Below, piece by piece: positions 1 through 64,000 of a stretch of 64,000 bases of DNA. The notes beneath the pieces are model-generated. The model was given only the letters and a program-made list of their open reading frames with translations. It searched no databases and was not told where the DNA came from. How positions within the stretch are numbered: the first letter of the stretch is position 1; every line of letters begins with the position of its first letter. The stretch is from contig REDW01000104.1 in assembly GCA_007693325.1 (NCBI GenBank), positions 23,530 through 87,529 of the forward strand. The letters are read 5' to 3'. The stretch comes from Spirochaetaceae bacterium. Lineage in GTDB: Bacteria; Spirochaetota; Spirochaetia; DSM-27196; PWMO01. A program made the translations under genes and the position numbers.

Positions 1-876
1 TATCCTGCCGAAGGAGTCTCGCTGCGCAGCGCGACATCGGATAACGTGGTGATCATCGATACCAGCGGCGGTGCGCACAGCGTTATCGGTGAGATGGACC
101 GTCCGTCGGCCAAGGAAATGCTCTTCGATAACGCTATCTATCTGCACCGTGGCGAGCAGTACGTGGTGCTGCAGCTCGATCTGCATAACCGCCGCGCTCT
201 GGTTGAGCGCAGCAACGTCAATTACTTCACCGACGCGCTGGTCAAACGCGATATCAAGGTTCTTCACGAGGACCATCGGCAGCAGCTGTGCGGCTGCGAG
301 GCGGCTGTGGGCGACATCCTGGTACGAACGCAGGTTGCCAAGTTCAAGAAGATCCGTTTTCGCAGCCACGAGAACGTCGGCTACGGCAATATCTCGCTTC
401 CCGAAGAAGAGATGCACACCCGTGCGGTGGCAATGATCTTTGCTGAAGGCAGCGCGGCCGGCAACGCGTTGGCGCAGCTGCCGCCAACCATGATCGCTCC
501 GGCCATGACGCGCATCGGCGCGCTGATCCGCAACGTGGCTCCGTTTTTTCTGCTGTGCGACGCGCGCGACATCGGTATCGCCGAGCGCCTGCGTGACCCG
601 CATTTTGGCGCGGCGGCGCTCTACATCTACGACGCCTATCCCGGGGGATCGGGACTGGCCGAGGCGTTTGTTACTGTGATGCCCGAAGTGCTGACCGCCG
701 CGCGCGAGCTGATTGCCGGCTGCCCCTGCCGGCAGGGCTGCCCCTCGTGCGTGGGGCCACGCGACAGCGCCGAAGAGATCGACGGCGATCCCAAGCAGGC
801 GCTGGGTGCACTACTGGAGGCGTGGTTGGCGCATGCGCAACCTCTACCAAAGACTCAAACAGCAGCGCGAAGCTAG
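1..876 (+). CDS. DEAD/DEAH-box helicase C-terminus with DUF1998-like Cys motif (YprA/MrfA family), 5' end outside window
   Basis: Frame open from the left edge; C-terminal Cys cluster CPCRQGCPSCVGP typical of DUF1998/MZB; followed directly by a YprB-like exonuclease gene. Confidence 0.8.
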   Translation, partial: YPAEGVSLRSATSDNVVIIDTSGGAHSVIGEMDRPSAKEMLFDNAIYLHRGEQYVVLQLDLHNRRALVERSNVNYFTDALVKRDIKVLHEDHRQQLCGCEAAVGDILVRTQVAKFKKIRFRSHENVGYGNISLPEEEMHTRAVAMIFAEGSAAGNALAQLPPTMIAPAMTRIGALIRNVAPFFLLCDARDIGIAERLRDPHFGAAALYIYDAYPGGSGLAEAFVTVMPEVLTAARELIAGCPCRQGCPSCVGPRDSAEEIDGDPKQALGALLEAWLAHAQPLPKTQTAARS

Positions 877-2053
877 CCCCGCGCTGCCGGCCGCCGGCGC
901 CGCTGCGGCGGCCCGCGCTGTTGCACAGCCGTCTGCGGATCTCGCCGGCGAGTGGCAGCCGGTTGCGCAGCAGGTGTGGCGCGCGGTGTACCGCTCTCCG
1001 CTGCTCGGCAGCGACGCGCTGTACCGCAGCGCAGCGCACGGTGGGCTGCTGCTGGGCCCGGAGATCGATCCGCACGGCCTGTGTTTCTTTGACAGCGAGA
1101 CCACCGGTCTGTCCGGCGGCGCCGGAACCACTGTGTTTCTGCTGGCGTGCGCGCGGCTGCACGGTGCCGAGCTGGAGACAACGCTGCTGTTTCTGTCCGA
1201 CTTCTCCGGCGAGGCGTCTTTCCTGCATCTGGTACGCGATCAGCTGATGAGCGCGCAGACGCTGGTTTCGTACAACGGACGCGCCTTCGACAGCAATATC
1301 CTGCGCAATCGATTCCTGCTCAACCGCATCGACCCGCCGCACAGACCGCATATCGACCTGCTGCACCCGGCGCGGCGGTTGTTCGGCAGCCTGCTCGAGC
1401 GCTGCAGCCTGGCGGTGGTTGAACGGGATGTGCTGGGGGTAACACGCGATATCGACATCGACGGCGCGCTGATTCCAGACGTCTGGCTGCGTTTTCTCAG
1501 GAGCGGCCGAACCGGCGAGCTGCAGTCTGTTTTTGCGCACGTACGCCAGGACGTTGTGTCGCTGGTGGCGCTGCTGGCAAAAATAGAAGAACTGGTGGCG
1601 TCGCCGGACCGCGGAGGTATTGACCCGCTGCAGCGCGCGCGGCTGCTGGTGGAGTCACCGTATCGCCGCGCGGGCAGTGTGAGGCTGCGCCGCAGCGGCC
1701 TGCAGAGTTTGAGCGTCCTGGCTCGAGATCCAAGCGACCCGCGCAGCGCGATTGCGGCGCGCTACTACTGTGCGCTGCTGAAGCGCTGCGGCAACTGGGA
1801 TGTTGCTGTCCCCATCTGGCGCGATCATTTCGAGCGGCGGCGCAGCGTATGGGCCGCCATCGAACTGGCCAAGTTCTACGAGCATCGCTGCCGCGATTAT
1901 GCCGCGGCAGCCGAAACGGTAGCCCACGCCGCCGGCTGGGACCACGCGAGCGCCATGCAGCCGGAACTCACGCGCCGTCTGGAGCGCCTCGACGGCAAAC
2001 AGCGGCGTGCCAGCGGCAGCTCGGCGGTGCGCGGTCACTCCGACAGCGCCTGA
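833..2053 (+). CDS. YprB/MrfB-like RNase H-fold 3'-5' exonuclease
   Basis: DSETTGLSGGAGTTVFLLACAR exonuclease motif and SYNGRAFDSNILRNR; ATG at 833 (MRNLYQRLKQQRE) overlaps the helicase end. Confidence 0.82.
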   Translation: MRNLYQRLKQQREASPALPAAGAAAAARAVAQPSADLAGEWQPVAQQVWRAVYRSPLLGSDALYRSAAHGGLLLGPEIDPHGLCFFDSETTGLSGGAGTTVFLLACARLHGAELETTLLFLSDFSGEASFLHLVRDQLMSAQTLVSYNGRAFDSNILRNRFLLNRIDPPHRPHIDLLHPARRLFGSLLERCSLAVVERDVLGVTRDIDIDGALIPDVWLRFLRSGRTGELQSVFAHVRQDVVSLVALLAKIEELVASPDRGGIDPLQRARLLVESPYRRAGSVRLRRSGLQSLSVLARDPSDPRSAIAARYYCALLKRCGNWDVAVPIWRDHFERRRSVWAAIELAKFYEHRCRDYAAAAETVAHAAGWDHASAMQPELTRRLERLDGKQRRASGSSAVRGHSDSA

Positions 2054-3516
2054 CGGTACACGCTGAGGTAGGCGCGGGCAGTGTCTGCCAGCGGGAATCG
2101 GCGTTGCATCGCGCGCCGGCGCATGCGCACTACTGCCGCCGGATCGTTGTGCCACAGGCGCACCGCGCGGCTGACGGCGTCAAAGATCAACCAGGGCGAG
2201 GGATAGTCTATGAAGAAGCCGGTGCCGCTGTCGTTGGCTGGATTGAACTCGTCCACCGTATCGGCCAGACCGCCGGTGCGGCTGACTATCGGGATAGTGC
2301 CGTAGCGCAGCGCGTACATCTGGTTCAATCCGCACGGCTCGTAGCGCGAAGGCATCAGAAAGAAGTCCGATCCTGCCTGCACCTGGTGCGCGAGCTGCTC
2401 GCGGTAGCCGATGTTCAGGCCGAGGTTGGGGTAGCTGCGTGCCAGGTCGCGCAGGCGCTGCTCCAACAGCGGATCGCCGCTACCCATGATAGCCAGCTGC
2501 AGCGGCAGCACCTCCAGGATCCGCGGCAGAATCCCACGCCGTGGATCGCACAGTTCGTGGAAACCCTTTTGCGCCACAAGCCGGGAAACCATGCCGATCA
2601 GCGGAACGTCGTCCAGCGGCGCAAGGCCCATCTCCAATTGCAGCGTGCGCTTGGCTCGCGCCTTGTTGCTCAGATCATCGGGGCCGTAGTTGTGCGCCAG
2701 CAGCGGGTCGGTCTGCGGATCCCAGATGTTGTCATCGGTGCCGTTGATAATGCCTGTCAGCCGCGCGTGGCGGGCGCGCAACAGCCCATCCAGACCAAAA
2801 CCGTGTTCCGGGGTGGTGATCTCTTTTGCGTGCTGTGGTGAGACAGTAACCAGCGCGTCGGCACAGCTGATGCCACCCTTGAGCAGGTTGATGCGATTGC
2901 CGAACAACAGCCCCGACTCTGCGATGCGCTCGGCCGGCAGTCCGAGCGGGGGCAGGTGAGTAGTGTCTGCAATGCCCTGGTAGCCGATGTTGTGAATCGA
3001 CAGCACGCTGGCGGAAAAGCTGAACTCCGAATCTGCCTCGAGCAGCCGATTATAGACCGGCACCAGTGCAGCCGGCCAGTCGTGCGCGTGAAGTATGTCC
3101 GGGATCCAGTGCAGCGCGCGGCACAGCTGGAACGCAGCGCGACACAGCAGCGCGTAACGCTGCGGATTGTCGTGGAAGTCAGGCTGTTCGGGCGTGCCGT
3201 AGATTCCGGCGCGGTCAAACAACCGGCGATGGTCCAGGAAATAGACCCCAATCCCATCACCGTCCTGGTTGTTGGGCAGCTCTCCGCGATAAACCGCGGT
3301 CCACAGTTGCTGCGTACCCAGCGGCACACCCAGCGGGTCGGGCAGCGGTTTGAGCGTAGTGATATCGATAAAACCGTAGCGCGGTAGCAGCAAACGCACG
3401 TCGTGGCCCAGGCGCTTCAGGCCCAGACTCAACGCTGAAACGGCGTCGCCTAATCCGCCGGCTTTGGCAAAGGGTATCGCCTCGCTGCATATCATAAGGA
3501 TCTTCAGGCTGCTCAC
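2035..3516 (-). CDS. glgA: glycogen/starch synthase (ADP-glucose, GT5)
   Basis: N-term KILMICSEAIPFAKAGGLGDAV, HAHDWPAALVP, PSRYEPCGLNQMYALRYGTIPIV. Confidence 0.95.
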   Translation of the reverse strand: MSSLKILMICSEAIPFAKAGGLGDAVSALSLGLKRLGHDVRLLLPRYGFIDITTLKPLPDPLGVPLGTQQLWTAVYRGELPNNQDGDGIGVYFLDHRRLFDRAGIYGTPEQPDFHDNPQRYALLCRAAFQLCRALHWIPDILHAHDWPAALVPVYNRLLEADSEFSFSASVLSIHNIGYQGIADTTHLPPLGLPAERIAESGLLFGNRINLLKGGISCADALVTVSPQHAKEITTPEHGFGLDGLLRARHARLTGIINGTDDNIWDPQTDPLLAHNYGPDDLSNKARAKRTLQLEMGLAPLDDVPLIGMVSRLVAQKGFHELCDPRRGILPRILEVLPLQLAIMGSGDPLLEQRLRDLARSYPNLGLNIGYREQLAHQVQAGSDFFLMPSRYEPCGLNQMYALRYGTIPIVSRTGGLADTVDEFNPANDSGTGFFIDYPSPWLIFDAVSRAVRLWHNDPAAVVRMRRRAMQRRFPLADTARAYLSVYRQALSE

Positions 3517-3532
3517 CGCTCTACTCCTGTGG

Positions 3533-4387
3533 TCAATTGTAGTAGCTGATTCTGAAGCTATCGCGGGTTACAAAACCCATCTGCTTGTAGATGTGTATCG
3601 CCGCCTGATTGGACGGTTTGACAAACAGACTGAGGCGCCGCTGCGCCTCACAGCTAGTACGCGTCAGTTCTGCCATCAGCGCGCGCGACACTCCGCGATT
3701 GCGGTACTCTTTGAGCGTGAATACCCCACCAACCTGGTCGTAGCTGAAGCCGCGAGCGTTGGTCCCGGCCATGGCTATCGGTTCACCATCGATATGCGCC
3801 AGATAGGTCTGTTGTGTTCGCAGCCGCGCGCGCAGACCACGCAGTGTCGCCGCGCTGTTGATTGTCCGTCCCGGGAGCAGGACCTCTTCGATTTCGTAGC
3901 ACAACTGCAGCGGGGCCAGACGTTCGCTGTCGGTCTGGTCGGCACGGCGGATCTGAAACCAGTCGGCCGCAGCGGCCGTCTCGGGTTGCAGGCGCTCACG
4001 GACCATCAGCAGGTAGTCCACCGTGTGAGTGGGCCGCCGCGGCAGCAGCGATTCCAGCAGCCGAACATCGGCGCCGGCGCCCATGATCATCGCGTTGCTC
4101 AGCGAACCGCGGCGCAAACGCTCGGCCAGCTGGGTGGTCAACCGTGGTTGCCACTGCTGCCGCGGCAGACACGGCAGCAAGACCCCTGAGATGGTCTGCA
4201 GAATAGCGCCGGCAACGCGCTGGTCCTCATCGCGGTAATAGATGATGCGTTCGCGTACGCGCGGCGGCAGCTGCAGCCGTCCCTCGCGCAGCAGCCGTTC
4301 ACTGAATGCCACGCAGGCCCACTCACGACTCCTGAGGAGCGCGCAAACCTCGTGCAACTCTTTCTCACGCGCTGTATACCACCGCAT
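3533..4387 (-). CDS. GNAT-family N-acetyltransferase
   Basis: C-terminal GGVFTLKEYRNRGVSRALMAEL...KPSNQAAIHIYKQMGF acetyl-CoA binding pattern. Confidence 0.8.
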   Translation of the reverse strand: MRWYTAREKELHEVCALLRSREWACVAFSERLLREGRLQLPPRVRERIIYYRDEDQRVAGAILQTISGVLLPCLPRQQWQPRLTTQLAERLRRGSLSNAMIMGAGADVRLLESLLPRRPTHTVDYLLMVRERLQPETAAAADWFQIRRADQTDSERLAPLQLCYEIEEVLLPGRTINSAATLRGLRARLRTQQTYLAHIDGEPIAMAGTNARGFSYDQVGGVFTLKEYRNRGVSRALMAELTRTSCEAQRRLSLFVKPSNQAAIHIYKQMGFVTRDSFRISYYN

Positions 4388-4399
4388 AGGTTCTGTGAC

Positions 4400-6115
4400 C
4401 TACCGATCGGAGGAGTTATGCAGATCGATCGGCAATATGCCTTCGGCGTGCAGTTGGCCCGAGAGCGCTGCAAACCCGGCGTGATACGAATCGCGTCCCC
4501 ATCCGTAGACCGCCAGTGCGGTATCCACCCAGCTGAAGCTTCTCAAATAGCTCGGTGAGAGCACCGAAAAAAGGATCAGCTCTACGTCGCTGTGGCGCAG
4601 GTCATCGGCCAGCATAACCGTTGCCGGATCCGACAGGCAGAAGATCACCGTATCGTAGCGCTCCGCAACGCGGCGGAACTCCAGCCGCTCCTGGGCGCTG
4701 GCGCGATAGACGGTTGCGGTTGAAAGGCGGTAGTGCGCTGCGCCGGGAAACTGCGCCGAGCCCTCGCGCAGGAAGTCGCCGAATCGGCCGGCCAGCAGAA
4801 TACGTTCATTGGAGCGCGGTTGCAGCGGTATGCGCGCCGCTGCGGTTATCGTGACGCTGCGGTAGGCGTGATCGGCAAAAAAGCTGCCGGCGTCCGGATG
4901 CGGCACGTGCGCTGCCACCGTTGCCGGATCAGGATCCAGCGGTACCCGGTCTTCGGGTTTCAGATAGCGCAGCTTGGTGCGCAGGATGCGCCGTACCGAC
5001 GCGTCGATGGTGCGGCGGAATTCGGGGCGCTCGCGGTAGGCCGAGTAGATTGTATGCCAGATCTGGTCATTCAACGCCGGTGTACGCGAGAGCATGATCA
5101 TGTCGCTGCCGGCCTCGAGGGCAAGCAGGCACAGTTCGGCAAAACTGCGCCCGGTCTCTCTTCCGTACTGGTACACCGCACCCATGTAGAGCTCATCGGT
5201 AATGACTATTCCTTCAAAACCCATCTGAGAGCGCAGCAGATCGCGCTTGAAGTAGGACGACAGCGATGCAGGGGTCCCGTTACCGCTGACGCGCGGAAAA
5301 CTGAGATGACCGCTCAGCAGCGCCGGGATGCCTTCGCGAATCAGCATGCGGTAGGGCACCAGGTCGCGGTTCCAGACGGCGTCAAAGTCGTCATGGATCA
5401 CCGGCAGGCTGCCGTGAGAGTCCTCAGCCGCGTTGCCGTGCCCGGGAAAGTGCTTGGCGGTTGCGATAACGCGCTGCTGCTGCATGCCGCGGAAGAACGC
5501 GCTACCCAGCACGGCGGTCTCGATCGGGTCCGAGGAGAAGGCGCGTGGGCCGATTACGTAGTCGTCGAGGTTCACGTAGACATCAACGGTAGGTGCAAAG
5601 TTCATATTGATTCCCAGCGCACGCAGTTCGGCGCCGATGAAGTAGCCGGTCTGGTAGGCATCCTGCGGCAGCCCGGTTGCCCCCAGCGCCATATTGCCGG
5701 GAGTCATGGAGGTAGTACCGCGCACGTGGCGCACCCAGCCCCCTTCCTGATCGGTAGCGACAAACAACGGAATACCGTGGCCGCCGCTGGCGGCTGCTTC
5801 ACGCTGCAGCTGAGAAATGCTGCGCGCCAGCACCGCGAGATCATTGGAATTCCAGCCGAAAACCTTGACTCCGCCGATATTGCGGCGCCGAATCCACTGC
5901 AGAATCTCGCGGCTGGGCTCTTCGGTTGCCCACCCGACCAGGAACACCTGGCTGACAATCTCTTCTGCCGACATCGAGGCCATCAGCCGGTCGATGACCT
6001 GCTCCTCGGCTTCGTCGAGCCAGAAGGTTGCGGCGGTCTCAGCGCCAAGTGGCGCAGCAGCGGCGGCCAGCAGCAGGATCAACGGCAGAAACAGGGATGC
6101 AGGACGAAGATTCAT
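4400..6115 (-). CDS. glycoside hydrolase family 3 (beta-N-acetylhexosaminidase-like), secreted
   Basis: Signal peptide; ATDQEGGWVRHV, IATAKHFPGHGNAAEDSHGSLPVI, IVITDELYMGAV motifs. Confidence 0.9.
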   Translation of the reverse strand: MNLRPASLFLPLILLLAAAAAPLGAETAATFWLDEAEEQVIDRLMASMSAEEIVSQVFLVGWATEEPSREILQWIRRRNIGGVKVFGWNSNDLAVLARSISQLQREAAASGGHGIPLFVATDQEGGWVRHVRGTTSMTPGNMALGATGLPQDAYQTGYFIGAELRALGINMNFAPTVDVYVNLDDYVIGPRAFSSDPIETAVLGSAFFRGMQQQRVIATAKHFPGHGNAAEDSHGSLPVIHDDFDAVWNRDLVPYRMLIREGIPALLSGHLSFPRVSGNGTPASLSSYFKRDLLRSQMGFEGIVITDELYMGAVYQYGRETGRSFAELCLLALEAGSDMIMLSRTPALNDQIWHTIYSAYRERPEFRRTIDASVRRILRTKLRYLKPEDRVPLDPDPATVAAHVPHPDAGSFFADHAYRSVTITAAARIPLQPRSNERILLAGRFGDFLREGSAQFPGAAHYRLSTATVYRASAQERLEFRRVAERYDTVIFCLSDPATVMLADDLRHSDVELILFSVLSPSYLRSFSWVDTALAVYGWGRDSYHAGFAALSGQLHAEGILPIDLHNSSDR

Positions 6116-6235
6116 GATGCGTGAGCTCCAGAGAACTGATTCCGGCTTGGATTGTAGCCCAAATTGCTGCAGGCGGTAAAGGCGCCGGCTTAATGTGGAG
6201 CGCTAAAACGCCGATGATAGACAAGAGGATGGACC

Positions 6236-6739
6236 ATGAGAAGCGTACAAGAGAAGCTTGAGTTGTTGAGTAGCGTGCTGGTGCAGGAAATTCAGCTGTT
6301 GGATGCGTTGGCTGAACGCGAACGCGTTCTGCAGAGCCATCTGCTCGATCGCGACTGGCAGGAACTGCAGCGGGTGATCGACGAGATGACCGAGCTGTCG
6401 GAGAGAATCCAGCAGGCCGAAAACGCGCGATCGGACAGTTTTGACGCGTTGCGCCTTACTCTCGGCCTTGGAGAGAAAACCGGATTTCCCGAGCTGATCT
6501 CACGGCTGGACGAAGAATCTGCCGGCCGCCTGCGAACCCTCTACCGCAGTCTCAAAGTGTCGGTAATGCGCATTCGCAGCCTGACCGGCGGGATCGATGC
6601 CTACGTTGCCTCGAGCACTGCTACCATGCGGTCATTTCTGGAAGAGTGCTCGCCACAGCATCGCGGAACTATCTACCGCAAGGATGGCAACGCCGGCAAC
6701 AGAGGGCAGCACGCGGTAGTAGTGGACCGCCACTTGTAG
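6236..6739 (+). CDS. flgN: FlgN-like flagellar export chaperone
   Basis: 167-aa helical protein directly upstream of flgK. Confidence 0.75.
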   Translation: MRSVQEKLELLSSVLVQEIQLLDALAERERVLQSHLLDRDWQELQRVIDEMTELSERIQQAENARSDSFDALRLTLGLGEKTGFPELISRLDEESAGRLRTLYRSLKVSVMRIRSLTGGIDAYVASSTATMRSFLEECSPQHRGTIYRKDGNAGNRGQHAVVVDRHL

Positions 6740-6749
6740 GGGAGGGCGT

Positions 6750-8624
6750 ATGCAATCGACCTTTTCCGGTATCGAGATCGGTAAGCGCGGGCTATTCGCG
6801 CACCAGATCGCGCTCAATACCGCCGGCCACAACCTGAGTAACGCCTCTACCGAGGGCTACAGTCGCCAACGGGTGGAGCTGCGCGCGTTTCACGCTATCG
6901 ACCGCCCGCAGCTCAATCGCGCCGAGCGACCGGGCCAGATCGGGCAGGGAGTTGAAGTGGCACGCATCGAACGCGTGCGCGACCGCCTGCTGGAGGGCCG
7001 CATTATCGCGCAGGCGCACGAGGAAGGCTACTGGCAGATGCGCGACAAGTACGTGATGATGCTCGAGCAAGTCTATAACGAGCCCACTGAGCACTCGGTG
7101 CGCAATCTGATGGACCGCTTCTGGGACAGCTGGCAGGAGCTGTCGATCTTCCCGGATCAGATGGCCGCACGACGCGCGGTGGCCGAGCGCGGCGAAGCGC
7201 TGATGGAAGGTATCCAGCTGCGTTACCACAGCCTGGACCGTATCCGCACCATGCTCAATGACGAAGTGCGCGCCGGCGTGGGACAGGTTAACGAAATTAT
7301 CCGCGAGATCGCGGCACTGAACAACGAAATCGTCAAGGTGCAGGCCGCCGGGGACGAGCCCAACGACCTCTACGACCGCCGCGACCTGCTGATCAATCGC
7401 CTCTCCTCAAAGATCAACATCACCATCGATGACCGCAATCCCGATGAGTTCAGCATCTATACCAGCGGGTTTCACATCGTCCAGGGACGCATCGCGCGGC
7501 CGTTTGAGGCGGTGCCTGTGCCCGAGAACGACGGCTACTCCAACGTGGTTTGGTCGCACTCCGGCGAAGTGGCGCATTTTCGCGGCGGCACGCTGGCTTC
7601 TGTTCTCGAGCTGCGCGATGTCGACGTACGTCGCGAAGTGCAGAAGCTCGATAATATGACAATCAACTTCGTTGACCTTGTCAACGAAGTACATCGCGAC
7701 GGCTACGGATTGACCGCAGAAACCGGTCTCGACTTCTTTGTCGAGTATCCGGCGGTGCTCAATGCGCTGGGCAACTACGATCGCAGCGGTGACGGTGCGT
7801 TTGACTCTACCTACCTGTTCCGCTTGAGCGGTGCCAATTCGCTGCGCTCGGAGGAGCAGATCGGTCTGCAGGGAACGCTGACGCTGGCCGGGCCAAACGG
7901 AAACCTCGATATTGACTACTTCCCAACCGATACGGTCAACGATCTGATTGCGCGTATCAACAATTCGGGCGCCGAGGTTGTGGCGCGGCTCGACCGCGAC
8001 GGGCACCTGATGCTCAAGGGCACACCTGCCGCAGAGGTGGAGAATCCCGACTTCGTGATCCGCCACGTGGAAGACTCCGGGCAGTTCCTTGTAGGCTACA
8101 GCGGTATCCTGGCAGCTCCCGGAGCCGCCGGTGCCTACAGCTGGGAACAGTCCGACGCCGTTGACCTGCTGCGCGATGACGGCCGTTTTGCCGTTGCGCC
8201 GCTGCAGAATCCTTCAGCGTGGATTGACATGAACCCGGCGATCCGCAATGAGCCCGCGCGTATTGCGGCGGCCTTTGGTACGCCCGATCAACCGGGAGTG
8301 GTTGGTGACGGCGACGCGGCGCTGGAAATCGCGGGGCTGCGCAACAGGCCGGTAATGGTCGGGCAGATTGCTACCTTTGATGACTACTTTGCCGACACCG
8401 TGGCCGAGGTAGGTCTGAAGGGCGAAGAGGCAGATCTGGCGCTGCGCACGCAGGAAGCGATTATGAAGGACCTGCGCGACACGCGTGAGTCAATCAGCGG
8501 AGTCAACGTGGACGAGGAGCTGGCGCAGATGATCAAGTTCCAGCACGGCTACAACGCCGCGGCGCGCTTCATCACCTACGTTGATCGAATGCTGGATACC
8601 ATTATCAACCGACTGGGGGTTTAG
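6750..8624 (+). CDS. flgK: flagellar hook-associated protein 1
   Basis: FSGIEIGKRGLFAHQIALNTAGHNLSNASTEGYSRQRVEL; C-term VNVDEELAQMIKFQHGYNAAARFITYVDRMLDTIINRLGV. Confidence 0.97.
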   Translation: MQSTFSGIEIGKRGLFAHQIALNTAGHNLSNASTEGYSRQRVELRAFHAIDRPQLNRAERPGQIGQGVEVARIERVRDRLLEGRIIAQAHEEGYWQMRDKYVMMLEQVYNEPTEHSVRNLMDRFWDSWQELSIFPDQMAARRAVAERGEALMEGIQLRYHSLDRIRTMLNDEVRAGVGQVNEIIREIAALNNEIVKVQAAGDEPNDLYDRRDLLINRLSSKINITIDDRNPDEFSIYTSGFHIVQGRIARPFEAVPVPENDGYSNVVWSHSGEVAHFRGGTLASVLELRDVDVRREVQKLDNMTINFVDLVNEVHRDGYGLTAETGLDFFVEYPAVLNALGNYDRSGDGAFDSTYLFRLSGANSLRSEEQIGLQGTLTLAGPNGNLDIDYFPTDTVNDLIARINNSGAEVVARLDRDGHLMLKGTPAAEVENPDFVIRHVEDSGQFLVGYSGILAAPGAAGAYSWEQSDAVDLLRDDGRFAVAPLQNPSAWIDMNPAIRNEPARIAAAFGTPDQPGVVGDGDAALEIAGLRNRPVMVGQIATFDDYFADTVAEVGLKGEEADLALRTQEAIMKDLRDTRESISGVNVDEELAQMIKFQHGYNAAARFITYVDRMLDTIINRLGV

Positions 8625-8627
8625 GCA

Positions 8628-9875
8628 ATGTTTCGCATCAGTACCAATATGCCCAACGACAACATGCAGTATCATACACGCCGTCGTGAGCATATGATGA
8701 ACCAGGTTCAGAATCAGATGGCGTCGCAGTCGCGGATTCAGAATCTGCGCGACGCCCCGCTGGCTGCGGCGCACTCGACGCGTTACCAGTCGTACCTGAC
8801 GCGGCTGAACCGGTTTTCCGACAACATCCGCTACGCACAGGACAATTACCGTGTTGCAGAGGGCTATATGAAACAGGGCGTAGACATGCTGCAGCGTATT
8901 CGCGAGCTGGCAATCCAGGGTGCCCACGGCACCTATTCGGGCGACGACATGCGCCAGATGGCCAACGAGGTCGACGAGCTGCTGCGCGAGTTTGTGGAGA
9001 TTGCCAACGGCCGCAACGGTGACGGAACCATGCTGTTTTCCGGCAAGAAGAGCAAGACCGTCCCGTTCCGTGTCATCGAGGGCAACGTCGACGGCGCCGC
9101 GGGATCGGTGATAACCTCGGTTGACTACGTGGGCGACATCGGAGAACGGCAGACCGAGATTGCCGAAAACTCCTACATAGAGCTTAACTTCCCCGGCAAC
9201 CAGGTGTTCTGGGCCGAGAACCAGCAGATCTACTCATCGGTTGATTCCGACGGCTATACCGTGCCGCAGGACGGCACGATCTACATCGACGATGTGCCGA
9301 TCGAGCTGAATGCCGGTGACAACATCTTTTCTATCATCAGCAAGATCAACGACTCACCTGCGGCGGTCCGGGCCCGGCTCGATCCGGTGCAGAACTCGCT
9401 GATTCTTGAGACCACCTCACCGCACCAGCTGTGGGTGCGCGACGGCGCCGACAGCAGCGTCATGCAGGACCTCGGTATCATCGGTAACGCCGATGCGTCA
9501 CCCCCGGGCAATATTGCGCCAACCGCAACTGTGTTTGGTGGTTCGCTGTTCGACTCGGTTATCGCACTGCGTGACGCCCTCTACCAGGGCGACAGCCTGG
9601 ACGTTGGCGGTGGTGCCCTGCAGGGAATTGACAGTGCGCTGGACAACCTGTTGTCCAATCTGGGGCGGCTGGGAGCCAAAGATTCGCGTCTGGAGCACGC
9701 CTACCTGCGCACCGAATTCGAAATACCGCAGATTGGCAAGCTCAACTCAAATGAAACAGATATCGACATGGCGCAGGCTATAACCAACCTGCGCATGCTC
9801 GAATACACCCATCGCGCGGCGCTTGCAACCGCGGCGCGAGTGATTCAACCAACGCTGCTGGACTTCCTGAGGTAG
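8628..9875 (+). CDS. flgL: flagellar hook-associated protein 3
   Basis: Flagellin-like N and C termini; adjacent to flgK. Confidence 0.95.
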   Translation: MFRISTNMPNDNMQYHTRRREHMMNQVQNQMASQSRIQNLRDAPLAAAHSTRYQSYLTRLNRFSDNIRYAQDNYRVAEGYMKQGVDMLQRIRELAIQGAHGTYSGDDMRQMANEVDELLREFVEIANGRNGDGTMLFSGKKSKTVPFRVIEGNVDGAAGSVITSVDYVGDIGERQTEIAENSYIELNFPGNQVFWAENQQIYSSVDSDGYTVPQDGTIYIDDVPIELNAGDNIFSIISKINDSPAAVRARLDPVQNSLILETTSPHQLWVRDGADSSVMQDLGIIGNADASPPGNIAPTATVFGGSLFDSVIALRDALYQGDSLDVGGGALQGIDSALDNLLSNLGRLGAKDSRLEHAYLRTEFEIPQIGKLNSNETDIDMAQAITNLRMLEYTHRAALATAARVIQPTLLDFLR

Positions 9876-9877
9876 GC

Positions 9878-10312
9878 ATGATAATTGAAACCAAAGCTTA
9901 CGGACCGGTCGAGGTTGCCGAGAAGCAGCTGGTGCGCTTCCCTGACGGCCTCTACGGCTTTGAACAGCACACCGAGTTCGGTCTGCTGGACGCGCACAGT
10001 CCGCCGTTCTACTGGCTGCAGAGCACGCACGACCGCGAGGTTGCGTTTATCCTGGTCAATCCGTACCTGTTCCGTCCGGACTACGTGCTGGATATTGCCG
10101 CAGATGACCTGGAGGAGATCGGCTCGCCGGGTGAAGACGATATTCTGGTGTTCGCGATTCTCACTATCCCCGCCGAGGGCGAGGCTACCGCAAATCTGCA
10201 GGGGCCGCTGGTAATCAACCGCAGCCGGCGCATCGGCAAGCAGTCGATCTCACTCGATGCCCGATGGAAGACCAAACACTCCATCGTCTCAGAAATGACG
10301 AGGTCCGACTGA
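9878..10312 (+). CDS. fliW: flagellar assembly factor FliW
   Basis: [21 protein letters not shown]...[13 protein letters not shown]; stop overlaps csrA start. Confidence 0.96.
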
Positions 10313-10581
10313 TGCTGATTCTGGCACGAAAACTGAACGAGAGCATCGTGATCGCCGGTGATATAGAAGTATCGGTGATCGATATCCGCGGTGACCAGGT
10401 GAAGCTCGGGATCAACGCGCCGAGGCACGTCAAAGTATACCGACGCGAGGTCTACGAAGCAATTCAGGAAGAGAATCGCCAGGCGGCCGGTGCGCGCGCT
10501 ATCCCGCCGGAGCTGGATGCGCTCTTTGGAGCCCCGCGCGACGACAGCAAATCGTCTAGCGGCGGCGGCGAGGAGTCGTGA
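10312..10581 (+). CDS. csrA: carbon storage regulator CsrA
   Basis: [55 protein letters not shown]. Confidence 0.97.
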
Positions 10582-11257
10582 CTCCTATCTCGGCATCGCT
10601 GACACGGACGTAGTGCGGTCCGTGAGACTCGGCGGCATACTCGCCGTGCGCAGCTTTCTGTTTCCCCAAGGCCAATAACCCGCCTGCCGCCGCGGCGCTG
10701 CAGTCGGGGTCGTGCACCAGGCGCGGCAGATCACCCAGCTCGGTGTGCAGCTGCGCCGCCGCCGGCCCCGCCAGCAGCAGCGGCTCTGCGGCGTCGGCGT
10801 GATCTCGCAGCAGTTGCCCGAGCGTTGCCGCGGAGACGTCGAGGTCGGCGGTCAACTTCTGCCCGGCGCGATAGATGGCCGCGTAGTAGCGCGACTTGCG
10901 CGCATCGATTGCCGCAGCCACGATTCCAGGCCACATTCGATACGGCCATGCCAGCGCATCGAGCGTTGATACCGTCACCAGCGGTGCGTCGGTTGCCGCC
11001 GAGAGCCCTTTGGCGGCGGCAATCCCGATACGCAGTCCGGTAAAGGATCCCGGCCCGTCGCAGCAGACCAGAAGGTCGATCTCGGCCGGCGTCAGGGAGG
11101 CCTGTTGCAGCAGCCAGTCCAGCGCCGGCATCATCGCCTGGTTGTGGTGTAGCCCCGCCTCGGCACGATAGAAGAAAGTCCCGCTCGTGGTGTTGGACTC
11201 GACGGCAACCGCCAGCGAGAGGAGCGGGGTAGCGGTGTCAATTGCTACAGTATTCAG
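10556..11257 (-). CDS. tsaB: tRNA threonylcarbamoyladenosine biosynthesis protein TsaB; apparent CTG start
   Basis: [17 protein letters not shown]...[23 protein letters not shown]; begins in a 4-nt CTGA overlap with the tsaE stop. Confidence 0.9.
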
Positions 11258-11700
11258 CGGTCGGCCTCCTGCTGCCGGATGGTGATGGTGCGCATTCCGT
11301 CGGTCTCGATTGCGATGTCGACCCACAGGGTGCCGGCGGAGAACAGTTCCACGGCGCGCTCGGCCCATTCTACCACAACTACCGCCGACCCGGCGGCCAG
11401 CCACTCCTCCAGTCCCACGTCGCGCGCCTGGTCGCTGCCGTGCAGGCGGTAGAGATCGGCGTGAACCAGCGGTACGCGGCCGCTGTATTCAGCAATGATG
11501 GTGAAGGTGGCGCTGGTCAGCGGCTCAGAAACGTCGAGGGCGTCTGCCAGACCCTTGGCGAATACGGTCTTGCCGGCGCCCACCGGCCCGCGCAGCGCCA
11601 GCACCGCTCCCGGCTGCAGCTGACCGGCCAGCGCGGCGGCTATGCGCTGCGTGTCACCAGGAGAGCTTGAGCTGCGGATTGAGAGAACCGTGAGCTTCAG
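11254..11700 (-). CDS. tsaE: tRNA threonylcarbamoyladenosine biosynthesis ATPase TsaE; apparent CTG start
   Basis: LRGPVGAGKTVFAKGLADAL P-loop, LTSATFTIIAEY, HADLYRL. In-frame sequence upstream of the GTG at 11604 (LKLTVLSIRSSSSPGDTQRIAAALAGQLQPGAV) matches the expected TsaE N-terminus. Confidence 0.88.
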   Translation of the reverse strand: MKLTVLSIRSSSSPGDTQRIAAALAGQLQPGAVLALRGPVGAGKTVFAKGLADALDVSEPLTSATFTIIAEYSGRVPLVHADLYRLHGSDQARDVGLEEWLAAGSAVVVVEWAERAVELFSAGTLWVDIAIETDGMRTITIRQQEADR

Positions 11701-12005
11701 GGGAGCATTCCTTGCACATCCATCTGCAAAATGTGTTCACCTAATGCGCGCTTAGCCGGAAGCACAGGGTAGTCGAGTGGACCCTGAATGTCCACGGCTA
11801 CCTCGGGTTTCCCGGTGGCGGTCTGCTCAATGGTAAAGCGCAGCGCTACCGACTGTGTTCCTGCAGCGGCAACGTGCTGCACAACCGCGGTTGCGTTGTA
11901 GCTGCGGCGGTAGAGTATCGGCGAGTCGTGACGGACGATATCGGTCAGTTCGATGACGGTCACCCGCGCTGCTCCAGCCTCAGCGATACGAATCGCGGCC
12001 GGCAT
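11697..12005 (-). CDS. hypothetical protein, 102 aa
   Basis: ORF overlapping both the upstream PilZ gene and the downstream tsaE. Confidence 0.55.
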   Translation of the reverse strand: MPAAIRIAEAGAARVTVIELTDIVRHDSPILYRRSYNATAVVQHVAAAGTQSVALRFTIEQTATGKPEVAVDIQGPLDYPVLPAKRALGEHILQMDVQGMLP

Positions 12006-13074
12006 CCACGCCGTAGACGTACGACTGAATGCGATTAAGATTGGCGCGCGATACTCTGGTGAACATTACGTGCATGATACCGAAACGACCGGGTACACGG
12101 TCGATGCTGCGGACTTTGCCGAAGACCGCCAGCCGGTCGCGGTCTTCGGTTTCAAACTCGATTTTCAACAGCGTACCACCGGCCAGTGGAGATGCCGAGC
12201 GGATGCTGCAGCCGCCGGCCGAGATTTCTTCAACCTGGCCGACGCTGCGGCGATACTTGTTGACCACAGCCTGTTTCCTGGCTTTGCGTCCGGTACCCAC
12301 GGTGACAACATCGATCGGCCAGAACATCGCCGGGCGGTCGAATTCGCGACGTGGAAAACGCCGCTTCTGCGTCTGATCCACCTTGTCGCTGTGTGCCAGT
12401 AGCAGGCTGGAACCGCTGCGCGAGCGCGTGATGCCGGCCACCTTGGTCTTGACGCGGAACAGCTTGCCGTCTTCATCGAGGGTGAACGTCACCATCACCG
12501 AGGTGCCGCGATCCAGTAACACATCGCGGCCGCGGTTGTCGTACGGTACCTGGATTGCAAACGTGCTCTTTGTGTTGGATTTGATCGTGGAGTCGAGCCA
12601 GGTCTGGCCATCAGTACTGAGCCGGATCTCGCGGCCCACGTGCAGCTGGCGGGTGGAACTGATCGAACTGCGGCTGCCCTGCGCCAGCGAAACCCGCTGC
12701 TTTACCTGAAATACCAGCGCCTTGCGAGCTTCTTTCTCGGCGTCGCTGATAGAGGATACCTCGATCCGCCGTACCATCCGACGTACCGCAGTGGTAAGAA
12801 ATTCCGGATCGCTCAGCAGGCGCATCGGATTCTGCAGGCGCAGCGTTCGTACCATCTCGTAGAGTACCTGCACGTGAGCGCGCTCCAGACCCATCCGCCG
12901 CGCGGTTCTGCGCAGGCCGTGCACCTGCTTGTGCCCGGATGATCGGCGTCCGCTCAAGACCGAAGCAATCACAATAGCAACAACGATTGCGGCAAAAACT
13001 GCGATAGCGATCCGGTTGGTGGTAGGGTCCGGCGCGGTGAAAAAGGTAAACGGCGCTGTCTGCAAAAGGATCAT
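11980..13074 (-). CDS. membrane-anchored PilZ-domain protein (putative c-di-GMP receptor)
   Basis: N-terminal TM segment; RRFPRREFDR (RxxxR-like) and EEISAGGCSIRS (xSxxG) motifs. Confidence 0.75.
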   Translation of the reverse strand: MILLQTAPFTFFTAPDPTTNRIAIAVFAAIVVAIVIASVLSGRRSSGHKQVHGLRRTARRMGLERAHVQVLYEMVRTLRLQNPMRLLSDPEFLTTAVRRMVRRIEVSSISDAEKEARKALVFQVKQRVSLAQGSRSSISSTRQLHVGREIRLSTDGQTWLDSTIKSNTKSTFAIQVPYDNRGRDVLLDRGTSVMVTFTLDEDGKLFRVKTKVAGITRSRSGSSLLLAHSDKVDQTQKRRFPRREFDRPAMFWPIDVVTVGTGRKARKQAVVNKYRRSVGQVEEISAGGCSIRSASPLAGGTLLKIEFETEDRDRLAVFGKVRSIDRVPGRFGIMHVMFTRVSRANLNRIQSYVYGVDAGRDSYR

Positions 13075-13077
13075 CGC

Positions 13078-13992
13078 TTACTCCTGAGATTGGGGGCCTT
13101 CTGCGGAGGGAATCACCGAGATCAGCTCTTCAACCCTGGGTGCAATCTCGTACTCCAGCAGGTCGCCGATCAGGACCGAATCCTGTGCATCAAAGGCCTG
13201 CACCAGCTCGAGCAGAGTGTTGTTCAGCGCAGCGGTAATTGTACCGAGATCTGCGCTCTGCGCCAGGCGGTCATGGAAACGCTGGTCCCGGCGCGCCAGG
13301 TGCGGCAGAATGCGCAGCAGCTTCTCCACCAGTTCGCTGAATCGCACAACGTTGGCCATAGCTTCCTGGTCCTTGCCGGTCTGTAGCAGGACAGACACTT
13401 CACGTACTTCGTTGAGCATCCCCGAGATCAAGCCGGCAGTCAATGCCGCCTCGCGCGCCGGGTAGCGGATCTCACTGACCCGCTGTTCGATCAGCGCAAT
13501 CAGCGCACCCAGCCGCTCGCGCAGCGCCGCCACACCGTCGGGAGGTGATATCATCTGCTCTGCGCTGCCGGTGACTTCAAATACGCTTTGCAGCGTCGAC
13601 TCGGGAAGTTCGGGAAAAATCAGCTCGATGTGTTCCTGCAGGTGACGCGCCAGGTCCTCCTGCTGCGCCACAAGGCTCTGGATGCCGTGATGATCATTGA
13701 ACTGCAGCGCGGTATCCCAGGCGCGCAGGAACTGCAGAACCAGTTCCAGATGCTCGAGGATCAGCTGCCACTGCGGCTGGGTCTCGACGCGGATTTCGGC
13801 TATTGAATCAAGCGCGCGCTGACTCCAGTCCGGAGGCTGGTCCAGCGCGTGCTGTTCCCCGTCAACGGTGAGCGTTGTGACCGCGCCGCCGTTAGCAACC
13901 ACCCAGTTGTTGACTGCGGCAACTACGTCTGCCAGTGTGCGTTCGTTTTCCAGGGTTACATCGATCTGCTGGCCATCTACAAGAATTCGCAA
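13078..13992 (-). CDS. conserved hypothetical protein of the flagellar locus
   Basis: TTG start at 13992 with GGGAGGT Shine-Dalgarno; between fliD and the PilZ gene. Confidence 0.6.
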   Translation of the reverse strand: MRILVDGQQIDVTLENERTLADVVAAVNNWVVANGGAVTTLTVDGEQHALDQPPDWSQRALDSIAEIRVETQPQWQLILEHLELVLQFLRAWDTALQFNDHHGIQSLVAQQEDLARHLQEHIELIFPELPESTLQSVFEVTGSAEQMISPPDGVAALRERLGALIALIEQRVSEIRYPAREAALTAGLISGMLNEVREVSVLLQTGKDQEAMANVVRFSELVEKLLRILPHLARRDQRFHDRLAQSADLGTITAALNNTLLELVQAFDAQDSVLIGDLLEYEIAPRVEELISVIPSAEGPQSQE

Positions 13993-14070
13993 AGGTCTAC
14001 CTCCCTTACAGTATCGGTCATTCGGCTGAAGAGGCAAACCGGAATTTCAGCGCTTTGCGGCCGGCGGTGA

Positions 14071-16095
14071 TTAACGTTGCTGTTGTGGCCGCAGGGCGTC
14101 GAGCGACTGCTGGTTGTCTTCCAGCATCTGCATTGCGCCTTCCATGCGGCCGAACTCGACGCGCAGCTGCTGCTCGCGACGGTCCAGCCGGCGGTTGTAC
14201 GTGTCGATATCGGATTCTGTCCGCTCCACGCGCGCATCCAGGCCCTGCCTGCGCATCGCAAAGACCCCGCCGGATTGCACGTAGGGATTGAGATTGCGCT
14301 CCACCTGGTAGGCTACTCCGGAGTCCACCGCAAAGTCACCGTCGGTGTCGTAGCCAAACAGATCACGCACCGCCTGCAGGTCGTTGCGGATTGCAGCGTC
14401 GAGTTGGTTCTCGTCGATCTCGAGGTAGCCACGCATGCGTGAGGCGTCCATGCTGCCGGAGAAGCCGGAAACGTTGGTAGACACACCGATCTGGGCCAAC
14501 AGGCTCAACTGGGAGCCGGCGCGCGTCTCGTACGGGTTCATAATCAGCGTCTGCATGCGCGAGCGCAGCTGGTTGAGGGTTGAATCGCCCTGCAGCGCGC
14601 CCAGGCGTGCCTGCGCCTGCTCGCGTTCTTCATCGGTGAAGTAGCCGATCTCTTCTATCACTGCCGGATTAGTGCGGGTGAGGATGTTGATGTCGCGGAT
14701 CAGCTGATTGTAGTGGCCGGCAAAGCGGATTATGCTGTCTTTGATTGTCTCACGATCGGGTTCAACCGCCAGTGAGACCGGTTGAGTGCTGGCCTGGTGC
14801 AGGTTGAGCGTGGTGCCGGCAATGACGTCATCGATGGTGTTGCTGTCGCGCACGATCTCAACCCCGTCAACCAGAATAATGCTGTCAGAGGCTACTTCAA
14901 CCGCGTTCAGCGGCTCAAAATCATCGCGGGCGTCGGGATCAAAGACGCGTACGTTGCGAATTTCCAGGTCACGGTGGCTGTTGCGATTGCGGATGCCTAA
15001 CGCGTCGATCTGATCAACATAATCCGACAGCGGAATACGCACGGTCTGGAACTCCGCAGTATCACGCAGCTCGGGCAGCGGCACCGACGCAGTTCCTTCG
15101 CGGGCAAACAGAAAACGCATATCATCGACGATCTGCGGCGGCTCGGGCTCCTCCAGGTCCGGTAGTAACGCCCGCGAGCGAGCACCTTCAACAGTGATGT
15201 CCTGCAGCGATGCGTCGGGACCTTCGGGAACCTGCGGTCCCGGCGGGGGTGGGGCGGGCTCGAGAGCTTCGGGGCTGCGGTCGGTGACCCGTACCTCAAA
15301 CTCCAGCATGACGTTGCCGTGAACTTCAAACGCGGGCCGTACCGGAAGCGAGAGCTCACCGCCGGGGCGTACCGTGAGGGTGCCTTCGGATACCTGGACC
15401 GCCTGCCGATCCAGCGGCTGAGTCCAGCGCGTCAGAGTCTGATCGCTGATGGCAACAGCGCGCTGGGCGTCCCGGCCGGGCTCGATAATGCCGGCTGAGA
15501 GTGCGAAGTCGGCGGCGTCATCGGTGAAAGAGAGACGCTGCTCGGCGCCGGTGCGTTGTGCTTCAAAGGTGATCACCGAGGTGTCGCGGGTGTTGTCCAC
15601 CACGCGCGAGCGCACCAGTTCGCCGGCGTTGCGATTTACCGCATCGGAAAACTCGCGCAGCGAACCACCGCGAAAATTAAACGTTATCTCGTCTTCACCG
15701 ACGCGAAATCCGTAGCTACCCGCCTCGACGTCGGTTTCGCGGTCCAGGCTGCGTGAAAGGAAGTGATCGCGCCCGGCAAGTTGACGTACCTCTATCCGGC
15801 TGGTCATCTCCTGGGACTGTCGGGTAGCCTCAGCGGTCAGTACCGCGTCATTTGAGGATCTGGCGATGCGTGAGTTAAATGGACTCTGGAAGCCGTACAA
15901 GGCGCGTGCGCTATCGCGCAGCTCGGCGGTAGCACGACTGACATCATTCCAGATGACACGTTGGTCCTGGAAGCGCTCAACACGCTCCTCCATGCGAGTA
16001 ACCGGGATGCGTTCGACCTTCATCAGGTCGTCTATCATCTCGCGGGTGTTGAACCGGCCTCCACCGGAGATGCCGGGAATGCTGATATCAGACAA
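14071..16095 (-). CDS. fliD: flagellar filament capping protein FliD (HAP2)
   Basis: SIPGISGGGRFNTREMIDDLMKVERIPVTRMEERV; C-term Asn/Gln-rich coiled coil; TTG start. Confidence 0.93.
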   Translation of the reverse strand: MSDISIPGISGGGRFNTREMIDDLMKVERIPVTRMEERVERFQDQRVIWNDVSRATAELRDSARALYGFQSPFNSRIARSSNDAVLTAEATRQSQEMTSRIEVRQLAGRDHFLSRSLDRETDVEAGSYGFRVGEDEITFNFRGGSLREFSDAVNRNAGELVRSRVVDNTRDTSVITFEAQRTGAEQRLSFTDDAADFALSAGIIEPGRDAQRAVAISDQTLTRWTQPLDRQAVQVSEGTLTVRPGGELSLPVRPAFEVHGNVMLEFEVRVTDRSPEALEPAPPPPGPQVPEGPDASLQDITVEGARSRALLPDLEEPEPPQIVDDMRFLFAREGTASVPLPELRDTAEFQTVRIPLSDYVDQIDALGIRNRNSHRDLEIRNVRVFDPDARDDFEPLNAVEVASDSIILVDGVEIVRDSNTIDDVIAGTTLNLHQASTQPVSLAVEPDRETIKDSIIRFAGHYNQLIRDINILTRTNPAVIEEIGYFTDEEREQAQARLGALQGDSTLNQLRSRMQTLIMNPYETRAGSQLSLLAQIGVSTNVSGFSGSMDASRMRGYLEIDENQLDAAIRNDLQAVRDLFGYDTDGDFAVDSGVAYQVERNLNPYVQSGGVFAMRRQGLDARVERTESDIDTYNRRLDRREQQLRVEFGRMEGAMQMLEDNQQSLDALRPQQQR

Positions 16096-16116
16096 GGCGT
16101 CCTCTCCCTCGAGGCG

Positions 16117-16473
16117 CTATATCTGTTCGTCTACAAACAGCCCTATCGCCTCGCGGATGCGTGAATGTACCCGCTGCAGTTCAGCAGGCGGGATCTCCTT
16201 AATCACTCTATCGGTTGTTTTGTCGATGACTTTCACGACCACCTGATCAAGATCCCGATTTACCGTGAATTGCAGTCTCCGATCAAAGATCTGCGAGACA
16301 ACCTCGAGCTCTGCCACTACGGTAGTGAGTTCCGCTGGCTGGTTTGACGCGGCCGCTGCCTGATTAACCGACGTAGGGGCGCTGTTCACCGCCCGGGTCA
16401 ACGCCCGCCGCGGCATCACAAAGTCTTCGGCCTTGTGGACTTCCCCAAGAACCTTGTTGACCTCCATGGACAT
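16117..16473 (-). CDS. flaG: FlaG-family flagellar protein
   Basis: LQFTVNRDLDQVVVKVIDKTTDRVIKEIPPAE; between flaB and fliD; ATG at 16473. Confidence 0.87.
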   Translation of the reverse strand: MSMEVNKVLGEVHKAEDFVMPRRALTRAVNSAPTSVNQAAAASNQPAELTTVVAELEVVSQIFDRRLQFTVNRDLDQVVVKVIDKTTDRVIKEIPPAELQRVHSRIREAIGLFVDEQI

Positions 16474-16474
16474 A

Positions 16475-16494
16475 TTCTTACCTCCGTGTAAGAA
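16475..16494 (-). promoter_or_regulatory. GGA-loop hairpin presenting the flaG Shine-Dalgarno (putative CsrA site)
   Basis: Minus strand TTCTTAC-ACGGAG-GTAAGAA, perfect 7-bp stem, ATG follows immediately. Confidence 0.75.
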
Positions 16495-16497
16495 GAG

Positions 16498-16527
16498 GGT
16501 GACCGGGAGCGCGCTTCCCTGGTCACC
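16498..16527 (-). promoter_or_regulatory. Hairpin in the flaB-flaG intergenic region (attenuator/terminator or CsrA site)
   Basis: GGTGACC...GGTCACC arms followed by CTCTTCTT; contains AGGGA. Confidence 0.6.
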
Positions 16528-16588
16528 GCCCAAGAATTCAGTTTGCAGGAAAGATGACGTCCAGAAATCTCTCCCGCTGTCAACGTGG

Positions 16589-17452
16589 TTAGCCGAGCAA
16601 CTGCAGTACAGCCTGGGGCTGCACGTTGGCCTGCGCCAGCATTGCCGTGTTCGACTGAACCAGAATCTGGTTGCGCACAAAGTTCACGACCTCGGACGCC
16701 ATATCGACATCGCGGATCAGTGATTCTGCGGCCTGCAGGTTTTCCGAAGCGATTGCAACGCCTTCGCGCGCCAGTTCGAAACGGTTCTGATACGCTCCCA
16801 GGTCCGCCCGTTGGCGGGAAACCTGTGTCAGCGCAGAATCGACAATTCCGATTGCCTGGTTTGCCACATCCGGCGTGGAAATCGACAGAGTGCCTTCGGC
16901 ACCTTGTGCACCCATCAGCCCGAGCGCCTGAGCCGTCATGGTTCCGACATAAGCAACCTCCGACTGGTCCATGTTGGCCCCAATCTGGAAGGTGATGCCG
17001 GCTGCTCCGTTGGCCACTTCAGCGTCACGTGCGAACGCCCCGGTCAGCATGTTCATGTTATTGAACTGTGCGTGTGAGGCAATTCGGTTGACCTCGGCTA
17101 CGAGCTGGGAAACCTCGACCTGGATCTGCATGCGGTCTTCGGCGGTATAGATACCGTGCGCCGACTGTACCGCGAGTTCTCGTATGCGGTGCAGAATGTC
17201 CTGGGTTTCCTGCAGATACCCTTCAGTCGTCTGAATGAACGAGACGGCGTTCTGGATATTGCGCTCGGCCTGGTTGAGGCCGCGAATCTGACTGCGCATC
17301 TTCTCGGAAACTGCGAGGCCTGAGGCGTCGTCTCCTGCACGGTTGATTCTCATTCCCGACGAGAGTTTTTCGATGTTCGATTGAACCGCTCCGCCGCGAA
17401 AATTGAGCGTCCGTGAGGCAAACGCAGCACTCGTGTTGTGGTTAATAATCAT
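16589..17452 (-). CDS. flaB: flagellin (FlaB type)
   Basis: [18 protein letters not shown]...[36 protein letters not shown]-term [27 protein letters not shown]. Confidence 0.97.
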
Positions 17453-17475
17453 AGGCCCTCCTTGCGTGTTCTATT

Positions 17476-17499
17476 CCCGGGGCCTTCCGTGGCCCCCGG
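17476..17499 (-). promoter_or_regulatory. GGA-loop hairpin in the first flagellin leader (putative CsrA site)
   Basis: Minus strand CCGGGGGCC-ACGGAA-GGCCCCGGG; second ANGGA in the SD (AAGGAGGG). Confidence 0.7.
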
Positions 17500-17706
17500 T
17501 CCCGGTCAAGGGCGCAGTGCAGCGGCCGGTGAGCGCGCCACCCGCCACTGGTACACCATCAACAGAGAGGCTTTCCCGGCATGCGTCATGTCGGGCGGCC
17601 CCACTGCTGCTGACCAGTTTTGATCAGCAAGGAGGTTGAATGTCAAAGAACAGAGTGACGGTGAGGCAACCGCAGTAGCCACCCCACCATCATCAATAAT
17701 AGCGCG

Positions 17707-18564
17707 CTATCCGAGCAATTGCAAGACTGTCTGAGTCTGCATATTTGCCTGGGCCAGCATAGCGGTTCCCGACTGCACCAGGATCTGGTTGCGCACAAAG
17801 TCCACGACTTCGGCGGCCATGTCCACGTCGCGAATCAGCGACTCGGCGGCCTGCAGGTTCTCTGCAGCGATGTCGATGCCTTCAACCGCCAGCTCCATGC
17901 GGTTCTGGTACGCGCCGAGGTCTGCGCGCTGCTGGTTGACGCGCATCAGAGCGCCATCTACTACCCCTATCACCTGGTTGGCGAGTTCGGGGGTCTCCAG
18001 TGTGATAATCTCCTGCGCAGCGTCACGGATGCCCAGCGACTGTGCGGTCATGGTGCCGATGTAGACTCGCATGTTCTGGTCCATGTTGGCGCCGATGTGG
18101 AAGTACATGCTGGCGGTGACCACGTTTTCGCCGGTGTCGCGTGCAAAGCGACCGGTCAGCATGTTCATGTTGTTGAACTGAGCGTGAGACGCAATCCGGT
18201 CTACCTCTGCTACCAGCTGCGAAATCTCGACCTGGATCTGCATGCGGTCCTCGGACGAGTAGATGCCGTTGGCAGCCTGTACCGAGAGTTCGCGGATGCG
18301 TTGCAGGATGTCCTGGGTCTCTTGCAGGTAGCCTTCAGTAGCCTGGATGAACGAAATGCCGTTGGACGCGTTGCGCGAGGCCTGGTTGAGTCCGCGAATC
18401 TGCGAGCGCATCTTCTCGGATACGGCCAAGCCGGATGCATCGTCGCCGGCGCGGTTGATACGCATGCCTGACGACAGTTTCTCGATGTTCCCCTGAACCC
18501 GTCGGTCTACCAGACCGGTGGTTCGCTGCGCAAACATTGCGCTCATGTTGTGATTGATAATCAT
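17707..18564 (-). CDS. flaB: flagellin (FlaB type), second paralogue
   Basis: [45 protein letters not shown]...[17 protein letters not shown]. Confidence 0.97.
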
Positions 18565-18590
18565 GTGGTTTTTCCTCCGTGAAAAATTCG

Positions 18591-18609
18591 CCTCGACTCC
18601 CTGTCGAGG
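18591..18609 (-). promoter_or_regulatory. GGA-loop hairpin in the second flagellin leader (putative CsrA site)
   Basis: Minus strand CCTCGAC-AGGGA-GTCGAGG perfect 7-bp stem; second ANGGA in the SD (ACGGAGGA). Confidence 0.72.
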
Positions 18610-18925
18610 AGGGTGGTCTCAGGCCGTTATGCCTGAAACACGGTAAGAGAGCTGTCTGTTCTTCTTTACCACCTCCTTTGGCTGCCGGTTTGTGGTGTGA
18701 GCCGGCCCGGATGATCCGCTGCAGGTTTTCCAAGATGGCACTCAAGGATTGTTGCGCGCTACCGATGATATAGATAGCGCGAAGTCCCTGCCGGCTCGGA
18801 TCACCCGGTTTGCGCCGGACTCCTCCGTGTTGTTTATCGACACGTCTCCCCCTAATCTTAACCCAAAACCGCCCGAATTGCCCGTTTTGCGGCACTTTTT
18901 TTGGCAGCGCTGTGCAGCCAACCGC

Positions 18926-20029
18926 TCAGGTGTCGAGCATTTGCAGGTAGTTCAACGCGATGGGGTCTTCAGGTTCGTACTCAAGCACGGTGCGGAAAAA
19001 TGCGGTTGCTTCGCCGGGGCGGCCTTCCTTGAGCGCCAGCACACCCATGTTTGAGATGATCTTGGCGTTCTCGGGATCGATCTGCAGTGCGCGTTCGAGG
19101 TCGCGGCGGCTTTCGTCAAACTCGCCGAGCTCCATACGGCAGATTGCCAACTCGTTGAGCGTGTCCGGCTCGGTGGACCCGGTTTCGATTGCAGTCAAAA
19201 AGGCATCTTTGCCCTCGGCGTATTTTTCCAGCCGCCGGTAGGCCCAACCCAGCAGAAACCAGGCGTTCCAGACGTCGCGGCGCTTCTCAAGAAACGCGTG
19301 GATGCGTTCGATTGCCTGCTGCTCTTTGCCCAGACGGATGAAATCGTAGGCCTCCTTGAACAGTGTATCGAGCAGATCCTGCGAGTCGATCTCGCTGATG
19401 ACGCGTTCGGCTTCGCTGCGTTTATCGGCTTCAGGCGGATCGGACTGCAGAAACGCTTCAAACGCTGAGCGCGCACGCTGGTAATTGCGCTGCTTGAGGA
19501 AGAAGTAGCCGGCGTTGAGGTAGACCTCCGGCAGCACGCTGTCGGCTGACAGCAGTTCTTTGTAGATCTCAAACGCGCGTTCGTTGTGGTAGGTTGCCAG
19601 CTGCGGCTTGTCCAGTTTCTCGTATGCGTCAGCACGCTGCTCGGCCAGCAGCGCAAGGTTCAAGCGCGGGCGGCTGTCCTGGGGCAGCAGCCCGGCGAGG
19701 GCACGAAAGATCTCCTCGGCAATTTCAAAATCCTTGTTGCGCGCCTTGAGAACGCCGGTTTCAGAAAGTTCGTCTACGATTGTCGGCCGCGCCGCCAGTA
19801 CAAATCTGCGGTAGTAGCCGATGTGCTCGTGGTCCTGGCGGTAGGCCAGAATTTTCAGCATGGCAGCTACTATCTGTTCCCAGCTGAGCTCATCCATGCT
19901 CCAGTTGGCGGTAGTTTCAACCGGCAGCGGAATCTGCGGATCCAGCTCGACTTCGCCGAGGCTGCGCGTGAGGTGCAGCGGGACGGTGATATAGACAATA
20001 TTCTTCAGAGGGTCACTCGGCTGCGGCAT
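18926..20029 (-). CDS. tetratricopeptide-repeat protein
   Basis: Multiple TPR-like helices (AWFLLGWAYRRLEKYAEGKDAF, NELAICRMELGEFDESRRDLERAL); overlaps the upstream PilZ gene. Confidence 0.8.
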   Translation of the reverse strand: MPQPSDPLKNIVYITVPLHLTRSLGEVELDPQIPLPVETTANWSMDELSWEQIVAAMLKILAYRQDHEHIGYYRRFVLAARPTIVDELSETGVLKARNKDFEIAEEIFRALAGLLPQDSRPRLNLALLAEQRADAYEKLDKPQLATYHNERAFEIYKELLSADSVLPEVYLNAGYFFLKQRNYQRARSAFEAFLQSDPPEADKRSEAERVISEIDSQDLLDTLFKEAYDFIRLGKEQQAIERIHAFLEKRRDVWNAWFLLGWAYRRLEKYAEGKDAFLTAIETGSTEPDTLNELAICRMELGEFDESRRDLERALQIDPENAKIISNMGVLALKEGRPGEATAFFRTVLEYEPEDPIALNYLQMLDT

Positions 20030-20852
20030 TGCTTTCCCCGCTCTTGTGCTTGCTCTTGATCGTCTTGAGCAAGGTGCTCAGCCGCATCTTGTACGCGATC
20101 GGCACTTTGTCGTCGTCAAACCTGAGCGCAAACGCCGCTATGTCGGAGCGGCCCTCAACCGGCTCGAAGCGAACCACCGTACCAGGGATCTGCAGTTTCT
20201 CCTGCGGCTCCACCAGGTCCAGGTGCAGCAGCGCCGGTTTGTCGACCAGGTACCTGGCAATGCCGAGAACAATCACTTTGGCTCCGGAAAACGAGACGTC
20301 GCGTACGATGCAGCGCCGCGGAACTCCGGCGATTTCGATCGTAGTCTCTTTGGCGCGCAGGCCGAATCTGGCGGTGGTGTCGGCGGTCATGGTCACGCGT
20401 TCTTCACTGCGCTTCCTGGAATTGACTCCCGCCTCGAGCAGCTGCCCGATGATCTCTATCAGGTCATCCGGCGGCCGCTGAGTGTAGCTGAGCGTTACGA
20501 ACGAAAGATCCTTGCGCTGCTTGTCGTAAGGGGTGTAACCGCTGATCCTGGCAGCTACAAAAAAGGCCAGCGGATCGCCTTTGTCGCGCTTGGCAAAGCA
20601 GTAACGCAGCGATACCAGGTTATTGGCCTTGCGTACGCTCTCATTGAACGAGCCGCCGGTCTTGACGATGACCTTGGCTTCACTCAGGGACGTGGAGTAG
20701 ATTATGCAGGGCCACTGGTAGCCGAGACATTTGATGAACACCTGCTTGGTATTCAGATTTGTGGCTTGCGTAACTTCCTTATTGAACGTTACCTCTACGT
20801 TCTGGAATTGCGCGTAGTAGCCGGCTATCTGTTGACTGGTAGTGACTGGCAT
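20013..20852 (-). CDS. PilZ-domain protein with extended N-terminal domain
   Basis: RFGLRA...CIVRDVSFSGAKVIVLG (RxxxR / DxSxxG) in the C-terminal half. Confidence 0.78.
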   Translation of the reverse strand: MPVTTSQQIAGYYAQFQNVEVTFNKEVTQATNLNTKQVFIKCLGYQWPCIIYSTSLSEAKVIVKTGGSFNESVRKANNLVSLRYCFAKRDKGDPLAFFVAARISGYTPYDKQRKDLSFVTLSYTQRPPDDLIEIIGQLLEAGVNSRKRSEERVTMTADTTARFGLRAKETTIEIAGVPRRCIVRDVSFSGAKVIVLGIARYLVDKPALLHLDLVEPQEKLQIPGTVVRFEPVEGRSDIAAFALRFDDDKVPIAYKMRLSTLLKTIKSKHKSGESNAAAE

Positions 20853-20902
20853 CCGTTGTTCCGATAGTATGCTACCGAGTAATTGCAGTCAAGGCGGATG
20901 GA

Positions 20903-21898
20903 ATGAGTTCGATTTATGGCATGGGGAACCCGCTGATGGATATCATTCTACGCGGGACGCAACAGGACCTGGAGGCGTTTGGCGTAGAGCCGGGGTCGAT
21001 GAACCTGGTATCGTACCGGCAGCAGTTGAACGTGATCGAGCGCTGCCGCGGGGTATCGCGGCTGCCCGGTGGCAGTTGTGCCAATACGGCACGCGCCGCG
21101 GCGTGGATTGCCGCGCAGCGTGGCGATGCGGAGTTTTCTATTCACTACGTTGGCGCGGTCGGCGAGGATCGATTTGGTGACGAGTTTGTCCGGGATCTAA
21201 ACAGTGCCGGCGTCGCTGCCGCATTGGCACGCAAGCGCTCGGCTACCGGCAGCTCGGCAATAGTGGTAACTCCGGACTTCGAGCGCACAATGTTCACCTA
21301 CCTGGGCGCGTGCCGAGAGCTCGATCAGGCCGACCTGAACCTGGATGCTATTGGCGGCAGTACCATTTTTCACGTTACCGGCTACATGTGGGATACGCCA
21401 AATCAGGAGAGTGCCGCCAATGTTGCCGCCCGCGCTGCGCGGCGGGCAGGGGCGCTGGTCTCGTTTGACGTTGCAGACCCCTTTGTTGCCGAGCGTTACG
21501 GTGCCAGGCTGTGCGACTGGCTGCCGCGGAACTGTGATATTCTGTTTGCCAACCGCGCCGAGCTTCAGTCGTTGACCGGGGTCACGCAACCCGACGCGGC
21601 CATTCTGGAGGCCGCCGCCGCACTGGCGCCGCACGTTGTAATGAAAATTGGGGCCGGCGGCTGCCTGGTGCAGAGCGCCGCGGGTACGTTTCGCGCGGCT
21701 GGAGAGCGTGTCGAGGCCACAGACACCACCGGCGCCGGAGACAGCTTTGCCGGCGGATATCTCTACGGGCATGCCCACGGATGGCCGCTCGAGCGCTGTG
21801 CACGCCTGGCCAACAGAATTGCCGCCGCGGTTGTCACCGTGGAAGGGTGCCGCTACGATGGCCTCGACAGCCGACTCATTCAGGACTTTGGTGAGTAA
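20903..21898 (+). CDS. PfkB-family carbohydrate/adenosine kinase
   Basis: LPGGSCANTARAAAWIA and DTTGAGDSFAGGYLYG signatures. Confidence 0.92.
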   Translation: MSSIYGMGNPLMDIILRGTQQDLEAFGVEPGSMNLVSYRQQLNVIERCRGVSRLPGGSCANTARAAAWIAAQRGDAEFSIHYVGAVGEDRFGDEFVRDLNSAGVAAALARKRSATGSSAIVVTPDFERTMFTYLGACRELDQADLNLDAIGGSTIFHVTGYMWDTPNQESAANVAARAARRAGALVSFDVADPFVAERYGARLCDWLPRNCDILFANRAELQSLTGVTQPDAAILEAAAALAPHVVMKIGAGGCLVQSAAGTFRAAGERVEATDTTGAGDSFAGGYLYGHAHGWPLERCARLANRIAAAVVTVEGCRYDGLDSRLIQDFGE

Positions 21899-22169
21899 GG
21901 CTTGATTCCAGTTCGTGCAGGATGCGCTGGGTTATTTCTTCTACCTGCTGTGAGTCGGCGCTCTGTTTGCGTTGAGCAGCGCGCTCCTTGAACAGCTCAT
22001 CGGTTGTCAGCAGCGCGGCCAGAATAGCCAGTTTCAGTGCGTCGTTTGTGGAAACCGACGAGCGGACTTCCTGAATCTTGGTCTGCAGGTAATTCACGAG
22101 GTCTTTCAGGTGTTCGGGATCCTCGTCGGTTTCGACAACAAACGAGGCTCCCAGCAACTCAATTTTCAT
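21876..22169 (-). CDS. zapA: cell division protein ZapA
   Basis: 97 aa; MKIELLGASFVVETDEDPEHLKDLVNYLQTKIQEV...LKLAILAALLTTDELF. Confidence 0.85.
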   Translation of the reverse strand: MKIELLGASFVVETDEDPEHLKDLVNYLQTKIQEVRSSVSTNDALKLAILAALLTTDELFKERAAQRKQSADSQQVEEITQRILHELESSLTHQSPE

Positions 22170-22190
22170 AGGCGCAACGAAACGTCGCAG

Positions 22191-22595
22191 TTAGAAAATG
22201 TCCAGCTCGTCGTCGGACTGTTGCTCATTGGCGTCAGACTGGTTGGGCTCATTCTGGCCTGGTTCGTCCGGTGGAGCGCCGGCGGCTTCGGCCGGCGCGG
22301 TTTCTTCGGCCGCGATGAACTGACCGGGATCCTGATCGGACGATGAACCGACCTCTTCTTCGAAGACCTCGTCTTCGAGCGTGTCGAGCTGATCCAGCGC
22401 CGCGAGCAGTCCGCGTTCGATTTCGGACTGGCCCTCTTTGAACTCGAGCAAGCGGGCCTCGAGCTCGGTTATCCGTTTCTCGTAACCGGCAAGTTTCTGC
22501 TGCAGCAGCGCATTCTCTCCCTTGACCGCGGAGATGGTGGCAACGGCGTTGTGAACGCCCTTTTCCAGCCGGCGGATCTGCTCGAGTGTGATCAT
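22191..22595 (-). CDS. coiled-coil protein with acidic tail (ZapB-like position)
   Basis: Heptad-rich N-terminal half, Glu/Asp-rich C-terminus; upstream of zapA. Confidence 0.55.
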   Translation of the reverse strand: MITLEQIRRLEKGVHNAVATISAVKGENALLQQKLAGYEKRITELEARLLEFKEGQSEIERGLLAALDQLDTLEDEVFEEEVGSSSDQDPGQFIAAEETAPAEAAGAPPDEPGQNEPNQSDANEQQSDDELDIF

Positions 22596-22954
22596 GATCC
22601 CGCGTTTACCTTCTTTGCGGTCTCAACCAGAGACTGGAATGCGCTGTTGTCTTCAATTGCCATATTGGACAGCGCCTTGCGGTTGATCTGGATGTTGGAC
22701 TGCCGCAGTCCGCTCATGAAGCGCGAGTAACTGATGCCTTCGGCACGGCAGGCAGCCGAGATACGCGTTACCCACAGGGCGCGGAACTCGCGCTTGCGAA
22801 CCCGGCGGTCACGGTAGGCGTACTGGCCGGACTTGGCTACGGCGTCTTTGGCGGTGCGAAAGAGCGTACTGCGGCGTCCCCAGTAGCCTTTTGCCTGATC
22901 GAGAATCTTCTTTCTTCTGTCTTTGCGTCTTGTTCCATCCACTGCGCGTGGCAT
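22592..22954 (-). CDS. rplT: 50S ribosomal protein L20
   Basis: KGYWGRRSTLFRTAKDAVAKSGQYAYRDRRVRKREFRALWVTRI. Confidence 0.97.
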   Translation of the reverse strand: MPRAVDGTRRKDRRKKILDQAKGYWGRRSTLFRTAKDAVAKSGQYAYRDRRVRKREFRALWVTRISAACRAEGISYSRFMSGLRQSNIQINRKALSNMAIEDNSAFQSLVETAKKVNAGS

Positions 22955-22990
22955 AGGGAATCTCCTTGACTGGTGGTCTTACGGTGCGCC

Positions 22991-23188
22991 TCAGGCGTAC
23001 GGGCAGAGCTTCCTGGCGCGCGAGGACTCGGCAGGGCTGAGGTACGCGGCCTTTCGCAGACCGCGCTTGCGCTTGGTGCTCTTCTTGGTGAGAATATGGC
23101 GCAGGCCCTGCTTCTTGTAGCGCACCTTGCCGCCGGCTGTCATTTTGTAACGCTTTGCCGCACTCTTGCGGGTTTTCATTTTTGGCAT
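22991..23188 (-). CDS. rpmI: 50S ribosomal protein L35
   Basis: [45 protein letters not shown]. Confidence 0.97.
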
Positions 23189-23206
23189 AACACTACCTCG
23201 TTTACA

Positions 23207-23776
23207 CTATGAGTTTTCTTCTTCTGCCTGGGGCTGATCCCTGGAGGCTCCCTCTTTGGCGCTGCCTTTCGAGGGGCTCAGAATCATTGACATGAATCTG
23301 CCTTCCATGGCAGGCGGTCTGTCTACTACCACCCCGTCGTCGAGCATGCCGAGAATTCTGTCCAGCACCATGCGTCCGCGGTCGGTGTGGGCAAGCTCTC
23401 TGCCGCGGAACCGGACCGTCACCTTGACTTTGTTGCCCTCGTTCAAGAACTCCTGGATATGCTTCGACTTGAAGTTCATATCGTGTTCTTCGATCTTGGG
23501 CTGCATCCGGATCTCTTTCATCTTGACGACTTTCTGTTTCTTTTTGGATTCGCGGTTCTTCTTCTCGAGCTCGAACTTGTACTTGCCGTAGTCCAGCAGC
23601 TTGCAAACCGGCGGCCTTGCCTGCGGCGCAACCTCAACCAGATCAAGACCGCGGTCTTCGGCCAGCTTGAGCGCTTCCGTGGTGGGCACAATACCCATCT
23701 GGGTGCCTTCGTCATCCACCAGACGAACTTCGCGCACGCGAATCATCGAGTTCGTTCGTAAATCTTTTACAGCCAA
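23207..23776 (-). CDS. infC: translation initiation factor IF-3
   Basis: [61 protein letters not shown] start preceded by GGAGGCAGA. Confidence 0.97.
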
Positions 23777-23824
23777 TCTGCCTCCTACCGCGCTCTATCG
23801 GCAAAGCATAGCATTGAATGGCAC

Positions 23825-23853
23825 AATCTATCATCACTGCGCCAAAGAGTCAA
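23825..23853 (-). promoter_or_regulatory. sigma70-type promoter for infC-rpmI-rplT
   Basis: Minus strand TTGACT-N17-TAGATT upstream of infC. Confidence 0.6.
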
Positions 23854-23896
23854 AGGGTATGCCGATAGCCTGGGAGTATATATAATAGCGGCGAGG

Positions 23897-24361
23897 TTGT
23901 CTGTGGCTATGAGCACCATTATTGGTTTGGTAGAGTTGGCAGAACGCATTGAATCAGAAAATGGCAACATCTACGGCGTCTACGCCGAGATTACCGACCA
24001 TTACAGCGCCCGTAACATGCTGCAGACCCTCAAGGCGGCCAGTCGCGAGCGGCTGGACAAGATCCAGCAGCTGCGCCGCGCGGCGCCGTTGGAGAGCGTC
24101 TTCGATGCCGAGAGATCAACAAGCCTCGGCGGCGTTGACGCTGACCCTGATCTCGAGTACGCCTTTGACGCCGGCATGCAGTACGTCGATTTTCTGATGC
24201 TGATCTGCCGCCGAGAGGAGGCACTCTCGGATCTGTACAACGCTCTGGCGTCCAGCGCTCTGGACAGCCGGACCGCTGATCTACTGCACGGCCTCGCCAG
24301 GGACTGTGAGCGCCGCCGGCAGCTGGCGCGTTCACGCTACGACCTGGAAACGCTGGTCTGA
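23897..24361 (+). CDS. hypothetical helical protein (ferritin-like architecture possible)
   Basis: 154-aa ORF with E/H-containing helices and an upstream TATAAT-like box. Confidence 0.6.
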   Translation: MSVAMSTIIGLVELAERIESENGNIYGVYAEITDHYSARNMLQTLKAASRERLDKIQQLRRAAPLESVFDAERSTSLGGVDADPDLEYAFDAGMQYVDFLMLICRREEALSDLYNALASSALDSRTADLLHGLARDCERRRQLARSRYDLETLV

Positions 24362-24981
24362 CTCTCTCCTGATTGCCCACCACCGTTAGTCCCCTGCAGG
24401 ACAAAACAGACTTCGGTGGCCAGGATGTTGCGTAGCGTGTACGGAACGTGGCGGTTGCGGCGCAGCGCAATCTCTCTCAGAATTGGAATGCCGAGGTTCC
24501 CGCACAGAGTTACAAAGTCCTTGCGGGTGCAGAAGTGGATATTGGGTGTATCGTACCATTGATAGGGCAGATTCTTGTTGACCGGCATGCGTCCCAGAAC
24601 CATCAACTGGAGCCGGTTGACAACGTAGCCGAAGTTGGGGAAGTTGACGATCACCTCGCGTCCAACGCGCACCATCTCCTGCAACAGCATTACCGGATGG
24701 CGCACCATCTGCAGCGTCTGATTGAGGATCACGTAGTCGTAGCTGCCGGTTGCGTAGTCGCGTAGCCCTTCGTCGAGGTCTCCCTGATAGACTGAGATAC
24801 CGCGTCCGATGCACTGCACGATCATCTGTTCTTCTATATCCACCCCGCGTCCGTGCACCTGTTTTTCTTGACTCAGGCGCTGCAGCAGCTCGCCGTTGCC
24901 GCAACCGAGATCGAGCACGCTGCTGCCGTGGCGTACCAGAGCTACGATTTCATCGTAGCTGAAATGATCACGTTCTCGCAT
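24337..24981 (-). CDS. metW: methionine biosynthesis protein MetW
   Basis: [19 protein letters not shown]...[33 protein letters not shown]-type motif; overlaps metX. Confidence 0.92.
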
Positions 24982-26137
24982 ACGCGGTCTCCAGAAAGCC
25001 GCTGATGATCTCGGCCTGGCGAGTGGTTTCGAGCAGAAAGGAGTCGTGCCCGTACGGGCTTGATAGTTCGGCGTACGAGACGTCCTTGCCGGCTTTCATC
25101 ATTGCGAATACCATTTCTTTGGACTGGTACGGTGGATAGAGCCAGTCCGAGGTGAACGAGATCACCAGGTACTTGGAGCTGCCCTGCTCGAAGGCCTGCT
25201 GCAGGCTCCCGTAGCGCTTGCCGATGTCGTAGTAGTCCATCGCCTTGGTCAGATAGATGTAAGAGTTGGCGTCGAAGCGATCGACAAATTTGCCGCCCTG
25301 GTGCTCGAGGTAACTCTCCACAGCAAATTGATCGTCAAAATCGAATCCGAACTGCGAACGTTGCTGCAGTTTGCGTCCAAACTTCATCCCCATCGACTCG
25401 TCGGACAGATAGGTGATGTGTCCGAGCATGCGCGCGATTGCCAGGCCGCGCGCCGGTGGTTCGGCGTCGTAGTAGTTGCCGTTGTTCCAGCGCGGGTCGG
25501 ACATGATGGCGTTGCGGCCTACCGCGTCGAAGGCGATCCCCTGCGCGGACAGGCACGAGGTGGAAGCCAGAATGACCGCGGTGGCAACCGATTGCGGATA
25601 GGTGACGGCCCACTCCAGCGCCTGCATGCCGCCCATAGAGCCCCCGGCAACGGAGAGCAGCCTGTCGATACCCAGATGGTCGATCAGGCGCTTCTGCACC
25701 TTGACCATATCATTGATGGTAACTACGGGAAACTCCAGCGCATACGGGCGTCCGGTCAGCGGGTCGGGAGAGCCGGGGCCGGTTGTCCCCTGGCAACCCC
25801 CCAGCACGTTGGAACAGATGACAAAGTAGGTGTTGGTATCGAACGCCTTACCGGGGCCAATCATGTTGTCCCACCATCCGGGAAGTGTGCCTCCGGGATG
25901 CATGCCGGCCGCGTGGGCATCGCCGGAGAAGGCGTGCACAATCAGAATGGCGTTGGAGCGTTTCCGGTCAAGGCTGCCGTAGGTTTCATAGCGCACGTTG
26001 ATCGGGGCAAACGTGCGGCCGCTGTCGAGCGTTACTCCGTCTTCGAATATGACATCCTGAGGTATAGCGCTAAGCGATTGTCCAACGTTGTTGCTCATGT
26101 TTGTGGGCATACTAGATTCAGCCATCGCCAGTGTCAA
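24968..26137 (-). CDS. metX: homoserine O-acetyltransferase MetX
   Basis: [17 protein letters not shown] nucleophile elbow; [21 protein letters not shown]. Confidence 0.94.
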
Positions 26138-26164
26138 TAGCGGCTTGCACAGCCGAAAGCACTC

Positions 26165-26857
26165 ATGATAGCCTCCGTCAACACTATGATACTGTTTACG
26201 TTGCTGGCAGTTCCACTGACCTGTTATGTGATCCTCTGCTACACCGGTGAACGCGGAAATCTGGCCGGCCCGATTGTGCGCGGAGTGCTCTGGTATGCCG
26301 CAGGGTTTGTAGCCAGTCTGGCGGTTCGAACACTACTGGAACTACGCTACCAGCCGGCTGATCTCCTGCTGTTCTTTGCTGTCCGCGACGCCTATCTGCC
26401 CTATCTTCTGGGTATCGGCGGATTCTTCATCTTCTATCACCGGCTGGCCGCGCACGACGACCGTGCAATGGTACCGGCTATGACCCTCTTTCTGGCGGCA
26501 TTTCTGACCGTCTTCGGGGTGGGCGAGATCATCCTGGATGCCGGTTACATGGGCGCCTACCGGGTTCTGGTGCTGCCGGCGCAACGCGCCGCGCTGATGG
26601 CGCTGGCTCCGGTTCTATCGGGGGCGTGGGTTCGCGAACCGCGAATAGTACTGCGTTCGCTCTACCTGCTGCTATTGCTGATTGTGCCCGGGCTGACCGT
26701 GTTTGCGCCGCTGCTGCTGACACTCGGGTACGGACTGCCGGGCGCTGCGGTCGCAGTACTGGTGACCGCAGCCCTTGTCGTTGGCTATCTCATGTTGCGT
26801 ACCAGCTACTACCCCGATCGTAGCTACAGCGATGCCGGCGTGAACGACGCGCTGTGA
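26165..26857 (+). CDS. multi-pass membrane protein, unknown function
   Basis: Several hydrophobic segments; overlaps the downstream lipoprotein gene. Confidence 0.65.
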
Positions 26858-27762
26858 AGCTGCCGGTTCGCGCTGCGTTTGCCGCTATCGCGGCTGCTGT
26901 GGTCCTGAGCGGCTGCGCGCCGGATGTCCTGGTCATTCTGGATCCCATCCACTCGGCAACCGCAGACAGCAATGGCGGTCTGGGCCGCGAGCTGCGGCGC
27001 AGCGCGCGCGCGCAGAGTGCGCGGGCGCTGGTGGTTTCACTCGATGAGTTGACCGCCGACGCACTGACCTACACGCTGGAAACCCACAACGCGCCGACGG
27101 TACTGCTGCCGGCGCTGGTTGGCCGCATGGCGCTGCAGGCGGCCGCTGAGTTTCCAGAGCGGCGCTTTTATCTGATAGGCCGCGACAGCGCAGCGCCGGC
27201 GCCCAACGTGGCCGCGGTCAGATTTGATCGCAGCGCTGCCTTTGAGGCCGCGGCGCGGGCGGCGGTTGACGTCCTGGCCGCGGGCCGCGGTGTCTCTGGC
27301 GGATGCACGCTGCTGTTTCTGGTTGACTCGCCACAGCGCGCCGATGAGCTGGAGCGCTTTCGCCGCTCGTTTGAACAGCGGCGTGAAGCGCTGGGGCTGT
27401 CCGAGGCTGAACTTGCTTTGACGGTCTATCAGTACAGTTCGGTTCCCGATAGTGACGCGCTGCGTGAAGCGCTCGCTTCGGACCACGGGTTGATAGCGTT
27501 CTTCCTCGGTCGGGCCAACGCTGCCGCCTGGGAGGTAATCGGCAGCCGGGAAACTGCAATCATCAGCGAGTGGCTGCTGCCGCAGCAGATAGACGCACGC
27601 GTGACAGGCTGGATAGAGCATTCCTGGTCAGACGCCCTGCAGGAGGTATTGACTGCAGAGCCGAGCCCAGTACTGGAAGTTGCTGCGCGCTATGTCCACG
27701 GGCCGGTAATCTCATCCCGCAGGGTTAATTCTATGCCTGCGGCTGCCGATGCTGGAAAGTGA
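26854..27762 (+). CDS. putative lipoprotein (periplasmic-binding-protein-like)
   Basis: GTG start; lipobox LSGC; overlaps the upstream gene by 4 nt. Confidence 0.65.
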   Translation: MKLPVRAAFAAIAAAVVLSGCAPDVLVILDPIHSATADSNGGLGRELRRSARAQSARALVVSLDELTADALTYTLETHNAPTVLLPALVGRMALQAAAEFPERRFYLIGRDSAAPAPNVAAVRFDRSAAFEAAARAAVDVLAAGRGVSGGCTLLFLVDSPQRADELERFRRSFEQRREALGLSEAELALTVYQYSSVPDSDALREALASDHGLIAFFLGRANAAAWEVIGSRETAIISEWLLPQQIDARVTGWIEHSWSDALQEVLTAEPSPVLEVAARYVHGPVISSRRVNSMPAAADAGK

Positions 27763-27816
27763 GAAGGCAGGTTTTGCGCTGGCGAGGCGGCTGTGCTGTC
27801 GTGAGCCGGACGCGAT

Positions 27817-27845
27817 TTGACAAAGCCAGGTGATGGAAATATACT
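27817..27845 (+). promoter_or_regulatory. sigma70-type promoter upstream of the first flaA-like gene
   Basis: TTGACA-N17-TATACT. Confidence 0.75.
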
Positions 27846-27897
27846 TTGGAGTGCTATGCGCTCGCACCTACCAACGATGATGAGGAAGGAGAAAGGA

Positions 27898-28629
27898 ATG
27901 AAACAGGGTATTCGCCTGTTCGTCTGTGTTCTGGCGCTGCTCATTTTGGGCTCATCGCCGCTGTTGGCTCAGACGCGTCGGCCGATGATAAACTCGGTCG
28001 TTCTGGACGACTTCAACGACCCCTCCAACCTGTGGATGGTTCGTGGAAGCCGCTTCGTCAATGACGACCTGCTGGATTGGGAATGGGTACGTGCCTGGCC
28101 GGAAGCCCTTCACCGCACCGAACCGGAGGACGTGACGCTGCGCTCGCTTGGCATTCGCGCCGGATTCAACCGCATCGGATACAACTATCTGGAGATCATC
28201 CCGGCGCAGGAGAACGAGGACGGTGAACTGGTCGCGAGAACCATTCCTCTGCCCGGTACCGCACAGTCAATCGATATGTGGGTCTGGGGTTCCAATCGTG
28301 ACTACTATATCGACGTCCAGCTGCGCGATCATCGCGGTATCGTGCACACTCTGCGCGTGGGAGACATCAACTACCGCGGGTGGGACAATATCTTTGTAGA
28401 CGTGCCCACCTGGATACCGCAGCAGGTGAGTTACGTTCCGCAACGCCGCGGCCTGGAGCTGGTCAAGATAGTTCTGTGGACGCGACCAACAGAACGCGTC
28501 AACGAGTTCTACGTCTATCTGGACGAGCTTCGTGTGGTCACCAACCTGGCGGAGGACTACTGGGATGGCGAGCAGTTGGGTGATCCGGATGCCGTTGAGC
28601 AGCTCTGGAACGAAGCGCGCGGAATGTAG
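27898..28629 (+). CDS. flaA: flagellar filament outer layer protein FlaA-like
   Basis: Signal peptide then VVLDDFNDPSNLWMVRGS...IDMWVWGSNRDYYIDVQLRDHRGIVHTLRVGDINYRGW. Confidence 0.88.
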   Translation: MKQGIRLFVCVLALLILGSSPLLAQTRRPMINSVVLDDFNDPSNLWMVRGSRFVNDDLLDWEWVRAWPEALHRTEPEDVTLRSLGIRAGFNRIGYNYLEIIPAQENEDGELVARTIPLPGTAQSIDMWVWGSNRDYYIDVQLRDHRGIVHTLRVGDINYRGWDNIFVDVPTWIPQQVSYVPQRRGLELVKIVLWTRPTERVNEFYVYLDELRVVTNLAEDYWDGEQLGDPDAVEQLWNEARGM

Positions 28630-28640
28630 GAGGGGCGGCA

Positions 28641-29351
28641 ATGAAACAAACACTATTCCTTATGGTCCTGATTGCTCTGGTGGCTACCGGCGGCTCGCTG
28701 GTTGCACAGGAAGTCAACGATATCCAGGCGGAACAGCTGGGACAGGATACCGCCCAGCAGGCCCTGCAGGAAGTCTCGATCTCGCGATTTGAGGACCCAG
28801 GTTTCTGGCGCACGTACGTGCCGCACGATGCCGGAGTGATCACGCACCGGCGGCTCGAGGGCGGTCCGATGGACAAGGAGCCGATCGAAGCCGAAGTTGC
28901 CGCTGGAATCGATATTCCCGATGATTACGTACTGGGTATCAAGACCGAGTTCTTCCGCCGCGGAATAACCAATATCTACGTTGAGGCTATCAGACCTCTG
29001 CCGGTGCCGGGTATAGCCAAGACGCTCTCGGTGTGGGTGGTCGGACGCAACTTCAATCACGAGCTGTACGCCATTATCCGCGACCAGTTCGGCAACCAGG
29101 GCCAGCTCTACATGGGCCGCATGAACTTCTCCGGCTGGCGCCGCATGACAACCGCAATCCCGCCCAACATCATGCAGCGCAACGTGCACTATCCGCACCT
29201 GGCAGGCATTGAAATACTCGGATTTCTGATCCGCCCCGCGATGCTGGAGACCTACGGCTCGTATTACGTCTACTTCGATGACCTGCGCGTCATGACGGAC
29301 CTCTTCACCGAAGAGAGCCGCGATCCCGACGACATGGTGGACGGCTGGTAG
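28641..29351 (+). CDS. flaA: flagellar filament outer layer protein FlaA-like, second paralogue
   Basis: Signal peptide; LSVWVVGRNFNHELYAIIRDQFGNQGQLYMGRMNFSGWRRM. Confidence 0.88.
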   Translation: MKQTLFLMVLIALVATGGSLVAQEVNDIQAEQLGQDTAQQALQEVSISRFEDPGFWRTYVPHDAGVITHRRLEGGPMDKEPIEAEVAAGIDIPDDYVLGIKTEFFRRGITNIYVEAIRPLPVPGIAKTLSVWVVGRNFNHELYAIIRDQFGNQGQLYMGRMNFSGWRRMTTAIPPNIMQRNVHYPHLAGIEILGFLIRPAMLETYGSYYVYFDDLRVMTDLFTEESRDPDDMVDGW

Positions 29352-29371
29352 AGCAGAGAAGCGGTCCGCGT

Positions 29372-30211
29372 TTAGCGCTGCTGTTCAGCGTTTGTACGCG
29401 GGGCCAGCGGGGCAGTGGGAAACAGACGCGCGAAGTTCTCGGCCACCGCGCAGACTAACCGGTCCAGCGGCTGGTGCCTGATTTCCGCCAGCGCACCGTA
29501 GGTGTGAGCGACGTAGCCCGGATGATTGGGTCTGCCGCGCGCGGGCAGCGGAGCCAGAAAGGGCGCATCGGTCTCAACCAGCAGCGCGTCCAGCGGGACC
29601 CTGGCGGCCGCCAGGCGCAGCTGTTCGGCATCAGGGAACGTCAGATTTCCGGCAAATGATACGTAGAACCCCAGGTCAACGCATTTGTCCACGTAGTCGG
29701 GAGCCGCGGAGAAGCAGTGCATGATTCCCCCGCGCGGCGGCGGGCAATCGCGCAGCACGCGGAGAATATCTTCGGTAGCATTCCGGTTGTGGATGATCAA
29801 CGGTAAGTCAAACTCACGCGCAGCGTGCAGCTGCGCCTCAAACAGCGCGTACTGCGCCGCGGAGTGGTCGCGTCCGCGGAACCAGTCCAGACCGGTTTCG
29901 CCGATAGCCACCACTGCCGGGTTGGCTACCGCATCGCGGATACTACGCAGTGCAGTGTCGGCGGTGACACGCGCGGCTTCAGCGGGATGCACCCCTACGC
30001 TGTGTACAACGTAGGGGAAGCCGGCGGCCGCCTCGAGCCTCTGCTGCAGGTCACCGGCATGGATGCCGATGTCCAGCAGCGAGCACATGCCGGCGTCAAA
30101 GCAGCGCCTGAGTATATCGCGCAGCGGCACACCTCGGCCGGCGGTGACCGTGAGGTGGCAGTGCGAGTCAATGGTGCCGGCCAGCGCCAGCAGGTGTTTC
30201 AGGTGATCCAT
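29372..30211 (-). CDS. tatD: TatD-family metal-dependent hydrolase
   Basis: IDSHCHLT, AIGETGLDW, IHNRNATEDILRVL, ETDAPFLAP. Confidence 0.93.
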   Translation of the reverse strand: MDHLKHLLALAGTIDSHCHLTVTAGRGVPLRDILRRCFDAGMCSLLDIGIHAGDLQQRLEAAAGFPYVVHSVGVHPAEAARVTADTALRSIRDAVANPAVVAIGETGLDWFRGRDHSAAQYALFEAQLHAAREFDLPLIIHNRNATEDILRVLRDCPPPRGGIMHCFSAAPDYVDKCVDLGFYVSFAGNLTFPDAEQLRLAAARVPLDALLVETDAPFLAPLPARGRPNHPGYVAHTYGALAEIRHQPLDRLVCAVAENFARLFPTAPLAPRTNAEQQR

Positions 30212-30242
30212 AGCCGGAGCTGCTCTCTTGCAGGCGTGGCGC

Positions 30243-31976
30243 TCAGTGCTGCTGTTCACCCTCTACGGAGTGGCGCTTGATTTTCTTGGTAGTGGTCATC
30301 TCCATGGGCTCATCGAGCAGCACTACCCGATTGATCCGCTGGTAGGGTGTCATCTGGTGGTTCACCTCGGCAACAACCTCATTGATGCGTTCTTCAATCG
30401 CTTTGCGACCCGCCTCGCCGCGCTGCAGCTGCTGTTCAAACAGCTCTTGACTGGGATAGATCAGCGCCTCGATCTGTTCGACCTTGCTGTGAGGATCGTC
30501 CTGGTAGCCGCGTACCATGATCTGCTCCACCTCGTCATAGAGCTGAAAGTTGTTTTCGATCTCTTCGGGGTAGACGTTCTTGCCGCCCTCGGTGACAATC
30601 AGGTTCTTGGCGCGGCCGGTGAGATAGAGGTAGTTTTCGCTGTCCAGGTAGCCGATATCACCGGTCTTGAAGTAACCGTCGTCGGTGAAGACTTCGGCGG
30701 TTTCCTCGGGCATATTATAGTAGCCCTGCATGACCATCGGTCCTTTGACCACAATTTCCCCTGCACCGCGTTCATCGGGATCGATGATCTTCATGTCGAC
30801 CTCGGGGATCACCCGGCCGACGCTGGTCTCCTTGTAGTGGTCTTTTGGATTGAGGGTCAGAATCGGTGCTGTCTCGGTCAAGCCGTAGCCCTGCACAAAG
30901 TCGATGCCGAGCTGATTGTAGCGCCGAAAAACGCTCGGCGCCAGCGGTCCTCCGCCGGAGATGCAGATCCGCACCGTAGCCAGTGATGCCTTGTCCAGCA
31001 CGCTGTGAAAGATCTTCTTGCCGGGGTTTTTCCCGCTGAGTTTCTTGATCAAGCCGCTGAGGCCCATCAGGAATCGAATCACTGCGTAGACTATAATGCC
31101 TTTTTCCCGGACACCGCGCATGATGCCGTTGAGTACCTTGTTGAACAGCATCGGCACACCCAGAAACATGCTGACGCGCGCCTCTTTCAGGTCGTGCAGA
31201 ATCTGCTTTATCACCATGCGCTTGCCGAATACCAGTTCGGCTCCCACCGACATGCTTTCAATGAATACCGCCAGCATACAGTACGAGTGGTGCAGCGGCA
31301 GTAGTGCGTAGAAGATGTCGGTGTGGTAGATGCTGAGGTTGGCCTGTGCCAGAAGGCAGTCCGAGACAAAATTGGCGTGCGTCAGCATGACGCCCTTGGG
31401 CCGCCCGGTTGTGCCCGAGGTAAACAGGATAGCGGCCAGGTCATCTTCGGCTGCCGGCTTGATCTTGTAGTCGCGTTTGGCCTCGAGATGATAGATGTAC
31501 GGCTCCTGATTGCTGGAGAGGCTGAACACACCGCGCGGGGCGGCCTTGCGCGCGCGGAAGTGTTCAAAGCGCTCTTCGTCAACAAACAGCACCCGGGCCC
31601 CCGAAACCGACAGCAGCCGCTCGATCTCGGCGTCTTTTAACTGGTAGTCTATCGGTACAACCGTGGCGCCGGCGAACAGCGTAGCCATGTAGGCGATCGC
31701 CCACTCGGGGCTGTTCTTGCCACTGACCGCCACCTTGTCTCCGTGGTCTATCTTGACCGAACGCAGGAAATTTGCCACTCGCAGAATGATCTGCTGCGCT
31801 TCACGGAATGTCATGCTGATGCGCTCGGGGTCGTAGACCGTGTAGCACTGGCGATCGGGAAAGCGTTCTGCGCTGATAGTGAAGAGTTCGGCCAGCGTGG
31901 GCCACGTGCCGTTGAAGTGCGTTCCACGATACTGGTCGAGGAAGCTCCAAGGGGTGTTATGTTGCGTGCTTTTCAT
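30243..31976 (-). CDS. long-chain acyl-CoA synthetase / AMP-binding enzyme
   Basis: LFTSGTTGRPKGVMLTHANF; QGYGLTETAPILTLNP; FKTGDIGYLDSENYLYLTGRAKNLIVTEGGKNVYPEEIE. Confidence 0.95.
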   Translation of the reverse strand: MKSTQHNTPWSFLDQYRGTHFNGTWPTLAELFTISAERFPDRQCYTVYDPERISMTFREAQQIILRVANFLRSVKIDHGDKVAVSGKNSPEWAIAYMATLFAGATVVPIDYQLKDAEIERLLSVSGARVLFVDEERFEHFRARKAAPRGVFSLSSNQEPYIYHLEAKRDYKIKPAAEDDLAAILFTSGTTGRPKGVMLTHANFVSDCLLAQANLSIYHTDIFYALLPLHHSYCMLAVFIESMSVGAELVFGKRMVIKQILHDLKEARVSMFLGVPMLFNKVLNGIMRGVREKGIIVYAVIRFLMGLSGLIKKLSGKNPGKKIFHSVLDKASLATVRICISGGGPLAPSVFRRYNQLGIDFVQGYGLTETAPILTLNPKDHYKETSVGRVIPEVDMKIIDPDERGAGEIVVKGPMVMQGYYNMPEETAEVFTDDGYFKTGDIGYLDSENYLYLTGRAKNLIVTEGGKNVYPEEIENNFQLYDEVEQIMVRGYQDDPHSKVEQIEALIYPSQELFEQQLQRGEAGRKAIEERINEVVAEVNHQMTPYQRINRVVLLDEPMEMTTTKKIKRHSVEGEQQH

Positions 31977-32069
31977 AGCGATTCCCTGTGAGTTGGTCTT
32001 GGGTTGTGGATGGTGTCATTGTAACACGGACGCGGAGGTCTGTCGCCCCGCAGCAGCGCGCCGTTCCGA

Positions 32070-33302
32070 TCAGTATTCGTACTTGCGGCGGATCGAGGCT
32101 ACCACGTCCTGCATACCCAGAAAGATTTCAACCAGTTCGGGGTCAAACTGACGGCCGGCGTTCTGCTTCAGGTACTCCAGGGCGCGTTCTTCAACCCACG
32201 GATTCTTGTAAGAACGTTCGGAGATCAGCGCGTCAAATACGTCCGCAATCGACACTATCCGCGCGCTGACGGGGATCTCTTCGGCGCGTTTGCCCGCGCC
32301 GAATTCGATGTTGCTGAGTTGCAGCGATTTGATTTTTCCCGGATAACCGCTCCCGTCCCAGCGCTCGTGGTGATTCAGTATGACCTCGCGCGCTATCTGG
32401 TCCCACGGTGAATCGGCACGGCTGAACAGCCGTGCGCCGAGAACGGTGTGCCATTTCAGCAGGGTCTGTTCTTCTGCGCTGAGTGCGTTGCGTTTTTTCA
32501 GGATTGCATCGCTGATTGCAATTTTCCCGATGTCGTGCAGCATTGCCGCGGTCTTGATCATACCGCGGTTGCGCCGCATGGTGCGTTCGGGTATGCTGCG
32601 CTGCTGCGCCCAGATTTCGTAGAGTTCGGCAGCGTACGCGCCAACTCGCTTGGCGTGGCGGCTGGTCTCGTAGGGATCGCGGAGCTCGGCCAGTTCAACC
32701 ATTCGCAGTACCATTTCCTTACTCATGCGCGCGGTTTCGATGGCGTTGGCGGCATGCCGTGCAAACTGATTGACGTAGCGCCGGTCCTGTTCGGAAAACG
32801 GCACCACCTGGCCCTGGTTATCCAGCGCGTTGATCAGCTGCAGCACACCCACAACCTTGGCAGAGCGCGTGATCAGCGGGACAATCAGCATCGAACCGGT
32901 GGTGTAGTCCGACTTCTGGTCAAACGAAGGATTGAAAGAGTAGTCCACGTCGCTGTGGATGTGATAGACGTCATCGATCAGCAGCGACTCTCCGCTGGAG
33001 GCAACGTAGCCGGCCAGCGAACGGTTGTCCAACGGCAGGCTGCGGCTGGAGTAGACGTAGCGCGACTCAGCCTGGTTGCGGGCAAACAGCGTATCGTTCT
33101 GCACGTAGCTGAAAAAGAGCCGCTGCTTTGAGATCAGGTAGAGCGTTCCGGCATCCGCTTTGACAAAACGGCGGCTCTCGTGCAGCACGCGCTCCAGCAG
33201 TTCGTCGAGCTCCTGGATGTGATGTATCGAGTCAACCGTATCGAGCAGCGCGTTGATATCGCGAGGTGTTTGCTGACTCGGTGCATGCGTTTGAGACGAC
33301 AC
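32070..33302 (-). CDS. GAF + HD-GYP domain phosphodiesterase
   Basis: HDIGKIAI, HHERWDGSGYPG; N-terminal GAF-like region. Confidence 0.93.
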   Translation of the reverse strand: MSSQTHAPSQQTPRDINALLDTVDSIHHIQELDELLERVLHESRRFVKADAGTLYLISKQRLFFSYVQNDTLFARNQAESRYVYSSRSLPLDNRSLAGYVASSGESLLIDDVYHIHSDVDYSFNPSFDQKSDYTTGSMLIVPLITRSAKVVGVLQLINALDNQGQVVPFSEQDRRYVNQFARHAANAIETARMSKEMVLRMVELAELRDPYETSRHAKRVGAYAAELYEIWAQQRSIPERTMRRNRGMIKTAAMLHDIGKIAISDAILKKRNALSAEEQTLLKWHTVLGARLFSRADSPWDQIAREVILNHHERWDGSGYPGKIKSLQLSNIEFGAGKRAEEIPVSARIVSIADVFDALISERSYKNPWVEERALEYLKQNAGRQFDPELVEIFLGMQDVVASIRRKYEY

Positions 33303-33349
33303 GCCTATAGTGTACGCTTTGCAGCGCGCTTGTGCAAATCATCCTTTCC

Positions 33350-33814
33350 TCAGGTGAGATCGGCAAACCGCGCGCCGACGAACTGCGCCAGCACTGTCGG
33401 TGCAATACGGATCTGGGCACCGAGAACACCGGCGCTGACGTAGATTCGCTGGTGCAGAAGGGCGGTCTCATCGATCAGGGTTGGCAGCGGGGTACGCATG
33501 CCGATGGGCGAGCAGGCGCCGCGCCGGTAGCCGGTAGTGGCAAACAGGTCACGCGCAGCGATCAGCGCCACGCGCTTGTCGGCGCCGGCAGCAGCTGCCT
33601 TTCCGGGGTCCAGCTCCAGCGAGCCGGGTACGCAACAGACCAGCAGACCGCTGCGGTCACCGCGCGCTACCAGCGTCTTGAACAGCTCGTCCGCCGTTGC
33701 GCCGATCCTGCGCGCCACCGAGACTGCGTCCAGGGCAGCCCCACCGCTGTCGTAAGTTATGACCTCGTGCGCTACACCGTGGGCCTGCAGCAGGCGCGTA
33801 ACGTTGGTCTGCAT
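33350..33814 (-). CDS. YbaK/EbsC family Cys-tRNA(Pro) deacylase
   Basis: MQTNVTRLLQAHGVAHEVITYD...ELFKTLVARGDRSGLLVCCVPGSLELD...GYRRGACSPIGM. Confidence 0.92.
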   Translation of the reverse strand: MQTNVTRLLQAHGVAHEVITYDSGGAALDAVSVARRIGATADELFKTLVARGDRSGLLVCCVPGSLELDPGKAAAAGADKRVALIAARDLFATTGYRRGACSPIGMRTPLPTLIDETALLHQRIYVSAGVLGAQIRIAPTVLAQFVGARFADLT

Positions 33815-33818
33815 GCGC

Positions 33819-34793
33819 TCAGCGGCCCGCTGCCAGCAGCTGAGCCATGCGGTAGGCGGCGTGCAGGCTGCGCGTGCGTGCGATGCCCTGGTAGGCGATG
33901 TCAAAGGCGGTTCCGTGGTCAACCGAGGTTCGGATTATCGGCAGGCCGAGGGTCACGTTGACACCGCCGTCAAAGTCCAGCGTCTTCATCGGGATGTGAC
34001 CCTGGTCGTGGTACATGCAGACCACCGCGTCGTAACGTCGGTTTTCCACCGCCTGGTAGAAGACCGTATCGGCGGCGATCGGTCCGTGGGCGTCGATACC
34101 GCGCGTGCGCGCGGCCTGCACCGCGGGCTGGATCTCGCGTGCGTCTTCCTGACCAAAGAGGCCGTGTTCGCCGGCGTGCGGGTTGAGCCCGGCAACCGCA
34201 ATTCTGGCTCGCGGGCGCAACCGCAGCAGCGCGCTGTGGGTCAGCTCGATAACCTGCAGCACGCGCTGTTGCCGCACGCGCTCGATGGCGTCTCGCAACG
34301 CCACATGGGTGCTGACGTGGGTTACAATCAGCTTCTCGCAGGCCAGCATCATGGTTGTAGCTCTGGTGCCGCACAACTCGGCAATGAACTCGGTATGGCC
34401 GGAAAACCCCGGCTGCGACAGACCGCAGGCTTCCTTGTTGATTGGCAGGGTCACCATGGCATCGATAACGCCGTCGAGCGCCAGGCGCGTGGCGCGTTCA
34501 ACGTAGGCTATAGCCGCTCTGCCGCTTTCCATAGAGAGCCGCCCGGGGTGTATGTCGGCCGGCGACAGCAGCCCGAGATCAAGTACCGCCAGTGTGCCCG
34601 CCCGGGGCCGAGCGGCAGCGTCGGCCACTGGCGTGAAATCGATGCTGAGACTCAGAGCCTCGCGGGCTCGCTTGAGTGCGGCAAGATCGCCGACGGCTAC
34701 GGTGTCTGCGCCGAACAGCCCCTCGCCCCACGCCTTGAGCATAAGTTCGGGACCTACTCCGTTTGCATCGCCAATAGTAACTGCAATCATCAC
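33819..34793 (-). CDS. PdxA-family (PdxA2-like) 4-phospho-aldonate/4-hydroxythreonine-4-phosphate dehydrogenase
   Basis: AVTIGDANGVGPELMLKA, AGLNPHAGEHGLFGQED, CMYHDQGHIPMKTLDFDGGVNVTLGLPIIRTSVDHGTAFDIAY. Confidence 0.9.
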   Translation of the reverse strand: MMIAVTIGDANGVGPELMLKAWGEGLFGADTVAVGDLAALKRAREALSLSIDFTPVADAAARPRAGTLAVLDLGLLSPADIHPGRLSMESGRAAIAYVERATRLALDGVIDAMVTLPINKEACGLSQPGFSGHTEFIAELCGTRATTMMLACEKLIVTHVSTHVALRDAIERVRQQRVLQVIELTHSALLRLRPRARIAVAGLNPHAGEHGLFGQEDAREIQPAVQAARTRGIDAHGPIAADTVFYQAVENRRYDAVVCMYHDQGHIPMKTLDFDGGVNVTLGLPIIRTSVDHGTAFDIAYQGIARTRSLHAAYRMAQLLAAGR

Positions 34794-36052
34794 GCCCGCT
34801 CCTCGAGATAGTCCAGAATACGTAGTATGGCATTGTCAGCGCCAAAACCGCCGGCCTTTGTTACTACCGGTATCTGATTGACCGCGGCGGAATTGCCGCG
34901 CGCCGTGTGGTCCAGCACAAAGTGCCCACACGGGATACCCGGTAGCGCTTCGGTTTCAACCGAAAAACCGCTACAGCCGAGCGCGGCTGCAACCTTCACG
35001 GCGGTGTCCCCGCCGCTGAGCATCAGGCCGCCGGGCGGCTCGCTCAGGACAATAGCGGCTACCAGATGCCCGATGAAACGCGCGATACTGTCGGCACACG
35101 TGTGGGTGGCGTCGCCGCCGCCCGGGCTGCGTAACAGACACGGCGCGCCGCGGCTGCGGGCGTTGTGATACAGTTGCTTCAGACGGCTATGCTCGGCCTG
35201 CGGCGCGTCAACTGCGGCTGCAGGATCGAGACGCAGCTCGCACAGCTCAGAGCGCTGCTGCAGCGCGTGGTCGATCTGCACAGCGGCATTGGCGCTCAAA
35301 CTGCCAACCACAATCAGCACCGGTGCAGCGCTGGTTTTTGGTGGGAGCAGAAATTGGGCCAATCCCGAAGAACCGACCGGCAGCACCGCTTGATCCAGCT
35401 GCCACACGCCGGCGGCGATAATCTGCAGGTCGTGGTCTGTCTCGGCGTCCACGACTGCCAGCTGAGGTCCTGCAGCGGCGCAGATCCGGCGCAGCCGCTC
35501 CTGCAGCGGCAACGGCCCGCGGCGGACGGCCTCCAGATTGATCAACGTGATCTGATAGCTGCACTGAGTCGACATAATGTCTGCGATTGATGAGTGTGCT
35601 ACCGGCGTCCTCGGATCACGCGCGGTCTCGGTTTCGGCAAGCGGCTGGGAGTGCACCAGGCAGCGGCCGCCGACCGTGGTGCGTCCGTGGTGCGGCAGCG
35701 CCGGCGCCACTACTGCCAGGCGCGCTGAGGAGGCATCGAGTGCCGCGGCAATTTCGCTGCCGGGGTTGCCGCGCATGGTTGAGTCTATCTTCTTGTAGAA
35801 GTGCTGCACGCCGTGGGTCTGCAGCTGTGAGACCGCGGCAAAGACCTTGTCGTAGGCGCTACGCGCGTTGTCAAAGCGCGACTCGGTGTCAATCGCCAGC
35901 ACGTCAAAGCGCTGTAGCGACTGCGGTGGTAGCGTGCCGTCAAACGAGACCGCGCTTGCGTAACCCCGTTTAGCAAACTGAACCGTGGTATCGTTGGCAC
36001 CGGTAAAATCATCAGCCAGGATAACCATTCGGGTGCGTATTGCGGGGCGCAT
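34790..36052 (-). CDS. DUF1537 four-carbon acid sugar kinase (DtnK/OtnK-like)
   Basis: VILADDFTGANDTTVQFAKRGY; LMLSGGDTAVKVAAALG; overlaps the pdxA-like gene. Confidence 0.9.
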   Translation of the reverse strand: MRPAIRTRMVILADDFTGANDTTVQFAKRGYASAVSFDGTLPPQSLQRFDVLAIDTESRFDNARSAYDKVFAAVSQLQTHGVQHFYKKIDSTMRGNPGSEIAAALDASSARLAVVAPALPHHGRTTVGGRCLVHSQPLAETETARDPRTPVAHSSIADIMSTQCSYQITLINLEAVRRGPLPLQERLRRICAAAGPQLAVVDAETDHDLQIIAAGVWQLDQAVLPVGSSGLAQFLLPPKTSAAPVLIVVGSLSANAAVQIDHALQQRSELCELRLDPAAAVDAPQAEHSRLKQLYHNARSRGAPCLLRSPGGGDATHTCADSIARFIGHLVAAIVLSEPPGGLMLSGGDTAVKVAAALGCSGFSVETEALPGIPCGHFVLDHTARGNSAAVNQIPVVTKAGGFGADNAILRILDYLEERA

Positions 36053-36073
36053 CGCTTCACAGTCCTCTGCGTA

Positions 36074-36568
36074 TCAGAGCCGGGTCAACACTACCGAGCT
36101 TTGCTGCAGAATATCGGGCACCAGCGGATCGTTGCGGTAGTCGTAGTGGTATACAATCTCGCTCACACCGGCGGCCGCCAGCAGCTTGGCGCAGGTGATA
36201 CACGGGAAGTGGGTGATATAGATGGTAGCTCCGTCCAGGCGGACACCGCGCCGCGCGGCGTCGGCAACAGCGTTCTGCTCGGCGTGTACGGTTGCCTGCT
36301 CGTGGCCGTCGCGCATACGCGAGCGGTGGACGGCACCCGGCAGGAAGCCGTTATAACCGGCGGCGATGATCCGGTTGCGGTTCTGACCGCCGGAGACCAG
36401 TACACAGCCTACGTGAAGCCGTTGGCAGCTGGAACGAGATGCCAGCAGCAAGGCGGTAGCCATGAAATAGGCGCCCCACGAAGGGCGCGCGGCGAGACCT
36501 TCGGTGGTGCGCGCAACGTCTTCGATGAGGGTGGTGTCTGCCGCGCGTGAATCGCTGTTGCTATCCAT
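36074..36568 (-). CDS. deoxycytidylate (dCMP) deaminase family
   Basis: HVGCVLV, AAGYNGFLPG, TVHAEQNAV, ITHFPCITCAKLLAAAG. Confidence 0.9.
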   Translation of the reverse strand: MDSNSDSRAADTTLIEDVARTTEGLAARPSWGAYFMATALLLASRSSCQRLHVGCVLVSGGQNRNRIIAAGYNGFLPGAVHRSRMRDGHEQATVHAEQNAVADAARRGVRLDGATIYITHFPCITCAKLLAAAGVSEIVYHYDYRNDPLVPDILQQSSVVLTRL

Positions 36569-36711
36569 GACGTTGCGCCGATTATGCCATACTGCCACAG
36601 TTTTCGCCAGCGTGCGCTGCCGTGTCTGCGTTGTGTCAAGATTCTGCGTGTGCGCTTGCACCGTACCCGCGGCAGCGGTACCTTATAGGAATAAGGGATC
36701 ATACGCGCTAG

Positions 36712-39700
36712 ATGAAAAAGCTCGCACTGGTAGTTTCAATCTCGATTGTCTCGCTGCTCGCGATAGCCGGTATGGCGGGGCTGCTGGCGCTGCATCCGTG
36801 GGTGCAGTTGCAGCTGTTGCGGCAGCTCTTTGACGGAATGGCCCAGCGCTCGGATACCCGTATCGAAATCACCGAGGTGCAGGGCGGCTTGTCCGGTGAA
36901 GTCTGGTTTTCCGGGTTGCGCGTCAGTGAGCCCGACGGACAGACCATGGTTGCGGTGGATCGTGGCCGCGGAGTCATCGATTTGCGTGCGCTGTTTGACC
37001 GCACGGTGGATATCTCGTCGTTGACTCTGGTTGGAGTGCAGCTGCATCTGCGCAACGGAGAAACGCTCAACATTGTCGAGTTTGGCGAGTCGCTGGCGGT
37101 ACGCTCGCCGGCCGAACGCGAGGCCCTGGAAATCGAGCCGTGGAGCGTCAGGTTTGGCAACATTGAGCTGTCCGACGCCCGTGTGAGCTACAGCCGGCAG
37201 CAAGGTGATGTCCAGCCGCTGCGTTTTGACGGCGTGCGGTTACAGGCGTCCGAACTTGAAATAGACCGTGGGCAATTGTTGCTGGATGTTCGCCGTCTGT
37301 CTTTGCAGGATTTCAACGGGTTGAGTCTCGAGCACGGTGAGCTGTTGCTTATGCTCGACCAGCGCAGCGCGCGCGTTGACCACCTGTTGCTGGCCGGTGC
37401 CGACTCGACTGTGCGCGCCGCGTTCTCGCTGAGTGCCGCGCCCGACGAGGGCTCCGGCCATGAGCGCGATGCGGACCGGCCGCAGTTAGTCGGCGGCAAC
37501 AGTCTGCTGTCGGCAACGGTGTACGACACCCGCGTAGCAGCTGCGGATCTGGAGCAGATGCTGCCCTTGCTGCCGGAACAGCTACGCGATGCACTGCAGG
37601 GTGCCGACTTTGCCGTCAGCGGGTCGGTGTTTGGCACGCTCGATGACCTGCAGGTTCCGCTCATCGACATCTCGCTGGATGAACGCAACCGGTTCAGCGC
37701 GCGCGGTGAGCTGCAGGGCCTGGTGACATCTGAGCAACTATCGTACAGCGTGAGCATCGACCAGCTGCAGTTCGACCGTGAGCGGCTGCAGCGCCTGGGC
37801 GTGGATACGCGTCAGCTGCCCGTGCTGCTGCCCGACTGGGTGAGTATCTCGGGTACGTTGAGCGGGTCGCGCTACTGGCTGGAGGCGGACCTTGCCGGAG
37901 ACAGCAGTGCTGGACACGCCGGCCTGCAGGGCGAGATCCATCCGTTGCAGGAGTGGCCCGATACTCCGCTTGGGGCTCCACTGGCCCACGCTCTGCGCGC
38001 CCGGGTTACGTTTGGTGAAGAGCTGGATGCAAGCCTTGAGGCCGACGTCAACCAGCGGGTCGATGCTGCGCAGTATCGTGGATCGGTCGAGGTGGCGCAC
38101 GCTGACCTGGAGCGCCTTGGACTGGCCGGCGGGCCGCTGCAGTTGCGTGGTGAAGCGCTATTCGATGTCTCGATTCTCCACCTGAGCGAGTTCAGTGCTG
38201 AGATGACGCTGGAGAATCTGCTGCTGCGCGAACAAGAGCGCGAACACCGTTTGAACACGCTCTCACTGACCGCGTATAGTGCAGCGGAGGGATCACGCCA
38301 CGATTCGCGACTGAATGTGGATTCTGACGTATTGCAGGTGCGTTTCAGTTCAGATCTGCGGTTTGATGCTCTGAGCGATAATCTGCAGCAGCACCTGCAG
38401 CGCTATTTTGTCTTGCCGGGCGCCGAGATCCCCGAGCGCCCCGACGGCAGCATCGACCTGGCCATTGACCTGAATGAGCCGTTATCGCTGCTGGTGCCGC
38501 TGATTCCCGAGCTCAGCGCGCTGTCGACTGCGCACGCGCGCATGAGTTACGACGGCTCCAGTGGAAACCTTGCCGCGGAGCTGGATGTTCAGCAGATAGC
38601 GGTAGCAGAGTTTAACGCGCAGGACCTGAGGCTGGAGGTTTCCAGCGGCCCGCGCGTGTTGCTCTACGAGATAAGCGCGTCCCGCTTTGACGCTGCTGAT
38701 CAGCGGTTTCACCAGCCTCGGCTAAGAGGTGACGCCCGGGGCAACACGCTGTCGGCGTATCTGGTGCTGGACGATGAACAGGAAGCAGAGCTGTTACGCG
38801 GCGGCGCGCGTGCGCGCGTCGAGGACCGCAGCCTTGTGGTTCAATTTGAGCCGCAGCAGCTGATGGTGCGGGAGCACCGTTGGCAGATCAACGACGATCA
38901 TCAGGTTCATATTGCAGCGGACGGTGTTCGCTTTGACAATCTGCGTCTGGAGAAGGAGCAGTCCGCCATATCGATTCACTCGCGCACGCTGGATGAAGAT
39001 CCCTTCCCGCCGATCGATATCGAGTTCAGCGATTTCGATATTTCCACCGTCATCGCCCTGCTCAATCAGGATGCAGACGCCTATTCGGGCGCCCTGGACG
39101 GGATCGCCACGCTCTACTTTGCCGAACAGCAACCGTTGATGATTGCAGCCGATATGCGCGGACGGGACCTGGTGCTGGCGTCACGCGAAGTCGGTAACCT
39201 GGTGCTCGAGGCTGAATACGAGGACGGCCTCTCGCGCTTCCGCGTTGAGGTGAGCAAGGACGACAACCTGGCCGAAGCCGGCGGCTGGTTTGATCCCGGC
39301 GAACAACGAGGCGAGGTGAACGTAGTCTTGTCCCGGCTCGACATCGAGTATCTCTCGGGCTACATCCCCGATGAACTGTCTGACACCAGTGGCTACATCA
39401 GCGGAGAGATAACCGCAGGCGGCACAATTGGAGCTCCGGATATCAGCGGCACGATAGCGTTTCGCGATGCCGGTTTTATGGTGTCTCAGCTCGGTACGTC
39501 TTTCAGCGTTGGAGACGAGACAATTGAGATCGCGGGAAACGAAGTACGTTTTGCCGGCTTCAGTGTTCGCGATCGCGGCGGTAACCGCGTCACGGTGGAC
39601 GGCAGCATCAGCCTGGCGCCAGATCCGCGGGATATCACCCTCGACCTGGGCATACGGACCGACCGGTTCCAGATTCTGGATACCACGGCGCGCGATAACC

Positions 39701-41007
39701 CGCGCTTCTGGGGTCGGCTGGTGATCGACAGTGATCTGCGCCTCAGTGGCTCGCTTGCCGAACCGCGGGCTCTTGGCGACATCGGGTTGCAGCAGGGAAG
39801 CTCGGTTACCCTGGTGTTGCCCGACCCCGGCGCTATGGTCGGTGAAGCCGAGGGGGTAGTGCGGTTTCGCGACAGAGACGCTGTAGACGGGCTGCCACAG
39901 GAGATCGAGCCGGCGCAGACGGTCTTCACCGGCGTGGATGTGACCACCAATCTGCGAGTGGACAGCTCAACGCTGGTGGAACTGATAGTTGACCAGCGCA
40001 GCGGTGACCGTCTGCGAATGCGCGGCGGTGGCGAGTTGAGTCTTGGCATCGACCCGACCGGCACCCTGAGCCTGGCCGGGCGATACGAAATCAGCGAAGG
40101 AAGCTATACGCTCTCGTTCTACAACATCACGCGCCGTGAGTTCGCAATTGCCTCCGGCAGTAGTGTGGTATGGACCGGCGATCCGCTGGAGGCAACGCTG
40201 GATGTACGCGCATCGTACACCGTGAGAACCTCGGTGGCACCGCTGCTTGCGCCTGCCGCCGCTGTCCAGGAGCCGGAGGCCGGGCCTGCGATAACCGGAG
40301 ACCTGCAGTTTCAGGTGGTACTGAGCATGCAGGGCAGTCTGATGCAGCCCGAGATCGAGTTTTCGATCGACATGCCGCCGCGGGAGCGCTCCGCGATGGG
40401 TGGCGCTCCGTACGCCGCGGTACAGCAGATAAACCAGAACGAGTCACGGCGCAATACGCAGGCGTTTTCGCTCATCGTTCTCAACCAGTTTGTTGCCGAT
40501 GATCTCGGCGGAATTGATGAAGCCGCAGTAGTCGGTGCCGGAGCACGCTCCAGCGCCAGTCAGCTTCTCAGCAACCAGCTGAACGCGTTGTCGCAACGCG
40601 TCATTCCCGGTGTCGATCTGACCTTCGAGATCGAATCGTACGAGGAGTTTACCGAGCACGGCCCCGAAGGTCGCACCGAGGTGGGGCTGCAGTTGAGCCA
40701 GCGGATGCTCGACGAGCGCTTGATTGTGCGTTTCGGCGGGCAGGTTGACATAGAGGGCGAGCGCAGCCGCGAGACCGGCTTCAGCGAAATTGCCGGTGAC
40801 CTGTCAGTGGAGTACCTGTTGACACCCGATGGGCGTTACCGGATCCGCGGATTCCGCGAACAGCAGTACCAGGGACCGCTGGAAGGCGCGCTGACCACAA
40901 CCGGCGTATCACTGCTGTTCCGCCACGAGTTTGACCATCTGCCGTGGCTCCGTTCGCGCGCCGAGCAGGCGGCTATCCGCAAGCGCGAGGAAGCAGAGCA
41001 GGAATGA
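36712..41007 (+). CDS. tamB: TamB-like translocation/assembly protein (1431 aa)
   Basis: N-terminal TM anchor, long beta-rich body, C-terminal TamB domain (GRYEISEGSYTLSFYNITRREFAIASGSSVVWTGDPLEATLDVRASY). Confidence 0.9.
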   Translation: MKKLALVVSISIVSLLAIAGMAGLLALHPWVQLQLLRQLFDGMAQRSDTRIEITEVQGGLSGEVWFSGLRVSEPDGQTMVAVDRGRGVIDLRALFDRTVDISSLTLVGVQLHLRNGETLNIVEFGESLAVRSPAEREALEIEPWSVRFGNIELSDARVSYSRQQGDVQPLRFDGVRLQASELEIDRGQLLLDVRRLSLQDFNGLSLEHGELLLMLDQRSARVDHLLLAGADSTVRAAFSLSAAPDEGSGHERDADRPQLVGGNSLLSATVYDTRVAAADLEQMLPLLPEQLRDALQGADFAVSGSVFGTLDDLQVPLIDISLDERNRFSARGELQGLVTSEQLSYSVSIDQLQFDRERLQRLGVDTRQLPVLLPDWVSISGTLSGSRYWLEADLAGDSSAGHAGLQGEIHPLQEWPDTPLGAPLAHALRARVTFGEELDASLEADVNQRVDAAQYRGSVEVAHADLERLGLAGGPLQLRGEALFDVSILHLSEFSAEMTLENLLLREQEREHRLNTLSLTAYSAAEGSRHDSRLNVDSDVLQVRFSSDLRFDALSDNLQQHLQRYFVLPGAEIPERPDGSIDLAIDLNEPLSLLVPLIPELSALSTAHARMSYDGSSGNLAAELDVQQIAVAEFNAQDLRLEVSSGPRVLLYEISASRFDAADQRFHQPRLRGDARGNTLSAYLVLDDEQEAELLRGGARARVEDRSLVVQFEPQQLMVREHRWQINDDHQVHIAADGVRFDNLRLEKEQSAISIHSRTLDEDPFPPIDIEFSDFDISTVIALLNQDADAYSGALDGIATLYFAEQQPLMIAADMRGRDLVLASREVGNLVLEAEYEDGLSRFRVEVSKDDNLAEAGGWFDPGEQRGEVNVVLSRLDIEYLSGYIPDELSDTSGYISGEITAGGTIGAPDISGTIAFRDAGFMVSQLGTSFSVGDETIEIAGNEVRFAGFSVRDRGGNRVTVDGSISLAPDPRDITLDLGIRTDRFQILDTTARDNPRFWGRLVIDSDLRLSGSLAEPRALGDIGLQQGSSVTLVLPDPGAMVGEAEGVVRFRDRDAVDGLPQEIEPAQTVFTGVDVTTNLRVDSSTLVELIVDQRSGDRLRMRGGGELSLGIDPTGTLSLAGRYEISEGSYTLSFYNITRREFAIASGSSVVWTGDPLEATLDVRASYTVRTSVAPLLAPAAAVQEPEAGPAITGDLQFQVVLSMQGSLMQPEIEFSIDMPPRERSAMGGAPYAAVQQINQNESRRNTQAFSLIVLNQFVADDLGGIDEAAVVGAGARSSASQLLSNQLNALSQRVIPGVDLTFEIESYEEFTEHGPEGRTEVGLQLSQRMLDERLIVRFGGQVDIEGERSRETGFSEIAGDLSVEYLLTPDGRYRIRGFREQQYQGPLEGALTTTGVSLLFRHEFDHLPWLRSRAEQAAIRKREEAEQE

Positions 41008-43310
41008 AACAGCTCACGCGCCTGTTGCTGCTAAGCGCCGTTGCTGCAGCGCTGACCGGCTGTACTACCGTTCGTTTTCTCGAAGAGGACCAGCAACTCT
41101 ACGTTGGGTCCAGTGTTGATGTTGATTCGGAAGAACGGGTGCGCGGTAAACGAGCGCTGGCATCGGATCTGCAGCAGGTGGTGCGCCCGCGGCCAAACAC
41201 CGCCTGGTTGGGCATCATGCGCCCGTGGGTCTGGGTCTATCACGTGGTTGGTGAGCCCGCGGAGCCTGGTTTGCGTTCATGGATATTTGAGCGCTTTGCC
41301 GAGGAGCCGGTGCTGTTTGAACAGGTGTCCGCTCAGGCCAACGCCGGGAGAATGCGCAGCTGGCTTGCCAATCACGGCTATTTCGAAGCCGAGGTAGACT
41401 ATCGTGTTGAAGAACGCCGCCGGCGCGCAGGGTTGGCGTATGAGGTTAGCGTGCATCCGCCGTACCGGATCGGCTCGATCAGCTGGCCGCAGGACGACGG
41501 TGAACTCGCGGCGGCAATTCGTGCCCACGCCGGCGAGACCTTGATCAGAGCCGGCGATCAATACCTGCTGGAGACCTTGCGCGAGGAACGCATCCGCATC
41601 GATCGCGCCTTGAAGGACGACGGATTCTACGCGTTCTCGCCCGAGTTGCTGCTTTTTGAGGCCGAGCTTGACCAGCAGGCCTCAACCGTAGCGCTCGAGC
41701 TGACGGTCAAAGACGACACGCCTGCGCGTGCTCGGCGGCGGTATCCGATAGAAGAAATAACGGTGTACGCCGAGCACAGCCCCGGGCGCGACGCGGCCCC
41801 CGATGACGCCGCAACTATCGAGATTGCACCGCGCTACTCCTACCTGACCAGCGAGTTTCGCGTACGGCCGGAGGTGGTGGCGCAGGCTATTCTGTTTGAA
41901 CCGGGGGACATGTACAGCCGTGCCGCTCACCTGGCTACCATCAACCGCCTGATGGGGCTTGGGATCTATCGGTTTGTCAACATCCGCTACGAGTTCAACG
42001 AGCAGAGCGAGGCACTGCACGCAATTGTCTATCTGACGCCCGCGCGCGAGAAAGTCATCGAGGGCGAGCTGCAGATGGTCACACGGTCAAACGATTTTGC
42101 CGGTCCCGGACTGCAGTTGCGCTATCGGGACCGCAACGCCTTCGGCGGTGCTGAAGAGTTCAGCATCGATACTACCTCCGCATTTGAGACGCGGCTTGGA
42201 ACCGAGGAGTTTGAGCTCGATTCGTGGGAGCTCGGTGCCGAGATGCGCCTTACGCTGCCGCGGGTGGTAGCGCCGTTCTTTCGTGACGCCGGTGGCAATG
42301 CAGCGGTACTGCCGCGAACCCGGATCAGCGCCGGGTACAACACGCTTACCCGCGTTGATACCTATCGGCTGGACCAGATCTCCGGATCGTTCGGCTACGA
42401 TTGGAGTCCGAGCCGCGAAATCCGCCACCAGCTGCGGCCGCTGGACGTAACCCTGGTTCGCCCGCGCGATTTCAGCAGCGATTTCAGTGAGCTGTTGCGG
42501 CAGAATCCCAGCCTGCAGCGCAGCTTTGAGGAACAGTTCATCATCGGCAGTTCGTATGCATTCTCTTTCAACGATCAGGCGGTCACCCGCCGGCGCAATC
42601 AAACGGTACTGAATGTCGGCGTTGACCTTGCCGGTACGCTGCTGAGCCTGGTCTACGGCCAGTTTGAATCGCGTGAACCGGACCCCGATGACCCGTTTCT
42701 GATACTGGAGACACCGTACTCGCAGTTCGCGCGCCTGGAGACTGATGTGCGCTACTTTGTGCCGGTGACCGAGCAGAGCAAGATCGCCGCACGGCTGGTT
42801 GCCGGTGCGGGTTACGCGTTTGGCAACTCTTCTGCGCTGCCGCGCGTCAAGCAGTTCTCTGTTGGCGGGACCAACAGTATTCGGGCGTTCCAGGGGCGTA
42901 CCATCGGTCCGGGTGCCGTAGCGCCGGAGTCCGACGGCGGACCAGCGCTGGAGCGTAGCGGAGATATGCGGCTGGAAGCCAACCTCGAGTACCGCTTCCC
43001 GATTGTCGGGTTTCTCAAAGGCGCGGTCTTCAGCGATGCGGGTAACATCTGGATGCTGGGCGATGAAGAAAGCGAGGATACCGGGCTGTTTGATCCGCGA
43101 ACCTTTATGGAGCAATCCGCGGTGGGTGCCGGAATTGGGTTGCGCATTGACCCCGGGTTGTTTGTGCTGCGACTCGACGCCGCCGCGCCCTTGCGCAAGC
43201 CGTGGCTGGAGCGCGGTGAGCGCTGGGTGGTCGATGAAATCGATCTGACGGCGCGCCAGTGGCGCCGTGATAACCTGGTGTTTAACCTGGCAATCGGCTA
43301 TCCGTACTGA
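41004..43310 (+). CDS. BamA/TamA-superfamily outer membrane protein with lipoprotein signal (TamL-like)
   Basis: MKQLTRLLLLSAVAAALTGCTTVRFLEEDQQLY lipobox; POTRA-like region; barrel motif VGGTNSIRAFQGRTIGPG. Confidence 0.9.
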   Translation: MKQLTRLLLLSAVAAALTGCTTVRFLEEDQQLYVGSSVDVDSEERVRGKRALASDLQQVVRPRPNTAWLGIMRPWVWVYHVVGEPAEPGLRSWIFERFAEEPVLFEQVSAQANAGRMRSWLANHGYFEAEVDYRVEERRRRAGLAYEVSVHPPYRIGSISWPQDDGELAAAIRAHAGETLIRAGDQYLLETLREERIRIDRALKDDGFYAFSPELLLFEAELDQQASTVALELTVKDDTPARARRRYPIEEITVYAEHSPGRDAAPDDAATIEIAPRYSYLTSEFRVRPEVVAQAILFEPGDMYSRAAHLATINRLMGLGIYRFVNIRYEFNEQSEALHAIVYLTPAREKVIEGELQMVTRSNDFAGPGLQLRYRDRNAFGGAEEFSIDTTSAFETRLGTEEFELDSWELGAEMRLTLPRVVAPFFRDAGGNAAVLPRTRISAGYNTLTRVDTYRLDQISGSFGYDWSPSREIRHQLRPLDVTLVRPRDFSSDFSELLRQNPSLQRSFEEQFIIGSSYAFSFNDQAVTRRRNQTVLNVGVDLAGTLLSLVYGQFESREPDPDDPFLILETPYSQFARLETDVRYFVPVTEQSKIAARLVAGAGYAFGNSSALPRVKQFSVGGTNSIRAFQGRTIGPGAVAPESDGGPALERSGDMRLEANLEYRFPIVGFLKGAVFSDAGNIWMLGDEESEDTGLFDPRTFMEQSAVGAGIGLRIDPGLFVLRLDAAAPLRKPWLERGERWVVDEIDLTARQWRRDNLVFNLAIGYPY

Positions 43311-43324
43311 CTCTTCTGGCTGCC

Positions 43325-43359
43325 ACCCTACCGCCGGCGCTCTGCGCCGGCGGTAGGGT
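43325..43359. terminator. Long perfect hairpin between convergent genes (possible bidirectional terminator)
   Basis: ACCCTACCGCCGGCGC-TCT-GCGCCGGCGGTAGGGT: 16-bp stem, 3-nt loop, no clear U-tract. Confidence 0.7.
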
Positions 43360-43367
43360 TCAGGGCT

Positions 43368-45473
43368 CTAAAACTCCTCGAAGTCCGCGTCGTCGCTGTC
43401 CGGTTGCGCGCCACGTTCGTTGATATTTGCAAGCGTTATGCCGGTCTGCTGGCCTCCGCCGTTGCCTTGCGGCGCGTGGGCGTGCTGTGGCTGCCGCTGC
43501 TGCCGAGGCGCGGTAGCGCTGCCGCCGCGGTGCTGCTGTGCCGGGGCTGCGAGCGCGGTCCGCGGTGCGCCGGCAAGCGCTGCCTGGCCATCCTTCAGTT
43601 TGAAGAAGCGCATCGTCTCGTCGAGCTGATTGGACTGGCTCGAGAGCTCTTCGGCCATTGAGGCGAGCTCTTCGCTGGCGGAGGCGTTCTGCTGTACTAC
43701 CTGATCGAGCTGCGTCAGCGCTTTGTTGATCTGCTCGGTGCCGGAACGCTGCTCGTTACTGGCCATGCTGATCTCTTCCACCAGTTCCGCGGTGCGCTTG
43801 ATATCCGGTACGATCTTCTTGAGCATCTCGCCGGCTTCTTCGGCCACCGATACGCTGCGCGAGGAGAGCTCGCTGATCTCACCGGCTGCCTTCTGACTGC
43901 GCTCGGCCAGTTTACGGACTTCACTGGCTACCACGGCAAAGCCCTTGCCGTGCTCGCCGGCCCGTGCGGCTTCAATAGCGGCGTTGAGCGCCAGCAGGTT
44001 GGTGTTGCGCGCGATCTCTTCGATGATGCCGATCTTTTCAGCGATCTCTTTCATGGCCGATACGGTGTTATCAACCGCTTCTCCGCCGGCCTCGGCGTTC
44101 TGCGCCGACTGTTGCGCGATGGACTGGGTCTGCTGCGCGTTGTCTGCGTTCTGGCGGATGTTGCTGCCCATCTCTTCCATGCTGGAGCTGACTTCTTCGG
44201 CGGCGGCGGCCTGCTCGGTAGCTCCCTGAGACATTTCCTGAGCGGTGGAGCTCATCTGACCGCTGCCGGAGGCAACGTTCTGCGCCGCGGCCTGCACGCT
44301 CTGCACCACATCGGTGAGTTTGTCCGACATCCGCCGCATGGCGTCGGCGAGTACGCCGATCTCGTCTCTCTGGTTGACCTCCAGCGTGCCGGTCATGTCG
44401 CCGTCGGCCAGCCGCTGGGCAAAGGCAACCCCGAGCGCTACCGGACGGGTGATGGCGCGCGTAAGAATGACACCCAGAACCAGCGCCAGCAGCACCCCGA
44501 TTATCATGCCGATGATGGCAACTCCCTGAACGCGCGCGCCGTCGGCGGCGGCGGTGGCGATTGCCTGTTCGGCCACCTGTTCATTGATATGAATGATCTG
44601 GGCGAGAAGGTCGGTAGCGGCGGTCTGACGTTCAACCGCTATGGTCATAGCCTGGGCGTGCATGCTGTCGTACAGATCGTCAACACGCTCCGCCTCGGTC
44701 AACAGTTGGTCGAAATCACTGAAGACGTCATCTGCAGCAGGACGCATGGTGGAGGTGTATTCGGCAATCGCTGCCTGCCTGTTACCGGCCTGCATCGCCT
44801 GGCGAATGCGCGCCACGCTGGCGTGAAACTGGTTGTGCGGCGCCTGGACATCGCTCAGTGCGCGAGCAATCTCGGGGTTGGTTGTCTGATAGCCGGCCAT
44901 CCAGCGGCCGAAGTTACACGCCGTGGGATCCTCGCCGCCGCTGAAAGCCTCGCCGGTCAGAATGTAGTTGGTAACGCGGCCCATCAGCTCGTGGTGGTCA
45001 CCGATAAACCCTGTGAAGCGCCCCACGTACGCATCGGGATTGAGAATGTCGGTCTGCTCGATGTCGCGCGACATCTGCACAAAATCGTTGTTGACCTCGA
45101 CCCAGGCGTTCCATGCCAGGACAAACTCGTTCCAGAGCCGCTCTTCTTCGGCAGTTTGCGGCAGTGGTTCGTATACGGCCCACGCGCGCTGGTAGTTGTC
45201 ACGCGAGCGAGCGATATTGGCGTACTGCTGTTCGCGTTCTTCCTGGGACATGCGTGGGTTGAGCAGCGAGCGCAGCGCGATGCGGACGGCGTTACTCTCG
45301 CTTTCAATAATCAAGAGGTTCTCAATGCTCGGCAGCCGTACCTCGCCAACCTCTTCAACGTGCTCGTTCAGCTGCAGGGCGCCGACCCAGCCGAACAGCC
45401 CGACCACCAACACGATCAACGCTACTACGGAGAACCCTCCGATCAGTTTGACCCCTAATTTGATATTCTTCAT
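43368..45473 (-). CDS. methyl-accepting chemotaxis protein with extracytoplasmic CZB-like motif
   Basis: TM1 and TM2, HAMP, hairpin signalling core [42 protein letters not shown]-term DFEEF. Confidence 0.95.
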
Positions 45474-45545
45474 TGTGCACCTCTACGCTGGTCCCTTGAC
45501 AGGGTACGTGTGTATCTGCGGTCTGTCCGACCACTCATTTAGCGT

Positions 45546-45574
45546 AGTTTAGTGCTTTCACTCAATTATGTCAA
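45546..45574 (-). promoter_or_regulatory. sigma70-type promoter for the MCP gene
   Basis: Minus strand TTGACA-N17-TAAACT. Confidence 0.7.
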
Positions 45575-45580
45575 GAAACT

Positions 45581-47779
45581 TTAATGGTGAATTTTGCGCT
45601 CAGGTTTGGCGGTATCGGCGTCAATCAGCGACAGTGAAATCCGGCTGCGCACGCTGTCCACCGCCAGCACGGTTACCGTAACCGCCTCGCCGATAGCCAC
45701 CACCTCGTGCGGGTCGCGTACAAAGCGATCGGCAAGTTTGCTGATGTGCACCAGACCGTCCTGGTGCACCCCGATATCAACAAAGGCGCCGAAGGCCGCT
45801 ATGTTGGTCACAATTCCCGGCAGGCGCATGCCCGCCGCCAGATCTTCCAGCGAGTGCACATCGGCGAAGCGCAGCGGCTCAAGAACGCCGCGCGGATCGC
45901 GGCCCGGTCGCTCCAGTTCGCCGATGATGTCGTTCAGCGTAGCAAACCCTACATCGCCGCGCACGTAACGCTGTGGCTCGATGTGCGCGCGCGCTTCGGG
46001 GTTGGTCATCAGCTCGGAAACCGTCACGCCCAGGTCAACGGCGATGCTGCGCACCAGATCGTAGCGTTCCGGGTGCACGCCACCGGCATCCAGCGGTTCA
46101 GCGCCGCCGCTGATGCGCAGAAATCCGGCACACTGTTCAAACGCTTTGGGACCCAGGCCGGGAACCTCGAGCAATTGATCCCGGCGGCTGAATCCGCCGC
46201 GGCTGCTGCGATACTCAACTACCGCGCGCGCCAGGCGCGGCCCCAGGCCGGCAACGTAGGAGATCAGCGATATCCCGGCGCCGTTCAGGTCAACGCCAAC
46301 GCGGTTGACGCATCTGACCACTACCTGATCGAGCGCCTTGTGCAGCGCCTTCTGGTCTACGTCGTGCTGGTACTGGCCAACGCCGATGCTTCTGGGTTCG
46401 ATCTTGACCAGCTCAGAGAGCGGATCGGCCAGGCGGCGTCCGATGGAGACCGCGCCGCGTACGGTCACGTCGTGCTCGGGCAGCTCTTCGCGCGCCAGCG
46501 CGGACGCCGAGTAGACCGATGCACCGCTCTCGTTCACCGAAACCACCGGGATGCCGAGCTCCAGTGCCTCGATGAAGCTCTGTACATCGCGCCCGCCGGT
46601 GCCGTTGCCAACAGCAACGGCGTCGATATGGTGGCGCAACACCAGCGTACGGATAGTCTCGGCGGCGTGATCGGTCTTGTTGTGCGGCGGCAGCGGGAAG
46701 ATGGTGTCGCTGCAGAGCAGCTCGGCGTGTGGATCGAGACAGACCAGCTTGCAGCCGGTGCGCAGGCCGGGATCGATAGCCAGGATTGCGCTATCGGGCA
46801 GCGGCGGCGCCATCAGCAGCTGTTCCAGGTTGTGCGCAAAGATCGATATTGCGGTGGCGTCGGCGCGGCGCTTGAGCGCGGCGCGTTGCTCGTTCTCCAG
46901 CGACGGAATCAGCAGCCGCGTGCAGCCGTCGCGCAGCGCGGGCTCGATCTGCCCGGCGCACGGGGCTGAGTAGGGCTGGGGAACCGCAGCGGCACACTCC
47001 GTTCCCAGGTGGTCCCAGCGGACTTTGCAGCGCATCACCAGTGCGGTGACAACGTCTATAACGGTTGCCTCGCTTGGGCGGACCGAGACACTCAGAAAAC
47101 CCCGGCGTTCGCCGCGCAGCATTGCCAGAATGCGGTGCGACGGCGCCCCGGCAGCCGGCTCGCTGTGATCAAAGTAGTCTTTGTAGTGTTGCGCTTTCCC
47201 TTCTGCGCTGACGCCGCGCTTGCGCGAGGCTGCCAGCTGAGCCTTGTCTTCAAACAGTTGGCGAACCGCCGCGCGGACTTCGGGATGCTCGGCAATCCAC
47301 TCGGCCAGTATGTCGCGCGCAGCGGCCAGCGCCTCGAGGTCTGCTTCAACCGCCGCCTGCGGCCGGTTGAGCAGGATCTGCTGCGCCAGCGGTGCCAGGC
47401 CGGCCTCTATGGCGACGGCGGCGCGGGTCCTGCGGCGGGGTTTGTACGGGGCATAGAGGTCTTCCAGCTCAGCCGGCGTGGCTGCAGCCTCCAGGCGAGC
47501 GGCGAGCTGTGGGGTCAACACCCCCTGTTTCTGCAGCGATGTTCTGATTGTGTCACGCCGCGCTTCGCGCGCCTGGACTGTGTCACGTGCATCGCTTATG
47601 GCGCCGATGGCCACTTCATCGAGGCCTCCGGTGCGTTCCTTGCGGTAGCGTGCGATAAACGGAAGCGTTGCCCCCTGGTCCAGCAGTTCAATGACCGCGC
47701 CAATCTGCGCCCGTTGCGGCCGGGACGCTGCGTCGGCGAGTTGGCGCTCGATGCGTTCTGCGAGTTGCTGTGTTTCCAT
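45581..47779 (-). CDS. tex: Tex-family RNA-binding transcription accessory protein
   Basis: QGATLPFIARYRKERTGGLDE; LAIDPGLRTGCKLVCLD; C-terminal S1 domain MRLPGIVTNIAAFGAFVDIGVHQDGLVHISKLA. Confidence 0.96.
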   Translation of the reverse strand: METQQLAERIERQLADAASRPQRAQIGAVIELLDQGATLPFIARYRKERTGGLDEVAIGAISDARDTVQAREARRDTIRTSLQKQGVLTPQLAARLEAAATPAELEDLYAPYKPRRRTRAAVAIEAGLAPLAQQILLNRPQAAVEADLEALAAARDILAEWIAEHPEVRAAVRQLFEDKAQLAASRKRGVSAEGKAQHYKDYFDHSEPAAGAPSHRILAMLRGERRGFLSVSVRPSEATVIDVVTALVMRCKVRWDHLGTECAAAVPQPYSAPCAGQIEPALRDGCTRLLIPSLENEQRAALKRRADATAISIFAHNLEQLLMAPPLPDSAILAIDPGLRTGCKLVCLDPHAELLCSDTIFPLPPHNKTDHAAETIRTLVLRHHIDAVAVGNGTGGRDVQSFIEALELGIPVVSVNESGASVYSASALAREELPEHDVTVRGAVSIGRRLADPLSELVKIEPRSIGVGQYQHDVDQKALHKALDQVVVRCVNRVGVDLNGAGISLISYVAGLGPRLARAVVEYRSSRGGFSRRDQLLEVPGLGPKAFEQCAGFLRISGGAEPLDAGGVHPERYDLVRSIAVDLGVTVSELMTNPEARAHIEPQRYVRGDVGFATLNDIIGELERPGRDPRGVLEPLRFADVHSLEDLAAGMRLPGIVTNIAAFGAFVDIGVHQDGLVHISKLADRFVRDPHEVVAIGEAVTVTVLAVDSVRSRISLSLIDADTAKPERKIHH

Positions 47780-47965
47780 GGCTTTGCACATGCAAACACA
47801 GCTATGATGATGTGTCAATTGAAGCGCCGGACTGAGGCGGACGCCTGGCGCATACTCTGAGAAAGAATGGCAAACCGCCTTTGCGCGGTCTGTAGTCTGT
47901 ACGGCAGCGCACAGACGCCGCGCGGAGCTGTTAGTACATTGATTAGCAGACGGGAGAACCAACCA

Positions 47966-49894
47966 ATGGCGGTTACCAATTCCAACAAGACACCCAAGAA
48001 ACGCGTAAACATCTCTATGTGGCACATAATGCTGGCGGTGATCGCCATGACGGTGTTGCGGCCTGTGGTGCTTTCCATGTTCAGCCCGGCGCCGGCTGTG
48101 CTCTCTTACAGCGAGTTCAAGTCCGCGGTCCGGCAGGGAGCAGTCGACAGCGTGGTTATCGGTACGGAACGGATTGAAGGTACGCTGCGCGATGGAGCAG
48201 CGTTCCGGACGGTGCGTGTCGAAGACCAGGCGCTGCTTGCGGTTCTGGAGGAGCAGCGCGTCGAGGTGCATGGGCGCGTGGCGAGCCCATTACTCGGCTG
48301 GCTGCTGCCGCTGGGACTGATGCTGGGGGTGTCGTTCATGCTGATGCAGCGGCTGCGCAAGGGAGGCGGTATGGGCGCAGGACTGTTCTCCTTCAGCAAG
48401 AGCAAGGCGCGCATGACCGAGGGTGAACAGAGTGGTGTCACGTTCGATGATATCGGTGGCGCCGGAGAGGCGGTCACCGATCTGCGCGAAATCACCGAAT
48501 TCCTCAAGAGTCCGGAGCAGTTCCAGCGGCTGGGCGGAAAGATGCCCAAAGGCGTGCTTTTGGTAGGCCCCCCGGGAACCGGCAAGACACTGCTTGCCAG
48601 AGCCACCGCCGGAGAGGCGGGCGTTCCATTTTTCTCGCTCAGCGGCGCCGAGTTTGTAGAGATGTTTGTCGGCGTTGGGGCTTCACGGGTGCGCGATCTC
48701 TTTGTGCAGGCCAAGAAGAAAGCGCCTGCTATCATTTTCATTGACGAGATAGATGCAATCGGCGGTCGCAGGGCGGCCGGAGCCGGCTTCGGCGGCGGAC
48801 ACGACGAGCGAGAGCAGACTCTGAACCAGCTGCTGGCGGAAATGGACGGTTTTCAGCCAACCACCGGACTGATGCTGATTGCCGCCACCAATCGCCCGGA
48901 AGTGCTCGATGCGGCGCTGCTGCGCCCGGGACGATTCGACCGCCGGGTTGTAGTCGGACTGCCCGACCTCAGCGGGCGTCTCGAGATACTGAAGATACAC
49001 ACCAGCGGCATAACCCTCGACGCGGATGTTGAACTCGAGAATCTTGCACGCATTACCCCCGGATTCTCCGGGGCCGACGTTGCCAACGTCATAAACGAGG
49101 CGGCGCTGCTGGCCTCGCGCGACGACAAGGATGCGGTTGCCGCAGCGGATTTTGACAGTGCAATCGAACGGGTTATAGCCGGATCGGAGCGCAGAACGCG
49201 TGCCATGAACGAGCACGAGAAACGGGTAGTCGCCGCGCACGAGGCAGGCCATGCTCTTGCGGCAGCGCTTCTGCCGAATGTGGATCCGGTACACAAGGTC
49301 AGCATCATACCTCGCGGTAACGCGCTGGGGTACACCTGGCAGCGCCCGGTGGAGGACCGCTACATCATGGGACAGAACGAGTTACAGGATCGGCTTGTGG
49401 TGCTGCTCGGCGGTCGCGCTGCAGAGAAACTTGTCTTTGCCGAGGTCTCCACCGGCGCCGCCGATGACCTTGCACGCGCCACGGATCTGGCACGGCGAAT
49501 GGTGACCGAGTACGGCATGAGCGATGAATTGGGTCCCGTGCGACTTGCAGCGGATCTGCAGGCCCAGTACCTCGGCGCCCCGGGGCATCTCGATTCCTCC
49601 GTCAGCGCGGTCACCGCGGCGCGTGTCGATAATGAAACGGCTCGCATCGTGCGCGAGGCGCTCGATCAGGCAGTGCGGCTGCTGTCGGTCAACCGGGCGG
49701 CGCTGGATGCGCTCACTCACCGACTCTGTGACAAGGAGACGGTGAACGGCGCCGAGATCACGGAGCTTCTGGCAAAGGCCAAGAAGACTCCATCGGCCAA
49801 GGACGCGGGGGCCGCTGCCGCCCCGCGTTTAAAGACCAAGGCCCTCCAGCATACCCCGACCAGCGCCGGGGTTGTAATTCTGGATAGCAGATGA
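47966..49894 (+). CDS. ftsH: ATP-dependent zinc metalloprotease FtsH
   Basis: [39 protein letters not shown] second region of homology. Confidence 0.97.
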
Positions 49895-49964
49895 TCCTAT
49901 CCTTGACCGGCAGCCGACGCGGGTCTATCATGCAGTTATCACGCACAGAGTCAGGGGGCACATT

Positions 49965-51251
49965 GTGGCTGCGGAACCGTACAATGCTTTCGCCATTGCT
50001 CAGGCGCATTTCGATCGGGTTGCCGAAATGCTCGAACTCGATTCAGGGACGCGCACATTGCTGAGGCAGCCGATGCGCGAGTATGCTTTCAGTATCCCGG
50101 TTCGAATGCAGGATGGACGCAGTGAAGTGTTTCGTGGCTTCCGCGTTCAGTACAATGACGCACGCGGACCGGCCAAAGGAGGGATTCGGTTCCATCCGCT
50201 GGAAACACTCGACGGCATTCGCGCGCTTGCCGCCGCCATGGCCTGGAAGTGCGCCGTCGCGGACATCCCGCTCGGTGGCGGGAAGGGTGGAGTTGTGTGC
50301 GACCCGCATAATCTCACGCCAAACGAACTGGAAGGTATCTGCCGCGGCTGGGTGCGCCAGGTGGCGCGCGACATCGGCCCGTATCAGGATGTTCCAGCTC
50401 CCGACGTAATGACCACGTCACAACACATGCTGTGGATGCTTGATGAGTACGAAACCCTTGCCGGGGGCAGGTTCCCCGGTGCGTTTACCGGCAAGCCGGT
50501 CAGCATGGGTGGATCGCTTGGTCGGCGCGAGGCCACCGGTTTTGGATTGGTGTTTGCGCTGCGCGAGGCACTGCTGCGGCTGCATGTGAAGCCTGAAGCA
50601 ACAACCGCGGCGGTGCAGGGATTTGGTTCCGTGGGACAAGCTGCCATCGCCATGTACCACGAGCTCGGCGGTACGGTAATCGCGGTTGGCTGCTGGAATC
50701 AGGCGGACCAGAAATCGTACACCTTTCGCCGCGTGGAAGGAATAGACCTGGATGAGCTTGTTTCCATGACCGACCGATTCGGCGACATAAGCAAGTCACG
50801 CGCCGAAGAAGCCGGCTATGAAGTGCTGCCCGGCGAAGCGTGGCTGGAGCAGGATGTTGACATTCTCATACCGGCAGCGCTGGAGAATCAGATCACCGAA
50901 CAGAACGTCGGCCGCATACCCGATTGTGTGCGGGTTGTCGCCGAGGGCGCCAACGGTCCAACAACTCCTGAAGCCGACCGTGAACTGAACCGTCGTGGAG
51001 TCTACATCATCCCCGATATTCTCGGCAACGCGGGCGGCGTTACCTGCAGCTACTTTGAGCAGGTGCAGAGTAATACCAACTACTTCTGGGAAAAAGACGA
51101 GGTTATCGGTAAACTGAATGTGAAGATGACGTCAGCGTTTCTTGATGTGGCGGAGTTTGCCGAGAAGAAGAAACTCTCGATGCGTGACGCCGCGTATGTT
51201 ATCGGCGTTGACCGCGTGGCTCGTGCATGCCGCGACCGCGGGTGGGTCTGA
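49965..51251 (+). CDS. gdhA: Glu/Leu/Phe/Val dehydrogenase (glutamate dehydrogenase)
   Basis: GPAKGGIRFHP, PLGGGKGGVVCDP, GFGSVGQAA; GTG start. Confidence 0.95.
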   Translation: MAAEPYNAFAIAQAHFDRVAEMLELDSGTRTLLRQPMREYAFSIPVRMQDGRSEVFRGFRVQYNDARGPAKGGIRFHPLETLDGIRALAAAMAWKCAVADIPLGGGKGGVVCDPHNLTPNELEGICRGWVRQVARDIGPYQDVPAPDVMTTSQHMLWMLDEYETLAGGRFPGAFTGKPVSMGGSLGRREATGFGLVFALREALLRLHVKPEATTAAVQGFGSVGQAAIAMYHELGGTVIAVGCWNQADQKSYTFRRVEGIDLDELVSMTDRFGDISKSRAEEAGYEVLPGEAWLEQDVDILIPAALENQITEQNVGRIPDCVRVVAEGANGPTTPEADRELNRRGVYIIPDILGNAGGVTCSYFEQVQSNTNYFWEKDEVIGKLNVKMTSAFLDVAEFAEKKKLSMRDAAYVIGVDRVARACRDRGWV

Positions 51252-51273
51252 GAGATACGGGCTGGTCGAAGCG

Positions 51274-54200
51274 ATGGGTGAAGATTCGCGCCCGGCGGTA
51301 TCCAACGATCTGTCTGAGAGAGCCAAGGAACTCGCATGCCTGTACCAGATTGACGAGATCTTTGCCGACGGGTCGCTCGACGTGGATACCGCGCTGCAGT
51401 CGGTTGCAAAACGCATTCCGGCTGCGTTCCGACAGCCGGATCACTGCCGCGCGCGGATTACGTTGTTTGGTAAGAGCTACGGATCAGAAGAAGCCGAGCG
51501 AGCCACAAAGAGTATCTCCGCTCATATTGTCACACCCGAGGGACGATCGGGCAGCGTGGAGGTATTCTGCCTTAGCGAGCCGGATACAGACCGGATTCCG
51601 TTTCTGGTGGAAGAAGAGCGGCTGGTACAGGCAATTGCGCGTCGCATTGCCGACGCTGTAGGGTGGCGCAATATCGAGGCGCGGCGGCGCGATGGGGAAG
51701 AAACCAGGGGATCCCGTTGGCGCACGATTGTTGATCTGCTGCTGCGAACCGATCAGCGCCTCTACGCTCGCATCGCGCGTAAACTGATGTACCACATGTG
51801 CTGGAACGATGTTCCAGGTGCACGCGAGTTCTTCTCCGAGTATGGCGTTGCGGTCCGACATGAGATCACCGAGAGCGGTGACAACTACCCGCAGGCGCAC
51901 GTCACCGAGCCGGACGATCTCACCTTGACCGAGCGTGTGTTTGCTTTTGCCGAGGAGAAGCTGGCAGAACGCACCATGCTTGCGCTGCTGCAGAAATGGC
52001 TTCAGGAAGACAAAGCCAGTTTTGCTTTCCGCACCCTTATCAACCTCGATCACTCTCTCGAGGACGTGGCCGAAGCAGTGCGCCGTTTCATAAGTCTCAA
52101 TCCGCCCTACGGTTTGAGCGTTTCCGAAACAACAGACCGGGCTCTGCGGGTGCTGTTGACCCGCCGCCTTATCACCAACCAGCTGCAGTACATAAGTGCT
52201 GCAAGACAACACCTTACCGTGCGCGACTTCTATGATCTCACCGCGCAGCTGATCATCCCCAAGAAGAGCCACGGGGTGATCGGCGGCAAAGCGGCGGGGC
52301 TGTTTCTGGCAACGCGCATTCTCCGCTCGCACTCAGCCAAACGCCCACGACTGGCGCAGGTGGCGGCGCCCAGGACATGGTACCTTCCGTCCGACAGCTT
52401 GCACTACTTTATGCATTACAACGACATGGAAGAGATGTTCGAGCAGAAGTACAAGCCGATTGAGGAGGTAAGGAAAGAGTACCCGCGAGTAATCCAGCTC
52501 TTCAAGGGGGCTCGGTTTCCGCCGGACGTTGTTCAGGGGCTGTCCATGGCGCTCGACAACCTGGGTGAAGACCCGATTATTGTGCGGTCTTCAAGCCGAC
52601 TTGAAGATGGGTTCGGTTCGGCCTTCTCCGGCAAGTACAAGAGCCTCTTTCTGGCGAACCAGGGGACCAAGAACCAGCGACTGTCGGCGCTGCTCGACGC
52701 CGTGTCTGAGGTGTATTCTTCGCTGTTTGGTCCGGATCCCATACAGTACCGCGCTGAGCGCGGCTTGCTGGAAGTGCGCGAAGAGATGGGGGTGATCATC
52801 CAAAGGGTGGTCGGTACCCGGGTCGGCCGCTATTACCTTCCCGCATGCGCCGGGATTGCGTTCAGCAACAACGAATTCCGCTGGTCCCCCAGGTTACAGC
52901 GCGAGGACGGGTTGATACGAATGGTGCCGGGCCTCGGCACGCGCGCCGTTGACCGCATCGGCGACGACTATCCGGTCCTGATCGCCCCGGGAAATCCTTC
53001 GATCAGAGTCAACAACGACCCCGACGAGATAGCCCGCTACTCACCCGCCAAGATGGACGTGATTGATCTGGCCAGCAACAGTTTTGTCACCGTTCGCATC
53101 AAAGAGTTCCTGGCCGAGCACGGCGACTCTCTGCCCGGGCTTGAACGCATTGTGTCGGTATACGCCGAGGGCAGAATCCAGCGCAAAGCGCGTCTCACGC
53201 TTGATCCCGCCAAAGACAACCTTGTGGTAACCTTCGACGGGCTGATCCACGACAACGAGTTTGTGGCCACCCTTAAGGATCTGCTGGAGGTTCTGTCCGC
53301 CGAGCTGTCCACCCCCGTTGACGTGGAGTTCGCGTACAATGGTGACAAGCTGTGGTTGCTTCAATGCCGGCCACAGAGCAGGTCGGCGGAAACAGCTCCG
53401 TCAGCTATTCCGCAGAACATCCCCCAGGATGACGTTATCTTCTCGGCCAACCGCTACGTTTCCAACGGGCTGGTCCCCGAGATAACCCACATCGTCTATG
53501 TCGACGCCAACAAGTACGCGGCGTTGGTGAATTCGCGCGACATGCAACGGGTATCGGAGATTATCGGCAGCCTTAATGCCATTCTTCCCAAACGCAGGTT
53601 CATTCTGATGGGCCCGGGGCGCTGGGGCAGCCGGGGTGATATCCGCCTGGGAGTCGGCGCCACCTACGCCGACATCAGCAACACTGCAGTACTGATTGAG
53701 GTCGCGGAGAAAACCGGCGATTACCTGCCCGATGTGTCTTTCGGCACCCATTTTTTTCAGGATCTGGTGGAAGCGTCCATTCGTTATCTGCCGCTCTACC
53801 CCGGCGATCCAAACGTGACGTTTAACCAGCGCTTCCTGCGACGTGCAGACAACGAGCTGGCCGATCTTCTGCCCGAGTACGCTGATCTGGCAGATGTTGT
53901 GCGCGTGATCGACGTTCCAAAGTCGGCCGACGGCAGAATCGTTCGCGTGCTCTTCAATGCTGAGCTTGACCAGGCAGTGGCGCTGCTTGACGCGCCCTCG
54001 CGTGGCGCGAGCAAGACATCGGAACTCAGGCTTGATGACCAACACGAGACCCCGGACGCCGATGTACACTGGCGCTGGAGGCTGGACATGGCAAACCGCA
54101 TTGCCCATGCAGCCGATCCCGAGCGCTTCGGTATCAAGGCGCTGTACATCATCGGCAGCGTCAACAACGCAACCGCCGGTCCTGCGAGCGACATCGACCT

Positions 54201-54429
54201 GATAGTACACCACACCGGCGAGGCAGAAAGGCTCAAAGATCTGAGGACGTGGTTTGACGCCTGGAGTGTCTGCCTGGACGAGATGAACTACCTCAGAACG
54301 GGCTACCGCACCGGCGGCCTTCTGGACGTACACGTTCTCACCGATGAGGATATCGCTCGCCGCACCAGCTACGCGGTCAAGATCAACGCGGTCACCGACC
54401 CGGCACAGGAGCTCTCGCTGCGCCACTGA
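51274..54429 (+). CDS. PPDK_N (PEP/pyruvate-binding) domain protein with C-terminal nucleotidyltransferase-like domain
   Basis: IIVRSSSRLEDGFGSAFSGKYKSLF (PPDK N-terminal ATP-grasp); MGPGRWGSRGD; C-terminal ALYIIGSVNNATAGPASDIDLIVHH (GS-x-DxD NTase motif). Confidence 0.85.
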   Translation: MGEDSRPAVSNDLSERAKELACLYQIDEIFADGSLDVDTALQSVAKRIPAAFRQPDHCRARITLFGKSYGSEEAERATKSISAHIVTPEGRSGSVEVFCLSEPDTDRIPFLVEEERLVQAIARRIADAVGWRNIEARRRDGEETRGSRWRTIVDLLLRTDQRLYARIARKLMYHMCWNDVPGAREFFSEYGVAVRHEITESGDNYPQAHVTEPDDLTLTERVFAFAEEKLAERTMLALLQKWLQEDKASFAFRTLINLDHSLEDVAEAVRRFISLNPPYGLSVSETTDRALRVLLTRRLITNQLQYISAARQHLTVRDFYDLTAQLIIPKKSHGVIGGKAAGLFLATRILRSHSAKRPRLAQVAAPRTWYLPSDSLHYFMHYNDMEEMFEQKYKPIEEVRKEYPRVIQLFKGARFPPDVVQGLSMALDNLGEDPIIVRSSSRLEDGFGSAFSGKYKSLFLANQGTKNQRLSALLDAVSEVYSSLFGPDPIQYRAERGLLEVREEMGVIIQRVVGTRVGRYYLPACAGIAFSNNEFRWSPRLQREDGLIRMVPGLGTRAVDRIGDDYPVLIAPGNPSIRVNNDPDEIARYSPAKMDVIDLASNSFVTVRIKEFLAEHGDSLPGLERIVSVYAEGRIQRKARLTLDPAKDNLVVTFDGLIHDNEFVATLKDLLEVLSAELSTPVDVEFAYNGDKLWLLQCRPQSRSAETAPSAIPQNIPQDDVIFSANRYVSNGLVPEITHIVYVDANKYAALVNSRDMQRVSEIIGSLNAILPKRRFILMGPGRWGSRGDIRLGVGATYADISNTAVLIEVAEKTGDYLPDVSFGTHFFQDLVEASIRYLPLYPGDPNVTFNQRFLRRADNELADLLPEYADLADVVRVIDVPKSADGRIVRVLFNAELDQAVALLDAPSRGASKTSELRLDDQHETPDADVHWRWRLDMANRIAHAADPERFGIKALYIIGSVNNATAGPASDIDLIVHHTGEAERLKDLRTWFDAWSVCLDEMNYLRTGYRTGGLLDVHVLTDEDIARRTSYAVKINAVTDPAQELSLRH

Positions 54430-54448
54430 AGCAGCCGGCCGGTGCTTG

Positions 54449-55345
54449 CTACCGCAGCACGCGCCGCTCTGCCCCCTGCGGGCGCGAGAGGTCAAACTCC
54501 ACTACTGCCACGCCGTCTGCGTCGTGCGCGGCAGACAGACACCAGGTATTCCCGATCTTCTCTTTGAACGTGCCGGTAAGCCGAAAGGCCTCGTGCACGT
54601 GTCCGTGAAGCGTCAGGTGGGGCTGACGTTCCTCGATCATGCGGCGTACGGCGATACTGCCGATGTGTGTGTCCAGCGGCACCGACTCTACATGGCACCC
54701 GGCCAGGTCAGCGGTATCCAGTGCTGTTTGGTACGGCGGAACGTGAAACAGAAACACTGCGCGGGATACGTCATCACCTCCGATCAGATCGTCCAGCTCC
54801 AGGGATATGGTAGCGTGGCGTCGATCACGCATTGACCTCGGAACCGATAGAACACCTTCTTCCGGCGAGACGCACCCGGGGTCAACATAGCGCGACACGT
54901 CGTAGCGCTCCCAGTCCTTAAGCAGAAACGGGCTCGGCGGCACGCAAGAGTAGCCATAGACCGGACGGTCACCCAGCCGGAGTCGTCGGCCGTGAGCATA
55001 GGTCCAGACGTGTTCGGTGCCTCCAAGAAATACCGACCCCTCTTGGAAGCGAGCGTCGTCGTTGCCCAGAATCAGGTAAACTGCCGGGTACTGTCGACCG
55101 AGTTGATCTTTCAGCTGTGCCAGGTGTTTCAACAGAAATCGGTTGACAAAGTCCACGCCGTCAAATCCAAGCGCCCGCCGTCGCAGGCCGAACGGCGGCA
55201 GCAGATCGCCCGCCAGGAACAGCGCATCGGCCGATTGCGTGGAGATGTAGTTGAACAGCAGATCGTACCTGGCCGGGTCTCCGTGGAGATCGGAAACCAG
55301 AGCGCAGCGAATGCTATCCTTCTGATCAAACGCGGCTTGAGTCAG
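54449..55345 (-). CDS. metallophosphoesterase; non-standard or missing start codon
   Basis: Reading upstream of the GTG at 55156 gives LTQAAFDQKDSIRCALVSDLHGDPARYDLLFNYIST...LFLAGDLLPP, then GNDDARFQ and LHGHVHEAF motifs. Confidence 0.82.
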   Translation of the reverse strand: MTQAAFDQKDSIRCALVSDLHGDPARYDLLFNYISTQSADALFLAGDLLPPFGLRRRALGFDGVDFVNRFLLKHLAQLKDQLGRQYPAVYLILGNDDARFQEGSVFLGGTEHVWTYAHGRRLRLGDRPVYGYSCVPPSPFLLKDWERYDVSRYVDPGCVSPEEGVLSVPRSMRDRRHATISLELDDLIGGDDVSRAVFLFHVPPYQTALDTADLAGCHVESVPLDTHIGSIAVRRMIEERQPHLTLHGHVHEAFRLTGTFKEKIGNTWCLSAAHDADGVAVVEFDLSRPQGAERRVLR

Positions 55346-55474
55346 GTGTCAGTCCTCGTTGCCGCGCTTGTACTCGCCAAGACAAAACCTGATTTTCCCG
55401 GCACATTTGAAGAGACATGGTACTTCACCGTACCACCCGCATACCAACCCGTCAACGACTGCTCTGTGGTAGTG

Positions 55475-55684
55475 GCACGGCAACCCATGATCGGCGCCAT
55501 CGCCGGTTTCGCGCTTGGCGTGAACGTGCTGGTGGCCGGCGTAATCGGCGGTACAATTCCGTTTCTGATCAAGCGGCTGGGCAAGGATCCGGCCATGATG
55601 ACCGGCCCGATCCTCACCACAATCACCGACATCACCGGAGTCTCGATCTATCTCGGCCTCAGCACGCTGTTTCTGCTGACGTGA
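55475..55684 (+). pseudogene. C-terminal remnant of an MgtE-type Mg2+ transporter
   Basis: ARQPMIGAIAGFALGVNVLVAGVIGGTIPFLIKRLGKDPAMMTGPILTTITDITGVSIYLGLSTLFLLT; only the last TM helices remain. Confidence 0.8.
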
Positions 55685-55773
55685 CCGGTGGCTGCCGCAA
55701 TGGCGCTTTGACTGCCGCTCGTCACGGTCGGGTTGTAGAAACACTCAGCTTTTTCGACAAGCGATAGGCTGCC

Positions 55774-55901
55774 ACTTGAACTCGATCTGCGCCGGCAGAT
55801 CAGACCAGGTCGTCGATGGGCCCGAACTCTACCGCACCGGCGTCTTCGCGAACCTCAAACTCCTCGATAATCCGACGGTCGCGCAGATCCTCGTACAGCT
55901 C
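55774..55901 (-). repeat. Direct repeat copy 1 (TA-derived)
   Basis: 128 nt, no indels and few mismatches against 60512-60639, same orientation. Confidence 0.9.
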
Positions 55902-56148
55902 TCAGAGTGCTTTCTCTTCGTCCTGGTTGAACCGAACGGAGGTCACTCCCATAATCTGTACACCTCATCCCGCTTGCCGATGTAGACGACGAATAGATCT
56001 TCTTCGGCGCATGCGCGGTCCTGCGGTAGGTAGGCAACGTGTCGAAGCGCCTCGCGTATGTCATCGCGATCAAGGTCGGGATACGAAACCCGCGGGTGCA
56101 GGGTAAGCCGCCTATCTGTGCCGGGTCTGCGGTCATCCGTTTAGACAT
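55774..56148 (-). pseudogene. Mosaic of decayed TA genes: DUF433-type antitoxin, RelE-type toxin C-terminus, CopG/DUF6290-like antitoxin
   Basis: MSKRMTADPAQIGGLPCTRGFRIP, frameshift, YPDLDRDDIREALRHVAYLPQDRACAEEDLFVVYIGKRDEVYRLWE*, overlapping MGVTSVRFNQDEEKAL*ELYEDLRDRRIIEEFEVREDAGAVEFGPIDDLV*. Confidence 0.75.
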
Positions 56149-56178
56149 CATCTGCTGCTCACCATCAGTATATCGCGG

Positions 56179-56446
56179 TTGCCGGCGGCGAACGGGATGG
56201 TCCTCGCTCAGGTGAAGACCGGCGAGCACTCCAACGAGATTACCGTGATCCCGGCGTTGCTGGATCTGCTGAGCAAATCAAAGATTTCTTCGATGATGTC
56301 ACCGATGAGGATATCGCAGAGCCACGCAGAAGTCTATTACGATGGTCCGTGGCACCCGCACCATCGCTGAGAAACGAACGACTCAGCTACGCTACTTTTT
56401 CTCATCGATGGAGATGAACGCCAAACGATTGGCTCACGCGGTTCGC
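56179..56446 (+). mobile_element. ISAs1-family transposase remnant (internally deleted, frameshifted)
   Basis: NGMVLAQVKTGEHSNEITVIPALLDLL in one frame, RTTQLRYFFSSMEMNAKRLAHAVR in another. Confidence 0.78.
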
Positions 56447-56458
56447 GTAGCATCGGAG

Positions 56459-56683
56459 TCATCGATGGCGCGGCGCCGGTATCGATTTTCCCGAGTGCTC
56501 GAAAGCGCGTCCGGCGAACGCACGGACGAACTTCGGGAAGTTGGCCAGATAATTCGCCGGGTCGGGGTAAAGCCAGCGGAGCACCGGGTCAGAGCTGAAC
56601 CCCAACACGATCGCATCCACGGTGCTGCGTTCATCAACCGCGGCGCGGCAAATATTGACTCTTGTCGCCTGTAATGTTTGCAT
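56459..56683 (-). pseudogene. N-terminal remnant of a GNAT acetyltransferase
   Basis: VDAIVLGFSSDPVLRWLYPDPANYLANFPKFVRAFAGRAFEHSG, then abrupt change of sequence at the IS remnant. Confidence 0.65.
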
Positions 56684-56730
56684 GCCACAAGAATACGCCG
56701 AACCCGGCCTGCGAACATTGGTGAGCTAGC

Positions 56731-58380
56731 CTATTTTTTGCCGAATTCGTGCTCCGAGCGGCGGATTGCTTCCGCGGCGGCTTCCGCGCGGTTGCGCAGG
56801 CCAAGCTTGGCGAGCACGTGCGCCACGTGGTGCTCAACCGTCTTGCGGCTAACGTAGAGACGATCGGCGATCTGCGGGTTGGATAAGCCTTCGCCGAGAA
56901 GCCGCAGTACCTCGCGTTCACGCCGCGTAAGGTCCTCGGATTCACGCGGTCCCGGACGGGTCCCGGCTTCACCAAGTTCGCGCAGTAAGGCTGCCGCGCG
57001 ATGGCTGAGTCCGTCGGCGCCGAGGCGCACGAGGATCTGCTCAGCCGCGCGTGCCTCCAGCACGGCTTCGGGCGATTTGATCTCCCGCAGCAATTGCGCG
57101 AGCTGGAGATGCGTGCGTCCGACTTCGAACGGCATCCCGAGATCGGCGAAGATGGCGAGCGCTGCCTCGAGGTGGTTGCATGCGTCGGCCGGGTCGCCGG
57201 TGGCTGCCTCGAGCCGGTGGCCGCGCGCCGTCATGATCCCGCAGCCGCCGGTCTCACCTCGGCGTCGCAACTCGGCGCCGTGTTCGGCTGCCGCCGCGAT
57301 GCGGCCCTGAGCGGCTTCCGTCTCCGCGAGCACCTCAACGAGAGCGGCGAACTCCAGCCGGTCGTTGCCGAGACGGTCGAGGCGACGGCGAACGACAGCC
57401 GTTGCCGCGTCGTGGTTGCCCCGCAGCAGCTCAACGCGAGCTCTGGCGGTCGCGGTGACACCGTTCAGTTCGTAGCCTGCCAGCAGGCGATCGGCTTCGT
57501 CGATACGCCCCTGGGCCAGACGCAACTCCGCCAGGCAGGCAAGGATTTCCGGCTGGTAACTCGGCGCGAACGCGCGGCTCTGTTGCAGTGCCGTTCTCAA
57601 CTCCGCTTCAGCGCGCACCCAATCACCGGTGGCCAAGAGCACTCGACCGTAACGCGTACGGCAGCCGACGTAGAGATACGGGCAGCCGTGTGTCTCGAGG
57701 AAGCCTTCGCTTGCACGCACCCACTCCACGGCGCGCTCGAAGTCTGCGCAGTCGGTGCACGAATGCATCATATTGCAGCTGGCGAACACTACCGTGGACA
57801 GGTCCTCGCATTCGCCGGCCATGGCCCCTGCCATCGCTTCGTCGAGCAGCCGCGTGCCGTCAACAACGCGGCCCTGGCGGACCCAAGCGTAGCCAAGCTG
57901 GCTCAGCGCCGACAGCTCCAGATCGGTGTCTCCGCTGCTGCGCCCGATCTCAAGCGCTTTGTGTGCCGCGCGTTCACTCTCGCCAGGGTCGACCAACACC
58001 TCCGCCCCAACCAGCGCCAGGTAACCGCGCAGTGAGTCGAGCTCGTGTGCCCGGATTATCCGTTCCGCACGCGCGTGCCAGCCCGCCGCCGCCGATCTAT
58101 TTCCGAGCAGGGTTACGTAGGAGAGCGCCAGGAAGATTGCCGCCTCGGCGGCCGAATGGTGGAGTCCGGCACGGCGGAAGGTGACGTACGCCTTCTGGCG
58201 GTGAGCAACGGTCCCCTGGAAATCGCCGAGCCACCACAACACGTCGGCGAGTTCGGCGTGTGCCGTTGGGTCGTCCCGATCGTCTATAGCGTGGTGGAAC
58301 GCGTCGCGCGCCTCCGCCCAGCGGGCAGCACGCGCAGCCTGGCGTCCCTGCTCGATCCAATCCTCGCCCCGATCCACCAT
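56731..58380 (-). CDS. TPR-containing LuxR-family transcriptional regulator
   Basis: C-terminal LTRREREVLRLLGEGLSNPQIADRLYVSRKTVEHHVAHVLAKLGLRNRAEA; upstream TPR-like helices. Confidence 0.88.
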   Translation of the reverse strand: MVDRGEDWIEQGRQAARAARWAEARDAFHHAIDDRDDPTAHAELADVLWWLGDFQGTVAHRQKAYVTFRRAGLHHSAAEAAIFLALSYVTLLGNRSAAAGWHARAERIIRAHELDSLRGYLALVGAEVLVDPGESERAAHKALEIGRSSGDTDLELSALSQLGYAWVRQGRVVDGTRLLDEAMAGAMAGECEDLSTVVFASCNMMHSCTDCADFERAVEWVRASEGFLETHGCPYLYVGCRTRYGRVLLATGDWVRAEAELRTALQQSRAFAPSYQPEILACLAELRLAQGRIDEADRLLAGYELNGVTATARARVELLRGNHDAATAVVRRRLDRLGNDRLEFAALVEVLAETEAAQGRIAAAAEHGAELRRRGETGGCGIMTARGHRLEAATGDPADACNHLEAALAIFADLGMPFEVGRTHLQLAQLLREIKSPEAVLEARAAEQILVRLGADGLSHRAAALLRELGEAGTRPGPRESEDLTRREREVLRLLGEGLSNPQIADRLYVSRKTVEHHVAHVLAKLGLRNRAEAAAEAIRRSEHEFGKK

Positions 58381-58564
58381 GTTTCATGATAGGCAATCGC
58401 CCGCGGTGGTGCAAGGCGTCCGCACCGCGTGAACGGAGCCACGACTTTCAGCGCCATGCGGAACAGGCGATGCCGATGAGTAAGGCGAAGCAACGCCAAA
58501 CTCTTTGGGCGTCGGCGCCCCGAATTCTGCGTACGAGTTCGATAGAAGGCTAAGAGTTCAGCTC

Positions 58565-59407
58565 TCAATAGGCGCGAGCAAAGGCGCGAATAGGTCGAAC
58601 CGGTATGGTGGAGACTTTGCTAGTCCACCATGTAGCGGCTTGGGGCATGCGAATGCTCATAGCCCCGTCGGCGCCGGACTCGGACGAGCTCCAGTAGTTC
58701 TGATCATCCTTAAAGTTGCCAATGAGACTCTGGGCGAGATTTTCGGCCATCAGGATCAATTCGTCTCTTGACGGCAGAAACCAGTCGTCATAGGTCACTC
58801 CCTCGTGCACATGCACGAACTCGACAGCAGCTCGTGCGGCACTGTAGCTGTGGCCGGCTTGACGGATAATCTCTGCGGTGTTGGATTGTCCGGCTCCAAG
58901 GAGCGCAGATGTCGTTCCCAGTTGGCTGTCTTGCACGTTGCTCCATTCAATGTCAGGGTCGTCGCCGTCATCGTACCACCCGTATGGGGCGGCCTCGAGG
59001 TAGGTCCAGTCGTACTCGTTATCCTCGTCTCGATAGAACACCAACCCGCCGGCCGGGCCCCTTATGTCCACTTCCACCGTTACGGTATCGGTGTGTCCGC
59101 CATCGTCGGTGATCGCGGTTATTGTGGTTTGTCCAGCGAATACTCCCATTACAACGCCGGCTGAATCTACTTTTGCAACCGTCTCATCATTGCTCTCCCA
59201 ACGCACCACCTGGTTGGAGGCGTCTGCAGGTATGATGGTTATTTCGAGTTCGTCAGTTGAGACACCAGTGTTCACTCTGACAGTTTTCGGACCTACCGAT
59301 ATACCCGCAACGTTGACCATGTCATATTGTTTATGAGTACCGCAACTGCAATGACTGCGCCTGAACCGAAACGCTTTCGCTTGCCTGTCAAACCAAACCT
59401 CCCTCAT
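58565..59407 (-). CDS. Bacterial Ig-like (BIG2) + DUF1566/Lcl-like protein; N-terminus possibly frameshifted
   Basis: VTVEVDIRG after an Ig-like repeat with VRWESNDETVAKVDSAGVVMGVFAGQTTITAI; C-term DDWFLPSRDELILM...YWSSSE. Confidence 0.75.
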   Translation of the reverse strand: MREVWFDRQAKAFRFRRSHCSCGTHKQYDMVNVAGISVGPKTVRVNTGVSTDELEITIIPADASNQVVRWESNDETVAKVDSAGVVMGVFAGQTTITAITDDGGHTDTVTVEVDIRGPAGGLVFYRDEDNEYDWTYLEAAPYGWYDDGDDPDIEWSNVQDSQLGTTSALLGAGQSNTAEIIRQAGHSYSAARAAVEFVHVHEGVTYDDWFLPSRDELILMAENLAQSLIGNFKDDQNYWSSSESGADGAMSIRMPQAATWWTSKVSTIPVRPIRAFARAY

Positions 59408-59575
59408 GTTTGCCTGGTGTGGTTACTGCTGTTCTCGGTCAGCCGTGGATCAGCTGAGAAGCACTGAACTAATCAATCACGTTTGGCACGCCCTCTAGAA
59501 CTGAATGCTGATTCGGGTCCGGTTGACGGACCGAGACTCGGTCGCTTGTCGTATCCCGCCACGGATGTCCCGTGG

Positions 59576-60343
59576 TCAGGCTTTCACCGCCAGCAGCGAA
59601 AAGCTCTTGACGCCGAACTCGCCGGATGCCTCTTTCGCGGATTCGGAGAGAAAGTGATACTGCGTGTTGTCGCGTGTCTCCACCACCTGCATCCCTGCGG
59701 CTTCGATCATCTTGAGGTAGTCGGTCTGTCGCGCCGCTCCGCCGATACAGGAGGCCCAGAGGGTCGCGTCGCAGACGATGTCGGTTGTCAGCTGCTTCTC
59801 CGTCACGATGTCCGATATCGCCATACGGCCACCTTTTCTCAGTACCCGAGATATCTGCTCGAACGCCTTCTGCTTGTCGGCGACCAGGTTGATCACCCCG
59901 TTGCTGATAGCCACGTCGAAACTCGCGTCCTCAAACGGAAGGTCGTCGATTCGGGCATGACGAAACTCGATCTTGTCGAAGCGGTCACCGCGCAGCCGGT
60001 TGGCGTTGTCCAGCTGTTCGGGGGTAATATCGATCCCGACAGTCTTGCCGTTGGCTCCCACCAGTCCCGCGGCTATGAACGAGTCCATTCCCGAACCGCT
60101 GCCCAGGTCAAGCACCGTCTCTCCCGGCTTCAAGTCTGCAAAGTCGAAGTGGTAACCAACACCGGCAAACGAGTCCACCGCCTCTTTCGGCACCTGGTTG
60201 AACAGCTCGGCCGGATAACCGAGGTTGTCGGCTAACCCGCGCCCCACTTCAAAGTGATAGCCCGCATGAGGCTCCCTGGCGACACTTGCGTACACCTGCT
60301 TCACTAAACCTTCGATCTCTTGTTGGCTGGCCGTCTGCTCCAT
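59576..60343 (-). CDS. class I SAM-dependent methyltransferase (ArsM/UbiE-like)
   Basis: LKPGETVLDLGSGSGMDSFIAAGLVGANGKTVGIDITPEQLDNA...LRKGGRMAISDIV. Confidence 0.85.
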   Translation of the reverse strand: MEQTASQQEIEGLVKQVYASVAREPHAGYHFEVGRGLADNLGYPAELFNQVPKEAVDSFAGVGYHFDFADLKPGETVLDLGSGSGMDSFIAAGLVGANGKTVGIDITPEQLDNANRLRGDRFDKIEFRHARIDDLPFEDASFDVAISNGVINLVADKQKAFEQISRVLRKGGRMAISDIVTEKQLTTDIVCDATLWASCIGGAARQTDYLKMIEAAGMQVVETRDNTQYHFLSESAKEASGEFGVKSFSLLAVKA

Positions 60344-60511
60344 TATGGTCTCCTCTTGTCTACCAGTTTGCCGTAACTCTAACATAGATGAGTATATAAG
60401 TAAAGTTAACATTTGCCACCGGGACGCGTAGCGGTCGGGCCTTGCCTGCTGCGTGGTGGTGCACGCTGCCCCAACGCCTCGGGAAGAACAATTTTGGCAA
60501 CAGTCAACATG

Positions 60512-60639
60512 ACTTGAACTCGATCTGCAGTGGCAGATCAGACCAGGTTGTCGATGAGCCCGAACTCTACCGCACCGGCGTCTTCGCGGACCTCAAACTC
60601 CTCGATAATCCGACGGTCGCGGAGATCCTCGTACAGCTC
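60512..60639 (-). repeat. Direct repeat copy 2 (TA-derived)
   Basis: 128 nt colinear with 55774-55901. Confidence 0.9.
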
Positions 60640-60765
60640 CCATAGTCTGTACACCTCATCCCGTTTGCCGATGTAGACGACGAATAGATCGTCTTCGACG
60701 TAGAATGCCGCACGGTACTTCCCTTTCCGGAGCCGGTAGTACGTGCGTTGATTCTCGCCGGTCAT
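60538..60765 (-). pseudogene. RelE-type toxin C-terminus fused in frame to a CopG/DUF6290-like antitoxin C-terminus
   Basis: YYRLRKGKYRAAFYVEDDLFVVYIGKRDEVYRLW|ELYEDLRDRRIIEEFEVREDAGAVEFGLIDNLV; 47 nt absent relative to copy 1. Confidence 0.7.
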
Positions 60766-60916
60766 TTCCTTGATATCGAATAAGGCGAAGTCGCGCGTTG
60801 AGTCGATAGATCAGTGTTTCGTAGTGCCTGCCGTTGGTCATTACCGGAGTCATGAACGTGGTATAACGTTCCGTATTGAACCGCAGCCCCGGTTCGAAAA
60901 CAAGCTTCGCGTCAAC

Positions 60917-60994
60917 TCAATATGCGGTTTGCGGCGGAAACTCGCCGAACAGGCGCAGGTAGGCGTTGGTGTCAAGCAGGATCTTCGGTTTCAC
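60917..60994 (-). pseudogene. PIN-domain gene fragment (first 25 codons)
   Basis: VKPKILLDTNAYLRLFGEFPPQTAY*; overlaps the ImmA-like ORF end. Confidence 0.55.
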
Positions 60995-61511
60995 CGGCAA
61001 CGAGCGTCTGATGGAGGGACTTGGCGTCGAGCGGATTGATATTCAAGACGCGCTGAACGAACGACGACTGTTTGCCCGTGTCGCGCAGATAGACGCGCAG
61101 CATATCGTAGAATAGTGTGTTGAATGTTTGACCTGCGATGCTGATGAAGGTTTTTGCCGAAGGGTGTTCGGTACCAAAAACGGTGCGATTGACGTCGGCG
61201 AATTGTTTGTTGAAGTTGCTCGTTGCCGGATGAATGTCTACGTCCCAGCCGGAAACGCCGTGCCGGTCCGCGAGACGGTTCATCTGTGACAGAACGGTAA
61301 CCGGAGAGACAACGAATTCGGTGGCGATTCTCTGCATCTCGAGGATGAGTTTCCCGGGCGCTGAGATATTACGGAGCCGATCGTAGAAACGCTGTGCTGT
61401 CGCGATCGGAAACAGCAGTTCAGCGGCAAACATGTCGGCGAAGGTTTCCGCGTCGGACTCCGCGAGCGTCGGCTCGGAAAAGATGAGTAGTATCAGCGAG
61501 AGGAGGCCCAC
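60972..61511 (-). pseudogene. ImmA/IrrE-like metallopeptidase, N-terminally truncated at the active-site region
   Basis: ESDAETFADMFAAELLFP...; frame continues upstream as *SEFIHAVGLLSL, where HExxH would be expected. Confidence 0.6.
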
Positions 61512-61514
61512 CGC

Positions 61515-62030
61515 ATGGATGAACTCGCTCTATTGGCACGCTACAACCGCCTGACGAATGCTGAACTCGGAGAGCTTCTGTCGAAGCTCACGGAGGAACA
61601 GCTCACCCTGACTATCGGGGGTTACTTCGAATCGATCATCAGGACGGCGAATCACATCCTGCTGTCGGACATCACCTGGATACGCCGGATGGCGCGTGGC
61701 GTGGACGCTGTCGCGGCGCTCGAATCGCAGATCCCCGAGACGATTGCGTTCGACTTTGACGCTGTTCCGTGGCCGCGCCTGGACCGGTATCTTCCGGTCC
61801 GCGAGACGGTAGACGCGCTTCTGGAACGTGTGGTCGCGACGATAACGGTCGCCAGTCGCAGCGTTCAATTCTCGTACGTGCGCGCAAACGGCGAGCAGCG
61901 GGAGAGTCATGTCGGCCACGTTCTTCTGCACCTGTTCAACCATCAGACCCACCATCGGGGCCAGATTGCCCTGATGCTGGACGAACTCGGTGTCGAGAAT
62001 GACTACTCAAACCTGATCTGGAAGGTCTGA
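61515..62030 (+). CDS. DinB-family protein
   Basis: MDELALLARYNRLTNAEL...ANHILLSDITWIRR...LLHLFNHQTHHRGQIALML. Confidence 0.9.
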   Translation: MDELALLARYNRLTNAELGELLSKLTEEQLTLTIGGYFESIIRTANHILLSDITWIRRMARGVDAVAALESQIPETIAFDFDAVPWPRLDRYLPVRETVDALLERVVATITVASRSVQFSYVRANGEQRESHVGHVLLHLFNHQTHHRGQIALMLDELGVENDYSNLIWKV

Positions 62031-62166
62031 ACCGCGGCAGTCTCGCGTGCGCATATCGTGATTGCTTCGGGGTGGGCCCGAAATCGATGAAGAGGGCGAA
62101 GCGACGCCCGTCCAGCGTACGCTTCACCGGCGAGCGGCTGGTCCGCGAATCCGGTAGAGGTGGGTG

Positions 62167-62472
62167 TTATGGGATCGTTTTCGTTTTGCCTGAAGCTGCG
62201 CGCAGCTGTAGTCCAAGCGCATTGACCACCTTCAGAATCGTAGCAAACTCAGGATTACCCTCCGGTGATAGCGCTTTGTACAGACTTTCGCGGCCTAACC
62301 CGGTCTGCATGGCAATCTGGGACATCCCTTTTGCCCGGGCTATGTCCCCAAGGGCTGCAGCGATCAGAGCGGGGTCATTTTCTTCCAGCGCCGCCTCAAG
62401 GTACGCAGCCATATCTTCGTCGGTTTCCAGATGCTCCGTCGCATCCCAGGAACTCGTTCGTTCTTTTTTCAT
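62167..62472 (-). CDS. COG3636-type addiction module antidote (XRE HTH)
   Basis: DEDMAAYLEAALEENDPALIAAALGDIARAKGMSQIAMQTGLGRESLYKALSPEGNPEFATILKVVNALGLQL. Confidence 0.88.
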   Translation of the reverse strand: MKKERTSSWDATEHLETDEDMAAYLEAALEENDPALIAAALGDIARAKGMSQIAMQTGLGRESLYKALSPEGNPEFATILKVVNALGLQLRAASGKTKTIP

Positions 62473-62479
62473 GGCGCCC

Positions 62480-62644
62480 TTATTCCTCCAGTTGCTCCGA
62501 CACGCCACGTCCCACCGCGTTTGCATCCCCGGGATTGCCCAACGATAACCGTCGGATTCTGACATTGATCCGTGCTTTTGCAGCCCTGTCTCGCAGACTG
62601 GTGAACCACTTTCGGTACGTGTCAGTCTGGCGGATTTCGATCAT
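62480..62644 (-). pseudogene. COG3657/RelE-like addiction module toxin, internally deleted (54 aa)
   Basis: MIEIRQTDTYRKWFTSLRDRAAKARINVRIRRLSLGNPGDANAVGRGVSEQLEE*, read by hand; below the ORF-track size cutoff. Confidence 0.75.
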
Positions 62645-62650
62645 CGTTCT

Positions 62651-62679
62651 ATTGTATCCTATGGGATACGCGAAGTCAA
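62651..62679 (-). promoter_or_regulatory. sigma70-type promoter of the 62.2-62.6 kb TA module with overlapping palindrome
   Basis: TTGACT-N17-TACAAT; GTATCC-N4-GGATAC inverted repeat at 62654-62669; ATG 6 nt after the -10. Confidence 0.8.
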
Positions 62680-62796
62680 TCGATGTCTCTCAATACAATA
62701 CGCTGCGCCACCGAAATCTCGACAGCCCTTCGCTGTCACTCCTGCTGCGAATCAAGATACCGGTGGCGAATCTCTCCTGTGAACCGAATGACGATA

Positions 62797-63266
62797 TCAA
62801 ACGATGCGCCGCATGTCAGAGCCGGCGGGCAGTTGCTTCACAAAGCGCTCTTGAAGATTGAGGTCCTGCTGTACGGGCGTCACCTGACGGGTCTCGCTCA
62901 CGGCTTCAGTAGATCGGACTAGCTTCGGCAGAAACCAACCCGGCGAGATCAGATGGTCCATCTCGTACTGATCTCGAACATGGTTAATGAGTTCACGCTC
63001 GCCGCAGTCATGGGCAACTCGGGTATGGTTGTCCCTGCCATCGGTGGAAGACTCGCGCCGAGCGAATGGGTGCGGCGACTCCAGCAACGCCGCTGCCTTT
63101 CTGGACGCGACGCGTATCGAGCGCCACGAGACGCCGTGCCTGTGGAATAACCTGATGAACAGCACTTCGACCAGGGCGTCTCACCGTATCCAAGTAGCCA
63201 GCGCCGTATCTGCTGAGCCGGCACTCCGGCCAGCGCAGCCCCTTCGAATATGGAGCAGATTCCTCG
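62797..63266 (-). pseudogene. DUF433-type antitoxin, frameshifted by an internal deletion near 63181
   Basis: RRGICSIFEGAALAGVPAQQIRRWLLGYG in one frame, DALVEVLFIRLFHRHGVSWRSIRVASRKAAALLESPHPFARRESSTDG in another. Confidence 0.6.
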
Positions 63267-63595
63267 TCTCAGGTAGTGGAGACTTGATTCGCGATACGTG
63301 GCCGCAGAAGGTGCGGGTTGAGCCACGCTGCTGACTTGTCTCATTAGCCGCTCTTCGTGGTCATAACTTGTGGTATGCAGATCACTTCTCCCACCCCAGT
63401 GACTCACGGTTCACACGCTCGCGAAAGAGCGTGCCGAACAAACGGTGATCGGCTGCCTCGTGTCGTATCCGGCCTGCTCTCAGATTCCAGGTCATGCACG
63501 AACCATTCGGTTCCGCCGTCGGGGGTGCGGCAGGCTGCTCCATCCAGGTACGTCCTGGGAAGATGGTGCTCCACAACGAAATGAATGCCCGACTG

Positions 63596-63892
63596 TCACG
63601 GCTCTCGACCAGCCTCCAGTCGAGCGGGATCGCGGATCAACACCTCCGCCGGGATGCCAAGCCCCTTGTTTCGAAGTCCCATCTGATCCATCCGAAATCG
63701 AATTGCTTCAATCGGATCCGGTGGGTCGATTGGAAAGCGCGCTTCTTCATACCGATCGACCACGAGTGCGAGCAATTCGAGCTCCTCCGCTTCGGACGTG
63801 CCCTCGCGGGGGTCTGCTTCCATGAGTTCGGCGATCCGTTCGAGCGCGGCTTCGTGTTCGTGCGCGGTCTTGATGACTCGAGCGTTGTTCAT
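63596..63892 (-). CDS. COG5499 HigA-like antitoxin apparently lacking its HTH segment
   Basis: LELLALVVDRYEEARFPIDPPDPIEAIRFRMDQMGLRN|KGLGIPAEVLIRDPARLE. Confidence 0.7.
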   Translation of the reverse strand: MNNARVIKTAHEHEAALERIAELMEADPREGTSEAEELELLALVVDRYEEARFPIDPPDPIEAIRFRMDQMGLRNKGLGIPAEVLIRDPARLEAGREP

Positions 63893-63897
63893 CTAAC

Positions 63898-64000
63898 TCA
63901 TGCAGAAACACGAATCGGACGGATTTTCTCCAGTTCCGGTTCCAGTTCCGGTTTCCGATTCCGTACGTCGATACTTGCCTGCAGGTTAATCCAGAACCGT
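63898..64000 (-). CDS. C-terminus of a HigA (TIGR02607-like) addiction module antitoxin, truncated by the window edge
   Basis: RFWINLQASIDVRNRKPELEPELEKIRPIRVSA*. Confidence 0.6.
   Translation of the reverse strand, partial: RFWINLQASIDVRNRKPELEPELEKIRPIRVSA

Follow-up and report, generated by a model that had tools for sequence, protein, structure and literature searches.

In the structures of RsmE-RNA complexes an A(N)GGAX loop is recognised on a stem closed by C-G and then by U-A or A-U (PMC4005645), and the consensus for CsrA is RUACARGGAUGU. The Pseudomonas hcnA stem-loop bound by RsmE (PMC4005645, PDB 2jpp family) places an ACGGAX hexaloop over the Shine-Dalgarno (SD) sequence; the hexaloop sits on one short stem that precedes the start codon and has a C-G closing pair. 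In Campylobacter jejuni, CsrA binds the flaG leader, as detected by coimmunoprecipitation (>346-fold) and gel shift, with weak affinity (Kd >350 nM); FlaG falls threefold without fliW, and deletion of csrA alone leaves FlaG unchanged (PMC4894983). For spirochaetes, the passages available from PMC8668096 report binding of CsrA to Leptospira flaB3 and likewise to Borrelia flaB, and those from PMC9481697 predict CsrA sites near the SD sequences of Treponema denticola flaB1 and flaB2. These passages do not name flaG as a CsrA target, and those on T. denticola draw no link between the flaB1 and flaB2 sites and Termite-flg (RF01729), an orphan RNA described in 2010 from the termite gut only (PMC2864571). 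In the literature searched, Termite-flg/RF01729 is named only in that first description, with neither flagellin nor CsrA in the text searched. CsrA on flaG and CsrA on spirochaete flagellins are each known separately.

The DNA analysed here, a stretch of 64 kb referred to as the window, comes from a bacterium that groups with Spirochaetaceae genomes from soda-lake metagenomes. Pfam confirms flaG, two flagellin genes, fliD, fliW and csrA in it (Table 1). The preliminary description of this DNA had placed csrA and fliW in the same window as flaG, and both are real by this measure, at ~6 kb from the flaG hairpin. The locus resembles that of C. jejuni in the gene concerned, in a GGA motif near the SD sequence and in the presence of fliW; in C. 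jejuni, however, the evidence is binding, whereas in the spirochaete flaG it is a perfect, covarying hairpin at which binding is predicted. As with the Borrelia, Leptospira and T. denticola genes in the passages cited, filament genes have CsrA-type sites at the SD sequence and csrA lies beside fliW, although the targets described there are flagellins.

The stop codon of fliW and the ATG of csrA share one base (TGATG, positions 10310-10314 of the window, plus strand), and this overlap suggests translational coupling. The CsrA of the window aligns without gaps to the Bacillus subtilis-type structure 1t3o and to 5dmb, which we take to be CsrA in complex with FliW. Its sequence contains L4, Q29, V42 and R44, of which L4 and R44 presumably act in the RNA-binding surface, and a CsrA with such a surface is thus encoded in the same genome. 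The FliW-CsrA-flagellin system is represented in the window by fliW, csrA and a flagellin gene with a CsrA-type leader site.

Table 1. Features of the flaG-flagellin locus and of the fliW-csrA pair (window coordinates)
Feature	Position	Strand	Basis and remarks
fliW, CsrA antagonist	9878..10312	+	Pfam FliW, 2.5e-36
csrA (MLILARK...)	10312..10581	+	Pfam CsrA, 1.4e-24; nearest solved structures 1t3o, 5dmb
flaG CDS, 118 aa, start ATG 16473	16117..16473	-	Pfam PF03646 FlaG, 1.6e-21
HP-C, flaG ribosome-site hairpin UUCUUAC-ACGGAG-GUAAGAA	16475..16494	-	proposed CsrA site; sequence, fold, covariation
HP-B, stem GGUGACC(A)GGGA / UCCCGGUCACC, loop AGCGCGC	16498..16527	-	fold and relatives
HP-A, stem GCGGGAGAGAU/AUCUUUCCUGC, invariant loop core CUGGACGUC, just 3' of flagellin-2 stop	16545..16577	-	fold and relatives
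flagellin-2 gene, 287 aa	16589..17452	-	Pfam flagellin N and C
flagellin-2 leader RNA, Termite-flg relative	17450..17569	-	R1, 57.1 bits (window sequence in R1 training set)
ANGGA hairpin GGGGCC-ACGGAA-GGCCCC, upstream CsrA-type site of flagellin-2 leader	17479..17496	-	scan
flagellin-1 gene, 285 aa	17707..18564	-	Pfam
ANGGA hairpin UUUUUC-ACGGAG-GAAAAA over flagellin-1 ribosome site, loop identical to that of flaG	18569..18586	-	scan and fold
second, upstream ANGGA hairpin CCUCGAC-AGGGA-GUCGAGG of flagellin-1 leader	18591..18609	-	scan and fold

The hairpin at the flaG start site

The minus-strand sequence of the flaG leader is ...CCUC-UUCUUAC-ACGGAG-GUAAGAA-U-AUG, with its C abutting the stem directly. 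A perfect 7-bp stem with an ACGGAG hexaloop had been claimed for this strand, and that is what TTCTTACACGGAGGTAAGAA forms when read from 16494 to 16475 (HP-C). The loop had further been equated with the ribosome-binding site, and the hairpin set directly before the ATG. The loop is ACGGAG as claimed, but the SD sequence GGAGGU begins in it and extends 2 bases into the 3' arm; likewise, the hairpin is adjacent to the start codon (16473-16471), but a single base, T 16474, lies between the two, and the span of 16471-16494 given for the hairpin takes in the ATG. No second copy of TTCTTACACGGAGGTAAGAA was found in the 64-kb window with up to 3 mismatches allowed. Alone, the HP-C 20-mer folds at -5.4 kcal/mol (z -3.4). 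The whole 151-nt leader has z -3.1, with 1 of 200 shuffles as good, and its minimum free energy fold retains HP-C together with two more hairpins; z-scores for 60- and 121-nt pieces are uninformative (about 0 and -1), the full intergenic piece being the only one of the three to do so clearly.

We read flaG leaders from about 50 genomes and 80 named loci, including that of the cultivable non-pathogen Alkalispirochaeta alkalica (L152); flaG is present in 49 of 61 relatives. HP-C is near-universal within the order. Several of the more distant relatives that have flaG lack it or have it in altered form (e.g. L027, L033, L035, L041 and L044), and the Treponema of termite guts have another ANGGA hairpin (ctgccAAGGATTggcgg) and ACATGGAGG upstream of flaG, HP-C being the order-level part. 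Loss of the stem in relatives had been set beforehand as an observation that would refute the CsrA reading. Instead, 34 distinct spirochaete leaders retain the stem, with 92.4% of cells paired; shuffles give 82.7% and slid controls 41-60%. Both-side changes number 20 against 8.0 in shuffles, and they affect 5 of the 7 pairs (for example, U-A to G-C in six and U-A to A-U in one).

The loop A, the GGA, the closing C-G and the next A-U are invariant in all 34 leaders, and the outer pairs vary. Set beside the elements recognised by RsmE and CsrA, the flaG hairpin is thus invariant at the known contact points and free elsewhere. The claim of a CsrA/RsmA architecture over the SD sequence gains by this comparison, the invariant positions being the known CsrA/RsmE contacts, and HP-C can be regarded as a candidate site. 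The consensus of the flaG leader is UACANGGAGGU, and HP-C combines ANGGA in a hexaloop, within the 5-8 nt of CsrA/RsmA target loops, C-G followed by A-U as closing pairs, overlap with the SD sequence (GGAGG before ATG 16473) and covariation. It shares with hcnA the loop type, the position and the closing pair, but differs in gene and phylum, in the base X (U in hcnA, G in flaG) and in that its binding is a prediction.

Selection for an SD sequence was considered as the sole source of ANGGA in flaG and rejected, since it leaves an invariant A with a free N unexplained. The free position is C in 26, T in 9, G in 7 and A in 4 leaders, and an A precedes it in 44 of 46. N is rarely A, although an SD sequence alone would favour A; conservation of the preceding A therefore suggests that whatever reads the motif passes over N. 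The flagellin SD sequence AAGGAGG makes ANGGA trivial and was left out of this evidence. It is also conceivable that the hairpin alone, with no protein, presents or slows the SD sequence, setting the initiation rate by structure or acting as a mild thermosensor. A moderate stem (-5.4 kcal/mol) over a start site would suit such a role and would likewise yield compensatory changes, yet the invariant A two bases before GG with its free N, the invariant C-G/A-U closing pairs amid varying outer pairs and the identical loop on flagellin leaders would all be left unexplained, and GGAG is exposed in the loop rather than sequestered in the stem. We consider control by structure alone improbable.

A second AUGGA is found at codons 3-4 of flaG (AUGUCCAUGGAGG, window 16460-16467, minus strand) and occurs in most clades, not in all. 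It is possibly a second contact for a CsrA dimer, or it may simply encode Met-Glu.

Flagellin leaders and Termite-flg

We searched both strands for perfect stems, 6 bp or longer, whose loop of 5-7 nt contains ANGGA. The window holds 4 such hairpins, where a Markov model predicts 0.75. Each of the 4 falls in the leader of a filament gene: one in that of flaG, two in that of flagellin-1 and one in that of flagellin-2. A further 278 kb of the same genome contain 4, none of them in a gene leader; the chance density was taken from these 278 kb and the window (342 kb in all, about one tenth of the genome). Among 235 larger genes in the same DNA, such a leader is found only on the two flagellins, flaG itself being under the size filter. 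The flaG hairpin and that over the flagellin-1 ribosome site have a common loop on different stems, a compensatory difference within one genome. An SD sequence easily satisfies ANGGA and short palindromes are common, so HP-C might have arisen as a chance palindrome round an ordinary ribosome-binding site. The probability of this is negligible, however, given that ~0.5 kb of flagellar leaders contain as many sites (4) as the 278 kb from other parts of the genome, and given the covariation over 34 leaders; density and conservation with compensatory change together rule out a chance origin. A hairpin in the L075 control that appeared to be a leader site was discarded, as it falls inside an ORF. 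Beyond this genome, an ANGGA hairpin is present in 129 of 157 distinct spirochaete flagellin leaders, compared with 8 (maximum 14) when shuffled.

The flagellin-2 leader is matched over the full length of RF01729 at 17472-17575 (minus strand) with 19.1 bits, which is under the cut-off of 40; the match ends 19 nt before the gene. By the full-length alignment and the scan, this leader holds a CGCG-loop hairpin followed by a 3' ANGGA hairpin, as does Termite-flg, where the 3' hairpin loop AaGGAUa is an ANGGA loop followed by the SD sequence. The flagellin leader position is also common to the two, although Termite-flg was described from the termite gut and is found here class-wide. It occurs in the same operon in L051, L052 and L055. 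Of 20 named loci, 14 likewise have it there at cut-off level, among them a T. denticola genome (47.2 bits). It lies 16-19 nt before the flagellin gene adjoining flaG (spacing checked in L051, L052, L055 and L100). As a leader of the flagellin adjoining flaG it was seen in the window, L051, L052, L055, L100 and L117-L155. The RF01729 matches in L053 and L054 were set aside, as no flagellin lies near them. L054, a Spirochaetia genome, also contains a Flavo-1 RNA (RF01705) at 1467-1555 (plus strand), which at 60.9 bits is well above its cut-off.

A leader model, R1, was made from 25 non-Treponema leaders; it spans the flagellin SD sequence and start codon, which raises its score. R1 recovers all 14 over-cut-off Termite-flg loci, as well as L051, L052 and L055, at overlapping positions. 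Since no Treponema sequence went into R1 and it still detects these 14, we take the flagellin-2 leader of the window and Termite-flg to be of common descent, with Termite-flg belonging to a wider family of flagellin leaders. Leaders of the R1 type are present in 120 of 248 genomes, as against 2 over the cut-off with RF01729, and an R1 scan of the window's own genome gave no other credible site. Termite-flg RNA, with its ANGGA hairpin, is probably a CsrA target. The flaG leader, on the other hand, was rejected as a member of Termite-flg, having no RF01729 match up to E 5.

The flaB-flaG intergenic RNA

The gap between flaB and flaG is occupied by a three-hairpin RNA (HP-A, HP-B and HP-C). The model R2 detects this RNA throughout the class, in 143 of 248 Spirochaetia genomes with about one copy each; an Rfam search of the gap gave no match. 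HP-A has a strongly covarying stem of ~10 bp, seen in the window and about 49 relatives across Spirochaetia. As a possible second site for dimer bridging it offers a GGA, in the form CUGGA and not ANGGA, and it is not of the CsrA type. The stem of HP-B also covaries, and its loop GCGC is invariant in 25 relatives; HP-B was noted in the window and in L051, L100, L117 and L147. A T-run as in a terminator follows HP-B on its 3' side in several Treponema loci, but not in the window. The preliminary description of the flaG leader was correct in HP-C and missed HP-A, HP-B, the sites on both flagellin leaders and the relation to Termite-flg.

These two hairpins bear on the possibility that the flaG leader serves an RNase or some RNA-binding factor other than CsrA, for instance in processing between the two genes that sets the flagellin:FlaG ratio, and that HP-C belongs to this device and is not a CsrA site. 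Conserved neighbours in the same intergenic RNA with invariant loops not of the CsrA type, and the terminator-like T-run in Treponema, would fit this. Every CsrA recognition base is nevertheless present in HP-C, and HP-A and HP-B can play a separate role alongside it; we regard another factor at HP-C as very unlikely.

Predicted control of FlaG and flagellin output

HP-C is, with high probability, a CsrA site over the flaG ribosome-binding site, at which CsrA would repress translation of FlaG and FliW would relieve the repression. The prediction is supported by sequence, structure and phylogeny. We infer that on the flaG leader the CsrA dimer would grip the ACGGAG loop and the closing C-G and A-U pairs, blocking the 30S subunit, so that FlaG would not be made. 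Export of flagellin would free FliW from flagellin, and FliW, by binding CsrA, would lift the block. Synthesis of FlaG would then accompany that of the flagellins, as the flagellin leaders of this gene cluster bear the same kind of site. By analogy, the weak binding of CsrA to flaG in C. jejuni and the unchanged FlaG on csrA deletion count against this reading, as does the loss or alteration of HP-C in some distant relatives with flaG. Of 248 Spirochaetia genomes, 188 have csrA. Among the 143 with the flaG leader 136 do, and most of the 7 exceptions are incomplete genomes; this co-occurrence is confounded by the presence or absence of flagella.

The covarying predicted CsrA site on spirochaete flaG is a new member, and the link to Termite-flg and the flaB-flaG RNA appear to be new within the literature searched. 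With moderate confidence, we favour a wider picture in which Termite-flg is, class-wide, the leader by which the flagellin operon of spirochaetes receives CsrA, and the flaB-flaG RNA (CUGGACGUC HP-A, GCGC HP-B and HP-C) is a second conserved RNA of that operon, as yet unlisted. Jointly they would form an operon-wide CsrA array coupling the output of flagellin and FlaG to export, and HP-A and HP-B would add a further level of control, for example partial termination or processing, by which the flagellin:FlaG ratio is set.

Spirochaete filament genes are controlled largely after transcription, and few CsrA sites have been tested so far. flaG has a covarying CsrA-type hairpin and the flagellins of its operon have hairpins of this type as well, from which we predict a control point for the whole operon across the class. 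Termite-flg gains a concrete and testable hypothesis, namely that it is a CsrA target.
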